Assembly: GCF_017744395.1 (NCBI RefSeq)
Contig: NZ_JAGIBI010000001.1
Span: forward strand, 992,001-1,056,000
Source of the DNA: Herbaspirillum sp.
GTDB lineage: Bacteria > Pseudomonadota > Gammaproteobacteria > Burkholderiales > Burkholderiaceae_D
DNA: 64,000 nucleotides
Reading direction: 5' to 3'
Below the pieces are notes generated by a model that saw only the letters and a program-made list of their open reading frames with translations, made no database searches and was not told the origin of the DNA. This document shows positions 1-64,000 of this stretch, piece by piece. The first letter of the stretch is position 1. Each line of letters starts with the position of its first letter. The position numbers were made by a program, and so were the translations under genes.

Positions 1-80
1 CTTTTCCACCTCGGTTTCAAAGCGTTTTCAATCTCGTCGCGTCCGGATACCGCGGATACCGCAATTCCCGACGCCTTGTC

Positions 81-1004
81 TTATTTCATACTCGCGATGC
101 CACGCTGGATGTGGCCGTCGTCGCCGGAGGCCACTTCGCCTTGCGATGGCGGCTTGACAGGCTGGGCCTGCTGCGGCGCGGCTTTCATGATCGCCTCGCC
201 GCGCGCCAGGTATTCGATCCTGGCCGCTTCCTTGAGCGGCTTGATTTGCGCATTGACCAGCTCGGTATATTTCCTCGCCGTCAGCAACTGGCGTATCTGC
301 GGCGTGGACTCGGCCAGGCTGAGCGGCGCCGACCTGGCGCTTTGCAACGACACCAGCAGCGTCTGGTCGTTTTCCTTGACGACGAAGACCGTGCCCGGCT
401 CCATCGTGCGCAGGCTCTCGGACATCGTCGTCGGCAGCTCCGTGCTGAAACGGCTCGCCGATTCGCGCCGATACGGCACATGTTCGCCGTCCAGGAAAGA
501 GCCAATCTCATCTATGCTCTTCTTGCCGACCATGAAGCCTTCGATCTTGGCGCTCATGTCCTTGGGATCGATGATGGCTTCGCCGAATTCGTACTGGCGG
601 CGCTGCGCGAAGCTATCCGGCGAATCCTTGTAGAACTGCGCGATTTCCTGCTCTGTCGGCGGCGCGATGGGGCCGACGCGGCGGTTCACATAGGCCTGGG
701 CCAGCACGGTGTCCCGCACTTTCTGCAATTCGGCCAGCACCGCCGGGTCCTCATCGATCTTGGCCTTCCTGGCCGCATCGACCAGCAATTGCCGGTTCAC
801 CAGCGCTTCCAGCAAAGTCGCCGGCGGCGACCCCGGAAAACTCTTCACTTCGGCATTGAGCTGATGGACGGTGATTTCCTCACCATTCACCTGCGCCAGC
901 GACTGGCCCGATGGCTTCGCCTTTTCGCAACCGGCCAGCGCCAGCACGGCCACTGCCAATAAAACGGCGCCGGGCATCCCGGACTTTCGCACTTGAATAT
1001 CCAT
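81..1004 (-). CDS. epsD: EpsD-family peptidyl-prolyl isomerase-like lipoprotein
   Basis: A 307-residue SurA/parvulin-related periplasmic lipoprotein of the EpsD type that accompanies exosortase-B (PEP-CTERM) polysaccharide loci. The signal sequence ends in lipobox ALAGC, giving lipidated Cys26. It is followed by the VNGEEITVHQLNAE segment (about 39-52), typical of the SurA N-terminal chaperone fold, and a long helical region. The parvulin catalytic core is hard to recognise, so a chaperone role in exporting polysaccharide-assembly proteins is inferred, not shown. It is the last visible gene of a minus-strand set (epsL, sugar transferase, epsD), with 133 bp to the gene before it. The next gene of the cluster lies outside the window. 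Confidence 0.8.
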   Translation of the reverse strand: MDIQVRKSGMPGAVLLAVAVLALAGCEKAKPSGQSLAQVNGEEITVHQLNAEVKSFPGSPPATLLEALVNRQLLVDAARKAKIDEDPAVLAELQKVRDTVLAQAYVNRRVGPIAPPTEQEIAQFYKDSPDSFAQRRQYEFGEAIIDPKDMSAKIEGFMVGKKSIDEIGSFLDGEHVPYRRESASRFSTELPTTMSESLRTMEPGTVFVVKENDQTLLVSLQSARSAPLSLAESTPQIRQLLTARKYTELVNAQIKPLKEAARIEYLARGEAIMKAAPQQAQPVKPPSQGEVASGDDGHIQRGIASMK

Positions 1005-1137
1005 GTTCTTCTGTCAGTTAAAGCCAAACCTGCCTGCCGCGCATGCCGGTGCCGAGCGGCAATCGGCCGTGGCGCGCATGCGTGGACAGAATCTGCAATG
1101 GCAGCGGAAAACAGCAAGCTGCCCGACAAGCAACCGC

Positions 1138-2550
1138 TCAATAGGCGTTGTCGCGTTTCAATACGATCCGCACCGTCTGGAAAATGATCTTCAGGTCGAA
1201 TATGAGGGACCAGCGGCGCAGGTATTCCAGGTCGAACTCGATACGCGCCCGCATCTTGTCCAGCGTTTCGGTTTCGCCGCGCAGGCCGTTGACCTGCGCC
1301 CATCCGGTGATGCCGGGCTTGACCTTGTGGCGCAGCATGTAGCCCTTGATCTGCTTGCGGTACAGCTCGTTGTGCGCGATCGCATGCGGGCGCGGCCCGA
1401 CGATGCTCATGCGCCCCTGCAGGACATTGAAGAACTGCGGCAACTCATCCAGCGAGGTCTTGCGCAGGAAACCGCCGATCCTGGTCAGGCGCATGTCGCC
1501 CTTGGTGGCCTGCTGCACCTTGCCGCCGTCTTCCATCACGGTCATGGAGCGGAATTTGTAGACCACGATTTCTTCGCCGTCGAGGCCATAGCGGCGCTGC
1601 TTGAAGATGACCGGCCCGGGCGAAGTGGCCTTGACGCAGATGGCGATGACCAGCATCACCGGCAGCAGCATCAACTGGATCACCGTGGCCAGCACGATGT
1701 CGCTGGCGCGCTTGATGAAGTTGTTCATGCCGGTGAACGGCGTCTCGCATATCGCCATCACCGCCATGCCGCCCACGTAGTCGAAGCGCGCCTGGATCAG
1801 GTTGAAGATATAGATGTCGGGGATGAAGTAGATCGAGGCGGTGGTGTCCTGCAGCTCATCGATCACTTGCAGCACCCGCGGCTGGGCCGAGATCGGCATG
1901 CTGATATAGACGCTGTTGATGCCGTGTTCGCGCACATAGGCCGCGACATCCGACATGGAGCCCAGCAGCGGCGTGTAGGTGCCTTCCGGCTGGCGGCCGA
2001 CGGACCGGTCATCGAAGAAGCCGACCAGGTTGATCATCAGCGTGGGATAGTCGTTCAAGCGCTCCGCCAGTTTCAGCGCGGTCGGGTTGACGCCGATGAT
2101 GATCGCCTTGTGGATGTCGCCCTTAGTGCGCAAGTCGCTCATCACGCGCAGTTGCACATGCTGGGCCGCCAACAGGCCGATCGGCGCGCCCACCGCCCAG
2201 GGGACGAGCACGCGCATGGAGAACTGGCTGTAGAACTCGCACACGTAGCCCAGCACCAGCAGGATACCCATCACCACGCCCCAGTCGACGAAGATCGGCG
2301 CGACCAGTTTCACGCTCCTGGGATCCTTGCGCAGGCGCCGCTCATGCAACTCGCCGAACACATAGGAGCTGACGAAGAAAGTCATGATCGACAGCACCCA
2401 GTAGTCGCCGGTGAAAGGCAGGCGCTCGATTTTCGTGATCAGCCACAGGCCGACCACAACCAGCGCCGGTTCAAGGATGCGCTTGAACAACATCGCCAGT
2501 GAATGCGGCTTGATGTTGGCCAGAGGCAGGTGATCATGCATCTCGTTCAT
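1138..2550 (-). CDS. Undecaprenyl-phosphate glucose phosphotransferase
   Basis: Initiating membrane sugar-1-phosphate transferase (WcaJ/EpsE-like polyprenyl glycosylphosphotransferase), 470 residues, which loads the first sugar phosphate onto undecaprenyl phosphate at the inner membrane. The N-terminal half has four hydrophobic segments, then a Rossmann-like CoA-binding-type domain (about 140-250), another membrane segment near 280-305, and the catalytic domain with FKQRRYGLDGEEIVVYKFRS, KTSLDELPQFFNVLQG and MSIVGPRPHA signatures. The length fits the family. It starts 8 bp after epsL and is probably in the same operon. The sugar is inferred from family membership; galactose or another hexose cannot be excluded. 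Confidence 0.88.
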   Translation of the reverse strand: MNEMHDHLPLANIKPHSLAMLFKRILEPALVVVGLWLITKIERLPFTGDYWVLSIMTFFVSSYVFGELHERRLRKDPRSVKLVAPIFVDWGVVMGILLVLGYVCEFYSQFSMRVLVPWAVGAPIGLLAAQHVQLRVMSDLRTKGDIHKAIIIGVNPTALKLAERLNDYPTLMINLVGFFDDRSVGRQPEGTYTPLLGSMSDVAAYVREHGINSVYISMPISAQPRVLQVIDELQDTTASIYFIPDIYIFNLIQARFDYVGGMAVMAICETPFTGMNNFIKRASDIVLATVIQLMLLPVMLVIAICVKATSPGPVIFKQRRYGLDGEEIVVYKFRSMTVMEDGGKVQQATKGDMRLTRIGGFLRKTSLDELPQFFNVLQGRMSIVGPRPHAIAHNELYRKQIKGYMLRHKVKPGITGWAQVNGLRGETETLDKMRARIEFDLEYLRRWSLIFDLKIIFQTVRIVLKRDNAY

Positions 2551-2558
2551 TTCAGCCC

Positions 2559-3815
2559 TCAGAATTCATAGCGTGCCGTGAGGACAACGCCGTTGGAGAC
2601 ATAGCCAAAATTGTCGATGTTCGACTGCAGTTTTTCACGAAAGATCGAGGCCATCAGTGACCAGGAAGGAAGCGGCATGTAGGTGACGCTGAACGCAGCC
2701 CGTCCGTACTTGTCGCGGCGTCCTGATGGGGTGACGCCGGTGATGACGGTGGCGCCGTTGTAGTTGCGCTTTTCATAGTCGACCAGGCCGTCGAGCTTGA
2801 GCTTGTCGGATGCCTTGGTCGTGGCGGCCAGGCTGACGCCGTTGGTCAATGCATAGTTCGCATCGACATCGTTGAGACCGCCGATCTCGCGCCAAAGATT
2901 CATCGTCAGCGAAGTTTGCCCGGTGGCGGCCCAGTCGCCGATCAGGCGCGCGTTGAATCCGGAAAAATTCACATCGTTGGCCGACTGGCGCTTGCGCTCG
3001 ACCAGGCCGCCGAGGAACTGCAGGCGCGTCTTGCCGCTGTAGAGCCACAACACCTTGGCCTTGATCTCATCCTGCTTGAAGGAGTTGTTGATTTCTTCCC
3101 CGTCGATGATCGTCGGATTCGGGTAATTGCCATTGGTATGGCGCAACTGGATCCCGGCGATACTCCCGCTGCGGGCGGTGTAATCCAATCCCACCTCGGA
3201 GATGTCCTGCGTAAACGTATTGATCTGCTGCGAAGCCAGGCTGTAGTCCAGGCCCAGGCGCGTGAATTGCGCGCGCAAGGTCCAGTCTGGATGCATGCGC
3301 CACGCGGCCGAGGCATACTGGGTCTTTTGCGTGCGCAGGTTTTTCTCGAACACGCGGAAGTTCTGGAAAGGCGTCAGCGCTTCCGAGTAGATGTAGCCGA
3401 TGTTCCCTGAGAAGTAGTTGCCGATCGCCCAGCCCCAATCTCCTTTGGCATCCTTGCCGGTATTGTCGAATTGCCTGAAATGGTCAAAGTCGGTACGGTT
3501 CAGGCTGGCATCCAGGGTAAGGTGCTGCCGGCTGATCATCTTGTCGATGCGAATCCCGCCTACCGCCGTACGATAGGTATCGGACATCTGGTCCGTACCC
3601 AATATCGACCGCGCCTGCTCTGCATCTTTCAGGCGCAGCACGTTGTCGTCATAGGTCATCGAATATTGCACGTATGGCGTGACGACTTGCCCGTTGTTGT
3701 TGCTGTTGTTGCCAGCATTGCCGGAAGTTTGCGCATACGTAGCACTACTGGCCAGCAGTGCGGCAATCCCTTGGGTAAGCCGGGCTGAAAAACAGAAATT
3801 GCGCCGTAACATCAT
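2559..3815 (-). CDS. epsL: EpsL-type exopolysaccharide outer-membrane beta-barrel protein
   Basis: Predicted outer-membrane protein of the XrtB/PEP-CTERM-associated EpsL family, about 418 residues. The N-terminus has a signal peptide ending SSATYAQ, then a short Asn/Gly-rich linker and VVTPYVQYSMTYDDNVLR, followed by alternating amphipathic strands. The C-terminus ends in the aromatic TARYEF typical of Omp85-assembled barrels. The start at the first of two tandem ATGs is preferred over an in-frame upstream codon because a GGATAG-like site precedes it. It is the first gene of the visible eps operon, transcribed away from the PAP2 gene. A role in polysaccharide export across the outer membrane is inferred from family and neighbours. 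Confidence 0.82.
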   Translation of the reverse strand: MMLRRNFCFSARLTQGIAALLASSATYAQTSGNAGNNSNNNGQVVTPYVQYSMTYDDNVLRLKDAEQARSILGTDQMSDTYRTAVGGIRIDKMISRQHLTLDASLNRTDFDHFRQFDNTGKDAKGDWGWAIGNYFSGNIGYIYSEALTPFQNFRVFEKNLRTQKTQYASAAWRMHPDWTLRAQFTRLGLDYSLASQQINTFTQDISEVGLDYTARSGSIAGIQLRHTNGNYPNPTIIDGEEINNSFKQDEIKAKVLWLYSGKTRLQFLGGLVERKRQSANDVNFSGFNARLIGDWAATGQTSLTMNLWREIGGLNDVDANYALTNGVSLAATTKASDKLKLDGLVDYEKRNYNGATVITGVTPSGRRDKYGRAAFSVTYMPLPSWSLMASIFREKLQSNIDNFGYVSNGVVLTARYEF

Positions 3816-3851
3816 TCGCTCTATCCAAGCCTTTCTTTTGCAAAACAGCAA

Positions 3852-4054
3852 CTAAATAAGGATTTTTGCCCTTATTGCTGCGTCGCAACACAAAAATATA
3901 GTCTCAATCATGCATCATTTTCGATTTTTAGGCAAAAAAATATTGAAATTATCTTGTGTAATAGAAATTTATGTGCTAGCAATTTTCAAACTGAAAAATA
4001 GTCAATCAGCCGATATCTGCTGTGCCTGTAGGAACAAAGGAAAAATCTGAATTT
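3852..4054. promoter_or_regulatory. AT-rich divergent promoter region between epsL and the PAP2 gene
   Basis: About 200 bases that are far more AT-rich than the flanking genes and separate two divergently oriented genes. Promoters for both directions should lie here, but I could not assign convincing -35/-10 pairs. No repeat or small ORF was recognised. Confidence 0.45.
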
Positions 4055-4711
4055 ATGTGGACTTTTATTACTTTTTTTGGCGACAGCAATTTCACTTTGC
4101 CCGGCGCAGCTCTGCTGTTCCTATGGCTAGTTTGCAACAGCCGATGGCAGCAAGCGCTGCGTTGGGGATGGTGGTTCGGCCTGGCGATGCTGCTCGTGGC
4201 GGTCAGCAAAATCCTGTTCATGGCATGGAATATCGCTCCGCCTTTGCTGAACTTCACCGGCATCAGCGGCCATAGCGCATCGGCGGCGATGCTGTATTTA
4301 GGAATGGCCCTGCTGCTCTCGCAGGAGCATGGCGCGGGGCGGCGCTTGTTCTATTTATCCTTGGCCGCACTGCTGGTCGTGGCAATCGCCATGTCGCGGC
4401 TGATACTCGGCGCGCATTCGATGTCGGAAGTCATTGCCGGCGTGGGCATTGGCGCCTTTGCGGTTTTTCTGTTCAACGCGTCTCTCGCATCGCCCGATCC
4501 GCAACCCGATACGGCGCCGATGAAAGGGAAATCGCTGATGGCGGCATCGCTGTTGTTGCTGTTGCTGCTCACCGACGGCAGGCCGGCCCCGACCCAAACC
4601 ATCCTCGAAGAGATCGCGCAGGCGCTGTCGGGCCAAAGCCGGACTTATGATCGCGCCGTCCCGCTACAGGAAGCCGCTCCCGCTCCTGAAAAGCAAAAGC
4701 GCCCGGTTTGA
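4055..4711 (+). CDS. PAP2-superfamily membrane phosphatase-like protein
   Basis: A 218-residue integral membrane protein with five to six hydrophobic segments. It keeps the second PAP2 phosphatase motif as SGHSAS (His73) and the third as SRLILGAHSMSE (Arg114, His120). The usual first motif (Lys-x6-Arg-Pro) is not intact: Lys52 is followed at the expected spot by Asn-Ile, and the Asp of motif three is Glu124. The ATG at 4055 is chosen over a GTG 33 bases upstream because AAAGGA precedes it. It is divergent from epsL, so action on a lipid-linked polysaccharide precursor is plausible but inferred. It could alternatively be a general undecaprenyl-diphosphate or lipid phosphatase. Confidence 0.7.
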   Translation: MWTFITFFGDSNFTLPGAALLFLWLVCNSRWQQALRWGWWFGLAMLLVAVSKILFMAWNIAPPLLNFTGISGHSASAAMLYLGMALLLSQEHGAGRRLFYLSLAALLVVAIAMSRLILGAHSMSEVIAGVGIGAFAVFLFNASLASPDPQPDTAPMKGKSLMAASLLLLLLLTDGRPAPTQTILEEIAQALSGQSRTYDRAVPLQEAAPAPEKQKRPV

Positions 4712-4729
4712 TTGATGCCGGGCGCTTTT
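4695..4729. terminator. Bidirectional intrinsic terminator
   Basis: A 12-bp perfect stem AAAAGCGCCCGG / CCGGGCGCTTTT with an 11-base loop. The PAP2 stop codon lies in the loop. It has T-runs in both directions and separates the convergent PAP2 and acetyltransferase genes. Confidence 0.85.
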
Positions 4730-4747
4730 CATATTGGATGGGTGACG

Positions 4748-5266
4748 TCAAACGTTGGATGCAGGCGCAACCATGCTCATGTAGACGGCTCCCTCGCCAT
4801 AGCTGCGCAAGTATTCACGCAACTGCCGCGCTTCATTTTGCCAGGGCTCGAAACCGAAATTGCGCCAGTATCCCATTGAGCCATGGACTGCGACCAGGGC
4901 GGCATGCGGCAGCTTTTCTTCCCGCATGACGGTGCGCATGAAATCGACCGCGCCACGCCCCAGCCCCGCGCCCCTGGTGGCCGGCAACAGCGCGATGTCA
5001 TGCAGGTGCAGGCAATCCACGGCCGCGCAAGCATCTCCCAGCAAACGATTGAGCGCCGGCGGCTGGCCCAGATGCCAGGGGTGCATGATGGCGTATCCGC
5101 AAGCGGCCCCATCGCGCGCCACCGCCATCCGGCAACCGCGGGGAAAGCGCGCCAGGCGTTCGGCAAAGACCTCTTCCGCTTCGAAATAACCGACATGCAC
5201 CCGCTCCGCGATCGCCATCACTTGCGGCAGGTCGGTAACGGCCATTGGCCTCCATAGGTATTGCAT
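4748..5266 (-). CDS. GNAT-family N-acetyltransferase
   Basis: A 172-residue protein of the Gcn5-related acetyltransferase fold. The acetyl-CoA pyrophosphate-binding loop is seen as ATRGAGLGRGAVDFM (about residues 96-110), followed by the family's late strand and aromatic VAVHGSMGYWRNFGFEPW. The start MQYLWRPM is chosen because GGAG lies six bases upstream. Longer in-frame starts would run through a perfect inverted repeat and the terminator of the preceding gene. The substrate cannot be read from the sequence. It lies downstream of the merR gene but is separated from it by a terminator, so it is probably independently transcribed. Confidence 0.82.
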   Translation of the reverse strand: MQYLWRPMAVTDLPQVMAIAERVHVGYFEAEEVFAERLARFPRGCRMAVARDGAACGYAIMHPWHLGQPPALNRLLGDACAAVDCLHLHDIALLPATRGAGLGRGAVDFMRTVMREEKLPHAALVAVHGSMGYWRNFGFEPWQNEARQLREYLRSYGEGAVYMSMVAPASNV

Positions 5267-5280
5267 CCATCGCTCCGATG

Positions 5281-5310
5281 TGATCGGCGCAGGCATTTGC
5301 GCGCCGATCA
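5281..5310. repeat. Perfect 10-bp inverted repeat upstream of the acetyltransferase
   Basis: TGATCGGCGC and its exact reverse complement GCGCCGATCA, separated by 10 bases, end 14 bases upstream of the acetyltransferase start codon. This could be a repressor operator or an mRNA hairpin near the ribosome-binding site. It lacks a T-tract, so it is not a terminator. Confidence 0.55.
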
Positions 5311-5338
5311 TTGTGGACGCCCCCGATCGCAGGGGCAA

Positions 5339-5367
5339 TAAAAAACCGCGGCACGCCGCGGTTTTTG
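5339..5367 (-). terminator. Intrinsic terminator after the thrS-merR operon
   Basis: Stem AAAAACCGCGGC / GCCGCGGTTTTT with a 2-base nominal loop, followed on the minus strand by T6. It lies just past the merR stop codon and closes the long translation operon. Confidence 0.88.
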
Positions 5368-5398
5368 AAGGATAAGGCACTAAAGGCCGGCAACGCAT

Positions 5399-5800
5399 TC
5401 AAAGCGCTGCATTGGGCTTGAGCACCTGCAGTACCGCGAGCAGTTCCGCCCGCACATTTTCAATGCCCTCTTCATTCAGGCTCAATGCCGGCGGCGCCAT
5501 CGCCTCCATCTGCTCGACCTCGTTGCTGCCGTCAAGCTTGTTGCGCGCGCCGCTGATGGTGAACCCCTGCTCGTACAGCAACTCGCGGATACGACGGATC
5601 AGCAACACTTCATGGTGCTGGTAATAACGGCGATTGCCGCGGCGCTTGACCGGCTTCAACTGGGTGAACTCCTGCTCCCAGTAGCGCAGCACGTGCGGCT
5701 TCACGCCGCACAATTCGCTGACTTCGCCGATCGTGAAATAGCGCTTGGCGGGAATCGGCGGCAACACGATTGCCGCAGGTTTGGTGACACGATCGTTCAT
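5399..5800 (-). CDS. MerR-family transcriptional regulator
   Basis: A 133-residue regulator with the N-terminal winged helix of the MerR family: FTIGEVSELCGVKPHVLRYW (about 22-41), then the second-wing RRGNRRYYQHHEVLLI. The C-terminal part is short and lacks a Cys-rich metal site or a long ligand-binding domain. It belongs to the small MerR proteins that regularly follow ihfA in beta- and gammaproteobacteria. It starts 3 bp after the ihfA stop and is presumably co-transcribed. Its target genes and effector are unknown. Confidence 0.9.
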   Translation of the reverse strand: MNDRVTKPAAIVLPPIPAKRYFTIGEVSELCGVKPHVLRYWEQEFTQLKPVKRRGNRRYYQHHEVLLIRRIRELLYEQGFTISGARNKLDGSNEVEQMEAMAPPALSLNEEGIENVRAELLAVLQVLKPNAAL

Positions 5801-5803
5801 AGA

Positions 5804-6217
5804 TTAGACGGACAATTCAACGGAGTTGCCGCTGGAGAGTTCCACCATTTCCTTCAATTTCTGGCTGGCGTGGAAAGTGACCACGCGCCGCGCCGTGATA
5901 GGGATTTCTTCACCGGTCTTGGGATTGCGGCCCGGCCGCTGGGGCTTGTCGCGCAACTGGAAGTTGCCGAAGCCGGACAGCTTGACCGCCTCGCCGCGCT
6001 CAAGCGCGTTGCGAATCTCATCGAAGAAGGTTTCCACCATGTCCTTCGCTTCGCGCTTGTTCAGACCGACCTGTTCGAACAAAAGTTCGGCCAGCTCCGC
6101 CTTGGTCAGCGTGGGCAGATTCTTCTCGGCCTGCGAGCGCGCCTGGGATTCCAGCACGGCGCGCTGCAGGTCGGCATCCAGCACGGATTGAAATTCGTTT
6201 GAATTCACGTTGTTCAT
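5804..6217 (-). CDS. ihfA: Integration host factor subunit alpha
   Basis: DNA-bending nucleoid protein that works as a heterodimer with IHF-beta. The conserved core begins at [20 protein letters not shown] and carries the DNA-intercalating arm sequence [18 protein letters not shown] (about 94-111). At 137 residues it is longer than the roughly 100-residue enterobacterial form because of about 36 extra N-terminal residues ([16 protein letters not shown]...). A start at an internal GTG cannot be excluded. It lies between pheT and merR, the usual place for ihfA at the end of the thrS-pheT operon. Confidence 0.93.
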
Positions 6218-6286
6218 GACGATGAATGGCTTGGCCTGTCTTACCGGCTCCGATCCGTATTTATTTTTCGGGGACTTGTTCTTGCA

Positions 6287-8713
6287 TCAGGCACGCAATC
6301 TGGCGCCAAGCTTTGCGCTCGCCGCCGTCACCAGTGCACTCATCGCAACGTCGACCTTGTCATCCTGAAGGGTGTTTTGAGTATCTTGCATGGTGAATCG
6401 GAACGCAAGGCTTTTTTCGTCATTTTCCAGGCCCTTGCCTTGATATTCATCAAATAAAACAATGGCTTGGATGATACCGCATACCGGATTGCCCTGCTTC
6501 TCGGCCGCGAAAACGTCCAGCAATTGCTGGGCTGCCACCGGCTGCTTGACGACCAGTGCGAGGTCGCGGCTGACGGCCGGGAACTTGGAGATTTCCGCAT
6601 AGGAAGGCAAGTCGCGCTGCTGCAGTGCATCAGCGCTTACCTCGAACACCACCGGCGACAATGGCAGGTCGTACTTCTGCTGCCACTTCGGATGCAGTTC
6701 GCCGATCACGCCGATCACTTCCTCGCCCAACATCACGCTGGCCGAACGGCCCGGATGCAAGGCCGGATGTTCGGTCTTGGCGAAGCGCAGCGTACGCGGC
6801 GCGAACAGCGCCTCCAGGTCGGCCTTGACGTCGAAGAAGTCGACATTGCGGGCGGGCTGGCCCCACTGCTCTTCAGCCACCGGCCCATAGGCCAGCGCGC
6901 CGACACGCTTGGGTTGCGCAAAGCCGGACACCGACAGCGGGCCGTCGGCAACCGATGCGTCCTTGGCAAACACGGCGCCCACTTCGAACACGCGGATACG
7001 CGAAGCCTTGCGGTTAAGGTTGTAGCGCGCATTGGCGACCAGGCCGGCGATCAGCGACGAGCGCATCACGCCCATCTGGCTGGCGATCGGGTTGAGCAGC
7101 TTGATCGGATCGGCGTTGCCGGAGAAATCGGCTTCCCATGCGGTTTCGACGAAGCTGAAGTTGACCACTTCCTGGTAGTCCTGGTCCGCCAGCAGGCGGC
7201 GGATGGCGAACAGGGAGCGCGTATTTTCCGGCGCGATGCGCATAGCGTTGGCGGCCACCGGCGGCAGCGCCGGGATGTTTTCGAAGCCGTAGACGCGCGC
7301 GACTTCTTCGATCAGGTCTTCCTCGATCTCTATGTCGAAACGGTAGGACGGCGGCGTCACCGAGAACAGGCCGGGCTCTTGCGTGAATTGCAAACCGAGA
7401 CGCTTGAAGATGTCGGCCACCATGTCGTCGGTGATTTCAACACCGATCACCTTGGCCGCGCGCGCGGTGCGCAGTTGCACCGGATTACGCTTGGGCAGGT
7501 TGACGATCTGGTCGTCGACCGCGCCGATCTTCGTGTCGGGCGTACCGCAGATTTCGACCAGCAGCGCGGTGATGCGCTCGATGTGCTCGACCACGGTGGC
7601 GAAGTCGACACCGCGTTCGAAGCGGTGCGCGGCATCGGTCGAGAAATTGTAGCGACGGGCGCGGCCCTGAATCGCCTGCGGGAACCAGAACGCGGCTTCC
7701 AGGTAGATGTTGGTGGTGTCCAGCGACACGGCGGTGGAATCGCCACCCATGATGCCCGCCAGCGATTCGATTTCCTTATCGTCGGAAATGACGCCGACCC
7801 ATTCGTCGACTTCGATGGTATTGCCGTTCAAGAGCTTGAGCGATTCGCCCGTCTTGCCCCAGCGCACATCCAGGCCGCCGTGGATCTTGTCCAGGTCGAA
7901 CACGTGCGAGGGACGGCCCAGTTCCAGCATGACGTAGTTGGAGATATCCACCAGGGCCGAGATCGGACGCTGGCCGCTGCGCTCCAGGCGCTGCTTCATC
8001 CATTGCGGGGTCGGCGCCTTGGCGTTGAGGCCGCGGATCACGCGGCCGGCGAAGCGGCCGCACAGGTCGGGCGCGGAAATGCGCACCGGCAGCTTCTCAT
8101 CCAGGTTGGCGGCCACCGGCTGGAATGCCGGCGCCTTCAGCGGCGTGCCGGTCAGGGCCGACACTTCGCGCGCCACGCCCAGCACCGACAGGCAGTCGGC
8201 CTTGTTGGGGGTGAGCTTGATGGTGAACTTGAGGTCGTTCAGTTGCAGGTAGTCGCGGAAATTCTGGCCGACCGGCGCATCGTCGGGCAGCTCCATCAGG
8301 CCGCCGTGGTCTTCCGACAGCTTCAGTTCGCGCGCCGAGCACAGCATGCCCTGCGACTCCACGCCGCGCAGCTTGCCGACCTTGATCTCGAAAGGCTTGC
8401 CGTCCGCGCCCGGCGGCAGCACCGCGCCGACCATGGCGCATGGCACCTTCAATCCGGGGCGCACGTTGGGCGCGCCGCACACGATATTGAGGATGGTGCC
8501 GGTATGGACGTTGACGCGGCATACGTTGAGGCGATCGGCGTCGGGATGCTTGGCCACTTCCAGCACTTCGCCCACCACCACGTTGGTGAAGGGCGGCGCG
8601 ACCGGCTCCACCTCTTCCACTTCCAGGCCGGACATCGTCAGCAAATGCGAGAGTTCATCCGAAGTCATCTTCGGATTGACCATCGTGCGCAACCAGTTTT
8701 CGGAGAATTGCAT
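6287..8713 (-). CDS. pheT: Phenylalanyl-tRNA synthetase beta subunit
   Basis: The 808-residue beta chain of the (alpha-beta)2 PheRS that charges tRNA-Phe in the cytoplasm. The N-terminal [14 protein letters not shown] and the EMAP/tRNA-binding domain (about 40-155, [20 protein letters not shown]) are followed by the B3/B4 editing region, the B5 domain (about 400-475) and a C-terminal ferredoxin-like anticodon-binding domain starting near [19 protein letters not shown]. The length matches full-length bacterial PheT. It follows pheS by 66 bp in the same operon, and ihfA follows. Confidence 0.97.
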
Positions 8714-8779
8714 GATTCAGACTTTCAGCTATCAGCCGGACGTGCGCCGCCCGCGCGGGCGGCGCCGCTCGTTATCGAT

Positions 8780-9796
8780 TTAATTGAATTGCTTGAGGAA
8801 ACGCAGGTCGCCTTCGTAGAACAGGCGCAGGTCGTTGATCCCGTAGCGCAGCATGGTCAGGCGCTCCAGGCCGGAGCCGAACGCGAAGCCGATGTATTGC
8901 TCGGGATCCAGGCCCATGTTGCGCACCACGGTCGGGTGCACCTGGCCGGCGCCGGAGACTTCCAGCCAACGGCCCTTCAGCGGACCGCTGCCGAAGGCGA
9001 TGTCGATCTCGGCCGAAGGCTCGGTGAACGGGAAGTAGGAAGGACGGAAGCGCACCTGCAGGTCGTCGGTCTCGAAGAAGGCCTTGACGAAGTTGAGGTA
9101 GACGCCCTTCAGGTCGGCGAAGCTGATGTCCTCGGCGATCCACAGGCCTTCGACCTGGTGGAACATCGGCGAGTGGGTGGCGTCGCTGTCGACGCGGTAG
9201 GTGCGGCCCGGCGCGATCACCTTGATCGGCGGCTTGTTCATGCGCGCGTAGCGCACCTGCATCGGGCTGGTGTGGGTACGCAGCAGCAAGGGCTTGCCCT
9301 GCGTGTCATTGCCTTCGATGTAGAAGGTATCCTGCATCGAACGCGCCGGGTGGTTTTCCGGGCTGTTCAGTGCGGTGAAATTGGTCCAGTCGGTTTCGAT
9401 CTCGGGGCCGTCGGCCACGTCGAAGCCAATCGAGCGGAAGATTTCCTCGACGCGCTGCCACGAGCGCATCACCGGATGGATGCCGCCCACGCCGCGGCCT
9501 CGGCCCGGCAGCGTGACGTCGATGGCTTCCGCATTCAGGCGCGCCTGCATCTGCGCGTTGGCCAGTTCGTCACGGCGTGCGGTCAGCGCGTTTTCGATCT
9601 GTTCCTTGGCGACGTTGATGATCGCCCCTTGCGCCTTGCGCTCCTCGGGGGCCAGCTTGCCCAGTCCCTTCATCTGCTCGGTGATCTGGCCGGTCTTGCC
9701 GAGGTACTTGGCCTTGGCGTTTTCCAGTGCGGCAGCGTCAGCGGCGGCGGTGAAATCAGCCTGCGCCTGCGCGACGATTTGGTCTAGGGGATTCAT
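8780..9796 (-). CDS. pheS: Phenylalanyl-tRNA synthetase alpha subunit
   Basis: The 338-residue catalytic subunit of PheRS, a class II synthetase. It has an N-terminal coiled-coil (about 1-85), the [19 protein letters not shown] motif-1 region, [14 protein letters not shown]-like and [11 protein letters not shown] motif-2 elements, and motif 3 [18 protein letters not shown] near the C-terminus. The start MNPLDQIV is chosen over a longer frame because of homology. Its ATG overlaps the stop of a short Phe-rich upstream frame (ATGA), suggesting translational coupling or attenuation. Confidence 0.96.
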
Positions 9797-9903
9797 GCGG
9801 TAAGTCTCGCTCCAATCGAAAATCCGACGACGAAGTCGAAAAGAAAAAGATCCGCGCACATGGCGGGATCAGAAAATCGGTGGATCAAAAACATACGGGG
9901 CAT
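9793..9903 (-). CDS. Putative Phe-rich leader peptide of pheS
   Basis: A 36-codon frame between rplT and pheS with six Phe residues (positions 5, 10, 20, 22, 24, 28). An AAGGTG site lies eight bases before its ATG, and its stop overlaps the pheS start as ATGA. The position matches pheM, the pheST leader peptide of enterobacteria. A terminator-like hairpin begins two codons after Phe10, inside the reading frame, which differs from the classic arrangement in which the leader stops before the terminator. The leader role is inferred from composition and position; a chance frame cannot be excluded. Confidence 0.5.
9838..9870 (-). terminator. Possible attenuator hairpin upstream of pheS
   Basis: On the minus strand GATCC-CGC pairs with GCG-(C)-GGATC (one bulged base), followed by TTTTTCTTTT. 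It lies within the Phe-rich leader frame, about 40 bases before the pheS start. It may act as a conditional terminator. Confidence 0.5.
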
Positions 9904-9994
9904 CGGTATTTCACCTTTGCCCCGCAGGATTGCAGCGCCGGCTGCTTTACTTGATGACGTAGAAGCGGCCGGCGGCCGCAAACACGCTGACGAT

Positions 9995-10357
9995 TTAGGC
10001 GGCAGCGATGTTGGCCTTCACCTGGTTGACGATGGCGGCGAATGCAGCCTTGTCGGTGACAGCCATGTCGGCCAGAACCTTGCGGTCCAGTTCGATCGAA
10101 GCCTTCTTCAGGCCGTTCATGAACACGCTGTAGGTCACGCCGTGCGAACGGGCAGCGGCGTTGATACGGGCGATCCACAGGGCACGGAAGACGCGCTTCT
10201 TGTTACGACGGTCACGGTACGCGTATTGGCCAGCGCGCATGACTGCTTGCTTGGCGATACGGTAGACGTTTTTGCGGCGACCGCGGTAACCCTTGGCGAG
10301 GGCGAGGACTTTCTTGTGACGGGCACGCGCTGTTACCCCACGTTTGACTCTAGGCAT
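9995..10357 (-). CDS. rplT: 50S ribosomal protein L20
   Basis: A 120-residue ribosomal protein of the large subunit, needed early in 50S assembly. It starts [18 protein letters not shown] and contains the conserved [13 protein letters not shown] and [21 protein letters not shown] stretches. The length is typical. It follows rpmI by 26 bp. In several bacteria L20 represses translation of the rpmI-rplT mRNA by binding its leader; possible structures for this lie upstream of rpmI. Confidence 0.98.
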
Positions 10358-10383
10358 GGTAGCTCCTTAGATATGATGTGAGG

Positions 10384-10581
10384 TTAAGCGAACGGCAGCA
10401 TTGCGCGAACGGAATTCAGGTTCGTCTCATGGACGCCCTCGGTACCGCGCAGTTGACGCTTGTTCTTGGTGGTCTTCTTGGTCAGGATGTGACGCTTGAA
10501 GGCTTGACCGCGCTTGACGGTACCGCCCGGGCGCACGCGAAAACGCTTCTTCGCGCTGCTCTTCGATTTCATCTTAGGCAT
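10384..10581 (-). CDS. rpmI: 50S ribosomal protein L35
   Basis: A 65-residue basic ribosomal protein starting [17 protein letters not shown], with the conserved [16 protein letters not shown] segment. It sits between infC and rplT, as in most bacteria. The ribosome-binding GGAAGGA is partly buried in a 6-bp hairpin with a GGAA loop. Confidence 0.98.
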
Positions 10582-10588
10582 AGCAACT

Positions 10589-10604
10589 CTGTCCTTCCGG
10601 ACAG
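10589..10604 (-). promoter_or_regulatory. Hairpin over the rpmI ribosome-binding site
   Basis: CTGTCC-GGAA-GGACAG on the minus strand, eight bases before the rpmI ATG. The GGAAGGA Shine-Dalgarno lies in the loop and 3' arm, so folding would limit ribosome access. This is consistent with, but not proof of, L20-type translational feedback. Confidence 0.45.
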
Positions 10605-10704
10605 CTCCATTTTTTGATGATTGCAGGTGGCAGCAATGCTCGCTGCTCTTTGATGCCTGCTCTCACTTATTTGACAGCGGCCGGGTATTTCACCCCTCCG
10701 CTGC

Positions 10705-10736
10705 TTTTGCCCGCTGCATTGATACTGCGGGCAAAA
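10705..10736 (-). repeat. Ten-bp perfect hairpin in the infC-rpmI spacer
   Basis: TTTTGCCCGC and GCGGGCAAAA flank a 12-base loop. No T-tract follows on the minus strand, so it is unlikely to be a terminator. It is a candidate part of an mRNA structure controlling rpmI-rplT. The rest of the 230-base spacer shows no ORF. Confidence 0.45.
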
Positions 10737-10814
10737 CCTTTGTCGGCCCTACACTGCGCCGCTTTCGCAACGCGGGAGGCATCTGCGGACGCCATCCCGA
10801 TACGGCTATTCGAC

Positions 10815-11336
10815 TTACTTCTTTTTCTTCGGCGCCAGCACCATGATCATCTGGCGGCCTTCCATCTTGGGAAACTGCTCGACCTGGCCGAACGGTTCCA
10901 GGTCAGCCTTCAAGCGCTCCAGCATGCGCATGCCGATTTCCTGGTGCGCCATCTCACGGCCGCGGAAACGCAGCGTGATCTTGGTCTTGTCGCCGTCTTC
11001 CAGGAACTTGGTCAGGTTGCGCAGCTTGATGTTGTAATCGCCGTCATCGGTACCAGGACGGAATTTGACTTCCTTGACCTGGATGACCTTCTGCTTGAGC
11101 TTGGCTTCGTGAGCTTTCTTCTGCTCCTGGTACTTGAACTTGCCGTAGTCCATCAAGCGGCAGACCGGAGGCTGCGCGGTTGGTGCGATTTCGACCAGAT
11201 CCACTTCAGCCTCTTCCGACAAGCGCAAGGCTTCAGCCAAACTGACGATGCCCAGCGGCTCGTTATTGACGCCCGATAAGCGCACTTCCGGCGCTGTGAT
11301 TTCGCGATTCAGGCGATGCGACTTGTCAGTAGCTAT
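10815..11336 (-). CDS. infC: Translation initiation factor IF-3
   Basis: A 173-residue IF-3 that binds the 30S subunit and proofreads start-codon selection. The body runs from [20 protein letters not shown] to the Lys-rich end LAPKKKK and includes the family's [19 protein letters not shown] linker. A GTG at 11285 would remove the conserved N-terminus. Extending the frame gives [18 protein letters not shown], which matches other betaproteobacterial IF-3 proteins, and the only initiator placed correctly is an ATA at 11336-11334 with AGGA seven bases upstream. infC genes classically use rare AUU/AUC/AUA starts for self-regulation, which supports this choice. Confidence 0.92.
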
Positions 11337-11408
11337 TGCAGTTTCCTTTTTAAATCCAATAAATTAAGCCGTGCGGTTGCGCTGGGAGGGAAGCCTCCGC
11401 TTCCCTGT

Positions 11409-13316
11409 TCAGGCTTTGGTGTCGACCTCAGTCTTGAGGCGCTCCACCAAGGTGTCGATGGACATCACGCCCAGATCGACATTGCCCCGCGCACGCACGG
11501 CCACTGTGTTTGCATCACGTTCTTTATCGCCGACAACCAATATATAGGGCGGCTTCTGAATCGAATGCTGCCGTATTTTATAGGTAATCTTTTCGTTACG
11601 CAAATCGGTCTCTACCCTAAACCCTTGTTTTTTCAGCGTTTGTGCAACGTTCTTGACGTAATCGGCTTGCGCGTCGGAAATATTCAGGATGACAACTTGC
11701 ACAGGTGCCAACCACAGCGGCATCGCGCCGGCATGGTTTTCGATCAGGATCGCGATGAAACGCTCCAGCGAACCGACGATCGCCCGGTGCAGCATGACCG
11801 GCACCTTGCGGCCGTTGTCTTCCGTGACATATTCCGCGCCCAGGCGGGCCGGCATCGAGAAGTCGACCTGCATGGTGCCGCACTGCCAGGAACGGCCGAT
11901 CGAGTCCTTCAGGTGGTATTCGATCTTGGGACCGTAGAAGGCGCCCTCGCCCGGCAGCTCTTCCCACTCCGAACCGGAGGCGCGGATGGCTTCGCGCAGG
12001 GCGTTTTCCGCCTTGTCCCAAACCTCCTCTGCGCCGATGCGCTTTTCCGGGCGCAGCGCCAGCTTCACGGCGACATCCTTGAAGCCGAAGCAGTCGTAGA
12101 CCTCGCGCACCACCTTGTTGAAGGCGGCGACTTCCTCCTGGATCTGGTCTTCGGTACAGAAGATGTGGCCGTCATCCTGGGTGAAGCCGCGTACGCGCAT
12201 CATGCCGTGCAGCGCACCGGACGGCTCGTTGCGGTGGCACTGGCCGAATTCGCCGTAGCGCAGCGGCAGGTCGCGGTAGCTGTGCAGGCCGGAATTGAAT
12301 ATCTGGATATGGCCCGGGCAATTCATCGGTTTCAGCGCATAGGCGCGGCTTTCCGACTCGGTCGTGAACATGTTTTCACGATAATTTTCCCAGTGGCCGG
12401 TCTTTTCCCACAGCGAGCGATCGAGGATCTGCGGCGCCTTCACTTCCTGGTAGCCGTTGTCCTGGTAGACGCGGCGCATGTATTGCTCGACCTGTTGCCA
12501 GATCGACCAGCCCTTGGGGTGCCAGAAGATCAGGCCCGGCGCCTCGTCCTGGAAGTGGAACAGGTCCAGCGCGCGGCCCAGCTTGCGGTGATCGCGCTTC
12601 TCGGCCTCTTCCAGCATGTGCAGGTAGGCTTCCTGGTCTTCCTTCTTGGCCCAGGCGGTGCCGTAGACCCGCTGCAGCATCTCGTTGTTGGAGTCGCCGC
12701 GCCAGTAGGCGCCGGCCAGCTTCATCAGCTTGAACACCTTGAGCTTGCCGGTGGACGGCACGTGCGGGCCGCGACACAGGTCGGTGAAGCTGCCCTCGGT
12801 GTACAGCGACACGTCCTCGTTTTGCGGGATCGAGGCGATGATTTCGGCCTTGTAGTCCTCGCCGATCGACTTGAAGTAAGCCACGGCCTCGTCGCGCGGC
12901 AGCACCTTGCGGGTGACCGGCTCATCCTTCTTGGCCAGCTCGGCCATCTTCTTTTCGATGGCTTCCAGGTCGTCCGGAGTAAAGGGGCGCTTGTACGAGA
13001 AGTCGTAATAGAAACCGTTGTCGATCACCGGGCCGATGGTCACCTGGGCGTCGGGGAACAGCTCCTTGACCGCGTAAGCCAGCAAGTGGGCGGTCGAATG
13101 GCGGATCACTTCCAGGCCGTCCGCATCCTTGTCGGTCACGATGGCGAGGTCGGAATCCTTGTCGATCAGGAACGAGGTATCGACCAGCTTGCCGTCAACA
13201 CGGCCGGCCAATGCGGCCTTGGCCAGGCCGGCGCCGATATTGGCGGCGACTTGCGCTACCGTGACCGGACCGTCGAATTGGCGTTGCGAACCATCGGGAA
13301 GACGAACTGAAACCAT
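11409..13316 (-). CDS. thrS: Threonyl-tRNA synthetase
   Basis: A 635-residue class II synthetase that charges tRNA-Thr. It contains an N-terminal TGS domain (1-60), the editing/SAD domain with [16 protein letters not shown], the catalytic core with [15 protein letters not shown] and [10 protein letters not shown] (zinc ligand Cys) and motif 3 near [16 protein letters not shown], and the C-terminal anticodon-binding domain. The start MVSVRLPDG is chosen because GGAG lies six bases upstream; an upstream ATG is eight codons earlier. It is the first gene of the translation operon, preceded by a 250-base leader with a Thr-rich peptide and terminator. Confidence 0.97.
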
Positions 13317-13383
13317 TTTGCACTCCATGTCGGCAGCCATGCTGCCTTGCCTGATTTGGGTAGATGTCCAAGAATGAAGGACG

Positions 13384-13412
13384 AAAAAAAACGCGGGCCA
13401 GCCGCGCTTTTC
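13384..13412 (-). terminator. Intrinsic terminator in the thrS leader (attenuator)
   Basis: On the minus strand AAAA-G-CGCGG, a CTGGC loop, CCGCG, then eight T residues. It lies between the Thr-rich leader peptide and thrS, not after a gene, so it probably acts conditionally. Confidence 0.8.
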
Positions 13413-13434
13413 CAGAAGACGAAAAAGAACCCGA

Positions 13435-13476
13435 CTAGCGTCGCTCGAAAACCTCGGTGGTAGTTCGCGGTGTCAT
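13435..13476 (-). CDS. Thr-rich leader peptide of thrS
   Basis: A 13-codon frame reading [13 protein letters not shown] then TAG. It contains four Thr codons (ACA, ACT, ACC, ACC), three of them consecutive. AAAGG lies ten bases upstream of the ATG. It is followed 22 bases later by an intrinsic terminator and, after another 67 bases, by thrS; an extended -10 promoter lies about 100 bases upstream. This order is that of amino-acid biosynthetic and pheST attenuators, where stalling at codons for the scarce aminoacyl-tRNA prevents termination. The function is inferred from architecture only. Confidence 0.7.
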
Positions 13477-13573
13477 AACCGGTTTGCCTTTCTCGCTCTT
13501 ACAGAATATGGTGAACTTGCTGCGCCGCCCGTTGCCGTCCTTCCAAGGCAGCATCCAGCTAGCACAAGCGTCG

Positions 13574-13582
13574 ATTATAGCA
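13574..13582 (-). promoter_or_regulatory. Extended -10 promoter of thrS
   Basis: TGCTATAAT on the minus strand, a perfect -10 with the TGn extension. The -35 hexamer is weak. Initiation near 13567 would give a leader of about 250 bases before thrS. Confidence 0.75.
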
Positions 13583-13730
13583 AATTAATCAGCTGCTCCG
13601 GCGCAGAGCAGGACAACCCTTCAAAAATCTTCATCGTTTACAGTTGCAAATACGCTGTTCGAGACACGACGACCATCAACTTATTCCATCGCCCATGCTA
13701 GGATGAAGACTGATTATGGAGAAGCGCACC

Positions 13731-13922
13731 ATGCCAGGCGAACACAATTGCATCGAACATCCGACCGTCATCAACAACGTCGAATACACTCTTCAGAGCC
13801 GTACGGTGGAACTGGACAACGGCGAACACCAGCAGGAATACCGGGTACTGCTCGACGGCAAGGAAATCAAATCGTGGACGCGCGGCGACCTCCTGCCCTA
13901 CTTCGGCCTCAGCCATAACTGA
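13731..13922 (+). CDS. Small conserved-looking protein of unknown function
   Basis: A 63-residue soluble acidic protein, MPGEHNCIEHPTVINN... ending LLPYFGLSHN. No signal peptide or membrane segment is seen. The second in-frame ATG is chosen because GGAG lies nine bases upstream; an ATG five codons earlier is possible. It stands alone on the plus strand and ends at a bidirectional terminator shared with cheY. I do not recognise the family. Confidence 0.6.
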   Translation: MPGEHNCIEHPTVINNVEYTLQSRTVELDNGEHQQEYRVLLDGKEIKSWTRGDLLPYFGLSHN

Positions 13923-13958
13923 CGCGGCTGCTCGCCACGGGGAGCATCCCCAAAAAGA

Positions 13959-13984
13959 AAACGGCATCCAACTGGATGCCGTTT
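13959..13984. terminator. Bidirectional intrinsic terminator
   Basis: Stem AAACGGCATCC / GGATGCCGTTT with a 4-base AACT loop, lying between the convergent small gene and the cheY-like gene. Confidence 0.8.
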
Positions 13985-14015
13985 GCATTTTCCGCCACGA
14001 AAAGCGCTATGCCGC

Positions 14016-14423
14016 TTACGCCTTTTCCAGATGGGCGCGCCGCGCCAGGATTTTCTCGATCTTTTCCTTCAGGGTGGCCGCATTGAAAGGCTTGACGATA
14101 TAGCCGTCCGCGCCCGACTGCGCCGCCTCGACAATATTCTCCTTCTTGGCCTCGGCCGTGATCATCAGCACCGGCAGGTGGCTCAGGGACGGCGTCGAAC
14201 GGATCTTCTTGAGCAGCGTCAGACCATCCATCACCGGCATGTTCCAGTCGGTCAGCACGAAAGTCACCGGCAAGGCGCCCGCCTCCAGCACCTTCAAGGC
14301 CGAAGAGCCGTCGTCCGCCTCGACAATCTTGTTGTACTCCAACTCTTTCAACAGGCCGCTAACGATGCGCCGCATTGTCGAAAAGTCATCAACCACGAGG
14401 AAATACTGGTCATCTGCTGCCAT
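14016..14423 (-). CDS. cheY: CheY-like single-domain response regulator
   Basis: A 135-residue receiver domain without an output domain. The acidic pocket Asp12-Asp13, phosphoacceptor Asp59 ([11 protein letters not shown]), switch Thr89 (ITAEAKK) and Lys111 (KPF) are all present. [14 protein letters not shown] and DWNMP are typical of chemotaxis CheY rather than of sporulation or generic receivers. No che or fla genes adjoin it, so it may be an orphan CheY; a CheV gene lies 19 kb away. The exact motor or kinase partner cannot be told. Confidence 0.8.
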
Positions 14424-14721
14424 GGGTAATCGAACGCCTGTCTATAAAGATGAAGCTTGGAAAGAAAAAAACGGAAAAAATTCGACGCTAAGTTTAAAAC
14501 ATTTTTAAAAAGTTTCCGCGCGACAGCAAAATATAATCACCGATATTCACGCCGCCATTGACCGGAAGCACGTCGAACCAAAATAAATTTCATGCGCCCG
14601 CCGATATCAGGCGCCAGCCCACGTGCAGCCCAAGCGTTTTCACGCCAATACCCACACCCTTCCCAAAAGAGGAAATGCGAACCTGACTCACAAGCATGGG
14701 GAAATAAAAACGAAGGGCGGA
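14424..14721. other. Non-coding gap upstream of the cheY-like gene
   Basis: About 300 bases, AT-rich near cheY. I see no supported gene, RNA or strong promoter motif. The cheY promoter presumably lies in its first half. Confidence 0.4.
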
Positions 14722-14753
14722 AAACAAAAATGGAAGCCGCGAATGCGCTTCCA
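14722..14753 (-). terminator. Terminator of tRNA-Val
   Basis: Stem TGGAAGC / GCTTCCA with a 9-base loop, followed on the minus strand by TTTTTGTTTT, about 50 bases after the tRNA 3' end. Confidence 0.75.
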
Positions 14754-14800
14754 TTTCAGTTTGACTTCGCTATCCAACTCCACTAAACCATCAGAAGAAT

Positions 14801-14877
14801 TGGTAGGCACGATTGGACTCGAACCAACGACCCCTACCATGTCAAGGTAGTGCTCTAACCAGCTGAGCTACGCGCCT
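14801..14877 (-). tRNA. tRNA-Val (anticodon GAC)
   Basis: A 77-base cloverleaf including encoded CCA. Acceptor AGGCGCG pairs with CGTGCCT. The anticodon stem CTACC/GGTAG holds loop TTGACAT with GAC. The T-arm contains GGTTCGAGTCC. Confidence 0.95.
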
Positions 14878-15031
14878 AACGAAGAAGCGAGATTATAGGA
14901 GGCTTTTTCAATTTTGCAAAGGGGTAAAAGAAAAAATATGAAATATTTTTTAATCCCGCCTTTTCTCCCGCATCACGGTCATTGAAACAGCCGGCACTGC
15001 CGCCGCCGGCAATCCTCCCATATCCCCTTCC

Positions 15032-17278
15032 TTACTGCCGCTTTACTTCAATGACCCCTTTGACTTCCCGGATCACCGTCAGGGCTTTCTGCAATTGCTC
15101 GGTCGATGCGATTTCGGCGGTAAAGGCCATGCGCGCATGGCCGCGCGCACTCTGCGTGCTCACCCCGATCACATTGATCTTGTCGCGCAAGAAGATGTCG
15201 GAGATATCGCGCAGCAAGCCCTGCCGGTCATTGGCCAGCACGAAGATATCGACCGGATAGACGGTATCCTTGGCCGGCGTGCCCCAGGTCGTCTGGATCA
15301 CCCGTTCGGGCGCATGGGAACTCATCTCGGCGAAGTTCTTGCAGTTCGCGCGGTGGATCGACACACCCTTGCCGCGCGTGACGAAACCGGCGATCGGATC
15401 CGGCGGCGCCGGCTTGCAGCAGCGCGCCAGTTGCGTAAGCAGGCCGTCGGTGCCGACCACCAGCACGCCGGACTTGGCGCCCTGCACGATGCTCGATGCG
15501 CGGCTCTTGCGGGTAATCGCCGCTTCGTCGTCGATCTCGGGCTTCTTGACCTCGGCATCGTGCAGCGCCTGCTCCACGTGGCGCAGGCTGAACTCGTCCT
15601 TGCCCAGCGACAGGCACAGGTCGTCCACCTTGGCGAAGCCCAGCTTCTGGGCCAGCTCTTCCAGGTTGACCGCGGTCTTGCCTTCGCGCTGCAGGGTCTT
15701 TTCCAGCAAGCCGCGGCCCGCCGACAGCGTTTCCTGCTGTTCGATCGCGTTGAACCAGGCGCGCACCTTGGAACGGGTGCGCGAACTCGCCGCATAGCCC
15801 GGACTCAGCCAGTCGCGCGACGGCCCCACGCCGGGACCGCTCTTGACGGTGATGATCTCCACCGTCTGGCCGTTCTTCAAGGGCGTATTCAACGGCACCA
15901 TCACACCGTCCACCCGCGCGCCGCGGCAGCGATGGCCGACGTCGCTGTGCAAATGGTAGGCGAAATCGATGGGCGTGGCGCCGCTGGGCAACTCGATCAC
16001 CCGCGCCTGCGGCGTGAGCACATAGATGCGCTCGTCCAGCGTGGCTGCCTTGAGCTTTTCCACCCAATCGCGTCGCACGTCGTCCTGGTCGACGACGGCG
16101 TCGGTGACCTCGGACTTCCAGGCCAGCAGCTGGCGCAGCCAGGCGATCTTCTCATCGTACTTTTGCGCGGCGAAGTTGGAACCGCCGCTTTCCTTGTAGC
16201 GCCAGTGCGCCGCCACGCCGTATTCGGCGAAATGGTGCATCTCGCGCGTGCGGATCTGCACTTCCAGCGCCCGGCCGTCCTCGGCCACCACCACCGTGTG
16301 CAAAGACTGGTAGCCGTTCTGTTTGGGCCGGGAAATATAGTCGTCGAACTCCTCGGGAATCGGGGTCCAGATATCGTGCACGATGCCCAGCACCGTGTAG
16401 CAGGTCTTGACGTCGTCGACGATCACCCGGAAGGCGCGCACGTCATAGAGCTCGGAAAAGTCGAGCGCCTTGCCGCGCATCTTGTTCCAGATGCTGTAGA
16501 TATGCTTGGGCCGGCCGCTGACTTCAGCCTTGATGTCTTGCGCGGCGAGTTCGGAACGCAAGCGCGCAATCGCATTGGCCACGAACTGCTCGCGCTCAAG
16601 GCGCTTCTCTTCCAGCATCTTGGCAATGCGCTTGTAGGTCGCGGGTTCGAGGAAACGGAATGACAAGTCCTCCAGTTCCCACTTCAGCTGCCAGATTCCC
16701 AGGCGGTTGGCCAGCGGCGCATAAAGGTCGAAGGTCTCGCGCGCGTATTGTCGGCTGACCTCGTCTTCCTGCTTGGTTTCGGCGAAATAGCGCAAGGCCG
16801 CCACGCGCGAAGCCAGCCGCACCAGCACGGCGCGCATGTCGGAAGCCATCGCCAGCAGCATCTTGCGCAGCGTCTCGACCTGGGCCGCCGCCTGCTGCGC
16901 CGCGTTCTTGCCGCGCAGGACTTCCTGCGGCTGCAAGGTCAGGCTGTGGAAGCGCATGAGCTGGCGCACGCTACCCAGCAGATCGGCGGTTTCCTTGCCG
17001 AACAGCCCTTCCCATTTTTCTTCCAGCTCGGGATGCAGCAGCTGCGCCTCGAACAGCAAGCCGGCGATGCGCGTTTGCGCATCCGCGTTCAATGCGGTCA
17101 GCACCGAGGCGACCGAAAGCACGAACTGCAGCGCGTTCTGCCCCGAACTGAGCGGCTGATCCGCATACAAGGGCTCGACCTCGGCCAGCGCCTTTTCCAC
17201 GCGCGCGGCATCGTCCGCCCCCAGGCCGGCGGTGATCGCCGCCAGGCCTTCACCCTGTATGGTTGCTACCGAAACCAT
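15032..17278 (-). CDS. relA: GTP pyrophosphokinase RelA, (p)ppGpp synthetase
   Basis: A 748-residue RelA/SpoT-family protein that makes (p)ppGpp on starved ribosomes. The N-terminal hydrolase domain lacks the HDxxED metal motif, so it should be synthetase-only. The synthetase domain has RPKHIYSIWNKM and EEFDDYISRPKQNGYQSLHT; the acidic EFDD signature is the RelA type, where SpoT has RFKD. TGS (VLTPQARVIELPSGATPIDFAY), the Cys-rich conserved region (LARCCKPAPPDPIAGF) and a C-terminal ACT domain follow. It starts six bases after the ridA stop, so the two are likely co-transcribed. Confidence 0.95.
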   Translation of the reverse strand: MVSVATIQGEGLAAITAGLGADDAARVEKALAEVEPLYADQPLSSGQNALQFVLSVASVLTALNADAQTRIAGLLFEAQLLHPELEEKWEGLFGKETADLLGSVRQLMRFHSLTLQPQEVLRGKNAAQQAAAQVETLRKMLLAMASDMRAVLVRLASRVAALRYFAETKQEDEVSRQYARETFDLYAPLANRLGIWQLKWELEDLSFRFLEPATYKRIAKMLEEKRLEREQFVANAIARLRSELAAQDIKAEVSGRPKHIYSIWNKMRGKALDFSELYDVRAFRVIVDDVKTCYTVLGIVHDIWTPIPEEFDDYISRPKQNGYQSLHTVVVAEDGRALEVQIRTREMHHFAEYGVAAHWRYKESGGSNFAAQKYDEKIAWLRQLLAWKSEVTDAVVDQDDVRRDWVEKLKAATLDERIYVLTPQARVIELPSGATPIDFAYHLHSDVGHRCRGARVDGVMVPLNTPLKNGQTVEIITVKSGPGVGPSRDWLSPGYAASSRTRSKVRAWFNAIEQQETLSAGRGLLEKTLQREGKTAVNLEELAQKLGFAKVDDLCLSLGKDEFSLRHVEQALHDAEVKKPEIDDEAAITRKSRASSIVQGAKSGVLVVGTDGLLTQLARCCKPAPPDPIAGFVTRGKGVSIHRANCKNFAEMSSHAPERVIQTTWGTPAKDTVYPVDIFVLANDRQGLLRDISDIFLRDKINVIGVSTQSARGHARMAFTAEIASTEQLQKALTVIREVKGVIEVKRQ

Positions 17279-17284
17279 AAGCGC

Positions 17285-17635
17285 TTACTTCTGGGCTGCG
17301 ACGATGATGATTTCCACCAGCAGTTCGGGACGGGCCAGCTTGGCTTCGACCGTGGCGCGCGGCGGCGCGTTGCCTTGCGCGACCCACTCGTCCCAGACCG
17401 CGTTCATGCCGGCGAAGTCCTTCACGTCGGAGAGGAATATCTGGCACGACAGGATCTTGCTCTTGTCGCTGCCGGCCTCGGCCAGCAGGCGGTCGATATG
17501 GCCCAGCACCTCGCGGGTCTGGCCTTCGATGTTCTGGGTGGTGTCTTCGGCGATCTGGCCGGCCAGGTAGACGGTGCCGTTATGGATGGCAACTTCGGAA
17601 AGGCGCTTTCCGACATGCAGGCGTTGTACTGACAT
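17285..17635 (-). CDS. RidA-family enamine/imine deaminase
   Basis: A 116-residue member of the RidA/YjgF/UK114 family, which hydrolyses reactive 2-aminoacrylate-type enamines. The family pattern is seen in VYLAGQIAEDTTQNIEGQTREVL, ILSCQIFLSDVKDF and the substrate-anchoring Arg in PPRATVEAKLA. The more distant sequence puts it in a subgroup rather than in canonical RidA. It is directly upstream of relA with a six-base gap, a pairing whose biological reason is not obvious. Confidence 0.88.
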   Translation of the reverse strand: MSVQRLHVGKRLSEVAIHNGTVYLAGQIAEDTTQNIEGQTREVLGHIDRLLAEAGSDKSKILSCQIFLSDVKDFAGMNAVWDEWVAQGNAPPRATVEAKLARPELLVEIIIVAAQK

Positions 17636-17689
17636 TTGACTTCCTTTATTCGTGATTGTCGTTACTAATAAATAGGTGCCGCGCCGGGG

Positions 17690-18556
17690 TTATCCCAGCA
17701 GAAATTGCTTGGCGACTTCGATCTGGTCCGCATGCATGAAGGTCGGCGCATGGCCGACTCCAGGCAGCTCCACCAGCCGGGCCTTCGGCCCGCGCTGCGT
17801 CATGGCCTGTGCCACCTCCGGCAACAGCAGGTCGGAATGCTCCCCGCGCACCAGCAGGGTCGGGCAACGGATGGCATCGTACGCGGCCCACAGCATCTGC
17901 TCGGCCACGGTGGCGGCCTCGGGCGTGGTCAGCTTGAACGGCACCGCCAGCGACAAGTCGTAATGGCGCACCCATTTGCCGTCTTCGTTCCGGCGCAGCA
18001 CGTCGCTGGCCAGCTTGTGCCATTCTTCCTCGCTGTGCGGACCGAAACTGGCCGAGATGGTGCGAATGTATTGCGCCGCCTCGTCGAAACTGTCGAAGCG
18101 CACATCCTGGCCGATGTAGTCGCCGATGCGCGCCAGCGCGGCGCCATTGATGGAGGGGCCGATATCGTTGAGCACCAGGCGGCGGATCGGATTGTCAGGC
18201 AAGGACGCCAGGCCCATGCCGATCAGGCCGCCCATCGAGGTACCGAACCAGTCGACGATCTCGGCATCCAGGCGCGCCAGCAAGGTCACCATGTCGCTGA
18301 CGTATTGCGGCACCGTGTAGTACTGCGGATTGCGCAGGCGCCCGGAGCGGCCGCGCCCGACCACGTCCGGGCAAACGACCCGGTAGGTGTCGCACAGTTC
18401 GCGCGCCATGCGGTCGAAGTCATCCGAGACGCGCGTGACGCCGTGCACGCAAACCAGCACATTGGGATTGCGGGCGTCGCCCCACTCCTTGTAGGCCATC
18501 GTATGCAGCCCGCCTGGGGAAATGCACTGCACCGTCTTCACTACTGCTTCTGTCAT
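17690..18556 (-). CDS. Alpha/beta hydrolase
   Basis: A 288-residue alpha/beta-hydrolase fold enzyme. The oxyanion region VCVHGVTRVSDDFDRMA, the nucleophile elbow GTSMGG, the late acid in LLVRGEHSDLLLP and the catalytic His in GVGHAPTFM form the expected Ser-Asp-His set. The start MTEAVVKTVQ is chosen because a longer frame would extend towards the tRNA-Leu gene. It lies 54 bases upstream of ridA on the same strand. The substrate is unknown; esterase or C-C hydrolase activity is possible. Confidence 0.85.
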   Translation of the reverse strand: MTEAVVKTVQCISPGGLHTMAYKEWGDARNPNVLVCVHGVTRVSDDFDRMARELCDTYRVVCPDVVGRGRSGRLRNPQYYTVPQYVSDMVTLLARLDAEIVDWFGTSMGGLIGMGLASLPDNPIRRLVLNDIGPSINGAALARIGDYIGQDVRFDSFDEAAQYIRTISASFGPHSEEEWHKLASDVLRRNEDGKWVRHYDLSLAVPFKLTTPEAATVAEQMLWAAYDAIRCPTLLVRGEHSDLLLPEVAQAMTQRGPKARLVELPGVGHAPTFMHADQIEVAKQFLLG

Positions 18557-18744
18557 CGTCGCGGCTCTCTGGATTCGTGATGAATTAAGGCCACATTTTA
18601 CTCTCTCGCCGCGGTTTGTCGGAGGCGGCGCTTGGCGATGAAACCAAAGACGGTCGGCGCCCCGCTCGCCCGGCGGCGGCGTCAGACAAAGGAGAAAAGG
18701 AAGGCTTGGAATCCCGTTGGACGGGTTGCGGAGCAATGCCGCAT

Positions 18745-18837
18745 TGGTGCCTGAGACCGGAATCGAACCGGTACGCCCCCTCGCGGGTAAGCGGCGGATT
18801 TTAAGTCCGCTGTGTCTACCAATTTCACCACTCAGGC
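18745..18837 (-). tRNA. tRNA-Leu (anticodon TAA)
   Basis: A 93-base cloverleaf with encoded CCA and a long class II variable arm. Acceptor GCCTGAG pairs with CTCAGGC. The anticodon stem GCGGA/TCCGC holds loop CTTAAAA with TAA. Confidence 0.94.
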
Positions 18838-19006
18838 GTGTGGAAACGGCGCTGGCCGCCGAAAAAGGATCGCATTATAGCAGCGACTTAATGCGCTGCT
18901 GCGGATTGTTTTGCCGATGCAGGAACTGCTACCGGCAAATGCCGCCAACATTGCCGAACCGGAGAGCATTCAACCAACGAAAAACCCGTGTTCGACGATG
19001 TGGCAA

Positions 19007-19228
19007 TCAGCGTTTGAGCAACTCCAGGGCATCTTCGGCCACGCTGCGCAAATTGGTGATGGTGGCGTTGAGATCGGCGAGTTCGGCTGCGGTAGGAGGC
19101 TGGTCCATGCCGTTTTCGACAAGGGAGGCCTTGATGATGGTCGCCGCCATTTGCCAGGCGGCCTTGTTGTGCGCATCAACCAACTCCTTCTGGATGCGCT
19201 CCAATTCCACTTTCTGATTTTTATCCAT
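19007..19228 (-). CDS. Small helical protein of unknown function
   Basis: A 73-residue protein, MDKNQKVELERIQKELVDAH... ending DALELLKR, predicted almost entirely helical with heptad-like Leu/Ile spacing. There is no membrane segment or Cys. The ATG at 19228 is chosen over a longer frame because the upstream extension is Arg-rich and non-homologous in character; only a weak AAAGA site precedes it. It stands alone between tRNA-Leu and the monooxygenase gene. I do not recognise the family. Confidence 0.55.
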   Translation of the reverse strand: MDKNQKVELERIQKELVDAHNKAAWQMAATIIKASLVENGMDQPPTAAELADLNATITNLRSVAEDALELLKR

Positions 19229-19430
19229 TGCTATCTTTAACAAGGCTGTTGTTCGAATCCGGCCGGGCCTCAAGCGGATTCACGATAGTTCTGATGGAAA
19301 ACGATACCATTAAATCATTAAATTTTACTTACAGCGTAGTAATTTCACCAACAATTTTACTGATGCAAATCAATATTCGGCAAGACGTTCAGATTTTCCC
19401 GCTAAATGGTAATTTTCTCCCGCTTCCGAT

Positions 19431-19459
19431 AAAAGACTGATGCGGCACTGAGCGCATCA
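19431..19459 (-). terminator. Probable terminator of the monooxygenase gene
   Basis: Stem TGATGCG / CGCATCA with an 8-base loop. The gene's stop codon lies in the 5' arm. On the minus strand it is followed by GTCTTTTATC, so the T-tract is moderate. Confidence 0.6.
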
Positions 19460-20512
19460 ACGGCCTGCCATGCGAAACCCGGCCACCAGTTCCCGCGTCA
19501 GCTCCGCCGCAGGAATTTCCTTGCATCCGTCCGGATTCTGTCCCGCCCACATCGAAGTGAAGTCGTCGCGTCCGGCGGCCTCGGCCTTGGCGCGCAATGG
19601 AGCGATCCCCGACGTCGCCAGCGGGAATGCCGGCGCCAGCGGACTGATCGGCCCCAGCTCACGCATCGCGCGGTTGACGATGCCGCGCGCAGGACGTCCG
19701 GTAAACAGATTGGTCAACGCCGTATGGCGCGCGCGTTCGCTCTTCAGCGCGGCGCGATGCAGCGGGCTGGTGGTCGCCTCCGGGCACAGCATATAGGCAG
19801 TGCCGACCTGCACGCCGGCGGCGCCAAGCGCCATGGCCGCCGCCACGCCATTGGCGTCGGCAATGCCGCCGGCGGCAATCACAGGCAGCTTCACGGCGCG
19901 GGCGATCTGCGGCACCAGGGAAAACGTCCCGACCTGGGTCGTGAGGTCGTCGGAAAGGAAAATCCCGCGATGGCCGCCGGCTTCCACGCCCTGGGCAATG
20001 ATGGCGTCGACGCCGCGTTCGGCCAGCCACTTCGCTTCCTCCACCGTGGTGGCGGAAGCGATGATGCGTGTGCCCCAGCCGCGCATGCGTTGCATCATCT
20101 CCGGCGCCGGCAGCCCGAAATGGAAACTGACCACCTTGGGCTTGAACTCTTCCAGCAAATCGGCCACCGCGGGACTGAACGGCTGGCGTCCAGGGCCGGC
20201 GGGAATGGACGCCGCATCGATGCCGAATTCCGCGTAATACGGAGACAATGCCAGGCGCCAGGCATCTTCACGGGCGGCATCCGGCTCAGGATTGGTGTGG
20301 GCGAAAAAATTGACGTTATAAGGCTTGTCCGTCGCCGCACGCAGCTTGCCGAGTTCCTCCTTCAGCGCCGCCGGTGCCAGCAAGGCAGCGGGCAAGGAAC
20401 CGAGCGCACCGGCGTTGGACACGGCCGCCGCCAGCCCATGCAATTGAACGCCGGCCATCGGCGCCTGGATCAGGGGATGGTCGATGCCGAAGAGTGTTTG
20501 CAGTGAAGTCAT
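19457..20512 (-). CDS. Nitronate monooxygenase / 2-nitropropane dioxygenase-like flavoenzyme
   Basis: A 351-residue FMN-dependent TIM-barrel enzyme of the NPD/FabK-related family, which oxidises nitronates to carbonyls and nitrite. Characteristic elements are HPLIQAPMAG near the N-terminus, VDAIIAQGVEAGGHRG (the active-site His), PVIAAGGIADANGVAAAMALGAAGVQVGT (phosphate binding), and the C-terminal AGQNPDGCKEIPAAEL. It starts at MTSLQTLFG. There is no neighbouring pathway gene, so the physiological role is open. FabK-type enoyl reductase is less likely given the separate fab cluster. Confidence 0.87.
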   Translation of the reverse strand: MTSLQTLFGIDHPLIQAPMAGVQLHGLAAAVSNAGALGSLPAALLAPAALKEELGKLRAATDKPYNVNFFAHTNPEPDAAREDAWRLALSPYYAEFGIDAASIPAGPGRQPFSPAVADLLEEFKPKVVSFHFGLPAPEMMQRMRGWGTRIIASATTVEEAKWLAERGVDAIIAQGVEAGGHRGIFLSDDLTTQVGTFSLVPQIARAVKLPVIAAGGIADANGVAAAMALGAAGVQVGTAYMLCPEATTSPLHRAALKSERARHTALTNLFTGRPARGIVNRAMRELGPISPLAPAFPLATSGIAPLRAKAEAAGRDDFTSMWAGQNPDGCKEIPAAELTRELVAGFRMAGR

Positions 20513-20797
20513 GTGGTTCGCCTGAAGATGGTTTCGGCAAACCCCGGACATACACACTTGCCCGGCGTGCCGAAAAACGTGATGGCGAACAGGATAGCAG
20601 GCCTCGCGCGGGAACGCTGGCCCAAGCGCAACCGCCAGCGACCACAAGCCGTTAGAAGCGCGCATATGCAGGGCCGTTCGCCATCGTTCCCGCCGGTTAC
20701 GGCGCCGTTACCGATATTTACGAACTCTTCGAACCCACCACGTATCGAATCACTTACAATTCACGCCACCAGAATGTTGTCGTCGGAGATTTGCCGC

Positions 20798-21361
20798 ATG
20801 CCACGCCCGCGCTTTACCTATCCCCAGCTCCTTGTCGCCGTACTTTCGCTGGGCCTGTCGGCCTGCTCCACCAACCAGGCGGCGTTCTACCACCAGGAAG
20901 AATTCAGCGACACCAGCGCCTTTTCGCGCAGCTTCCCCGGCACCGAGAAAGCGGTCTGTGAAGCCGCGCGGCGGGCACTGCTGGGCCAGGGCTATGTGAT
21001 CAACAAGACTACCGAGAACACCCTGGACGGCAACAAGAGCTTCCAGCCGGCCAACGACAAGCATATGGAAATCTCCTTCCATGTCGTCTGCGCATCCAAC
21101 GGCAACGGCAAAAGCTCGACCATGTTCGTCAGCGCCACCCAGGACGGCTTCGCCCTGAAGAAAAGCAACACTTCGGCCAGCCTTGGCGTGGGCGTGCTGG
21201 GTTCGGTCTCGATGCCGTTCGGCTCCAGCGACGACTCTCTGGTGCGGGTCTCCAGCGAAACCATCCGCTCGCCGGATTTCTATGACCGGTTCTTCGGCGC
21301 GGCCGAGCGTTATCTCCTGGTCGATACCGAGGAAGACGGCACCGCGGCCTCGAAAAAATAA
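20798..21361 (+). CDS. DUF2242-type lipoprotein
   Basis: A 187-residue predicted lipoprotein with signal sequence ending LGLSAC (lipidated Cys23). The mature part, with YHQEEFSDTSAFSRSFPGT, VCEAARRALLGQGY and the STMFVSATQDGFALKKS middle, matches the DUF2242 family of beta- and gammaproteobacteria as I remember it. The ATG at 20798 follows a GGAG site ten bases upstream; an ATG eight codons earlier is possible. It is monocistronic and ends before a strong hairpin. The molecular function is unknown. Confidence 0.75.
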   Translation: MPRPRFTYPQLLVAVLSLGLSACSTNQAAFYHQEEFSDTSAFSRSFPGTEKAVCEAARRALLGQGYVINKTTENTLDGNKSFQPANDKHMEISFHVVCASNGNGKSSTMFVSATQDGFALKKSNTSASLGVGVLGSVSMPFGSSDDSLVRVSSETIRSPDFYDRFFGAAERYLLVDTEEDGTAASKK

Positions 21362-21407
21362 TGCATCAGGCGCCCGCGATCAGAAGCTCCCTCGGCAGGA
21401 AAAATAA

Positions 21408-21431
21408 AAATGGCGGCCCAGGCCGCCATTT
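21408..21431. terminator. Intrinsic terminator after the DUF2242 gene
   Basis: Stem AAATGGCGGCC / GGCCGCCATTT with a 2-base loop. It has modest T-runs on both strands, between convergent genes. Confidence 0.7.
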
Positions 21432-21475
21432 GTTCATGCGCCGGGACATTCCTGCCCCGGTCGCCCTGCAACTTC

Positions 21476-21778
21476 TTAACGCTCCCAATACGGCCGCGGA
21501 TGGTGCCAATGGCGGTGCCGGCGATAATAATCGCGCTCCACATACACCGGTGCCGGATTGACGTAGTAGACCGGCGCCGGCCGCACATAAACCGGGGGCG
21601 GCGCGACATAGACCGGCGCAGGCTGGACATAAACCGGCGGCGGAGGCATGTAGTAAGGGCCCGGAACGCCGATGTTCACGCCGACCGAGACATGCCCTGC
21701 CATGGCCGGCGCGGCGGACAGGCCGGCCAATGCTGCGATGGCAAACATGCCGGCAATCATGGGGATCGACTTTTTCAC
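21476..21778 (-). CDS. Secreted Pro/Val/Tyr-repeat protein of unknown function
   Basis: A 100-residue exported protein. Residues 1-27 form a signal peptide ending APAMA. Residues 36-80 repeat a PxPVYVxPAP unit at least five times, giving a Pro-, Val- and Tyr-rich rod. The last 20 residues are Arg/His/Tyr/Trp-rich (RRHRHWHHPRPYWER). No catalytic domain is evident. A strong AGGAG site precedes the ATG. It could be a surface or periplasmic protein with metal- or polyanion-binding tail; this is speculation from composition. Confidence 0.72.
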   Translation of the reverse strand: MKKSIPMIAGMFAIAALAGLSAAPAMAGHVSVGVNIGVPGPYYMPPPPVYVQPAPVYVAPPPVYVRPAPVYYVNPAPVYVERDYYRRHRHWHHPRPYWER

Positions 21779-21975
21779 GATAGCTCCTTTATTTGTTCTG
21801 GAATGCGTACCGTGAATATATGCTCCGGCGCGCTGCCCGGCTAGGGGAAAGGCGTAATGTTTGTAAGCAAATGCTTCACAGGCATCAAGAATATTGATGC
21901 CTTATCGATGCCTGCAAAGCTGATCCGGCATGAAGCGACTTTCCGTCTCATGCCTTCTCCCGTAACCCAAGCGGA

Positions 21976-22512
21976 TCAAGCCGCATTCAATGCCGGCCTG
22001 GCGCCTTGCCCCGCCCTGGCTTCGGCCAGCTTGGCGACGGTCGTCGCGCAGGCATGGGCGGCCTCTCGGCCCTTGACCAGGAAATGCTCATGGAAAAAGG
22101 CCTGGTGCTCGCCGTGCGAATGGAAATGATGCGGCGTCAATACGGCCGAAAAGACCGGCACTTCAGTCTCGAGCTGGACCTGCATCAGCGCCGAGACCAC
22201 CGCTTGCGCGACGAAGTCATGGCGATAGATGCCGCCGTCGACCACCAGCGCGCTGGCGACCACGCCGGCATATTTGCCGCTCTTGGCAAGCACCTTCGCA
22301 TGCAAGGGGATTTCGAACGCCCCCGGCAGCTCGAAGAAATCGATGCTGTCGGCGGGCCAGCCCAGCTTGGCCATTTCATCGGTGAAGGCAATGCGGCACT
22401 GGTCGACGATCTCCTTGTGCCAGCAGGCCTGGACAAAGGCGATGCGCCTGCCGTGGCCGGCCGCGGAAAGATGCTGGTGGGGAAATGCGGATTGGGAAGT
22501 GATTTGAGACAC
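21976..22512 (-). CDS. ribH: 6,7-dimethyl-8-ribityllumazine synthase, type II
   Basis: Penultimate enzyme of riboflavin synthesis, condensing the pyrimidine dione with dihydroxybutanone phosphate; 178 residues. The GAFEIPLHAKVL region binds the substrate. VDGGIYRHDFVAQAVVSALM and LTPHHFHSHGEHQAFFHEHF are the signatures of the RibH2 (Brucella-type, decameric) group rather than the ordinary icosahedral RibH. Translation starts at GTG with AGGAG nine bases upstream. It is alone, not with ribBA or ribE, and sits under an FMN riboswitch 86 bases upstream. Confidence 0.9.
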   Translation of the reverse strand: MSQITSQSAFPHQHLSAAGHGRRIAFVQACWHKEIVDQCRIAFTDEMAKLGWPADSIDFFELPGAFEIPLHAKVLAKSGKYAGVVASALVVDGGIYRHDFVAQAVVSALMQVQLETEVPVFSAVLTPHHFHSHGEHQAFFHEHFLVKGREAAHACATTVAKLAEARAGQGARPALNAA

Positions 22513-22564
22513 GGTTCAGGACTCCTGTTCGATGAATAAACAGGGCGTGGGAATGCGCGGCTGC

Positions 22565-22585
22565 GCGCGCATTGCACATGCGCGC
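22565..22585 (-). promoter_or_regulatory. GC-rich hairpin in the ribH leader
   Basis: GCGCGCAT / ATGCGCGC with a 5-base loop, between the riboswitch aptamer and the ribH start. No T-tract follows, so if it is part of the expression platform, control is more likely at translation than at termination. Confidence 0.45.
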
Positions 22586-22598
22586 TGCCAGCATCCCG

Positions 22599-22763
<165 letters not shown>

Positions 22764-22888
22764 ACTTGTTGCCGCGCATCGGACGCGAGATCCATCAGCA
22801 CGGCAGACAGGACTTTAGCACGGCCTAAAAAATGCTGCAGGGCGCAATGGATAGGGCGACGCGGCTCCTATCCGTACCGCCAATCCGC

Positions 22889-24541
22889 TCAGGCGCCCTG
22901 CCCGAGCGCGCCCAGCATGCCGCGGGCGATCTCGCGTTCGCCCATGATCACATGATGGGCGCCATGCTTTTCCAGATGCTCGATTTCGGCATCGGAATGG
23001 GCCCGCGCCACGATCTGCAGGTTGGGATTGGCCGCGCGCGCATGCTCGATCAACTGCCCCGCCTCGAAGACTTCGGGAATCGCCACCAGCAGCCAGCGCG
23101 CACGCCCGATGGCGGCGGCCGTCAGCAGGTCGGTCTGCGCCCCGTTGCCGTACAGTACCGGGATGCCCTCGGCGCGCAAGGCCTCGACGCTTTCGATCTG
23201 CGCCTCCAGCACCACGAAAGGCGTCCCCTGGCGACGCAATTGCTCGCCGATGCCGCGCCCCACCCGGCCATAGCCGACCAGCACCACGTGCCCTTCCAGG
23301 TCGACCTCCTGCTGCGCCACTTCGACCGGGGCTTCGCTGCCCTCGCGGGCTTCGATCCACGGCTTGCAGCGGTCCAGCAGGGAGAACAGCAAGGGATTGA
23401 TCAGGATGGAAAGGATCGCGCCGCCCAGGATCAGGTCGCGCGCCACCGGCGACAACAGGTCCAGCGAAATGCCGAGCGTAGCCAGGATGAAGGAGAATTC
23501 GCCGATCTGCGCCAGGCTGGCCGAAATGGTCAGCGCGGTCGACATCGGATAGCCGAACATGCGCACGATCAGCCAGGCCGCCAGCGACTTGCCGACCACG
23601 ATGATCAGTACCGTGGCCAGCACCAGCAGCGGCTCGCGCACCAATATCGAGGGGTCGAACAACATGCCCACCGATACGAAGAACAGCACCGCGAAGGCAT
23701 CGCGCAGCGGCAAGGATTCCTCCGCGGCGCGATGGCTCAGTTCCGACTCGGACAAGATCATGCCGGCGAAGAAGGCGCCCAGCGCGAACGACACGCCGAA
23801 CACATACGCCGACCCCAGCGCAAACCCGAGCGCGATCGCCAGCACCGCCAGGCGGAACAGCTCGCGCGAGCCGGTATCGGCGATGCGCTCAAGGATCCAC
23901 GGAATCATGCGGCGCCCGACGATCAACATCACCGCCACGAAGGCCACCACCTTGCCCAGCGTCATGCCCAGCGTCAGCAGCACGGCATTGCCGCTCATCG
24001 CATCGCCCTTGCCGCCGAGCAGGCCGGAGAGCGCCGGGATCAGCACCAGCGCCAGCACCATTGCGATATCTTCCACGATCAGCCAGCCGACGGCGATGCG
24101 CCCGCGATTGGTTTCCACCAGGCGCCGCTCCTGCAGCGCCGTCAGCAGCACCACCGTACTGGCCACCGACAAGGCCAGGCCGAACAGGAAACCTTCTCCC
24201 ATCGGCCATCCCAGCGCCCAGCCCAGCCCCATGCCAAGCAGGGTGGCGATGGCGATCTGCGCCACGGCGCCGGGGATGGCGATACTTTTGACCGAGAGCA
24301 GGTCCTTCAGCGAAAAATGCAGGCCGACGCCGAACATCAGCAGGATGACGCCGATCTCGGCCAGTTCCTGCGCCAGGTTGGAATCTCCGACAAAGCCCGG
24401 GGTGAACGGGCCCATGGCGATGCCGGCGACCAGGTAGCCGATCAGCGGCGGCATCTTGAAACGGTTGGCCAGGGTGCCGAAAATGAACGCCAGCACCAGG
24501 CCACCGACAATGGTGGCGATAAGCGGGGTGTGATGGGGCAT
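22889..24541 (-). CDS. YbaL-like CPA2-family cation:proton antiporter with TrkA-N domain
   Basis: A 550-residue inner-membrane monovalent cation/proton antiporter of the Kef/YbaL type. Residues 1-385 contain about 12 hydrophobic helices, including FKMPPLIGYLVAGIAMGP and LAEIGVILLMFGVGLHFS near the N-terminus. Residues 410-540 form a Rossmann TrkA-N domain with GYGRVGRGIGEQL. The absence of a C-terminal TrkA-C domain fits YbaL. It is transcribed towards ribH and follows htpX with a 165-base gap. The substrate (K+ or Na+) cannot be told from sequence. Confidence 0.88.
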   Translation of the reverse strand: MPHHTPLIATIVGGLVLAFIFGTLANRFKMPPLIGYLVAGIAMGPFTPGFVGDSNLAQELAEIGVILLMFGVGLHFSLKDLLSVKSIAIPGAVAQIAIATLLGMGLGWALGWPMGEGFLFGLALSVASTVVLLTALQERRLVETNRGRIAVGWLIVEDIAMVLALVLIPALSGLLGGKGDAMSGNAVLLTLGMTLGKVVAFVAVMLIVGRRMIPWILERIADTGSRELFRLAVLAIALGFALGSAYVFGVSFALGAFFAGMILSESELSHRAAEESLPLRDAFAVLFFVSVGMLFDPSILVREPLLVLATVLIIVVGKSLAAWLIVRMFGYPMSTALTISASLAQIGEFSFILATLGISLDLLSPVARDLILGGAILSILINPLLFSLLDRCKPWIEAREGSEAPVEVAQQEVDLEGHVVLVGYGRVGRGIGEQLRRQGTPFVVLEAQIESVEALRAEGIPVLYGNGAQTDLLTAAAIGRARWLLVAIPEVFEAGQLIEHARAANPNLQIVARAHSDAEIEHLEKHGAHHVIMGEREIARGMLGALGQGA

Positions 24542-24705
24542 CGGTCAGTAGTCCTTTCGAAGTGGATGATTGGAATTGTTTTGGGAGCGACTGCGGCAAC
24601 GGCAGAGACTGCACCGACGGCGCCGTAAAGACTATCACGTACGCCGCCGGCCGTCCGCTGCGGCGCATGGCGCGGCGCCGTGGCGGACTGGCGGGCGCGC
24701 CCTGG

Positions 24706-25581
24706 TCAGCGGCGCGCCTGCAGCGCGGCGATGCGCGACTCCAGCGGCGGATGGCTGGAGAACAGGCCCAGCCAAGACTCGCGGCCGGAGATCCCGGATG
24801 CCTGCAGGTTCTGCGGCAAGCCGTCCGGCTGCATGCCGCCCAGGCGGCGCAAGGCATTGATCATCGGCGCATTCGATCCCATCAGCGCGGCGGCGCCGGC
24901 ATCGGCGCGGAATTCGCGCTGGCGCGAGAAATACATGACGATGACGCTGGCCAGGATGCCGAACACGATCTCGCACACGACCACCGTCACCATGTAGCCG
25001 ATGCCCGGCCCCGACTGCTCGCTGTTGCGGCGCAAGGCAGCATCGACGAAATACCCGACCACGCGGGCGATGAACATGACGAAGGTGTTGACCACGCCCT
25101 GGATCAGCGTGAGCGTCACCATGTCGCCGTTGGCGATGTGCGCCACTTCGTGCGCCAGCACCGCCTCGACTTCTTCCTTGGTCATCCCCTGCAGCAGGCC
25201 GCTGGAAACCGCCACCAGCGAATTGCTCTTGCTGGCGCCGGTGGCGAAGGCGTTGGGCGGGCCATCGTAGACCGCCACTTCCGGCATCGGAAGCTGGGCG
25301 CGGGTGGCCAGGCCCTGGACGGTGTTGAGCAACCACAGTTCAGTGGAATTCTGCGGCTGTTCGATCACGCGCGCGCCGGTCGACCACTTGGCGATGGTCT
25401 TGGACATCAGCAGCGAGATGAAGGAGCCACCGAAACCGATCAGGGCGCAGAAGGCCAGCAGCATGCCGAAATTCATGCCGTTGGCGGTCAGGTAGCGGTT
25501 GATGCCGAGCAGGCTGGCGGTAAAGCTCAGCACCAGCATCACGGCAAGGTTGGTTACTAAGAACAGGATGATGCGTTTCAT
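24706..25581 (-). CDS. htpX: Membrane zinc metalloprotease HtpX
   Basis: A 291-residue M48-family inner-membrane protease involved in quality control of membrane proteins. Two N-terminal membrane segments (about 5-25 and 35-55) precede the zinc motif [10 protein letters not shown] (His-Glu-x2-His), with two more hydrophobic stretches (about 155-215) and the third ligand in [15 protein letters not shown]. The C-terminus [13 protein letters not shown] is typical. It is monocistronic by position. It is often induced by envelope stress, though no sigma-E-type promoter was identified here. Confidence 0.95.
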
Positions 25582-25708
25582 GGTTTTCCCCGATTGAATG
25601 GTGATCTACCCGCTCCCCCTTCGAGAGGATGGGCGGCAGCAAGCGACGTCATGCGCGGGCGCGGGCAAAGCGATGCCCGCATGCCGTGTCAGCGCACGAA
25701 AAAGGGAG

Positions 25709-26134
25709 TCAGGCTAATGGAGGCGGACGCAACAGGTCGCGTATGGAGGACGGCCAGATCAACGGGGCCGCAAAAAGATGCGGGAAAGGCTGCCAGGCTG
25801 CATCCAGCGTGGCGATGCGGGCCGGAATGGCATGCTCTTCGCATTCCGCCTGGGAGCTCGGGAAGTTGCTGTCGTCATTTTCCGCCGGCTGGTCGGAGGC
25901 GGCTACCGCCGTCGACGACAACTCCGCCTCGATCGCGGCGTTGATCGGAACGGCGTTTTTTTCTCCCGCCGCCTCGCCGGCCCGCGCCATCTCGGCAGGC
26001 CCGGTGGCAACGCCGGAGAAAACCGCCGCTCCCCGGTTCCCCGGCCCTGTGCCCGACGGCAGGTCGCCCACCGTCGCCGCCAGCAATTGCAGCGGGAGCA
26101 GGAAGGCCAACAGCAGTAATAGCAGTCGTCGCAT
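25709..26134 (-). CDS. Small exported protein of unknown function
   Basis: A 141-residue protein with a clear signal peptide MRRLLLLLLAFLLPLQLLAA. The mature part is low-complexity Ala/Pro-rich with scattered acids, and ends ATLDAAWQPFPHLFAAPLIW and a Pro-rich tail. The ATG is chosen by the signal peptide; a long upstream extension of the frame is not convincing. The N-terminus loosely recalls short CzcI-like proteins of metal-resistance loci, but no metal genes adjoin. I do not assign a function. Confidence 0.5.
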   Translation of the reverse strand: MRRLLLLLLAFLLPLQLLAATVGDLPSGTGPGNRGAAVFSGVATGPAEMARAGEAAGEKNAVPINAAIEAELSSTAVAASDQPAENDDSNFPSSQAECEEHAIPARIATLDAAWQPFPHLFAAPLIWPSSIRDLLRPPPLA

Positions 26135-26448
26135 CGTTTCGTTAGTGACAGGGAGATAGAGTGGCGCCGGCAAATCAGCAAATCGGTAAATCCGCGGCAG
26201 CCCGGCATTATACGCAAATGCATGCGGCTGCCGGCCGATGCTGCGGCGCCCCTTGGATAAAAAGTTACTCACAGAAGCTGTGAACAAGTCTGTGGACAAG
26301 CCCTTGCCGGTTATCGGACATCCTTTCGCCACAAGGGTTTCCAATAAATTGCCCGCAATTTGGACAGGCCGGCCGACCGTAGGCCAGGCGGCCTCGCCAG
26401 GCCCTATCCGGCGGGCATGGCATGGAATGCTTGTTGACGACGAGCAAT
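26135..26448. other. Intergenic region with three DnaA-box-like sites
   Basis: No supported gene in this 310-base stretch. Between 26265 and 26299 there are TTACTCACA (plus strand), TTGTTCACA and TTGTCCACA (both minus strand, 12 bases apart), each one base off the TTWTNCACA DnaA consensus. The rest shows nothing recognisable. Confidence 0.35.
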
Positions 26449-26477
26449 AAAAAAGGAGGCCCAAGGCCTCCTTTTTT
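26449..26477. terminator. Intrinsic terminator of cstA-ybdD
   Basis: Stem AAAAAAGGAGGCC / GGCCTCCTTTTTT with a 3-base loop. It has T-runs in both directions and lies 20 bases after the ybdD stop. Confidence 0.9.
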
Positions 26478-26496
26478 GTGCGACGCAATGTGGATA

Positions 26497-26712
26497 TCAG
26501 CAACAGCGCCCTACCCGTCCCTTGCCGCCGTAGCGCGCTTCCTGCCGTTCGCGGAAGAACTCCTCGTAGCTCATCACGCAATGGTCGGGATGGGCATGCT
26601 TCATATGGGCGACGTAATTGTCGTACTCCGGCATGCCGACCATCAGGTTCAGCGTGCGGCCGGCCTGGCGGCGCCAGGCCAGCAGTTGCGCGAGCGCGCC
26701 TGACATTTTCAT
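26497..26712 (-). CDS. ybdD: YbdD/YjiX-family small protein
   Basis: A 71-residue cytoplasmic protein of the YbdD/YjiX (DUF466) family, which regularly follows CstA/BtsT transporters. It shows the family pattern LVGMPEYDNYVAHMKHAHPD, MSYEEFFRERQEARYGGKG and a C-terminal Cys-Cys. The start MKMSGALAQLL is chosen by homology; the longer frame overlaps cstA. It lies 13 bases after cstA and before a terminator, so the two form an operon. It probably assists the transporter, but its activity is not established. Confidence 0.92.
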   Translation of the reverse strand: MKMSGALAQLLAWRRQAGRTLNLMVGMPEYDNYVAHMKHAHPDHCVMSYEEFFRERQEARYGGKGRVGRCC

Positions 26713-26725
26713 GGCCCGGCTCCCG

Positions 26726-28792
26726 TCACTGTTGCACGGCGGCGGCCGGCAGCGCTTCATACGGCGCTTCCCGCACGCTGGGCTGGTTGGCGGCGCGCGC
26801 CTTGAGCACGGTGCGGATGCCGAACACCAGCACGCTCACCACCACCAGCATGAACATTGCCGCCAGGCCGGCATCGATGTAGTCGTTGAAGATCACCTGA
26901 TGCATCTGCTCCATCGACTTGGCCGGGGCCAACAGCTTGCCTTCGTCCAGCGCGGCTTTGTACTTGGCCGCATGCGCCAGGAAGCCGACGCGCGGATTGG
27001 CGTCGAACACCTTCTGCCAGCCGGCCGTCAGGGTGCAGACCAGCAGCCAGGCAGTCGGCGCCACCGTCACCCAGGCGAAACGGTCGCGCTTCATCTTGAA
27101 CAGCACGCAGGTCGCCAGAATCAGCGCGATGCCGGCCAGCATCTGGTTGGAGATGCCGAACAGCGGCCACAGGGTATTGATGCCGCCCAGCGGATCGACC
27201 ACGCCCTGATACAGGAAGTAGCCCCAGCCGGCCACGCACAGGCCGGTGGCGGTCAGGCTGGCGGCCCAGGAATCGGTGCGCTTCATCGGCGGGATGAAGG
27301 CGCCCAGCAAGTCCTGCAGCATGAAGCGGCCGGCCCGTGTGCCCGCATCCACCGCGGTCAGGATGAACAGCGCCTCGAACAGGATGGCGAAGTGGTACCA
27401 GAAGGCCATCATCGCCTCGCCGGTCACGCCGGAGAGGATCTGCGCCATGCCCACCGCCAGCGTCGGCGCGCCGCCCGCGCGCGAGATGATGGTGTGCTCG
27501 CCAACCGCCTGCGCGGTATGGGTCAGCATCTCGGGCGTGATGTGGAAGCCCCACTGTGAGATGACCTGGGCGACGTTGTCCGGCGTGGTGCCGATCAGCG
27601 CGGCCGGGCTGTTCATCGCGAAGTAGATGCCCGGCTCGATGCAGGAGGCGGCGATCAGCGCCATGATGGCGACGAAGGATTCCATCAGCATCGCGCCGTA
27701 ACCGATGAAGCGCGCATGCTTTTCATTTTCCAGCAGCTTGGGCGTGGTGCCCGACGAAATCAGCGCATGGAAGCCCGACACCGCGCCGCAGGCGATGGTG
27801 ATGAACAGGAACGGGAACAGCGAACCCGACCACACCGGGCCGCTGCCGTCGATGAAGCGCGTGACCGCGTGCATCTTCAGGTGCGGGGCGATGAACACGA
27901 TCCCCAGCGCCAGCGCCACGATGGTGCCGATCTTGAGGAAAGTGGAGAGGTAGTCGCGCGGCGCCAGCAGCAGCCATACCGGCAGCACCGAGGCGACGAA
28001 GCCGTAGCCGATCAGCATCCAGGTCAGTTGCTTGCCGTCGAAGGTGAACATCTGGCCCAGCGCCGGATGCTCCTGCACATACTGGCCGCCGACGATGGCC
28101 AGCATCAGCAGCACGAAGCCGATCCACGACACCTCGCCGATGCGGCCCGGGCGGATGTAGCGCGAATACACGCCCATGAACAGCGCGATGGGAATGGTCG
28201 CCGCCACGGTGAAGGTACCCCAGGGCGATTCGGCCAGCGCCTTGACCACGATCAGCGCCAGCACCGCCAGGATGATCACCATGATCATGAAGGCGCCGAA
28301 CAGCGCGATCACGCCCGGCACCTGGCCCAGCTCAGACTTGATCAGGTCGCCCAGCGAACGGCCGTCGCGGCGGCTGGAGATGAACAGCACCATGAAGTCC
28401 TGCACCGCGCCGGCGAACACCACGCCGGCCAGGATCCACAGCATGCCCGGCAGGTAGCCCATCTGCGCGGCCAGCACCGGGCCGACCAGCGGGCCGGCGC
28501 CGGCGATGGCGGCGAAATGGTGGCCGAACAGCACATACTTGTTGGTCGGCACGTAATCCAGGCCGTCGTTGAACTTGTAGGCCGGCGTCATGCGCTGGCC
28601 GTCCAGCCCGAGCACGCGGTCGGCGATGAACTTGCTGTAGAAGCGGTAGGCGATCAGGTAGACGCACACCGACGCCACCACCAGCCATACCGCGTTGATC
28701 GATTCGCCGCGCTGCAACGCGACGTAGGCGCATGCAAATGCGCCCGCCAGGGCCAGCGCGAGCCAGCCCAGCCTGGGAATAATCCGGTTCAT
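26726..28792 (-). CDS. cstA: Carbon starvation protein A family transporter
   Basis: A 688-residue polytopic inner-membrane protein of the CstA/BtsT family, which imports pyruvate or peptides during nutrient limitation. Family hallmarks are FGHHFAAIAGAGPLVGPVLAAQ (about 75-96), IGYGAMLMESFVAIMALI and GGINTLWPLFGISNQMLAGIAL, with about 16 hydrophobic segments. The start MNRIIPRLGW is chosen because GGAGGA lies nine bases upstream. A Cache-domain histidine kinase and NarL-type regulator are divergently encoded 293 bases away and may control it. CstA and BtsT cannot be separated by eye. Confidence 0.93.
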   Translation of the reverse strand: MNRIIPRLGWLALALAGAFACAYVALQRGESINAVWLVVASVCVYLIAYRFYSKFIADRVLGLDGQRMTPAYKFNDGLDYVPTNKYVLFGHHFAAIAGAGPLVGPVLAAQMGYLPGMLWILAGVVFAGAVQDFMVLFISSRRDGRSLGDLIKSELGQVPGVIALFGAFMIMVIILAVLALIVVKALAESPWGTFTVAATIPIALFMGVYSRYIRPGRIGEVSWIGFVLLMLAIVGGQYVQEHPALGQMFTFDGKQLTWMLIGYGFVASVLPVWLLLAPRDYLSTFLKIGTIVALALGIVFIAPHLKMHAVTRFIDGSGPVWSGSLFPFLFITIACGAVSGFHALISSGTTPKLLENEKHARFIGYGAMLMESFVAIMALIAASCIEPGIYFAMNSPAALIGTTPDNVAQVISQWGFHITPEMLTHTAQAVGEHTIISRAGGAPTLAVGMAQILSGVTGEAMMAFWYHFAILFEALFILTAVDAGTRAGRFMLQDLLGAFIPPMKRTDSWAASLTATGLCVAGWGYFLYQGVVDPLGGINTLWPLFGISNQMLAGIALILATCVLFKMKRDRFAWVTVAPTAWLLVCTLTAGWQKVFDANPRVGFLAHAAKYKAALDEGKLLAPAKSMEQMHQVIFNDYIDAGLAAMFMLVVVSVLVFGIRTVLKARAANQPSVREAPYEALPAAAVQQ

Positions 28793-28962
28793 TGTTCTCC
28801 TCCCGAGCAGGGAATCTTGATAATAGGAATGTTTTATTGTTTGTTTGCCTTGGCGCACCCCGTTCTCGAACGGGCGTTTCCCCGGCCTGTGCAGGCTCAA
28901 AAAATATTCGAGAAACGGGCAGTAGTATTCGATATCGGGCGCTACGCCCACAAGCGCAGGAC

Positions 28963-28985
28963 TACGCAGAACCTCTACGTAGAAC
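28963..28985. repeat. Tandem TACGNAGAAC motif between cstA and the sensor kinase
   Basis: TACGCAGAAC and TACGTAGAAC lie in the same orientation with a 13-base period in the divergent promoter region. It is a candidate binding site for the neighbouring NarL-type response regulator. No firm promoter hexamers were assigned. Confidence 0.4.
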
Positions 28986-29085
28986 TACTGAGAATGGCGC
29001 AAACCCTTGCCAATCCCTGCCTGCAAGCGAGACAAATGCGCCATCTTTCCAGCGAATATGAAAAGGCATTCGGTAGAATCGCGTC

Positions 29086-30471
29086 ATGAAACTGCGCCAG
29101 AAAATCATCTTCCTCGCCATCGTTCCGCTGTGCCTGGCCATCGCCGCCATCGCGCTGGTGGTGCGGCACCAGGCGGTGGAACTGGGGCGCCAGCAGCGCG
29201 CCTCGATTGAAGCGGCCTACCTCGCCAGCAAGAACGCTGAACTCAAGCACTATGTGGACCTGGCCATCCATGCGGTCAGCCATCTCTACAACTCCGGCCG
29301 CAGCGACGAAGCGGTCCGCGACGAAGCCCGGCGCATCCTGGCCGACCTCGAATTCAGCGACGACGGCTATTTCTTCGTCTACGACCAGAACGGCCGCAAC
29401 GTGATGCATCCGCGCCAGCCCGAACTGGTCGGCACCGAGATGTGGGACTGGCGCGATGCATCCGGCAGCCTGACCATCCAGCACCTTATCGAGCGCGCCA
29501 ACCAGGGCGGCGGCTACGAACGCTACCTGTGGCAGAAGCCATCGAGCAAGAACGTCGCACCCAAGCTCGGCTATGTAGCGGGCTTGCCGCGCTGGGGCTG
29601 GGTGATCGGCACCGGCATCTATCTCGACGATGTCGACGCCGCGCTGTCCAAGATCGACAACCAGATCTCCGGACACGTCCGCCAGACCATGCTGATGATC
29701 GCCGTCATCGCGGTCCTGAGCGCGCTGGCGGTGGCCTTGTCCGGCCTGCTGCTCAACATCAGCGAACACCGCGTGGCCGATGCCAAGCTGCGGCAACTGG
29801 CGCAGCGGGTGGTGCGTTCGCAGGAAGACGAGCGCGCCCGCCTCTCGCGCGACCTGCACGACGGCATCAGCCAGTGGCTGGTCTCGATCAAGCTGCAGAT
29901 CGAAGCGGCGCTGATCCGCCTCAACGGCACGCCGGAGCAGGTGCAGGCCGCGCGCGGCGCGTTTGAAAAGACCGCCGTCCAGATCAACGGCGTGCTGGCC
30001 GAAGTGCGGCGCATCTCGCACGACCTGCGCCCGGCCATCCTGGACGACCTGGGGCTGGCGGCCGCGCTGGAACACCTGTGCGGGGAATGGCGCGAAACCG
30101 CCGGCGCCGGCACAGCCATCCATTTCGAAACCGAGGGCGAAACCGGCCCGCTGCCGGACGTGGTCAATACCGTGCTGTTTCGCGTGACGCAGGAAGCGCT
30201 GACCAATATCGCGCGCCATGCCGGCGCCACCGAGATCACGGTGCGCCTGCACAGCGGGAAAACCTTCGTGATGCTGCAGGTGCGCGACAACGGCTCCGGC
30301 TTCAATGTCGACCAGGTCGACGACCACCCGCGGCGCGGCATCGGCCTGCGCAACATGCAGGAACGCATGGAAGCCGTAGGCGGCGAACTCGATCTGGACT
30401 CCTCCCCGGCCGGCACGCAAGTCACCGCGCTGGTTCCCCGCCAATCCTCCTTTGCCCATTCCCATGCCTGA
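29086..30471 (+). CDS. Sensor histidine kinase with periplasmic Cache domain
   Basis: A 461-residue membrane kinase. A membrane segment (about 7-25) and a periplasmic single-Cache (Cache_2) domain (about 35-190, with DDGYFFVYDQNGRNVMHP and GWVIGTGIYLDDVD) sense a small ligand, typically an organic acid. A second membrane segment spans about 202-223. The NarX-type HisKA_3 domain has SRDLHDGISQWL (phospho-His258), and the HATPase has VTQEALTNIARHA and DNGSGFN. It overlaps the regulator gene by 8 bases and is divergent from cstA, suggesting control of carboxylate uptake (inference). Confidence 0.93.
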   Translation: MKLRQKIIFLAIVPLCLAIAAIALVVRHQAVELGRQQRASIEAAYLASKNAELKHYVDLAIHAVSHLYNSGRSDEAVRDEARRILADLEFSDDGYFFVYDQNGRNVMHPRQPELVGTEMWDWRDASGSLTIQHLIERANQGGGYERYLWQKPSSKNVAPKLGYVAGLPRWGWVIGTGIYLDDVDAALSKIDNQISGHVRQTMLMIAVIAVLSALAVALSGLLLNISEHRVADAKLRQLAQRVVRSQEDERARLSRDLHDGISQWLVSIKLQIEAALIRLNGTPEQVQAARGAFEKTAVQINGVLAEVRRISHDLRPAILDDLGLAAALEHLCGEWRETAGAGTAIHFETEGETGPLPDVVNTVLFRVTQEALTNIARHAGATEITVRLHSGKTFVMLQVRDNGSGFNVDQVDDHPRRGIGLRNMQERMEAVGGELDLDSSPAGTQVTALVPRQSSFAHSHA

Positions 30472-31108
30472 TACCCAAAACCCCACTACCCGCGTGATGC
30501 TGATCGACGACCACCCGCTGGTGCGCGACGGCTTGCGCGCCCGGCTGGAAACGGTGCCCGGCCTGGCGGTCGTGGCCGAAGCCGGCAATGCGGAAGAGGC
30601 GCTGGCGGAGGCCGCCCGGCAGGAAGTCGATCTGGCGCTGATGGATATCAACATGCGCGGCACCAACGGCATTGAGCTGACCGCGCAATTCCACGCCCGC
30701 CATCCCGAGATCGCGGTGCTGATCCTGAGTATGCATGACAAGGGCGAATACGTGATGCAGTCGATCCAGGCCGGGGCCCGCGGCTACGTGCTCAAGGACG
30801 CGCCCAGCCAGGACATCGTGCAAGCCATCGAAACCGTGAAATCGGGCGGGATCTACTACAGCGCCGCCCTGGCGCGCCAGCTGACCCAGCCGCTGCCGGA
30901 ACGCGAACTGCTGACGCTGCGCGAGCGCGAAGTGCTCAAGCACATCGCCAACGGCGAATCCAACAAGCAGATCGCGCGCGAACTCGACCTGAGCGTGCGC
31001 ACCGTGGAAACCCACCGGCTCAACATCAAGCGCAAGCTCAATATCGACGGCCAGGCCGAACTGATCAAGTTCGCGGTGGAATCGCTGCGGCTGGAAGGGA
31101 AAATCTGA
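30464..31108 (+). CDS. NarL/LuxR-family response regulator
   Basis: A 214-residue regulator with an N-terminal receiver (Asp15, Asp16, phosphoacceptor Asp61 in LALMDINMRG, Lys in YVLKDA) and a C-terminal LuxR-type helix-turn-helix (LTLREREVLKHIANGESNKQIARELDLSVRTVETH, about 150-185). The ATG at 30464 is preferred over a TTG twelve bases earlier. It overlaps the kinase stop by 8 bases, so the pair is co-translated. It is the cognate partner of the adjacent Cache-domain kinase. The promoter it acts on is likely that of cstA and/or its own operon (inference). Confidence 0.94.
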   Translation: MPDTQNPTTRVMLIDDHPLVRDGLRARLETVPGLAVVAEAGNAEEALAEAARQEVDLALMDINMRGTNGIELTAQFHARHPEIAVLILSMHDKGEYVMQSIQAGARGYVLKDAPSQDIVQAIETVKSGGIYYSAALARQLTQPLPERELLTLREREVLKHIANGESNKQIARELDLSVRTVETHRLNIKRKLNIDGQAELIKFAVESLRLEGKI

Positions 31109-31110
31109 AA

Positions 31111-31725
31111 TCAGCCCGGTTTGCCGGGCAAGGCATCGGCCTCAAGAGTAACAACCTCGCCGAATCCGATCTCGCACCGGTCGGCCGCGGCCTGCAAGGC
31201 GATCGCCTCCATCGCGCCGGCATCGGGAAGCGCGCCGGCGTCGCGCCCGGCATGCCATGCCGCGCAGGCGCGCAGCATGCGGATCGAGCCGCCGTGGCAT
31301 ATCACGATGGCTTGCTCATCGCCGCCGCGGCGCAAGCTATCGAAGACGGCCCACACGCGTTGCGCGACCGTCACTAGCGTCTCGCCTCCGCCAGGCGCGT
31401 AGTGCAACAAGTCGCTGTTCCAGGCTTCGACCTCATTCCAGGCGATATCGTCCCAGGCGCGCAGCTCCCAACTGCCGAAGTCCATTTCCTGCAAGCCGCT
31501 CTCGAAGGTGGGTTCTTCGCTATCCAACGTCTGCGCCAAAACCTTAGCCAGACCGGCGCAGCGCTGCAAGGGACTGGAAACGATCGGCACGCCCTGCGGC
31601 AACGAGGGGCTTACGCGCGCGCAGCACGATGCCAATTCGGCAGGGGCCACTGCAACATCGCTGCTGCCGTAGCAATAGGCTTGGCCGAGGATGGTCGCGG
31701 GATGGCGAACCAGATGCAGGCGCAT
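31111..31725 (-). CDS. cobC: Alpha-ribazole phosphatase (histidine phosphatase family)
   Basis: A 204-residue phosphoglycerate-mutase-like phosphatase. RHPAT supplies the phosphohistidine (His8), SSPLQRC the conserved Arg, and VICHGGSIRML the second catalytic His. In the cobalamin pathway it removes the phosphate from alpha-ribazole phosphate. The assignment rests on its position three bases after cobS. The fold alone would also fit other small phosphatases. Confidence 0.85.
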   Translation of the reverse strand: MRLHLVRHPATILGQAYCYGSSDVAVAPAELASCCARVSPSLPQGVPIVSSPLQRCAGLAKVLAQTLDSEEPTFESGLQEMDFGSWELRAWDDIAWNEVEAWNSDLLHYAPGGGETLVTVAQRVWAVFDSLRRGGDEQAIVICHGGSIRMLRACAAWHAGRDAGALPDAGAMEAIALQAAADRCEIGFGEVVTLEADALPGKPG

Positions 31726-31728
31726 CGA

Positions 31729-32541
31729 TCAGTGCCCGAGAAAACCGGGAGCCGCCGCCAGCGCCCCCAGGTAGAAAGCTGCCTCGCTCAGTTGCTGGAC
31801 CGCCCCCAGGCAATCGCCGGTATAGCCGCCCAAACGCCGGCTGAACTTGCGCGCCAGCCAGGCAGCCGCCAGCGCGGCCAGGACCAGGCCGGCCGCGATG
31901 CGCTGCCACGACATCAGCCCCCAGTACGCCACGCCAATGACGGGCAAGGCCGCGAAAACGGTCGCCAGCAGGAATTCGCCGCCGCCCATGTGCTGCGCCA
32001 GCGGCTTGGCCTTGCCCTCTTCGCGCACGTAATCCATATTCCGGATCAGGCAAGTCGCCAGCCAGCGCGACAGCGGATGGGCGATGCCCAGCGCGGCCAG
32101 CACCTGCAACGGCAGCAAGGCGTTGAGCGCCACCAGCTTCAATGCCAGCAGCATGGCGATGCCGATCGCGCCATAGGCGCCCACGCGCGAATCGCGCATG
32201 ATCTCCAGCGCGCGCTCGCGGGTGACGCCGCCGCCAAGGCCGTCGCATACATCGGCGAAACCGTCCTCATGGAAAGCGCCGGTCAGCCAGATGCCGGCAA
32301 CGGTGGACAACAGCACCGCCACGGCATGCGGCCAGAACTGGGCCGCCAGCACATATGCCAGCGCCGTCACCCAGGCCACGATCCAGCCGACCAGCGGGAA
32401 ATAACGCGTGCAGCGCTGCAGCCAATCAGGATGGAATCCGACCCAGCGGGGAATCGGCAGCCGCGTGAAAAATTGCAGCGCGATGAAAAACAGCCGCAGC
32501 TGATGCGCCGCGCCACGGCTGGAAGTTGGGTGTTCAGCCAT
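31729..32541 (-). CDS. cobS: Adenosylcobinamide-GDP ribazoletransferase (cobalamin synthase)
   Basis: A 270-residue polytopic membrane enzyme that joins adenosylcobinamide-GDP to alpha-ribazole (phosphate), the last step of cobalamin assembly. Typical features are FFTRLPIPRW near the N-terminus, RYFPLVGWIVA, TGAFHEDGFADVCDGLGGG with metal-binding acids, and about six membrane helices. It overlaps cobT by 8 bases, and cobC follows. Confidence 0.95.
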   Translation of the reverse strand: MAEHPTSSRGAAHQLRLFFIALQFFTRLPIPRWVGFHPDWLQRCTRYFPLVGWIVAWVTALAYVLAAQFWPHAVAVLLSTVAGIWLTGAFHEDGFADVCDGLGGGVTRERALEIMRDSRVGAYGAIGIAMLLALKLVALNALLPLQVLAALGIAHPLSRWLATCLIRNMDYVREEGKAKPLAQHMGGGEFLLATVFAALPVIGVAYWGLMSWQRIAAGLVLAALAAAWLARKFSRRLGGYTGDCLGAVQQLSEAAFYLGALAAAPGFLGH

Positions 32542-33568
32542 TTTTCCCGTTGACGCCGGCCGATGAAAAAGTCGCCATGCGCTCCAGAAAATTCACCGCC
32601 GCGCGCAACAGCGGCAGTGCCAGCGCGCTGCCGGTTCCCTCCCCCAGGCGCAGGTCGAGCTGCATCAGCGGGCGGGCCTTGAGGTAGTCCAGCATGCGGC
32701 GATGGCCGGCCTCGTCCGAGCAATGCGAGAACACGCAGTACTCCAGCACCGCGGGCTGCAAGGCTGCCGCCGCCAGCAAGGCGGCGGTGACGATGAAACC
32801 GTCCACCAGCAAGACCATGCGCCGTTGCGCGCCCCGCAGCATGGCGCCGGCGATGAAGGCGATCTCGAAGCCGCCGAAGGCCGCCAGCACGTCCAGCGGC
32901 GCCTTGGCGCCGGCATGCAGGCGCAAGGCCCGCTCGATGACCGCGCGCTTGTGCGCGATCCCCGCCGCATCCAGCCCGGTGCCGGCGCCCACGCAATCGG
33001 CCGCGGCAATCCCCGTGAAGGCGGCCATCAGCGCCGCAGCCGAAGTGGTGTTGCCGATGCCCATTTCGCCAAAGCCCAGCACATCGCAGTCCAGTCCATC
33101 GACGAAACGCATTCCGGCCTCCAGCGCGCGTGCGCACTCGTCCTCGCGCATCGCCGCCTGCTCGCAGAAATTGCGGGTACCGGGAGCCACCTTGCAGTCG
33201 ACCAGGCCGGCGCGCGCGCCGAAGTCGTGGTTCACGCCGGCATCGACGATATGCAGCGCGCAATCGTTCTGCCGGGCGAAGACATTGATGGCGGCGCCGC
33301 CGGCCAGGAAATTCTCGACCATCTGCCAGGTCACGCTTGGCGGATAGGCGGAGATCCCTTCCGCGGTCACCCCATGGTCGCCGGCGCAGACGACGATGGC
33401 CGGCCTGGCGATCGCCGGATGCTCGCTGCGCTGGATCAGCCCGATCTGGCGCGCCAGCCGCTCCAGCACGCCGAGGCTGCCTTGCGGTTTGGTCTTGTCG
33501 TCGATACGGGCATCGAGCCGCGCAGCCAGTTCGGGATCGTGGATCGATGGGATGGCGGGAATCGGCAT
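32534..33568 (-). CDS. cobT: Nicotinate-nucleotide--dimethylbenzimidazole phosphoribosyltransferase
   Basis: A 344-residue enzyme that makes alpha-ribazole-5'-phosphate, activating the lower ligand of cobalamin. Diagnostic stretches are DDKTKPQGSLGVLERLA, VVCAGDHGVTAEGISAYP, GEMGIGNTTSAAAL and the C-terminal LGEGTGSALALPLL containing the catalytic Glu. The start MPIPAIPSIHDP is chosen because a longer frame would cross the spacer towards cheV. It heads the cobT-cobS-cobC operon. The roughly 100-base upstream spacer has a TATACT -10-like site near 33602-33607 but no cobalamin riboswitch. Confidence 0.95.
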   Translation of the reverse strand: MPIPAIPSIHDPELAARLDARIDDKTKPQGSLGVLERLARQIGLIQRSEHPAIARPAIVVCAGDHGVTAEGISAYPPSVTWQMVENFLAGGAAINVFARQNDCALHIVDAGVNHDFGARAGLVDCKVAPGTRNFCEQAAMREDECARALEAGMRFVDGLDCDVLGFGEMGIGNTTSAAALMAAFTGIAAADCVGAGTGLDAAGIAHKRAVIERALRLHAGAKAPLDVLAAFGGFEIAFIAGAMLRGAQRRMVLLVDGFIVTAALLAAAALQPAVLEYCVFSHCSDEAGHRRMLDYLKARPLMQLDLRLGEGTGSALALPLLRAAVNFLERMATFSSAGVNGKNG

Positions 33569-33676
33569 GGATACTGGGCGCGGCGTAGTGGAAAGAGCGA
33601 CAGTATAAGAGATCGATGTCCGTCGAGGGAGTAGCTGCCAACGGGCAGTCCGGCAGGCCGATATCCCCCGGCAAAG

Positions 33677-33701
33677 AAAAAGAGCCCGGATGGGCTCTTT
33701 T
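33677..33701 (-). terminator. Intrinsic terminator of cheV
   Basis: Stem AAAAGAGCCC / GGGCTCTTTT with a 4-base loop, followed on the minus strand by T5, 40 bases after the cheV stop. Confidence 0.85.
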
Positions 33702-33739
33702 CCGTTAGCGGCCAAACGGCCCTTGCATCCCCGGGGACA

Positions 33740-34708
33740 TCAGTTCTGCGCGCGCTCCATCACGCCGAAAATCGTCTCGGCCAGTTCATTGGCCTCGAAC
33801 TTGCCGACATAGGCGTCCGCTCCCACGCTCTTGACATGTTCCTCATTGGTCGAGCCCGACAACGAAGAGTGGATGATCACCGGGATATTTTTCAGGAACT
33901 CATCGCGCTTGATGTTGCGGGTCAGGGTGAAGCCATCCATCTCCGGCATTTCCAGGTCGGTCAGCACGAAGGCAATCCGGTCCGAGATCGGCACGCCTGC
34001 GCTGCGCGCTTCCTGCGCCATTTTCTGGATCTTGAGCCAGGCCTCGGCGCCGGTGATATGCATCTCGAAGGGAATCTCCATGGCGCGCAGCCCCTGCTCG
34101 ATCAACGAGCGCGCGACCTTGGAGTCGTCCGCGGCAATGGCGACGGCGCCGGGCTTGATGCCGTACTTGTTGCCCCGGCCCAGGTTTTCCATTTTCATGT
34201 CGCGGTCGCTCGGCATGATTTCGTACAGGATCTGTTCGACGTCGAGCACCTGCGCCAGCCTGCTGGTGTCCTTGTCGGCATCCAGGCGCGCGATGCTGGT
34301 GACGAAGTTGCCGCCGGTCCTGGATTCGGCCGACAACACCTGGCTCCACTCCAGGCGCACGATCTCGTCCACCGATTCCACCGCGAAGGCTTGCGTGCTG
34401 CGCGCGTATTCGGTCACCAGCAGGATATTGAGGCCGGTCTTGGGCACACAGCCGACCACTGCCGGCAAGTCGATCACCGAAATGATCTGGCCGCGGATAT
34501 TGACCATGCCCAGCATCGGCGACTGCGTGCCGGCCGCCTTGGTGACGGGCGGCATCGGGACGATTTCGCGGATCTTGAACACATTGATGCCGAACAGTTC
34601 GGAGCGCTCCCCATACGCATCCGTCCCCAGGCGGAACAGCAGGAGCTCGAACTTGTTGGATGCCGTGAGATTGGTTCTTTCATCAATCTCTTTTTGAAAA
34701 CTGTCCAT
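33740..34708 (-). CDS. cheV: Chemotaxis coupling protein CheV
   Basis: A 322-residue CheW-receiver fusion that couples chemoreceptors to CheA and dampens signalling when phosphorylated. Residues 20-165 form the CheW domain (FLLFRLGTDA-like start, ELFGINVFKIREIV, GMVNIRGQIISVIDLP). Residues 190-320 form a receiver with phosphoacceptor Asp in FVLTDLEMPEMDG and the conserved Lys in YVGKFEANEL. A GGGGG ribosome-binding run precedes the ATG. It stands alone between a long leader region with inverted repeats and its own terminator, so regulation apart from the main che operon is likely. Confidence 0.93.
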   Translation of the reverse strand: MDSFQKEIDERTNLTASNKFELLLFRLGTDAYGERSELFGINVFKIREIVPMPPVTKAAGTQSPMLGMVNIRGQIISVIDLPAVVGCVPKTGLNILLVTEYARSTQAFAVESVDEIVRLEWSQVLSAESRTGGNFVTSIARLDADKDTSRLAQVLDVEQILYEIMPSDRDMKMENLGRGNKYGIKPGAVAIAADDSKVARSLIEQGLRAMEIPFEMHITGAEAWLKIQKMAQEARSAGVPISDRIAFVLTDLEMPEMDGFTLTRNIKRDEFLKNIPVIIHSSLSGSTNEEHVKSVGADAYVGKFEANELAETIFGVMERAQN

Positions 34709-35032
34709 TTTTCCCCCGAATCATATGGATAGACAGGCAACAAGCCTGAGTTTGTCAATGTAGATGGGAAACCTGGCAATAGCAATCGGGGCTATCCACC
34801 CAAGGCAAAATATATTTCTTTTCGTTGTTTGCGCTCAAACAAGATTTCCATCCAGTAATTCCCACCTTGTTTGAGCCGGCCGCTCCGGCATCCCGGAAAT
34901 AGCTTAAAAAATATAAAACAATAGGATTATCCCTTCGCATGGCGATGCGAAATGAATGCATGAAAACGGGGGGATGGGGAAAAACCGGGGTTCGGCAAGA
35001 AATCGGCATCAGCGGAAGCGAATGCAGAAATG
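34709..35032. other. Long non-coding region upstream of cheV
   Basis: About 325 bases without a supported gene. It contains the alternative inverted repeats at 34825-34876, a hairpin CAGGC-TTGTT-GCCTG (minus strand, 34729-34748 area) close to cheV, and TTCGCAT-GGCG-ATGCGAA at 34934-34951. An AT-rich stretch around 34900-34925 is the likeliest place for the cheV promoter. Confidence 0.4.
34825..34876 (-). repeat. Mutually exclusive inverted repeats in the cheV leader
   Basis: Minus-strand GCTCAAACAAG (34876-34866) is perfectly complementary to CTTGTTTGAGC (34843-34833) with a 22-base loop. The latter arm can instead pair as TTGTTTG with CAAACAA (34831-34825) over a 4-base loop. The two hairpins cannot form together, which is the layout of a conformational switch. 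Confidence 0.5.
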
Positions 35033-35062
35033 ACAAGAGGAAGCCCTCAGGCTTCCTCTTGT
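35033..35062. terminator. Hairpin terminator of the tRNA-Gly/Cys cluster
   Basis: A 13-bp perfect stem ACAAGAGGAAGCC / GGCTTCCTCTTGT with a 4-base loop, six bases after the last tRNA. The T-tract is interrupted. Confidence 0.65.
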
Positions 35063-35068
35063 TCAATT

Positions 35069-35144
35069 TGGAGCGGGAGAAGAGTCTCGAACTCTCGACC
35101 TATACCTTGGCAAGGTATCGCTCTACCAACTGAGCTACTCCCGC
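35069..35144 (-). tRNA. tRNA-Gly (anticodon GCC), copy 3 in transcription order
   Basis: A 76-base cloverleaf with encoded CCA. Acceptor GCGGGAG pairs with CTCCCGC. The anticodon stem ATACC/GGTAT holds loop TTGCCAA with GCC. It is identical to the two other copies nearby. Confidence 0.96.
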
Positions 35145-35198
35145 ATGGGACCTTACTTGCTGCTACTGCCGGAAGAAGCTGCGCTTCCTCCTTGAAAC

Positions 35199-35274
35199 TG
35201 GAGCGGGAGAAGAGTCTCGAACTCTCGACCTATACCTTGGCAAGGTATCGCTCTACCAACTGAGCTACTCCCGC
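35199..35274 (-). tRNA. tRNA-Gly (anticodon GCC), copy 2
   Basis: Identical in sequence to the copies at 35069 and 35525. It lies 54 bases upstream of the former and 11 bases downstream of tRNA-Cys. Confidence 0.96.
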
Positions 35275-35285
35275 ATGGAGTGTTT

Positions 35286-35359
35286 TGGAGGCGGGGGTCG
35301 GGATCGAACCGGCGTAGACGGCTTTGCAGGCCGCTGCATAACCACTTTGCTACCCCGCC
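35286..35359 (-). tRNA. tRNA-Cys (anticodon GCA)
   Basis: A 74-base cloverleaf with encoded CCA. Acceptor GGCGGGG pairs with CCCCGCC. The anticodon stem GCGGC/GCCGT holds loop CTGCAAA with GCA. It lies between tRNA-Gly copies, as in the enterobacterial glyW-cysT cluster. Confidence 0.96.
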
Positions 35360-35482
35360 TTGGGGACACGCATACTACCTAAAACGCGCGTTGTTTGCAA
35401 ACAGCTTTCTTGCAAACATTTTATCGACTGATCCAACCTTCGCTGCAACTGCACCGCTGATGCGTGCGCGCCTCGTACAATA

Positions 35483-35514
35483 AAAAAAGGAAGCTTTGTT
35501 AGGCTTCCTTTTTT
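35483..35514. terminator. Strong hairpin terminator after the first tRNA-Gly
   Basis: Stem AAAAAAGGAAGC / GCTTCCTTTTTT with an 8-base loop and flanking T/A runs on both strands. It separates the pgsA-proximal tRNA-Gly from the tRNA-Cys/Gly/Gly group. Confidence 0.85.
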
Positions 35515-35524
35515 CCAAGTAACC

Positions 35525-35600
35525 TGGAGCGGGAGAAGAGTCTCGAACTCTCGACCTATACCTTGGCAAGGTATCGCTCTACCAACTGAGCTACTCCCGC
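35525..35600 (-). tRNA. tRNA-Gly (anticodon GCC), copy 1
   Basis: Same 76-base sequence as the two copies downstream. It follows pgsA by 48 bases, as glyW follows pgsA in enterobacteria. Confidence 0.96.
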
Positions 35601-35648
35601 ATCGACAACAGAACGCTATTATAGGACGCGCTCAGAAATTGTCAACTA

Positions 35649-36233
35649 TCAATTGCTATTTTCCTGCACCTTCTTGATGAGCGGCATCGCGCGGCGCAGA
35701 TAGTAAAGCATCGACCATACCGTCAGCACCGCGGCCACGAACAGCAGGACCGCGCCCCACAGGCGCGTATCGACCACGCCCAGCAGCGTGTCGTAGTAGA
35801 GCAGCATGGGAATGGCGATCATCTGCGCGGTGGTCTTGATCTTGCCCAGCGAGCTCACCGCCACCGACTTGGAGGCGCCGATCTGCGCCATCCATTCGCG
35901 CAGCGCCGAGATCGCGATCTCGCGGCCGATGATGATGAAGGCGATGATGGGATGCACGCGGCCCAGATGCACCAGCACCAGCAAGGCGCCGGTGACCATC
36001 AGCTTGTCGGCCACCGGATCGAGGAAGGCGCCGAACGCCGAGGTCTGGTTCCAGCGGCGCGCCAGGAAACCGTCGAACCAGTCGGTCAGCGCGGCGACGA
36101 TGAACACGATGGTGGAGGCGATGCCCTGTTCGAAGCGGCTCAGGCCGATTTCCGGCAGGTAGAACACGCCGACGACCAGCGGGATCAGCGCGACCCGCAG
36201 CCAGGTCAGCAAAATGGGAATATTGAAAGGCAT
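35649..36233 (-). CDS. pgsA: CDP-diacylglycerol--glycerol-3-phosphate 3-phosphatidyltransferase
   Basis: A 194-residue inner-membrane enzyme that commits CDP-diacylglycerol to phosphatidylglycerol and cardiolipin. The CDP-alcohol phosphatidyltransferase motif D-G-x2-A-R-x8-G-x3-D-x3-D is fully present (DWFDGFLARRW ... GAFLDPVADK, about 60-85). About five hydrophobic helices follow. The start MPFNIPILLTWLRV is preferred to a GTG ten codons upstream by homology. It lies between uvrC and tRNA-Gly, a synteny shared with enterobacteria. Confidence 0.95.
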   Translation of the reverse strand: MPFNIPILLTWLRVALIPLVVGVFYLPEIGLSRFEQGIASTIVFIVAALTDWFDGFLARRWNQTSAFGAFLDPVADKLMVTGALLVLVHLGRVHPIIAFIIIGREIAISALREWMAQIGASKSVAVSSLGKIKTTAQMIAIPMLLYYDTLLGVVDTRLWGAVLLFVAAVLTVWSMLYYLRRAMPLIKKVQENSN

Positions 36234-36308
36234 ACGTCTTGTTGGTTTGAAAGCGGCGTACACAAAAAATTTTACCGAATAGTAGCAGAGTAGCCCTGTA
36301 TGCGGCTC

Positions 36309-38174
36309 CTAGTGCAACTGGCGGTAGATCTCTTCGGCTAGTTGGCGCGAGATGCCGTCCACCGACGCCAGCTCGTCGACGCTGGCGTCAGCCACCCCGC
36401 GCAGGCCGCCGAAACGCGCCAGCAAGCGCTGCCGCCGCTTGGCGCCGACGCCTTCGATCTCTTCCAGGCGCGAGGTCTGGCGCGCCTTGGCGCGCTTGGC
36501 GCGCATGCCGGTGATGGCGAAGCGGTGGGCCTCGTCGCGGATCTGCGCGATCAGCATCAGCGCGGCCGACTCCTTGCCCAGCTCCTTGGGTTCGCGGCCG
36601 TCGACGAACACCAGCGTTTCCAGGCCGACCTTGCGCCCTTCTCCCTTGGCCACGCCGACGATCAAGCCGATGTCCAGGCCCAATTCGGTAAATACCTGGC
36701 GCGCCATCTCCACCTGGCCGCGGCCGCCGTCGATGAGCACGATGTCGGGCATCACGCCTTCGCCGTTGGCGACCTTCTCATAGCGGCGCATCAGCACCTG
36801 GCGCATGGCGGCATAGTCGTCGCCGGGGGTGATGTCGTTGATGTTGTAGCGGCGGTACTCGCCGTTCTGCATCGCATGATGGTGGAACACCACGCACGAA
36901 GCCTGGGTGGCTTCGCCTTGCGTGTGGCTGATGTCGAAGCATTCGGCGCGCAGGTTTTCCAGGTCTTCGCCCTCCAGCCCCAGCACTTCGGCCAACGCGC
37001 GCGTGCGCGATTGCTGCGAACCCTGCTCCGACAGCAGCCGCGCCAGCGACAGCTCGGCGCCCTTGGCCGCCATCTCCAGCCATTGGCGGCGCTGGCCCTG
37101 CGGCTGGAAGGTCAGCGCGATGCGGTGGCCGCACTGCTCCATCAGCGCCATCATCAGCGCCGGATCGTCGAATTCGGTGCTGACGATCAACGAGGCGGGA
37201 ATGAACTTGTCGATGTAGTGCTGAGCCAGGAAAGCCTTGAGCACTTCGACTTCGATGCTCTCTTCGCCGGTAGCGAGCGCATCGTCCACCTGCGTCGGGA
37301 AATACGCGCGGTCGCCCAGGTGGCGGCCGCCGCGCACCATCGCCAGGTTGACGCAGGCGCGCCCGCCCTGCACCACCACGGCGATGATGTCGATGTCGGC
37401 GTCGCTTACCGTTTCCATGCTCTGCTGGTGCAGCACCGAGGACAACGACGAAATCTGGTCGCGCACCGCCGCCGCCTGCTCGAACTTGAGGTCGGCCGCG
37501 AAGGCGTGCATCTTTTGCTCCAGCGCCTGCATCACCTCGGTCTGGCGCCCACGTAGGAATTTCGAGGCGTTCTCGACATCGATGGCGTAGTCCTCGGCGC
37601 TGATCAGCTTCACGCACGGCCCGCTGCAGCGGTGGATCTGGTGCAGCAGGCAGGGCCGCGTACGGTTGGTGAAGACGCTGTCTTCGCAGGTGCGCAGCAG
37701 GAATACCTTCTGCAAAATCTGGATCGATTCCTTCACCGCGCCGGCATTCGGGAACGGGCCGAAGTACTGGCTGCGCTTGTCGACCGCGCCGCGGTAGTAG
37801 GCCATGCGCGGATAGGTGTGGCCGGTGAGCTTCAGGTAGGGATAGGACTTGTCGTCGCGGAACAGGATGTTGAAGCGCGGACGCAGGGTCTTGATCAGGT
37901 TGTTTTCCAGCAGCAGCGCCTCGGCCTCGCTACGCGTGACGGTAGTTTCAAGGCGCGCGATGCGCTCCACCATCATGGCGATGCGCGGGCTGGTCAGGGT
38001 CTTCTGGAAATAGCTGGAAACACGCTTCTTCAGGTCGCGCGCCTTGCCGACGTAGAGCACGTTGTCCTGCGCATCGAAGTAGCGGTAGACGCCGGGCAGG
38101 TGCGGCAGCCGCGCCACCGTCTCCAGCACGAGTTCGCGCGGATCGGGAAGCTGGGTGTCGGTAGGTTCGGGCAT
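36309..38174 (-). CDS. uvrC: UvrABC excinuclease subunit C
   Basis: A 621-residue dual endonuclease of nucleotide-excision repair that cuts on both sides of the lesion after UvrB loading. The N-terminal GIY-YIG nuclease ([20 protein letters not shown]), a central Cys-rich stretch and UVR motif (about 200-240), the RNase-H-like C-terminal nuclease ([29 protein letters not shown]) and tandem helix-hairpin-helix end are all visible. The start [12 protein letters not shown] is chosen by homology. pgsA follows after 75 bases and nagZ precedes it by 28 bases. Confidence 0.97.
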
Positions 38175-38202
38175 GGCGGCTGGACGGTAAAGCGTACGGC
38201 AG

Positions 38203-39231
38203 TTACAGCGACAATACCAGCTCGCGCGCGGCCAGGTAGCGCGGGTCGGCCTGCAGCGCATCCCAGTCCAGGGCGGCCGATGTCGGGACCAGCGCCGCGC
38301 GGCGCGCCGTCGAGGCGGCATCGGTGCCGCCCTTGAGGCCGTTGAGGATCTGCCAGGCCTTGTCCGGCGAATTGCAGATCAGCGCGACGTCGCAGCCGGC
38401 GTCGATGGCCGCCTGCGCCGCGTCGAGCGCGCTGCCGGCGACACTGGCGCCGTGCATGCTGAGGTCGTCGCTGAAGATGACGCCCTGGAAGGCGAAGCGC
38501 TTGCGCAGCATGCCCAGCCACTTCTTCGAGAAGCCGGCGGGATGCTTGTCCACCTTCGGATAGATCACGTGCGCCGGCATCACTGCCGCCAGGCTCATGC
38601 CGAGCCAGTCGTAAGGCGTCGCATCCTCGCCGAGGATGGTGTCGAGCTCGCGCTCGTCCACGGGAATGGCCACATGCGAATCGGCTTCGACGAAACCGTG
38701 GCCGGGGAAATGCTTGCCGCAATTGGCCATGCCCGCCAGCGCCAGGCCATGGTTCAGGCTCTTGGCCAGCAGCGTGACCACGCGCGGATCGCGGTGGAAG
38801 GCGCGCGCGCCGATCACCGTGGAGACGCCATAGTCGAGGTCCAGCACCGGCGTGAACGACAGGTCGATGCCACAGGCGCGCAATTCGGAAGCCAGCACGA
38901 AGCCGGTCGCCGTGGCCAGCTTGGCGGCGTGCAGCACGTCCTTGTCCCAGGCCTCGCCCAGCTTGCCCATGGCGGGCAGGAGCGTAAAGCCGTCGGTACG
39001 GAAACGCTGTACCCGGCCGCCTTCGTGGTCGACCGCGATCAGCACGCCGGGGCGGGCACGGCGGATGGCCGCGGTCAATTCGGTCAGCTGGGTGCGGTTC
39101 TCGTAATTCCGGGTGAACAGGATGACGCCGCCGGTCAGCGGGTGCTGGATGCGCTTGATATCGTCCGCGTCCAGGCGCGTGCCGACCACGTCCAGCATGA
39201 CCGGCCCCAGGGCCTTGCCTGTATTGCTCAT
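38203..39231 (-). CDS. nagZ: Beta-N-acetylhexosaminidase NagZ
   Basis: A 342-residue cytosolic glycoside hydrolase family 3 enzyme that removes GlcNAc from anhydro-muropeptides during cell-wall recycling. The hallmark [18 protein letters not shown] holds the catalytic His loop. [13 protein letters not shown] carries the nucleophile Asp, and [12 protein letters not shown] is conserved. It starts at ATGA overlapping the acpS stop, indicating translational coupling. In other bacteria its product can induce AmpC via AmpR; no ampR is visible here. Confidence 0.95.
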
Positions 39232-39620
39232 GACTTCTCCACAATGACAAATGCGACGGCGTATTCCGCCTCGTCGGTAATCGAAACCTGGGCCGACAGG
39301 CCCTGTTGCTCCATCCACTCCTGCAGCGCGCCGCTGCACACCGCCACCGGCTTGCCGCTGGGCGCGTTCAGCACCTGCATGGCGCGCCAGGTCATGGGCA
39401 TGCGCATGCCCATGCCGATGGCCTTGGAAAAGGCTTCCTTGGCGGCAAAGCGGGTGGCCAGGAAACGGATGCCACGCGCCTCGACCTTGGCCTTGCGCCG
39501 CAGGTATTTCTGCATTTCCTCCGGCCCCAGGATCTTTTCGGCGAAACGATCGCCGTGACGACCCAGCGCGGCTTGCACGCGCGAGATCTGGAGGATGTCG
39601 GTGCCGATGCCGTAGATCAT
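39228..39620 (-). CDS. acpS: Holo-[acyl-carrier-protein] synthase
   Basis: A 130-residue phosphopantetheinyl transferase that activates acyl carrier protein with the CoA-derived 4'-phosphopantetheine. The two signature motifs are [12 protein letters not shown] (Asp for Mg2+) and [15 protein letters not shown]. It overlaps both pdxJ (ATGA) and nagZ (ATGA), so all three are tightly coupled. Its substrate AcpP is encoded 13 kb upstream in the fab cluster. Confidence 0.96.
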
Positions 39621-40387
39621 GCCTTGCCAATGGCAGCCAGGCGCGCCTTGACCATGATCGCCTTCATCTCGGAAACGGCATTGCGCCAGCCGGCGAACAC
39701 CGCATGCGCCACGATCGCGTGGCCGATATTGAGCTCGGCGATTTGCGGGATGGCCGCGATCGCCTGCACGTTGGTGTAGTGCAGGCCGTGGCCGGCATTG
39801 ACCTTGAGGCCCTGCCTGACGCCTTCCAGCACGCTGCCCTGGATGCGTTCCAGCTCGGCCTGCTGCTCCTGCGCGCTGGTGGCGTCGGCGTAGCGGCCGG
39901 TATGCAGTTCGATCACCGGCGCGCCGGCTTCGGCGGCGGCCTTGATCTGCTGCGGATCGGGATCAATGAACAGCGAAACGCGGATGCCTTCCTGCTGCAA
40001 CTGGCGAATCGCGGCTTGCACATCAGAGAAATGGCCGATCACGTCGAGGCCGCCTTCGGTGGTCACCTCGGTGCGCTTCTCCGGCACCAGGCAGACATCC
40101 TGCGGCTTAATGGCGCAGGCGAAATCGATCATCTCGCGCGTCACCGCCGCTTCCAGGTTCATACGCGTCTTGAGCAGCGGACGGATCGCCTTCACGTCGG
40201 CATCGCGGATGTGGCGACGGTCTTCGCGCAGGTGCAGCGTGATGGCGTCGGCACCGGCTTCTTCCGCTTCCAGCGCGGCCTTGATCGGATCGGGATAGGT
40301 CGTGCCGCGGGCATTGCGCAAAGTGGCGACGTGGTCGATGTTGATGCCCAGTTCAATGGATGGGCCGGCAGGCTGCAGGAAGCTCAT
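39617..40387 (-). CDS. pdxJ: Pyridoxine 5'-phosphate synthase
   Basis: A 256-residue TIM-barrel enzyme that closes the pyridoxine ring from 1-deoxyxylulose 5-phosphate and 3-amino-2-oxopropyl phosphate in vitamin B6 synthesis. Conserved stretches are [49 protein letters not shown] and [12 protein letters not shown]. Order recO-pdxJ-acpS is conserved with enterobacteria. There are 143 bases between recO and pdxJ. Confidence 0.97.
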
Positions 40388-40530
40388 GGCGTCTCGAATC
40401 GTGTGTGCGGGGTTCTGTGGAGGCGGCGCCTGCGCGGCGCCGGAAACCGGTGATTTTATCCATATCGGCGGGCGCCCGGTTGATCTGCCGCCAACTTTGC
40501 AGCGCTGTACGATGCAAAGTTGGCGCCGGA

Positions 40531-41376
40531 TCAGAGCTGCATCAGGTCGATCAGGATCTGGCGCGTATTGAGCTGGGCGCCGCCGAGATGGTGGGCCAGC
40601 AGGTAACGCATCAAGAATTTGCTTTGCAGCTGGGTGGTCGGGTCGCTATAGTCTTCGCGCTCCATGTCCAGCAAGGTCTTGCCGGACACTTTCGGCGCCC
40701 GGTCGGACAGGCGCTCGGGACGGGTGCCCTGCTCCGGGTCGACCACGTACACGCCATCCGGCTGCACCGCCTTGCCGCTGACCGTGCACAGGCCCCAGTT
40801 GCCGGCCACGCCGGTCTGCTTCAACAGGATGCGTTCGAACTGGCGCAGCACGATGGGCGCATTCTCGCCGTGGGCCAGTTTGTTCAGGGTTGCCACGTAG
40901 TGGTCGAACAGCGCCGGGTGCGCATCTTCGCGCGCCAGCAGCTTGACCAGCAATTCGTTGAGGTAGAAGCCGCACAGCAGCGCCGATTTCTCCAGCGGCA
41001 GCAGGCCGCCTACCCATTCGGCTTCGGTCAGCGTGCGCACTTCGGACTTGCCGCTCCACGACAGCGAGAGCGGCTGGAAAGTCTGCAGCGCGCCGCGCAG
41101 CTTGGAATGCGGACGCTTGGCGCCCTTGGCCACCAACGCCACCCGGCCATGGTCGCGCGAGAAGACGTCGACGATCAGGCTGGTTTCCTTATACGGATAG
41201 CTGTGCAGGATGAAGCCCGGCTGCGCCTGCACCCGGTGCTCTTTTTCCGGGACGGCGCGGCTGCGCGCCGGCGCGCGCGCGGGCTTTTTGGCCTCGCTCC
41301 TGGCCGGTGCGGAAACCGCTGCGGCGGCGCCTTCGGCCTGGCCGGCAAGCTGGGATTCGGAAAGCACGGTAGTCAT
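40531..41376 (-). CDS. recO: DNA repair protein RecO
   Basis: RecF-pathway mediator that helps load RecA on SSB-coated DNA; 281 residues. The OB-fold core begins at [20 protein letters not shown], followed by [13 protein letters not shown] and a C-terminal helical domain. About 50 residues rich in Ala, Lys, Pro and Arg precede the usual start of the family and are probably disordered; a downstream start cannot be excluded because no ribosome-binding site was decisive. It sits between era and pdxJ, its usual place. Confidence 0.93.
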
Positions 41377-41424
41377 CGATATCCGTCCTGAATGCGTTGT
41401 GCAGCGTCCGGCGAGATGCCGGGA

Positions 41425-42351
41425 TTACTCGTAACCGTAGGCGCGCAAGCCGGCTTCGTTGTCGGCCCAGCCGGATTTGACCTTGACCCAGATTTCCAGG
41501 TAGACCGGGCCGCCGAACAGGCGCTCCATGTCGAGCCGGGCCTGGGTCGAGATTTCCTTCAGGCGCGCGCCTTTCTGGCCGATCACCATGGCCTTGTGGT
41601 TGTCGCGCTCGACCAGGATGGCGGCGAACACGCGGCGCAGGTTGCCTTCCTGCTCGAACTTCTCGACCAGCACGGTGCTGGTGTAGGGCAGCTCTTCGCC
41701 GACGAAGCGGAACACCTTCTCGCGCACGATTTCGGAGGCCAGGAATTTCTCGCTGCGGTCGGTGATGTCGTCCTCATCGAACATCGGCGGGTTGTGCGGC
41801 AGCAGCTTGCGAATCTCCTCCTGCAAGGCGTCCAGCTGGAAGCGCTGCTTGGCCGACACCGGCACCACCGCGGCGAAATCGCGGTGCGAAGCGACCTCCT
41901 GCGCGAACGGCATCAGCGTGGCCTTGTCCTTGTTGCGGTCGGACTTGTTGAGCACCAGGATGCACGGCACGTTGGCCGGCAGCAGGTCCATCACCTGCTT
42001 GTCGGCCGGGCCGAAGGTGCCGGCCTCGATCACGAACAGGATCACGTCGGCCGCCGTCAGCGTGTTGGTGACGGTACGGTTGAGCGTCTTGTTCAAGGCA
42101 TTGCTGTGGCGGGTCTGGAAGCCCGGCGTATCGACGTAGACGTATTGCGTATCGCCGATGGTCTGGATGCCGGTGATGCGGTGGCGCGTGGTCTGCGCCT
42201 TGCGCGAGGTAATGCTGACCTTGGCGCCCACCAGGACGTTCATCAAGGTCGATTTGCCGACGTTGGGACGGCCCACGATGGCGATATAGCCACAGCGGTA
42301 ATCGCCCGGCGTCGATGCCGGCTCGCTGCCGGCCATTGGAGAATCTGTCAT
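41425..42351 (-). CDS. era: GTPase Era
   Basis: A 308-residue GTPase required for 16S rRNA processing and 30S maturation. The G1 loop is [10 protein letters not shown]3 is DTPGFQ, and G4 is NKSD. The C-terminal KH domain has the [26 protein letters not shown]-binding core (shown in part). Its start overlaps the rnc stop as ATGA. Gene order rnc-era-recO is conserved. Confidence 0.97.
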
Positions 42352-43337
42352 GCTGTCCTGGATTGCGTGGCAGCCGGGGCTGCCGATAGGGGTTCTGCCG
42401 GTGCCGCTTCGCTGCGGTCGCCTTTGTTGCCGGCCTGGTTGCGGACTTCCTTCGCGGCTTTTTCCTGCTTGTCAGTTTTGTCGGTCTTGTCGGCCTTTTC
42501 AACCGTCTTGTCGGCTTTTTCAGCCTTTTCCGCGCGGCCGCCCTTGGCGACTGCCGGTTCAGGGGCATCCGGCTGGATGGTGGCGATGCCGGCCAGTTTC
42601 AGTTGGGTCGTGCGCGTGCGCGGCTTGCGGGCGGCCGACGGCGTCTTGGCCAGCGCCAGCTGCACCGCTTCCAGCGCCAGCTTGGCCGCGGCCTGCTCGC
42701 CGGCACGACGGCTGCCGCCGGTGCCGAAGACCTGGATATCCAGCTTGGGCACCAGGCATTCGATTTCGAATTCCTGGTTGTGGGCGGCGCCGTGGGTGGC
42801 GATGACGTTGTATTGCGGCAGCGGGATTTTCTTCCCCTGCAGGAACTCCTGCAGCAGGGTCTTGGCGTCCTTGCCCAGCGTGCGCGGATCGACGTGGTCC
42901 AGTATCGGCAGGTACAGCGCGCGGATCACCGCGCGCGCCGCTTCGAAACCGGAATCGAGGAAGATCGCGCCGAACAGCGCTTCCAGCGTGTCGGCCAAGA
43001 TCGACGGGCGGCGGAAACCACCCGACTTCAGTTCGCCCTCGCCCAGGCGCAGGAACTGCGACAGTTCGAGCCGCTGGGCGATTTCATAGAGGGATTGCTG
43101 CTTGACCAGGTTGGCGCGCAGGCGCGAGAGGTCGCCTTCATCGATCTTGTCGTAGCGGTCGAACAGCAGCGAAGCCACCACGCAGTTCAGCACCGAATCG
43201 CCAAGGAACTCCAGCCGCTCATTATGCAAGGCGCTATGGCTACGGTGCGTCAAGGCCTGCTGCAGCAAAGAAGCGTCCTTGAAGTTGTGGCCTAGCCGAT
43301 GTTGCAAGAGTTGAGGATCCATTTTCTCATCCGTCAT
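42348..43337 (-). CDS. rnc: Ribonuclease III with a charged C-terminal extension
   Basis: Double-strand-specific endoribonuclease for rRNA and mRNA processing. The catalytic signature [12 protein letters not shown] (about 38-49) and acidic residues, followed by the double-stranded RNA-binding domain (about 155-225), are normal. The protein continues for about 100 further residues, a low-complexity tail with repeats of the type KADKT between about 265 and 295, absent from the 226-residue E. coli enzyme but seen as a trend in Burkholderiales. It precedes era with a 4-base overlap. Confidence 0.95.
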
Positions 43338-43494
43338 TCAGGCCGTCGACCGAGCGGCGCGCAAGGCGCTGCGCACATCGGCCCGGCCTGATCAGTCAGC
43401 GGGATCGGTTCAAAGCAAAGCTGAAACTGCTCCGGTCTGCCTCCACAATGCAAAAAATGCTCAATGGAAACTGCTTACCAGGATGCGGCCGCTG

Positions 43495-44409
43495 TTACTT
43501 GAAGCTGCCGATCCGCTTCAAATCGCCCAGGTTCATCCAGACGAAGAATGCTTTTCCGACAATGTTGCGGTCGGGGACAAAGCCCCAGTAACGGCTGTCC
43601 AGGCTGTTGTCGCGGTTGTCGCCCATCATGAAGTACTCGCCCTGCGGTACCGTGCAGGCAAAACCCTCGGCGTTATAGGTGCACAGCTCGTGATGCGGGA
43701 AGGCATCGGGGTTGGGCACGAAGTTGGGAGCGCGCTCATCCGTCAGGATCCTGTGCTCCACGCCGGTCAGTTTTTCCTGCCATTGCTTATAGTACGTCAG
43801 ATTTTCCTCGTCCAGATAATCCGGCAGCGCTTTATAAGAAATTTCTTCACCATTGACGGTTAAGCGCTTGTTTTTATAGACTATTTTATCACCGGGCACG
43901 CCAACAACACGCTTGATGTAGTCGACCGTCATATCCTTCGGATACTTGAAGACCATGACATCGCCGCGTTGCGGATCGTTCACTTCGATGATCTTCTTGT
44001 TAATGATCGGCAGGCGGATGCCGTAGGTGTATTTGTTCACCAGGATCAGGTCGCCCACCAGCAGCGTCGGCACCATCGAGCTGGATGGAATCTTGAACGG
44101 TTCGAACAGGAAGGAACGCAGGAAGAACACCAGCGCGATCACCGGGAAGAAGCTGCCGGAATATTCGATCCATGCCGGCTGCTTGAGCAGCTTGGACTGC
44201 AGCTCGGCGCGGCTGCCGGCCACATTGCCTTCGCGCTTGATGCCTTCGGCGCTGTCGCGCGCCACGCGGGCATCGAACTCGGCCAGCGCGGCATCGGCGC
44301 GGGCGCGGCGCTGCTTGGCGAGGACGAACACATCGACAAACCAGACCACGCCGGTCACCACCATCAAGACGAACAGAATCAGTGCGAAGTTGCCCAACAA
44401 TGCCTGCAT
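43495..44409 (-). CDS. lepB: Signal peptidase I
   Basis: A 304-residue inner-membrane serine protease that removes signal peptides from exported proteins. Two membrane segments (about 5-25 and 80-100) precede the catalytic Ser in FKIPSSSMVPTLLVGD and the catalytic Lys in YIKRVVGVPGDK. GDNRDNSLDSRYWGFVP completes the family boxes. The start MQALLGNFALI is chosen by its two-base spacing from lepA and family match. Confidence 0.96.
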   Translation of the reverse strand: MQALLGNFALILFVLMVVTGVVWFVDVFVLAKQRRARADAALAEFDARVARDSAEGIKREGNVAGSRAELQSKLLKQPAWIEYSGSFFPVIALVFFLRSFLFEPFKIPSSSMVPTLLVGDLILVNKYTYGIRLPIINKKIIEVNDPQRGDVMVFKYPKDMTVDYIKRVVGVPGDKIVYKNKRLTVNGEEISYKALPDYLDEENLTYYKQWQEKLTGVEHRILTDERAPNFVPNPDAFPHHELCTYNAEGFACTVPQGEYFMMGDNRDNSLDSRYWGFVPDRNIVGKAFFVWMNLGDLKRIGSFK

Positions 44410-44411
44410 GT

Positions 44412-46205
<1,794 letters not shown>

Positions 46206-46224
46206 TAACAGACGGGAAACGATG

Positions 46225-46269
46225 AAAAAAGGCGCTCAGTAGCGGGAGCAGTCCCGGCCGAGCGCCTTT
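46225..46269 (-). terminator. Terminator-like hairpin between the glutaredoxin gene and lepA
   Basis: Outer stem GGCGCTC / GAGCGCC and inner stem CGGGA / TCCCG, followed on the minus strand by T6, ending 20 bases before the lepA start. It is either the end of the upstream transcript or a leader attenuator. Confidence 0.7.
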
Positions 46270-46439
46270 GCAACAGCTTGTTCGACCCGGCATTTTACCG
46301 GATTTCAGAGGGAGAAGCCCGCTTTTCCGGCGTCGCGGTCTGCCTGCGGCCTTGCGCCATCCTCCTGAAAACTTTTCATTGCGACAATTTTTTGCCTGCG
46401 GCGAGCCTTGGACGGGTTTCAGGCGCGCCGCCCGCCGGC

Positions 46440-46724
46440 TCAGGCGCCGGAATCCCCGCCGGCAAGAAACGTCGCCAACCGCTGCGCATCGAGGTGATAG
46501 TGGCAAAGCCTGACCGCCGGCGCGCCGTTTCGGCTGGCGAGCAAGACCGGCACCAGCTCGTCGTATTGCTCGACCAGCGCCGCGTCGGCATCCACATCCA
46601 CCATCTCTACCCCGGCCGGGATATCCCCCAGTGCCGCTATTAGGGCATCCCGCATGTCATCGCACAAATGGCAGTAGCTGCGGGAATAGATGACGAAATG
46701 CAGCGCATCGGCTTCCTTGGGCAT
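46440..46724 (-). CDS. Glutaredoxin-like family protein
   Basis: A 94-residue thioredoxin-fold protein of the DUF836/glutaredoxin-like type, with active-site-like CHLC in FVIYSRSYCHLCDDMRDAL and the cis-Pro in ELVPVLL. The start MPKEADALHF is chosen by fit to the fold. It lies between mucD and lepA, a common place in betaproteobacteria, but is bracketed by two terminators. A thiol-redox role is inferred. Its substrate is unknown. Confidence 0.85.
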   Translation of the reverse strand: MPKEADALHFVIYSRSYCHLCDDMRDALIAALGDIPAGVEMVDVDADAALVEQYDELVPVLLASRNGAPAVRLCHYHLDAQRLATFLAGGDSGA

Positions 46725-46751
46725 GTCAGCATCCTTGGTACAGATCAATGT

Positions 46752-46784
46752 AAAAAGGCTGCGCCCCATGCGGAGCGCAGCCTT
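46752..46784 (-). terminator. Intrinsic terminator of the rpoE-mucD operon
   Basis: Stem AAGGCTGCGC / GCGCAGCCTT with a 10-base loop, followed on the minus strand by T-rich sequence, 30 bases after the mucD stop. Confidence 0.8.
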
Positions 46785-46813
46785 GCGCAGCCCCTACTCC
46801 AGGCCCACGGCGG

Positions 46814-48304
46814 TCAATTGCCGCCGTTGCCCGGGCGCAGCGGCACGAATTGCGAGGAGTCCCCGCGGCGGATCAATACCGCCGCGCGCTTCTTCGGATC
46901 GAGCTTGGCCACCAGCTGGTTGAATTGCTTGGCGTCCTTGATATCGACGTCGTTCAGGCGCTGCACCACATCGCCGGGGCGGATGCCGGCCGCCGCCGCG
47001 GCGCCGGTGGCGGACTCGACCAGCACGCCATTATCGGCCTTGAGCTCCTTCTTCTGCGCCTCGGAGAGGTTGCTGACGATCAGGCCCAGCGCGTTCGGGG
47101 TATTGTCCGGCTTGGCCTTCTTCTCGTCGGCCGGCTTGGCCTGCTTGTCGGCCTCCAGCTCGACGACGGTCACGGTGACGTCGCGCGCACTGCCCTTGCG
47201 CCAGATGTTCACGGTCGACCTGGCGCCCGGCTTGGTGGCGCCCACTAGGCGCGGCAGGTCGCTCGGGCGCTCAATGGCGGCGCCGTTGTACTTCAGGATG
47301 ATGTCGCCCGCTTCCAGGCCGGCCTTGGCGGCCGGGCCGTCCGGCTCGACCCGCTGCACCAGCGCGCCTTGCGCACGCGCCAGGCCGAGCGACTCGGCCA
47401 CGTCCTTGGTGACTTCGCCGATCTGCACGCCGATGCGTCCGCGCGTCACGCGGCCGCTGGCCTTCAGTTGGTCGGCCACGCGCAGCGCCTCATCGATAGG
47501 CACCGCGAACGAGATGCCCATGAAACCACCCGAGCGGCTGTAGATCTGGGAGTTGATGCCGATCACCTCGCCCTTGAGGTTGATCAGCGGGCCGCCCGAG
47601 TTGCCGGGGTTGACCGCCACGTCGGTCTGGATCAGCGGCAGGTAGTCGCCGGTGTCGCGCGCCTTGGCCGACACGATGCCGGCGGTCACGGTATTTTCCA
47701 GGCCGAACGGCGAACCGATCGCCAGCACCCATTCGCCGGCCCGGATCTTGTCGGAATCGCCCATGACCAGGCGCGGCAGGTTGCTGCCGTCGATCTTCAG
47801 CACGGCGACGTCGGTGCGGGTATCGGAACCGACGACCTTGGCCTTGAATTCACGCTTGTCGGTCAGCGTCACATAGACGTCGCTGGCGCCATCCACCACA
47901 TGGGCATTGGTCAGGATGAAGCCGTCGGCGGAAATGATGAAGCCCGAACCCACGCCGCGCGGCACTTCTTCCGGCTGGTTCTGGCTGCCCTGCTTGCCGT
48001 TGCCGCGGGGCGTGCCCGGCTGCGGCTGCTGGCGCGGAATCGGAATGCCGAAGAAGCGGCGGAAAAACTCCTGCATCTCAGGGTCGTCTATGCCGCCCTG
48101 GGCCTGGCTGTTGTTGCGCACGCGCTCGGTGGTGCGGATGTTGACCACGCCGGGGCCGGTACGGTCGACAATATCGGCAAAATCGGGCAATGCCGCCACG
48201 CTGGGCGCGGCAACGGCGGGCGCCGCCGACACTGCCGTAACGGCTGCAAAAACGGATGCCGCCAGCAGCGAGCAGCCGGCGATGGTTTTCTTCAGTGAAG
48301 TCAT
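46814..48304 (-). CDS. mucD: Periplasmic serine endoprotease MucD/DegQ (Do family)
   Basis: A 496-residue HtrA-type protease and chaperone for misfolded periplasmic proteins. It has a signal peptide ending AAVTAVSAAPAVA. Catalytic His is in LTNAHVVDG, Asp in DTRTDVAVLKI, and Ser in NPGNSGGP. Two PDZ domains (about 285-375 and 400-490) follow. It is the last gene of the rpoE-rseA-mucB-mucD envelope-stress operon and ends at a terminator. Confidence 0.96.
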   Translation of the reverse strand: MTSLKKTIAGCSLLAASVFAAVTAVSAAPAVAAPSVAALPDFADIVDRTGPGVVNIRTTERVRNNSQAQGGIDDPEMQEFFRRFFGIPIPRQQPQPGTPRGNGKQGSQNQPEEVPRGVGSGFIISADGFILTNAHVVDGASDVYVTLTDKREFKAKVVGSDTRTDVAVLKIDGSNLPRLVMGDSDKIRAGEWVLAIGSPFGLENTVTAGIVSAKARDTGDYLPLIQTDVAVNPGNSGGPLINLKGEVIGINSQIYSRSGGFMGISFAVPIDEALRVADQLKASGRVTRGRIGVQIGEVTKDVAESLGLARAQGALVQRVEPDGPAAKAGLEAGDIILKYNGAAIERPSDLPRLVGATKPGARSTVNIWRKGSARDVTVTVVELEADKQAKPADEKKAKPDNTPNALGLIVSNLSEAQKKELKADNGVLVESATGAAAAAGIRPGDVVQRLNDVDIKDAKQFNQLVAKLDPKKRAAVLIRRGDSSQFVPLRPGNGGN

Positions 48305-48327
48305 TGCAACGTTCTCTCGTTTTCTTT

Positions 48328-49368
48328 TTACCTGGTTTTAAGCTCAATCGAATTCGAAACCTGGCGAATCGCGGCGGCTGGCACTTCCCCCACCACGGTC
48401 AGCCAGTAATCGCCCTGGCGCCGGCCGATGATATTCAACGCCCCTTGCTGGATTGCCCCCTCATTATGGTTCTGGCCGCCCGATTCGATGAATACGGAAA
48501 TGGCAGCCAGCCCATCGGAAAACACGATCTGCGAAACCTCGCGCTCGGCCTGGTTCCGGGACGACGGCGCCCCCGCGCCTGCGGAATCGGAAATCAGCCT
48601 GCGCACTTCCTGGATCTTGCGAAACCCCGGCGGCGGCGCCACGCTCCAGGCGGACAGGTCGACCGGGCTCATCGCCGCCTTCTCGATCCGCCAGCCATGC
48701 GTATCGGGGTAGCTGGGGCGTATCCGGGCACGGTCGATCGGGCCGATCTCAATCTGGGTAAAGGAAATCTGCTCGACGACCTCGCCCTTGCCGTCCAGCG
48801 TCTGCGCCCGCAACAGCAGTCCGGAACCCTTGTCGGCCCAGAAACGGTAACCATACCGCAGCTTGTCCTTCGGCTCCAGCACAATCGCCTGGCAATCCCG
48901 GCCGGCCACCCGCTCCTCGCCGCCCATGCTCAGATTGTAATGGCCCGCGAGGTCTTCCGGATCGGCGCCCAGGATGGCGGGAAAAACGTCGCGCGTGACG
49001 CGCTTTTCGACCAATACCGTCTTGGCGTCCGGGATGTAGCAGGCGACATCGTCGTTGTTGCGGAGATATTCGCGCGGCTTGCCGTCCAGGACTTCGAGCT
49101 TTTCCAGCTCGTTCTTGCCGGCCAGGATGTGCGTGATGCGCGAAGAACGCATCTGGCTGCCCTGCTGGTAGACGAAAGTGCCCGAATAGCTGAGGCGCTG
49201 CGCCGCGGACTGGATTTTCTTCAGTTGCGCCTGGGCCGCTGCGGAAGACGCCGGCGGCACCTGCGCCGTGGCCGGTGGTGGTGGCGTACTATCCGCCGCC
49301 CGGGCGGATAGTACGAATAAAGCGGAGAGGAATGGGAGTAGCCTGAGCCAATGCCCTGTTTGCCGCAT
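48328..49368 (-). CDS. rseB: Sigma-E regulatory protein MucB/RseB
   Basis: A 346-residue periplasmic protein with a signal peptide ending LSARAAD. It binds the anti-sigma factor RseA and protects it from site-1 cleavage until lipid or outer-membrane-protein signals appear. The N-terminal LolA-like domain (SYSGTFVYQQGSQMRSSRI) and a smaller C-terminal domain (VDLSAWSVAPPPGFRKI) are typical. It starts five bases after rseA, and mucD follows after 23 bases. Confidence 0.93.
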   Translation of the reverse strand: MRQTGHWLRLLPFLSALFVLSARAADSTPPPPATAQVPPASSAAAQAQLKKIQSAAQRLSYSGTFVYQQGSQMRSSRITHILAGKNELEKLEVLDGKPREYLRNNDDVACYIPDAKTVLVEKRVTRDVFPAILGADPEDLAGHYNLSMGGEERVAGRDCQAIVLEPKDKLRYGYRFWADKGSGLLLRAQTLDGKGEVVEQISFTQIEIGPIDRARIRPSYPDTHGWRIEKAAMSPVDLSAWSVAPPPGFRKIQEVRRLISDSAGAGAPSSRNQAEREVSQIVFSDGLAAISVFIESGGQNHNEGAIQQGALNIIGRRQGDYWLTVVGEVPAAAIRQVSNSIELKTR

Positions 49369-49373
49369 ATTTG

Positions 49374-50054
49374 TTATTTGTCTGCGTTGACGGAGAAAGC
49401 GGCAGAACGCGCGTATTGCGCCGAGTTGTACGACGGCGAGAAGCGCTGGTGGGCGAACAGGTAATCGTCGATGCGCGGATCGCGCTTGACTTCCCCTTGC
49501 TGGGCCAGGGTACTCAACTGGGTAACGTTTTGGGCGCCATCCACCGCAGCACCGCTGGCCGACACCGTGGAAATGGCCGAGGGCACCACGATCGGCGCCG
49601 AGGCGACCTGCACCGGAGCGGCGCCCGAATCGGCGGTCACCACGGCTTGCTGCGGCATCGCCACGAATACCGCGGCCACCACCGCTGCGGCCGCGGCGGC
49701 GCCCGGCAGGAGAAAGCGGTGACGGCTGCGCGGACGGAGCGCCCGATGGTCGCCGTTGGCGGCAGGCTGCGCGGCAGTTTCAGCCGCGGGCGGCTCCGCC
49801 ATGGCGACCTGGGGCGCCACGATCGCCGGTTCGGCGTCGAGCAAGGCGCTCATCCTGGCCGAAAAACCGGCGCTCAAGGAGATTCCCATGTCTTCGGAAC
49901 GCAGGACATCCCCGATCTGGTGGTAAACCTCCCAGGCTTCACAGCCGTCTTGCGACGAACGCAAAGCCGCGAGGGCAATAGTCATCTCTTCGGAGCTCAG
50001 CTCGCCATCGGCAAGCGTAGAGATCCGTTCTCTGGTTGTTACTTTGGCATCCAT
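49374..50054 (-). CDS. rseA: Anti-sigma-E factor RseA/MucA
   Basis: A 226-residue inner-membrane anti-sigma factor. The cytoplasmic RseA_N domain is at the N-terminus (ERISTLADGELSSEEM ... WEVYHQIGDVLRSED). A single membrane helix follows at about 118-140 (LLPGAAAAAAVVAAVFVA), then a Ser/Ala-rich periplasmic part. Regulated cleavage in the membrane would free RpoE. It lies between rpoE and rseB. Confidence 0.92.
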   Translation of the reverse strand: MDAKVTTRERISTLADGELSSEEMTIALAALRSSQDGCEAWEVYHQIGDVLRSEDMGISLSAGFSARMSALLDAEPAIVAPQVAMAEPPAAETAAQPAANGDHRALRPRSRHRFLLPGAAAAAAVVAAVFVAMPQQAVVTADSGAAPVQVASAPIVVPSAISTVSASGAAVDGAQNVTQLSTLAQQGEVKRDPRIDDYLFAHQRFSPSYNSAQYARSAAFSVNADK

Positions 50055-50132
50055 AAGCAGTCACCCTGCAAAAATCTTAGTTCCATACCCGCTTTATTAT
50101 TTTGCTTTTCATCAACAACATCGCCTGCCTTG

Positions 50133-50735
50133 TCACCAGCGCTTGTCCGCTGCCGTATCCAGCAACGGGCGCAACTTCTCGGCAATGGCCTCGCGCGCGC
50201 GGAAAATACGGCTGCGGACCGTGCCGATCGGACAATTCATCGCATCCGCGATCTCGTCGTAGCTCAACCCCTCGATCTCGCGCAACGTGATGGCGGTGCG
50301 TAATTCTTCCGGCAATGCCTCCATCGCCACGTTGACCGTCTGCGCAATCTGCTTGGTGGCCAACATCGACTCTGGAGTATTGATGTCCCTTAGGTGGTCC
50401 CCGTCGTCAAAAGTTTCCGCTTCTTCAGCGTCCGCTTCAGTAGAAGTTGGAGCTCGCCTTCCCAAAGTAACGAGGTAATTTTTTGCGGTATTGATGCCGA
50501 TACGATAAAGCCAAGTATAGAAGGCCGAATCGCCGCGAAACTGCGGCAGCGCGCGGTAGGCCTTGATAAAGGCTTCCTGCACCACATCCTCGGCCTCGGC
50601 CTGGTCGCGCACAAGCCGCGACACCAGCCGCATCAGCTTGCGTTGATACTTGACCACCAATAGCTCGAACGCCTTCTTGTCGCCACGCTGGACGCGTTCA
50701 ACAAGTAGCTGGTCTATTTCGCGTTCTGTCGTCAA
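50133..50735 (-). CDS. rpoE: RNA polymerase sigma factor RpoE (AlgU type)
   Basis: A 200-residue ECF sigma factor for extracytoplasmic stress. Region 2 contains LVVKYQRKLMRLVSRLV and DVVQEAFIKAYRALPQFRG; region 4 has TAITLREIEGLSYDEIADAM and CPIGTVRSRIFRAREAI. It heads the rpoE-rseA-rseB-mucD operon. RpoE genes normally autoregulate; only weak sigma-E-like elements were seen upstream, so that is not claimed. Confidence 0.96.
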   Translation of the reverse strand: MTTEREIDQLLVERVQRGDKKAFELLVVKYQRKLMRLVSRLVRDQAEAEDVVQEAFIKAYRALPQFRGDSAFYTWLYRIGINTAKNYLVTLGRRAPTSTEADAEEAETFDDGDHLRDINTPESMLATKQIAQTVNVAMEALPEELRTAITLREIEGLSYDEIADAMNCPIGTVRSRIFRAREAIAEKLRPLLDTAADKRW

Positions 50736-50828
50736 ACCGGATTCCTTGTTCTTTTATCGCCTTGTTTTTATGTGGCCATTGCCCACGATCAGATGATTCC
50801 GAATTGGCAATTTTCAAGCCCTGCAGCC

Positions 50829-51335
50829 CTATTTTTCCAGCATTTGCGCTTTGGCCGTATTGTGACTGATCAACCAGCGGCATGCCACGGACAGGGCCCT
50901 GAATGTGTCTTCGGAGACGGAGTCCGAAAGAATGGTGATGGTGCGGGTCTTGCCGTTTTCCAGGCGCAGGCGCAAAAACAGCATGCCGGGCCAGATGGTG
51001 GTGCCGGCCAGCAGTTGCGCCAGTCCGGCCTTCATCACCTGAGGCTTGGCCCGGGCGCTGCTACTGCTGATGAGATGTTCCACGACACGGATCTGGCCCG
51101 TGGCGGATATGTGCAGCCAGATGGTCTTGCGCGCGCGCAAGACGAGAAACAACGCGGTGGCGGCGGCGATGAAACAGGCTGCCGCCGAAGTGGCGCGCAG
51201 CGACCAGGAAAGCTGTCCCGGCATCGACAGGCAAACCGCGACCCCGGCCACAACCACGCACAGGCAGGCGCAAGCCATGACCAGCAGAAGCAGACGGGAA
51301 GGTTTGATATCCGCAGAGACCGCTATCGTCGACAT
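50829..51335 (-). CDS. Probable YgfX-type small membrane protein
   Basis: A 168-residue protein with two adjacent hydrophobic helices (about 15-38 and 46-68), followed by a soluble part with GTTIWPGMLFLRLRLENGKTR-like strand pattern (in part) and TILSDSVSEDTFRALSV. This arrangement and its location between fabF and rpoE fit the YgfX/CptA-like proteins. The start MSTIAVSADIKPSR is chosen for its proximity to the first helix. The function is unclear; E. coli YgfX has been linked to cell-division effects. Confidence 0.6.
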   Translation of the reverse strand: MSTIAVSADIKPSRLLLLVMACACLCVVVAGVAVCLSMPGQLSWSLRATSAAACFIAAATALFLVLRARKTIWLHISATGQIRVVEHLISSSSARAKPQVMKAGLAQLLAGTTIWPGMLFLRLRLENGKTRTITILSDSVSEDTFRALSVACRWLISHNTAKAQMLEK

Positions 51336-51516
51336 AAGCACCTGTTCAAAGTCCCGCCGGGGCCGTCCCGATGTCCTTTCAGGCAGTCTGCGGCGTTGCA
51401 AAAGCCTGTCAGGCCATCGGCCCGGCTGCGTTTTACGCCTTGCATCCCACCGTCAATGACATTTGCCGGCTTCCGGCAACGCATCAAACAGGTTCAGACG
51501 CCATCAAAACGACAAA

Positions 51517-51540
51517 CCCGGCTTTCGCCTGAAAGCCGGG
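51517..51540 (-). terminator. Intrinsic terminator of fabF
   Basis: Stem CCCGGCTTTC / GAAAGCCGGG with a 4-base loop, followed on the minus strand by TTTGTCGTTTT, 10 bases after the fabF stop. Confidence 0.8.
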
Positions 51541-51549
51541 CATAGCATT

Positions 51550-52791
51550 TTACATCTTGCCGATCACCAGGGTACCGTTGGTGCCGCCGAAACCGAAGGA
51601 GTTCTTCACGGCAACATCGATCTTCAGATCACGCGCCTGGTTCGCGCAGTAATCGAGATCGCATTCCGGATCCTGATTGAAGATGTTCATCGTCGGCGGG
51701 GAGACCTGGTGATGCACGGCCAGAACCGTCAGCACCGTTTCGAGACCGCCGGCGCCGCCCAGCAGGTGGCCGGTCATCGACTTGGTCGAGTTGACCACCA
51801 TCTTGTAGGCGTGGTCGCCGAAAGCCGCCTTGATGGCGTCGGTCTCGTTCTTGTCGCCCAGCGGGGTCGAGGTGCCGTGCGCATTCAGGTACTGCACCTG
51901 ATCCGGATTGACGCCGGCGTCGCGCAGTGCGTTGAGCACGCAGCGGCGCGGGCCGTCCAGGTTAGGCGCGGTCATGTGGTAGGCGTCGCCGCTCATGCCG
52001 AAGCCCAGCAACTCGGCATAGATCGTCGCGCCGCGGGCCTTGGCGTGCTCGTACTCTTCGAGCACCATCACGCCGGCGCCCTCGCCCAGCACGAAGCCGT
52101 CACGGTCCTTGTCCCACGGACGGGACGCGGTGGCCGGATCGTCGTTGCGGGTCGACAGCGCGCGCGCCGATGCGAAACCGCCGATGCCCAGCGGCGAAAC
52201 GCTGGACTCGGCGCCGCCGGCGATCATCACGTCGGCGTCGCCGTACATGATCATGCGCGCGGATGCGCCGATGCAATGCAAACCGGTAGTGCAAGCCGTC
52301 ACGATGGCCAGGTTGGGGCCCTTCATGCCGTACTTGATCGACAGGTTGCCGGAGATCATGTTGATGATCGAGGCCGGGATGAAGAACGGGCTGATGCGGC
52401 GCGGGCCGCGGTTGGTCAGCTCCGCATGGGTTTCTTCGATCAGCGGCAGGCCGCCGATGCCGGAGCCGATCATGACGCCGATGCGTTCGGCATTTTCATC
52501 CGTTACCTTCAGGCCACTATCTTCAATGGCCTGGATACCCGCGGCCATCCCGTAGTGGATGAAGGTATCCATGTGACGCGCTTCCTTGGCGGGGATGTAA
52601 TCCTCGATATTGAAGCCCTTCACCTCACCGGCAAAATGCGTGGTGAATGGCGAAGCGTCAAACTTGGTGATGGTGGCGATGCCGGATTTGCCTTCCTTGA
52701 TGGCAGCCCACGTGTCGGCAATATTGTTGCCGACAGGCGAGATGCATCCGAGGCCGGTAATGACTACACGACGTTCACGAGTGCGGCTCAA
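51550..52791 (-). CDS. fabF: 3-oxoacyl-[acyl-carrier-protein] synthase II
   Basis: A 413-residue condensing enzyme that elongates acyl-ACP with malonyl-ACP and is important for cis-vaccenate formation. The nucleophile Cys is in [12 protein letters not shown]. The two His are in [11 protein letters not shown] and [15 protein letters not shown], and the C-terminal [13 protein letters not shown] is typical. It follows acpP by 34 bases and closes the fab operon before a terminator. Confidence 0.97.
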
Positions 52792-52825
52792 GCAATTCTC
52801 CTACAAACTGGGTACAAAGCCCGTA

Positions 52826-53065
52826 TCAGGCCTTGACTTGCGACTTGGCGTAGTCGATCGCCTGTTGCACGGTGGTGATCTTCTCAGCCTGCTCGTCGGG
52901 GATTTCCATTTCGAACTCATCTTCCAGAGCCATGACCAGCTCGACGGTGTCGAGGGAGTCGGCGCCCAGGTCGTCAACGAACGACGATTCGTTCTTGATG
53001 TCGGCTTCGGCGACGCCCAGTTGCTCAGCGACGATCTTCTTAACGCGTTGTTCGATATCGGACAT
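52826..53065 (-). CDS. acpP: Acyl carrier protein
   Basis: A 79-residue acidic carrier of growing acyl chains. The phosphopantetheine attachment site is the Ser in [18 protein letters not shown] strong GGAGGA ribosome-binding site precedes it. It lies between fabG and fabF with a 163-base spacer to fabG, which may hold an extra promoter to give the high ACP level. Confidence 0.98.
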
Positions 53066-53228
53066 ATTGTTCCTCCAGAGGGGTAGATAGGTTACAAAAG
53101 TGCGCGCATTTTAGCAGGTTTGCGCGGGGAAAATTTACTTTTAACTGTTCTTGGCAAGATTGCGCCAAGTCCGGCTTAACTTCAAACAAAATACGCCAAA
53201 AGGACTTAAATCAATCCCTTGACTAGGG

Positions 53229-53984
53229 TCAACCCATGTACATGCCGCCGTTGACGTTGAGCGTGCTGCCGGTGATGTAGCCGGCTTGCGGCGACGCCAG
53301 GAAGGCCACCGCCGCCGCCACTTCCTCCGCGGCGCCCAGGCGACCCAGCGGGATCTGCTGCAGGATCGCCGCAGCTTGCTGTTCATTCAACGCCTTGGTC
53401 ATGTCGGTATCGATGAAACCGGGGGCCACGCAGTTGACGGTAATATTGCGGCTGCCGATCTCGCGCGCCAGCGCGCGGCTCATGCCCGCGACGCCGGCCT
53501 TGGCGGCGGCGTAGTTCATCTGGCCGGGATTGCCGGCCTCGCCCACCACCGAAGTGATGCTGATGATGCGGCCATGCTTGGCCTTCATCATACCGCGCAG
53601 CACCGCGCGCGACAGGCGGCCCACGGCGGTCAGGTTGGTGGCGATGACATTGTCCCACTCCTCGTCCTTCATGCGCATGGCCAGCTGGTCCTGCGTGATG
53701 CCGGCATTGTTGACCAGGATCGACAGCGAACCGTATTCCTTCTGCACCTGTTCGACAATGGCGGTGCAAGCCGCTGCATCGTTGACGTTGAGCACCAGCC
53801 CTTTACCGCACTCAGGCTGCAGGGCATTGAGATATTCGCTAATGGCCGCGGCGCCGGCCTCCGAAGTGGCGGTACCTACCACTTGGGCGCCCTGCTTCGC
53901 CAGTTCTACCGCGATGGCGCGGCCGATGCCGCGCGTTGCGCCGGTGACCAGCGCGACTTGTCCTTGCAGATTCTGTGCACTCAC
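53229..53984 (-). CDS. fabG: 3-oxoacyl-[acyl-carrier-protein] reductase
   Basis: A 251-residue short-chain dehydrogenase that reduces 3-ketoacyl-ACP with NADPH. The cofactor loop is TGATRGIGRA, and the catalytic Ser, Tyr and Lys are in ISITSVVGEAG and MNYAAAKAGV. Translation starts at GTG overlapping the fabD stop (GTGA), with GGAG eight bases upstream; longer frames read back into fabD. Confidence 0.97.
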   Translation of the reverse strand: MSAQNLQGQVALVTGATRGIGRAIAVELAKQGAQVVGTATSEAGAAAISEYLNALQPECGKGLVLNVNDAAACTAIVEQVQKEYGSLSILVNNAGITQDQLAMRMKDEEWDNVIATNLTAVGRLSRAVLRGMMKAKHGRIISITSVVGEAGNPGQMNYAAAKAGVAGMSRALAREIGSRNITVNCVAPGFIDTDMTKALNEQQAAAILQQIPLGRLGAAEEVAAAVAFLASPQAGYITGSTLNVNGGMYMG

Positions 53985-54913
53985 TTGAGCAGCTCCAATA
54001 CTTTGTCCAGGGAAGCCTGGTCGACGATGGCTTCGCCGATCAGTTCGCCGTTGATACGCTTGGTCAGGCCGGTGAGCACCTTGCCCGGACCGCATTCGAT
54101 GACATGGGTGACGCCTTCGGCGCCCATCTTCTGGACGGTCTCGACCCAGCGCACCGCGCTGGCCGCCTGGCGCACCAGCGCATCCTTGATGGCGGCGGGG
54201 TCGCTGACCAGCGCCACGTCGACGTTGTTGATGACCGGGATTTGCGGCGCCGCGAACGCCACGTTGGCCAGATAGGCCTGCAGGCGGTCGGAGGCCGGCT
54301 TGAGCAGCGACGAGTGGAACGGCGCCGACACCGGCAACGGCAGCGCGCGCTTGGCGCCACGCGCCTTGGCCGCTTCGCAGGCGCGTTCGACCGCCCCCTT
54401 GTGGCCGGCGATCACGACTTGCGCCGGGGCGTTGAAGTTGACGGCCTCGACCACTTCCGACTGCGCCGCTTCCGCGCAGGCGGCGCGCACGTCGTCGTCG
54501 GACAAGCCGAGGATGGCCGCCATGCCGCCCTGCCCGACCGGCACGGCTTCCTGCATGGCCTGGGCGCGGAAGCGCACCAGCGGCACCGCATCCTTGAACT
54601 GGATCACGCCGGCAGCCACCAGCGCCGAGTATTCGCCCAGGCTATGGCCGGCCACCAGCGCGGGAGCCTTGCCGCCAGCCGCCAGCCAGGCACGGTAGAA
54701 CGCGACGGCGGCAGTCAGCATGACCGGCTGGGTGTTGGTGGTCAGGTCGAGGTCTTCCTTTGGGCCTTCGGCGATCAGCTTGCCCAGATCGAACTGCAGC
54801 GCGTCGGACGCTTCGGCGACGGTCTGGCGGACGACTTCATTGTCGGCGAAACCGTTGAGCATCCCGATCGCCTGCGAACCTTGGCCCGGGAAAACAAAAG
54901 CAAATTTTGTCAT
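53981..54913 (-). CDS. fabD: Malonyl-CoA:ACP transacylase
   Basis: A 310-residue enzyme that loads malonyl groups onto ACP. It begins MTKFAFVFPGQGSQAIGM, has the nucleophile Ser in VAGHSLGEYSALV and the catalytic His in VSAPFHSSLL. It lies between fabH and fabG and is translationally coupled to fabG. Confidence 0.97.
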   Translation of the reverse strand: MTKFAFVFPGQGSQAIGMLNGFADNEVVRQTVAEASDALQFDLGKLIAEGPKEDLDLTTNTQPVMLTAAVAFYRAWLAAGGKAPALVAGHSLGEYSALVAAGVIQFKDAVPLVRFRAQAMQEAVPVGQGGMAAILGLSDDDVRAACAEAAQSEVVEAVNFNAPAQVVIAGHKGAVERACEAAKARGAKRALPLPVSAPFHSSLLKPASDRLQAYLANVAFAAPQIPVINNVDVALVSDPAAIKDALVRQAASAVRWVETVQKMGAEGVTHVIECGPGKVLTGLTKRINGELIGEAIVDQASLDKVLELLK

Positions 54914-55007
54914 GCTTGGATTGGATTGAAATTGGATGAAACGGAAAACGAAACGCTGCCAATACGGCCGTCACTCGCATGACGGCCATCCCGGCAGCGC
55001 TCCAGCC

Positions 55008-55994
55008 TTACATGCGGGCCAGCACCGCGCCCCAGGTGAAACCGCCGCCCACGCCTTCCATCATGATGGTGTGGCCGGGCTTGATGCGGCCGTCGCGCAC
55101 CGCCTGGTCCAGCGCCAGCGGAATCGACGCGGCGGAAGTATTGCCGTGGTCGCCCACGGTGACCACCATCTTTTCCAGCGGCAGGCCCAGCTTCTTGGCG
55201 GTACCCTGCATGATGCGGATATTGGCCTGGTGCGGAATCAGCCAGTCGATCTCGGAAGCGTCGACGGCCGCGGCCGCCAGCGCTTCGCGCGCAACCTTGT
55301 CCAGCACCGACACGGCCAGCTTGAACACCGCCGGGCCGTCCATATACAAGTATGCGCTGCCGGCCACCGCGCCGTTGTCGACGCTGCCCGGCACGCACAG
55401 GATATGGCCATGGCTGCCATCGGCGTGCAGCTTGGTCGCCAGCACGCCCGGCTCGTTCGAGGCGCTCATCACGATGGCGCCGGCGCCGTCGCCGAACAGG
55501 ACACAGGTGGTGCGGTCCTTGAAATCGAGGATGCGCGAAAACACTTCCGCGCCGATCACCAGCACGTTCTTGTGCGCGCCGGTCTTGATGAAGCTGTCAG
55601 CCACCGACATCGCATAGACGAAGCCGCTGCACACCGCCTGCACATCCATCGCCGGCGCGCCGTTGGTGATGCCGAGCTTGCGCTGCACCACGCAGGCCGT
55701 GCTGGGGAAGCCGCCCAGGTGGTCCGGCGTCGATGTCGCCAGGATGATCAGGTCGATGTCGTTGGCCTGCATGCCGGCCGCTTCCAGCGCGCGCTGCGCG
55801 GCTGCCAGCGCGAGGTCGCTGGAGAGCTGCTCCGGTTCCGCGTAGTGGCGCGCGGAAATGCCGCTGCGCGTAACGATCCATTCGTCCGAAGTCTCGATGC
55901 CCTGCTCCGCCAGTTGCGCCGCCAGTTCGTTGTTGGTCACGCGCTTGGCGGGCAGGTAACTGCCGGTGCCGACGATTTTGCTATAAGTGGTCAT
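55008..55994 (-). CDS. fabH: 3-oxoacyl-[acyl-carrier-protein] synthase III
   Basis: A 328-residue initiating condensing enzyme that joins acetyl-CoA to malonyl-ACP. The nucleophile Cys is in [13 protein letters not shown]. The active-site His is in [12 protein letters not shown], and the Asn in [13 protein letters not shown]. It starts 15 bases after plsX. Nested inverted repeats (GCTGCC/GGCAGC around GGCCGTC/GACGGCC, 54955-54997 region) lie between it and fabD, without a T-tract. Confidence 0.97.
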
Positions 55995-56009
55995 ACCGTT
56001 TTTGCTCTA

Positions 56010-57095
56010 TTAGTTCGGTTGTTGCTGCGCGGCTTGCGCCAACGCAGGTTCCTCGGCCGCCCGCCCCTGTCCCTGGGGCATCAATTCCGCCATGCTCGCG
56101 CCGATGCGCGAGAGCACGTCGTACTTGGCGGCATCATACGCGCGGCGGATGGCCCATTCAAAGGCATACACATCGGCGCCGCCGTGGCTCTTGAATACCA
56201 GCCCCTTCAATCCCAGCAGGCTGGCGCCATTGTAACGGGAAGGATTGAGGCGGCGCGACAGCGCCTTGATCGCGCCATACGCGATGAGCGCGCCGAGCTT
56301 GTTGACCAGGCCCTTCTTGAATTCGGAAGTCAGCACGGTCTTGACGAAACGCCCCAGGCCTTCCGAGGCTTTCAAGGTCACATTGCCGACGAAGCCGTCG
56401 CAGACGACGAGGTCGGTGGTGCCTTCGAAAATGTCATTGCCTTCCACGTTGCCGTAGAAGTTGAGGATACCCTTCTCGTGGTCGGCCCGCAGCAATCCGG
56501 CGGTTTGCTTGACCAGCTCGTTGCCCTTGATGTCTTCCTCGCCGACATTGAGCAAGCCGACCGTCGGCCTGGACTTGCCCTCCATCACCGAGACCAGGGC
56601 CGAACCCATCAATGCAAATTGATGTAAATGCTGTGGCTCGCAATCGACGTTGGCGCCCAGGTCAAGCATATAAGTGGGGCCGTCCTTCTGGTTCGGCAGG
56701 ATGGTGCAGATGGCCGGGCGATCCACGCCCGGCAGGGTCTTGAGCACATAACGGGAAACCGCCATCAGCGCCCCGGTATTGCCGGCCGACACCGCGGCCT
56801 GCACCTGGCCTTCCTTGACCAGGTTGACCGCCACGCGCATGGAAGAATCTTTCTTGCGGCGCAACGCCACCTCGATCGGGTCTTCCATCGTGACCACTTC
56901 GGAAGCATTGTGGATTTGCACGCGCGGCTCGCCGGCCAGCTTGTATTTCTTCAGCAGCGGCTGCAGCACGGCTTCCTGGCCGACCAGGACCAGTTCCGCA
57001 TCGGATTGGCGGCGGAGAAAGGAGGCAGCGGCTGGGAGAGTGACTGACGGGCCGTGGTCGCCACCCATGCAGTCGATTGAAATTTTGATGGTCAT
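56010..57095 (-). CDS. plsX: Phosphate acyltransferase PlsX
   Basis: A 361-residue peripheral membrane enzyme that converts acyl-ACP to acyl-phosphate for phospholipid synthesis. Typical stretches are [17 protein letters not shown] at the N-terminus, [32 protein letters not shown] and [16 protein letters not shown]. The C-terminal tail is Gln/Ala-rich and extends a little beyond the usual end. A terminator separates it from rpmF, so plsX probably begins a new transcript. Confidence 0.96.
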
Positions 57096-57234
57096 CGATT
57101 TGATTCTGAGCCTTGCCAGCCCACATTATGCGGCAGATTGGGCACCATTCAAAATGACGCGCCCAGGCAGGGGCGCGATTGACGCGCCGACAAGCAGGCA
57201 GGCGTACCCGCAAATACGAATATCGCGGGCATAA

Positions 57235-57286
57235 AAAAGCGGCGCAAAATGAACCTCCGGGAAGGGAAGCTCATTGCGCCGCTTTT
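57235..57286 (-). terminator. Intrinsic terminator after rpmF
   Basis: A 13-bp stem AAAAGCGGCGCAA / TTGCGCCGCTTTT with a 26-base, partly self-complementary loop, followed on the minus strand by T6. It lies between rpmF and plsX. Confidence 0.85.
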
Positions 57287-57314
57287 CTCCAAAAACAGCA
57301 AGCTCAATAAGAGA

Positions 57315-57497
57315 TTACTCGTCGTTCTTGGTCTTCAGCACTTTGCGACCACGGTAGAAACCGTTGGGGCTGATGTGGTGACGCAGGTGGGTTTCACCAG
57401 TCGTCGGCTCGACAGCCAGCGGGGGTGCAGTCAGAAAGTCGTGTGCACGATGCATACCGCGCTTCGACGGGGTCTTTTTGTTCTGTTGAACGGCCAT
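57315..57497 (-). CDS. rpmF: 50S ribosomal protein L32
   Basis: A 60-residue ribosomal protein starting [20 protein letters not shown], with the C-terminal [20 protein letters not shown]. It lacks the four-Cys zinc site found in some L32 variants. It lies between yceD and plsX. Confidence 0.98.
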
Positions 57498-57599
57498 GAT
57501 TACTCCTAAACCTTAAGATTGAAAATTTTAACACACCGGGTTCAGGTTTCCATCAACCCGGATGCTGCTGCCCGGCACCTGCCAGACATCCCCAAACAA

Positions 57600-58112
57600 T
57601 TACTGCTTCAACTTCTTCAGCACCGCAAACGGGGAGGCCCGCTCAGTACCTTTGGCTTCAGCCGCCACGCCATTCCCGGGACAGGTTTCGTGCTTGGGCG
57701 CCACCGGCAGGGCCAGCAACGCTTCGTCCTCGATCAGGTTGGTCACGTCGAAAGCTGCCGAACCGACGATGACATCGATCTCGTCATCATCGAGCAGTTC
57801 CTCGATCGCATCGGCCTGCGCCTCATCTTTTGCCAGTACCAGCAGCGACTTCGAATCAATCTCGAAATGCAATGCCGTCAGGCAACGCTGACAGATCAGA
57901 TTAACCGCACCCGACACTGCCAGACTAAGTTGAGCATGCCCCAGCTTGTCGATATCGCCGGCCAGAGCCCACTTTATCGTGCCGGAACGGTCAACCGTCT
58001 CTTGCGCCAGACGACCTAATTCAGCAACCGGAATCTCGCCCTGGGCCTGCTGTTTAAGCCGGCAAAACTCGAACGCGTCGATCACAAGTGCATTCATATC
58101 CAAAGCTGCCAT
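57600..58112 (-). CDS. yceD: YceD (DUF177)-family protein
   Basis: A 170-residue protein of the YceD family, linked to 23S rRNA accumulation and always encoded next to rpmF. The family's paired Cys are seen as VNLICQRCLTALHFEID, with the acidic ELLDDDEIDVIVG and FDVTNLIEDEALLALP further on. rpmF follows after 102 bases. It is divergent from maf. Confidence 0.93.
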   Translation of the reverse strand: MAALDMNALVIDAFEFCRLKQQAQGEIPVAELGRLAQETVDRSGTIKWALAGDIDKLGHAQLSLAVSGAVNLICQRCLTALHFEIDSKSLLVLAKDEAQADAIEELLDDDEIDVIVGSAAFDVTNLIEDEALLALPVAPKHETCPGNGVAAEAKGTERASPFAVLKKLKQ

Positions 58113-58280
58113 CCGGAAAACCTGCGATAATAACAGAAAATTTCCTTACCAGTCAAAGCGTTAGCGCGCTTTCTGCGAATTTGTCGCCAAGCTGTCGCCG
58201 CGCAACGTCTTTTCCGCCGGATTTGGGCCGCAATCTTGCCGTTTCGGCCACACCGATACCCGCACAAACACATCGCCGCC

Positions 58281-58922
58281 ATGCCGCAAGACAACACGAC
58301 CACCCTGCCCACTCGCCTGATCCTCGGCTCCAGCTCAGCCTACCGCAAGGAATTGCTCGGCCGCCTCGGCCTGCCTTTCGAGACCATGGTGCCGGATATC
58401 GACGAAACCCCGCATCCCGGGGAAACGCCCGACGCCACCGCCCTGCGCCTGGCGCGCAAAAAGGCCGCGGCGGTCGCCGCCAGGGCCGGCGCGGCGCTGG
58501 TGATCGGCTCGGACCAGGTCGCCACGCTGGACGGTGAACAGATCGGCAAGCCCGGCAACCACGCCAATGCATTGAAACAATTGCAGAAAATGCGCGGCCG
58601 CCAGGTGATCTTCCATACCGCGCTGTGCCTGTGGGACGGCCGCAGGCCCGACGCCGCCTCCGCGGCCCAAGTCCGCAACGTGCAGACCCTGGTAACCTTC
58701 CGCGACCTGCCGGACGCCGAACTCGACGCCTACCTGCGCATCGAGCAGCCCTACGACTGCGCCGGCAGCGCCAAAAACGAGGGCCTGGGCATTGCCATCC
58801 TGCAAAGCATACAAAGCGACGACCCGACCGCCCTCACCGGGCTGCCGCTGATCGTGCTGTGCGATATGCTGCGCCAGGCCGGCGTCGGCTTTTTCGGCCG
58901 GCCCGCGGCGCAGCCGCGCTGA
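58281..58922 (+). CDS. Maf-family nucleotide pyrophosphatase (YceF type)
   Basis: A 213-residue Maf/Ham1-fold enzyme that hydrolyses modified or canonical nucleoside triphosphates. The conserved LILGSSSAYRKELLGRLGL, DIDETPHPGETP, VIGSDQVATLDGEQIGKPG and YDCAGSAKNEGLGI stretches match the YceF subgroup (m7GTP pyrophosphatase). The start MPQDNTTTLPTR is chosen by homology; the longer frame lacks support. It is divergent from yceD, as in many gamma- and betaproteobacteria. Confidence 0.92.
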   Translation: MPQDNTTTLPTRLILGSSSAYRKELLGRLGLPFETMVPDIDETPHPGETPDATALRLARKKAAAVAARAGAALVIGSDQVATLDGEQIGKPGNHANALKQLQKMRGRQVIFHTALCLWDGRRPDAASAAQVRNVQTLVTFRDLPDAELDAYLRIEQPYDCAGSAKNEGLGIAILQSIQSDDPTALTGLPLIVLCDMLRQAGVGFFGRPAAQPR

Positions 58923-58934
58923 AAAACTGCCGTC

Positions 58935-59135
58935 TCAGTAGTTGCGGCGCGGATATCCCTGCGCCAGGATGCGCTGCCACACCACTTCACGCTCCGCCGG
59001 GTTCATGAAAACCCACTGCGCCACCTCATCGACCGTGCGGCCGCAACCGCGGCATACGTCGTCGAACGTGGTGGAGCAGACGGCCACGCAAGGCGTATCG
59101 GGCCGTTCGGGGAGGGGCGAAGGTGTCTGGGACAT
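58935..59135 (-). CDS. DUF1289-family small protein
   Basis: A 66-residue protein, MSQTPSPLPERPDTPCVAVC..., with the family's Cys pattern CVAVC and CRGCGRTVDEVAQW, then MNPAEREVVWQRI. The Cys residues suggest metal or iron-sulfur binding, but the function is unknown. The start is set by homology, with a longer in-frame extension rejected. It is convergent with maf, with only 12 bases between the stops. Confidence 0.85.
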   Translation of the reverse strand: MSQTPSPLPERPDTPCVAVCSTTFDDVCRGCGRTVDEVAQWVFMNPAEREVVWQRILAQGYPRRNY

Positions 59136-59250
59136 TGGCTGCGAGTCTGAAACGGAAAACAAAGGGCGCCGCCTGCCGGCGAGCAACCGCCATCTTACCA
59201 AGAAGCTCCTCCACCCCGCTGGCATCGCGCGATCGCTCACCGGTGCGCAA

Positions 59251-59324
59251 GGCAAAAAAAAAGCCCGCGAACCTGTCGGCTGCGGGCTGAATCCAATTTC
59301 TTAAGGAGGAGATTGGAGGAGACA
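59251..59324 (-). ncRNA. Putative CUCCUCC-motif small RNA
   Basis: A predicted transcript of about 74 bases. A TATAGT -10-like hexamer at 59331-59336 precedes it; the -35 is weak. The first part carries two anti-Shine-Dalgarno motifs (TCTCCTCC and TCTCCTCCTT, within 59303-59322) in an unstructured stretch. The end is an intrinsic terminator, AGCCCGC / GCGGGCT with nine T residues (59254-59288). No protein gene ends here on this strand that would need the terminator except a 40-residue lipoprotein 146 bases upstream. Existence as a free RNA is inferred. Confidence 0.5.
59254..59288 (-). terminator. Strong intrinsic terminator of the putative small RNA
   Basis: A 7-bp GC-rich stem AGCCCGC / GCGGGCT, 13-base loop, and a run of nine T on the minus strand. 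Confidence 0.85.
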
Positions 59325-59433
59325 GGTGCAACTATAGCGATCCGGCGCAACGGAGTCTGCTTTATTGTGGCAATAGCAGATATTCACCTTTCCAATAACT
59401 CGTGCCGGGCAAGCATTTCCAGCCACCCCCTCC

Positions 59434-59556
59434 CTAACGCAGCGCGAACGCGACCTGTCCCGATGTCATCGGCCTGGGAGGATTGCCGCCCTTGCGTTCG
59501 CAGGCGGACAGCAACAGCATCATGGCGATAGCGACAGCCAAAGCACTCGTCCTCAT
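59434..59556 (-). CDS. Forty-residue predicted lipoprotein
   Basis: A short gene with a strong AAAGGAG ribosome-binding site seven bases before its ATG. It encodes a hydrophobic signal MRTSALAVAIAMMLLLSAC, with lipobox LLSAC (Cys19), and only 21 further residues (ERKGGNPPRPMTSG...). It resembles other tiny envelope lipoproteins whose role is unknown. It lies downstream of the HPP/CBS gene on the same strand with a 111-base gap. Confidence 0.6.
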   Translation of the reverse strand: MRTSALAVAIAMMLLLSACERKGGNPPRPMTSGQVAFALR

Positions 59557-59667
59557 CTCAGCTCCTTTACCCCCGTTCCGCTCCCGTTCCCCTCTGAAAA
59601 TATCGCGCCGGCAACAGCACGCCGCAGAAAATACCTGCGGGCAGAATCGCCCTCCCCGACCGCCCTG

Positions 59668-60870
59668 TCAAGCTGCGCCGCGCAAGCCGCCGGCGGGCGC
59701 GCCACGCGCGGCCGCCAGGTTCTTCTCATACAGCGCGGCGATCATGTCCGACTGGGTCAGCATGCCGGCCAGCTTGCCCTCGGCATCGAGCACGGGGATC
59801 TGGTGCAGCCCCTCCGCCATGCGCGGCACCAGCTCCAGCAGCGGCGTGTCGACGCCGGCGGAAATGACGGGCGCGCTCATGATCTGGCCGACCACCTCGG
59901 GCTTGTCCGAATGCATGAACGGCACCCGGTGCAGCAGCTTGCGCAATTGCCCGGCCAGGCCGGTATGCACTTCCGCGCCGGCATGCTCGAGAAAATCGCT
60001 GCGGCTGACGATGCCGATCACATGGCGCGCCCGGCTCACCACCGGCAAGGCGCGCAGGCGATGCCGCTGCAACAGCCCCCAGGCCTCGTCCAGGCTGGTG
60101 GCGAATTCCACCGCCACCACATCGCGCGACATCACCGTCTCGCAGCGCGTTTCGCCGAAACGGCGGTGGTAGGCGCGCATTTCGGTCTGGAGAAAAATTT
60201 CTTCCAGGTCGTCGCGGCCGATGTCGATCACCTGGTTATAGCTTTTCAACACCTCGTCCAGGTCTTCATGCGAAAAACCCAGCCGCGTGATCGGCAATTC
60301 GTCCCTGGTCTGGTGCGGATGCGGCGCAGCGCTCTGCTGGGCATGCGGATAGCGACGCCCGCTGGCGTTATTGAAAAACAAGGCCGCCAGCAACAGCAAC
60401 ACCGAGTTGAGGCCGACCGGCGACAGCACGAACCGATAGCCCATCTCATGCACGACCGGCCCGCCCAGCACCGCGGTCAAGGCCACCGCGCCGCTGGGCG
60501 GATGCAGGCAGCGCAGGAAAAACATCGCGCCGATCGCCAGCGAAATGGCCAGCGCCGCCGCCAATGCCGGCTCCTCGACCAGCCTGGCGCAGGTAATGCC
60601 GATCAGCGCGGCGCTGAGGTTGCCGCCGATGATGGACCACGGCTGCGCCAGCGGGCTGGACGGCACCGCGAACAGCAGCACCGCCGAAGCTCCCATGGGA
60701 GCGATCAGCCAAATCGTCTTGGCTTCATGCGGCAGGATGGCATAGCTGACCAGCCCTACCAGCAGGATGCCGAACAGGCTTCCGGCGCAGGAGCGCATGC
60801 GCTCGAAGCGGTCGACGTTGTTTTTTGGAGGGATGAAACTTTTAAACCACTGCGAGATAGAATCGGGCAT
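59668..60870 (-). CDS. HPP-family membrane protein with tandem CBS domains
   Basis: A 400-residue protein. Residues 1-180 hold an HPP domain of four to five membrane helices with LIAPMGASAVLLFAVPSSPLAQPW and CLHPPSGAVALTAVLGG. Residues 250-385 hold two CBS domains (MSRDVVAVEFATSLDEAW..., APVISAGVDTPLLELVPRM...), which typically bind adenine nucleotides. HPP proteins have been linked to nitrite transport in some organisms; that role here is unproven. The start MPDSISQWF is set by family fit. It is divergent from a MarR-type gene that may regulate it. Confidence 0.88.
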   Translation of the reverse strand: MPDSISQWFKSFIPPKNNVDRFERMRSCAGSLFGILLVGLVSYAILPHEAKTIWLIAPMGASAVLLFAVPSSPLAQPWSIIGGNLSAALIGITCARLVEEPALAAALAISLAIGAMFFLRCLHPPSGAVALTAVLGGPVVHEMGYRFVLSPVGLNSVLLLLAALFFNNASGRRYPHAQQSAAPHPHQTRDELPITRLGFSHEDLDEVLKSYNQVIDIGRDDLEEIFLQTEMRAYHRRFGETRCETVMSRDVVAVEFATSLDEAWGLLQRHRLRALPVVSRARHVIGIVSRSDFLEHAGAEVHTGLAGQLRKLLHRVPFMHSDKPEVVGQIMSAPVISAGVDTPLLELVPRMAEGLHQIPVLDAEGKLAGMLTQSDMIAALYEKNLAAARGAPAGGLRGAA

Positions 60871-60941
60871 ATCTGTTTTTGACGTCTTTTTATTACATTG
60901 GGCCGCCACGCCGGCAAAGCGTGCGGCCAAACCGTAATTAC

Positions 60942-60954
60942 ATCATAAGATGAT
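60942..60954. promoter_or_regulatory. Possible MarR operator
   Basis: The palindrome ATCAT-AAG-ATGAT lies in the 147-base spacer between the divergent HPP and MarR genes, in an AT-rich patch. The size and position suit a MarR-family site. It is inferred only. Confidence 0.35.
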
Positions 60955-61017
60955 ATTCATGTCCGATTCCACCCACTGCGCAGCAGACTGCATGCCCAGC
61001 CGTCATGGGCGCGGCCG

Positions 61018-61443
61018 ATGAAAAACGCATCCCGCCTGCAAAAGGAAGACTTCGAAGCGCTCTCCGACTTCCGCTACCAGTTGCGCCGCTTCCTGCGCTT
61101 TTCCGAAGACGCCGCCCAAAGCGAAGGCCTGACGCCGCTGCAATACCTGCTGCTGCTGCACATCAAGGGCTTTCCCGGCCGCGAATGGGCCAGCATCAGC
61201 GAACTGGCGGAGCGGCTGCAGGCCCAGCACCACGGGGTTGTCGCGCTGGTGACCCGCTGCGTGAAAGCCGGCCTGGTCACGCGCACGCCCGACGACCGCG
61301 ACAAGCGCCTGGTGCAGGTGCGCCTGACCGACCTGGGCGAGCAATACCTGCACCGGCTGGCACAGCTGCACCGCAATGAACTGCAATCCCTGTCGGGCGT
61401 ATTCCAGGTGTCGCACATCTCGGCCTTCAACGACCGCGACTGA
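61018..61443 (+). CDS. MarR-family transcriptional regulator
   Basis: A 141-residue winged-helix regulator. The recognition region ISELAERLQAQHHGVVALVTRCVKAGLV (in part) and the wing RTPDDRDKRLVQVRLTDLGE are clear. Flanking helices would form the dimer interface. It is divergent from the HPP/CBS gene, the usual arrangement for a local repressor. The ligand is unknown; no conserved Cys for redox sensing is obvious. Confidence 0.92.
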   Translation: MKNASRLQKEDFEALSDFRYQLRRFLRFSEDAAQSEGLTPLQYLLLLHIKGFPGREWASISELAERLQAQHHGVVALVTRCVKAGLVTRTPDDRDKRLVQVRLTDLGEQYLHRLAQLHRNELQSLSGVFQVSHISAFNDRD

Positions 61444-61532
61444 AACCGGCGGCAACCTGCGGTTTTCCGCAACTGCCACCGGCAAGCCGTACTGGTATGC
61501 TTGGCGTCCGGGCCAGCCATCGAATCCAGCCA

Positions 61533-62564
61533 ATGAAAAGAAAACCGAATACCGAGACCGCAGCCGCCGCTCCGGCGCGCGCCGTCACCAAGGAAGACGT
61601 CGCCCGCGCCGCCGGCGTGTCGCACATCACGGTGTCGCGCGTGATCAATACGCCGGAAAAGGTATCCCCGGAAACCCGCGCCAGGGTGGAATCCTTCATC
61701 GCCAGCATGGGCTACATCCCCAACATGCTGGCCGGCGGCCTGGCCTCGCGCCGCACCCGCATCGTCGCCGCCATCGTCCCCACCATCAGCCATTCGATCT
61801 TCGCCGAAACCGTGCGCGGGCTGTCGGAGAAGCTCAGCGAACAGGGCTACCAGTTGCTGCTGGGCCAAACCAATTATTCCGAAATGGAGGAAACGGCGCT
61901 GGTGGAAGCCTTCATCGGCCGCCGCGTCGACGGCCTGGTGCTGACCGGCGTGCAGCATACGGCGCGCACGCGCCAGCGCCTGAAGGCGGCCGGCATTCCG
62001 GTCGTGGAAACCTGGGACCTGACCGACACCCCCATCGACATGCTGGTCGGCTTCGACAACCACGCCGCCGGGCGCGCCATGGGCGACTACCTCATCGGCA
62101 AGGGATACCGCCGCCTGGCCTTCATCGGCGGCGAAGATCCGCGCGGCATCGCGCGCTTCACCGGGATGCGCGACGCCGTGCTGGCGCATGGCGCGCGGGA
62201 GCCGGTACACATCAAGATCCCGCTGGGCTCCTTCCTCCGCTCGGGGCGCGACGCGATCGGCTCGCTGCTGCGGGACCACCCCGAGGTCGACGCCGTCTTC
62301 TTCAGCAACGACGTCATTGCCGCCGGCGCCGCGCTGGAATGCATCCGGCGCGAGATCCGGGTGCCCGAGCAGATCGCGCTGGCCGGCTTCGCCAACCTCG
62401 AGCTGGCCCCCGAAGTCACGCCGGCGCTGACCACGGTGCAGATCAGCGGCCACCAGATCGGGCTGAACACGGCGGAAATGCTGCTGGCGCGCTTCAACGG
62501 CCAGCATGTGGCGCAACCGGTATGCGACCTGGGCTACTCGATCATCGAACGCGAAAGCACCTGA
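61533..62564 (+). CDS. LacI-family transcriptional regulator
   Basis: A 343-residue repressor-type protein with an N-terminal helix-turn-helix (VTKEDVARAAGVSHITVSRV) and hinge (NMLAGGLASRRTRIVAAIVP), followed by a periplasmic-binding-protein-like sensor domain. The pattern HSIFAETVRGLSEKLSEQGY and the C-terminal half resemble GntR-type gluconate repressors. The start MKRKPNTETA is preferred to an upstream frame. No sugar-metabolism gene adjoins it in the window, so the effector is unknown. Confidence 0.93.
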   Translation: MKRKPNTETAAAAPARAVTKEDVARAAGVSHITVSRVINTPEKVSPETRARVESFIASMGYIPNMLAGGLASRRTRIVAAIVPTISHSIFAETVRGLSEKLSEQGYQLLLGQTNYSEMEETALVEAFIGRRVDGLVLTGVQHTARTRQRLKAAGIPVVETWDLTDTPIDMLVGFDNHAAGRAMGDYLIGKGYRRLAFIGGEDPRGIARFTGMRDAVLAHGAREPVHIKIPLGSFLRSGRDAIGSLLRDHPEVDAVFFSNDVIAAGAALECIRREIRVPEQIALAGFANLELAPEVTPALTTVQISGHQIGLNTAEMLLARFNGQHVAQPVCDLGYSIIEREST

Positions 62565-62581
62565 GTCCGCCGCACTCCCCA

Positions 62582-62622
62582 AACGAAAACGGCCGGTGTC
62601 TTCAACACCGGCCGTTTTCGTT
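62582..62622. terminator. Bidirectional intrinsic terminator
   Basis: An 18-bp perfect stem with a 5-base loop, containing ACGGCCGGTGT / ACACCGGCCGT and flanking TTTTCGTT. It separates the convergent lacI-type and diguanylate-cyclase genes. Confidence 0.92.
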
Positions 62623-62653
62623 CATGCCGCTAGCCCGCATCCGCATCCCGGAT

Positions 62654-64000
62654 TCACCGTTCCGCGCTCACCTCGACCCGGTTGCGGCCATGCTCCTTGG
62701 CCGCATACAGCGCGGTATCGGCCAGCTTGATCAGTTGCTCCAGGTTATGCCCGTCGCGCAATACTGCCACGCCAAAACTGGCGCTGACCCTGATGCGCCG
62801 GCCGTCATCGGCGTCGAACTCCTTCTGCTCCAATGCCATGCGCAGCTTCTGCGCCACCGCTTCGGCCTTGCCGAGGTCGGACTCTTGCAGCAGCACGATG
62901 AACTCTTCGCCGCCATAGCGCCCCAGCACATCCTCCTTGCGCAGCAATTGCGATGCGGTCTGGGCTACGCCGCGCAGGATGGCGTCGCCGGACAAATGGC
63001 CGTAGCTGTCGTTGATGCGCTTGAAATGATCGATGTCGAACAGCACCACCGACAGGTCGCGCCGATAGCGCTGGGCCGCGCTCACCTGCTGCTCGGCATG
63101 GGCGAAAAAGGCGCGCCGGTTCAAGATGCCGGTCAGGAAGTCGGTATTGGAAGATGTCTGCAATTGGCCGATCAGGGCCTCGCGTTCGCGCGCCAGGCTG
63201 TTGCGCTCGAGAATCCGCGCCTTGAGCACGCACAAGGCCCGCATCATGCCGCCGACCTCGTCGTCGTACCTGGCAGCGGGAATCTCCCTGTCGAGCTTGC
63301 CGTCTGCCAGCCCCACCACCAGGTCGGTGGCATTGACCAGCGGACGCACCACACGTTTGCGGATCATGTACATCAGCAATTGGAAGAACAGGCAGGCGAC
63401 GATGGTCAGGCCGATGACCAGGACCAGGACATTGCGCGCCTGCTGGTTGCGGCGCTCGACGCGCTCCATCAGGTCGTCGAGGATAATGTCGCGCAAATCG
63501 AGGATAACCTTCATCCGCGGCACGTAGCGCGCCCGCAGCTCGGCCGGCGTCATGCCGTAATCGCCGGACTTCAGGCCGGTCTGCAGCAGATAGTCGATGA
63601 ACTCGAAACCGTCTTCGAAATATTGCTTGTCCAGTTCGGCCAGACCCTGCGCGAACTCCGGCTGCGACACATAAGAAGCAAGCTGACCCTTCAACAGCGA
63701 ACGCAACAGTTCAATACGGCCGTAGAGTTTGCCGATTTCGATGACTTCATTCTGGTCGAGCCTGCGGTGCATGATCAATGGCGCCGTGAAACGCGAGCCG
63801 ACCTGCCCGGCATATTCGCGCAAGCTGGCCGCGGCCCGCGCTCCGGACAGGCCCTCGCGCAAATCCGGATCGGCCAGGTCAATGGAAGCCATCAGCTCGC
63901 CCGTCACCCGCACCAGCATCGGAATCACATCGATCATGCCGTCGACTGCGGAAACGATATAGAGATGGTTGCGCTGGTCCTGAGCCTGCCAGCCGATGCG
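62654..64000 (-). CDS. Membrane-bound diguanylate cyclase (GGDEF), 5' end outside the window
   Basis: A partial gene: the frame is open to base 64000, and the start lies beyond it. At least 448 codons are visible. A periplasmic helical sensor region precedes a membrane helix (NVLVLVIGLTIVACLFFQLL), a HAMP-like linker, and the GGDEF domain with RYGGEEF active site, DIDHFKRINDSYGHLSGD substrate region and ASFGVAVL. The intact active site indicates c-di-GMP synthesis. The inhibitory RxxD site was not evident. Confidence 0.93.
   Translation of the reverse strand, partial: RIGWQAQDQRNHLYIVSAVDGMIDVIPMLVRVTGELMASIDLADPDLREGLSGARAAASLREYAGQVGSRFTAPLIMHRRLDQNEVIEIGKLYGRIELLRSLLKGQLASYVSQPEFAQGLAELDKQYFEDGFEFIDYLLQTGLKSGDYGMTPAELRARYVPRMKVILDLRDIILDDLMERVERRNQQARNVLVLVIGLTIVACLFFQLLMYMIRKRVVRPLVNATDLVVGLADGKLDREIPAARYDDEVGGMMRALCVLKARILERNSLAREREALIGQLQTSSNTDFLTGILNRRAFFAHAEQQVSAAQRYRRDLSVVLFDIDHFKRINDSYGHLSGDAILRGVAQTASQLLRKEDVLGRYGGEEFIVLLQESDLGKAEAVAQKLRMALEQKEFDADDGRRIRVSASFGVAVLRDGHNLEQLIKLADTALYAAKEHGRNRVEVSAER

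Follow-up and report, generated by a model that had tools for sequence, protein, structure and literature searches.

The DNA analysed here, a 64,000-nt stretch of a Herbaspirillum genome hereafter called the window, carries thrS at the head of a run of translation-related and regulatory genes, and a short threonine-containing reading frame and a predicted terminator lie before it (Table 1). A preliminary description of this interval had listed an extended −10 element, a 13-codon frame with the Thr codons ACA, ACT, ACC and ACC, a hairpin with eight T residues and thrS, and all of these were recovered in the sequence. The thrS frame reaches back to 13340, and the start at 13316, after GGAG, is the more likely one because of comparison with relatives. 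In a scan of the window, no −35 match was found at the candidate −10 element TGCTATAAT; the element lies 96–124 nt upstream of the leader in all eight same-genus loci, the window's own included, and in the window it may be a leftover of a tRNA promoter. Behind thrS, terminator-like sites were no commoner than in shuffled sequences, and it is therefore possible that the genes from infC to the MerR-type regulator gene are co-transcribed with thrS. A 39-aa in-frame ORF from 13554, which ends in the same 13 codons, was rejected as the leader frame, its upstream part lacking conservation; within it, conservation was limited to the part from 13476 on, with the SD region. Other Rfam matches on the minus strand of the window were a betaproteobacterial toxic small RNA (RF02278, 59255–59324) and an FMN riboswitch (RF00050, 22594–22769).

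Table 1 Features of the thrS leader region and its neighbourhood in the window, in order along the minus strand
Feature	Coordinates	Strand	Remarks
tRNA-Val	14801–14877		1.3 kb upstream of the window leader
CheY-like gene	14016–14423		between tRNA-Val and the window leader
Extended −10 element, TGCTATAAT	13582–13574	minus	candidate; about 98 nt before leader start
Conserved SD block of leader, TGTAAGAGCGAGAAAGGC	13486–13503	minus	near-invariant in A1 (56 own-family sequences)
Leader frame, 13 codons	13435–13476	minus	ATG at 13476; TAG 13437–13435; Thr codons 2, 5, 6 and 7
Leader Thr codons	ACA 13473–13471; ACT 13464–13462; ACC 13461–13459; ACC 13458–13456	minus	
Region 1, CCGCGAACT	13462–13470	minus	codons 3–5; (nearly) invariant in own family
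Region 2, GCTAGTCG	13432–13439	minus	over stop codon; putative antiterminator 5′ strand
Post-stop segment, CTTTTTCGTC	13418–13427	minus	putative inner antiterminator part (with A run) and partner of SD block
Region 3, CGGCTGGC	13397–13404	minus	terminator 5′ arm and loop; putative antiterminator 3′ strand
Predicted intrinsic terminator	13384–13411	minus	stem AAAAGCGCGG-CTGGC-CCGCGTTTTT; hairpin 13411–13387; eight T 13391–13384
thrS, threonine--tRNA ligase	11409–13316	minus	TIGR00418, E = 2.1e-220
infC, rpmI, rplT, pheS, pheT, ihfA, MerR-type regulator gene	5399–11285	minus	NCBIfam; downstream of thrS

The leader block has a single match in the window's own genome. In blast searches, the 291-nt interval matched 118 of the 145 genomes of the family, with 113 matches covering the leader start and five the terminator only; the matching stretch outside the genus was approximately 13505–13379, and in other genera the conserved block stops about 60–70 nt before the likely thrS start. 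Twenty blast-negative family genomes were tested, of which 17 had thrS and 16 were assessable; eight of these 16 showed a leader (e.g. MRAFRTTTTTLLG), and none was found in the other eight, in one of which the upstream sequence extends for only about 100 nt. The short frame and its Thr codons, on whose conservation in relatives the preliminary description had staked its reading, were conserved. In A1, an alignment of 56 own-family sequences that are a diverse choice from 68, GGTTATG and CACCGCGAAC were invariant, including the silent third positions of codons 3 and 4. At the nucleotide level, the invariant stretch in the window is 13477–13462 (GGTTATGACACCGCGAAC), in which CGGU and ACCG make up a hairpin enclosing the start codon, and this constraint exceeds what a leader peptide needs.

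The A1 covariance model found matches in 88 of 399 genomes of the order at E ≤ 0.01, with 54 at E < 1e-4, and 42 of these 54 were outside the window's own family, in eight other families (f9, f21, f22, f31, f34, f38, f46 and f49). The element was followed by thrS in 55 of the 58 such loci examined, no thrS being visible at L126, L132 and L134. Class genomes outside the order gave nine matches, all weak (4.6e-4 to 8.6e-3), and in seven the match was confined to the terminator part. Furthermore, the exact 19-nt start-codon motif SGTTATGACACCGCGAACK, scanned over one genome per species, occurred at no fewer than 119 loci; thrS lay 114–306 nt downstream of the leader start in 118 of the 119 loci listed, and at the remaining one (L217) the contig ends 43 nt after the leader start. 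Among the 80 titles listed for these loci, 76 were Betaproteobacteria, including Comamonadaceae, Burkholderia, Cupriavidus and Massilia, three were given as bacterium or Proteobacteria only, and one was of Alphaproteobacteria; viral contigs contained no match to the motif. When one genome per family was taken, a terminator preceded thrS in 22 of 29 families of the order versus 7 of 24 outside it, a script detected a Thr-rich frame before thrS in 6 of 29 versus 1 of 24, and the leader core was seen by eye in 8 of the 29 order families, the leader being absent from most of these order genomes. Judged by sequence, nine or more families of the order have the Thr leader element, and many other families are without it. 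For the counts given below, duplicates and weak matches (L001, L072–L083, L142–L147, L267–L286, L299 and L304–L306) had been set aside; 263 loci were used, 15 of which had no leader (four without thrS and 11 without a recognised frame), and 243 of the 248 leaders were distinct.

Because a leader was recognized by, and thus selected for, an Arg/Leu/Pro-Thr core close to its start, only the codons after this core were counted. Across 212 distinct tails, Thr accounted for 293 of the 636 in-frame codons at the three positions that follow the core Thr, compared to 11 and 17 of 636 in the other two frames. The first of these codons was ACA in 34, ACC in 40, ACG in 44 and ACT in 13 leaders, and with all four in use it is therefore the amino acid that is kept, the third base varying. 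In the loci selected by SGTTATGACACCGCGAACK, where nothing past codon 5 was chosen by the motif, 144 of 303 codons in 101 tails were Thr in frame, compared to 1 and 10 of 303 in the other frames. At least three Thr codons were present in 93 of these 101 leaders and in 35 of 53 order loci selected with the covariance model, and just two in 33 of the 212 leaders. These counts are consistent with a translated short frame that carries regulatory codons cognate to the downstream synthetase.

A terminator was present in 242 of 243 leaders, at E ≤ −11 in 238 of 243 compared to 25 of 729 shuffled sequences, pointing to an intrinsic terminator between the leader and the structural gene. A generic scanner did not list the terminator of the window, probably because the A run of its 5′ arm pairs with the T run, and a dedicated scan finds it. 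The sequence CGTCC at 13383–13379, directly after the T run, is conserved in the window's own family despite lying beyond the expected 3′ end, and is a repeat of the post-stop CUUUUUCGUC. The sole role of a terminator at this place might be to stop transcripts of an upstream tRNA-Val gene, or to separate transcription units, with the short frame being incidental: of 68 own-family leaders, 30 have tRNA-Val within the preceding 200 nt, and in some families thrS follows tRNA-Val and a terminator with no recognizable leader (L309, L315, L333 and L336). In the window, however, the leader lies 1.3 kb from tRNA-Val and is preceded by a promoter-like site of its own, and neither the frame-specific enrichment of Thr, with all four Thr codons in use, nor the conserved antiterminator described below would be expected of a simple boundary terminator, making this explanation quite improbable.

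The sequence of the leader shows a short frame with Thr codons, a terminator and a pair of helices, at the stop codon and the 5′ arm of the terminator, that exclude one another. The preliminary description had suggested folding the interval in search of a conserved antiterminator, and one was found, formed by another pairing than the stem it had put forward: GCUAGUCG, over the leader stop codon, pairs with CGGCUGGC, located in the 5′ arm and loop of the terminator (regions 2 and 3, hereafter 2:3), and an inner part pairs CUUUUUC against the A run. In A1, 92.8% of the antiterminator cells pair (96.9% in the outer helix), compared to 35–62% when the strands are slid by 1–3 columns. Changes on both sides of a pair occurred in 11 cells versus 5.4 in shuffles (3 of 500 shuffles reached this value), and covariation was 0.156 versus 0.143 (10 of 500 shuffles); the number of antiterminator pairs with both-side changes was not unusual in A1 (122 of 500 shuffles). 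RNAalifold on A1 returned the terminator and the start-codon hairpin, not the 2:3 antiterminator. In other families, differing sequences permit a like pairing, for example GGUUCGCGC with GCGCGGACC (L094) and GGCCGCGC with the terminator arm (L177). Over 232 leaders, the 2:3 duplex had a mean z of −1.57 (p ≤ 0.05 in 41%) compared to −0.01 (7%) for a control segment, and a leader's own 2:3 partners paired better than swapped ones in 161 of the 232.

Support for the remaining helices differed. Region 1 pairs with region 2 (1:2, the putative protector) in 81.3% of A1 cells, without covariation, and this helix is predicted for the window without a ribosome; its z was −0.79, and own partners beat swapped ones in 116 of 232 leaders, i.e., were no better. 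The protecting stem of the preliminary description, in which GAAC and CCGA are paired to TCGG and GTTC, is present in the window and does not hold as a general protector, occurring in nine of 68 own-family leaders, eight of which are of the same genus. The SD block TGTAAGAGCGAGAAAGGC can pair with the post-stop CUUUUUCGU, with a z of −2.13 (p ≤ 0.05 in 63%) in the 68 own-family leaders and of −1.44 (35%) in 113 motif loci; the SD block with the post-stop U run was also considered as the entire switch and is retained as an accessory helix only. The other pairing noted earlier, CCGCG of codons 3–4 with the terminator 5′ arm, is near-invariant, and as an antiterminator it was rejected: 98.9% of its cells pair without covariation, the arm is changed to CACGG/CCGTG in L052 and L053 with the leader unchanged, and with a ribosome at the stop codon the pairing would oppose the expected direction, the model predicting 7.4 pairs between region 1 and the terminator arm, an unwanted antiterminator.

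Folding with a ribosome placed on the leader was modelled on RNA truncated ahead of the terminator 3′ arm, with a mask that reached, from the first base of the A-site codon, 16 nt upstream and 12 nt downstream, a size taken from general knowledge. In the window, the expected number of 2:3 pairs was 11.8–13.8 with A-site codons 2–9, 3.5 with codon 10 and 0.0–0.2 with codons 11–14 (stop), and all four Thr codons are within the permissive codons 2–9. Without a ribosome, the 2:3 pairs dropped to 3.3, being replaced by 1:2 and SD pairing. Stalling at the last clustered Thr codon exceeded the stop position by more than two 2:3 pairs in 153 of 242 leaders, with the reverse in seven, and exceeded the ribosome-free state in 100 of 242, again with the reverse in seven; in 219 of 242, the mask left the best 2:3 strand free with the ribosome at the core Thr and reached it with the ribosome at the stop codon. 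In these models and alignments, the putative antiterminator is exclusive with the terminator, free at the regulatory codons and masked at the stop codon. In equilibrium folds of the full-length window leader, terminator occupancy was 0.72 without a ribosome, 0.59 and 0.63 with a stalled ribosome and 0.73 with a ribosome at the stop codon; as it hardly moves, the switch must be kinetic, with timing being important.

We consider it highly probable that the element is a classical ribosome-mediated transcription attenuator of thrS. Control of the terminator by the position of a ribosome on a Thr leader peptide was the central proposal of the preliminary description, and it is supported by the conserved frame, its in-frame Thr codons, the terminator and the antiterminator helix. 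When charged Thr-tRNA is short, the first ribosome would wait at Thr codon 2, 5, 6 or 7, covering region 1, and region 2 (GCUAGUCG with the U run that follows) would be free to pair with the terminator 5′ arm and the A run, allowing RNA polymerase to continue into thrS. With Thr-tRNA in ample supply, the ribosome would reach the stop codon and cover region 2, and the terminator would form. Without a ribosome, the SD block and region 1 would sequester region 2, such that termination is favoured and repeated translation of the leader is limited. Expression of thrS is thus predicted by the model to rise upon a shortage of charged Thr-tRNA.

The invariance of the start-codon region bears on two further explanations. 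Autogenous control, in which the CGGU-UAUGAC-ACCG hairpin is a binding site for ThrRS, comparable to the operator bound by the E. coli enzyme, would account for a start region unvarying in all 56 own-family sequences, silent positions included, and for the start-codon hairpin kept by RNAalifold, and has a precedent in E. coli (PMC11088916). However, the element precedes a terminator and a short frame of its own, away from the thrS ribosome site, and downstream of the core it is the encoded amino acid, Thr, that selection preserves, a feature for which an operator has no use, so that such control is very improbable here. Arrest of the ribosome by the nascent MTPRT peptide, instead of by empty Thr codons, fits the near-constant MTPRT start in the window's own family and in loci read by eye, and the 33 leaders with just two Thr codons, yet Thr runs are kept under other starts (MFRTTTTTGK, MAVRTTTTHP, MQLNRTTTTS and MRAFRTTTTTLLG) and codons 3–4 are constant at the nucleotide level, leaving this explanation hardly any likelihood.

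The proposed attenuator may be compared to known systems of control. In gamma-proteobacteria, amino-acid operons and pheST are under leader-peptide attenuators. The thrS leader resembles these in its short frame rich in cognate codons and in an antiterminator and a terminator that share one arm; it differs in its target, thrS, and its sequence is unrelated as far as Rfam shows. No Rfam family matches the leader at gathering scores, nor at E ≤ 1 over 13310–13620. In Firmicutes, thrS has T-box leaders, which attenuate transcription in response to uncharged tRNA. These likewise act by transcription attenuation before thrS, whereas in a T-box the tRNA binds the RNA directly, and at the window leader no T-box covariance model matched, even at E ≤ 1 over 13310–13620. 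In family f63, of the class but outside the order (L341 and L364–L380), a different Thr leader precedes thrS: the motif GACATGAG[C/G]ACTAC occurs in 15 of 18 thrS loci, with peptides MSTTTAHR, MSTTTAQR, MRTTDAHC and others, and, by eye, these loci often appear to have a GGCGCC hairpin and a T run before thrS. In E. coli, thrS is also controlled by threonyl-tRNA economy; in contrast to the leader studied here, PMC11088916 describes a translational operator, with protein-bound hairpins at the ribosome site and without a leader frame or a terminator. Gamma-proteobacterial leader-peptide attenuation is cited, as reference 7, in PMC1262725.

A Thr-codon leader peptide, thrL, has been proposed before thrS of Streptomyces lividans (PMC8079986), and a Thr leader for thrS is therefore not a new idea. 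The S. lividans leader is that of an actinobacterium and reads MKRVRPFLETTPGFVPAR with two Thr, and its termination is called unclear in that paper; no sequence likeness to the window leader is visible by eye. In our literature searches, no thrS leader in Betaproteobacteria was recognized; a 2010 survey (Lopatovskaya et al.), cited in PMC4833913 and covering attenuation in amino-acid and aminoacyl-tRNA operons, may include this case, and an earlier description there or in Vitreschak et al. (2004) is possible. Judged from its organization, the betaproteobacterial thrS leader is probably a known kind of attenuator with an unusually wide conservation. Common as the element is, Rfam has no entry for it, and its annotation is therefore missing in many genomes.

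The constancy of the start-codon RNA GGUUAUGACACCGCGAAC, which extends to silent positions and to leaders that have no more than two Thr codons, leads to a bolder extension of the attenuator. The leader might be a two-layer sensor in which this RNA is also read, by ThrRS, by the initiating ribosome or through the MTPRT peptide, the same logic having separately arisen, or persisted, in the other family of the class with its MSTTTAHR-type thrS leaders; we regard this as speculative and rather unlikely. If the attenuator as proposed is real, charged Thr-tRNA would control thrS, and perhaps the genes for an initiation factor, ribosomal proteins and PheRS, in many Betaproteobacteria. In addition, thrS would be a gene with at least three solutions to one task, namely a leader peptide, the protein operator of E. 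coli and the T-box of Firmicutes, and the leader would be a compact, testable sensor of Thr-tRNA charging.
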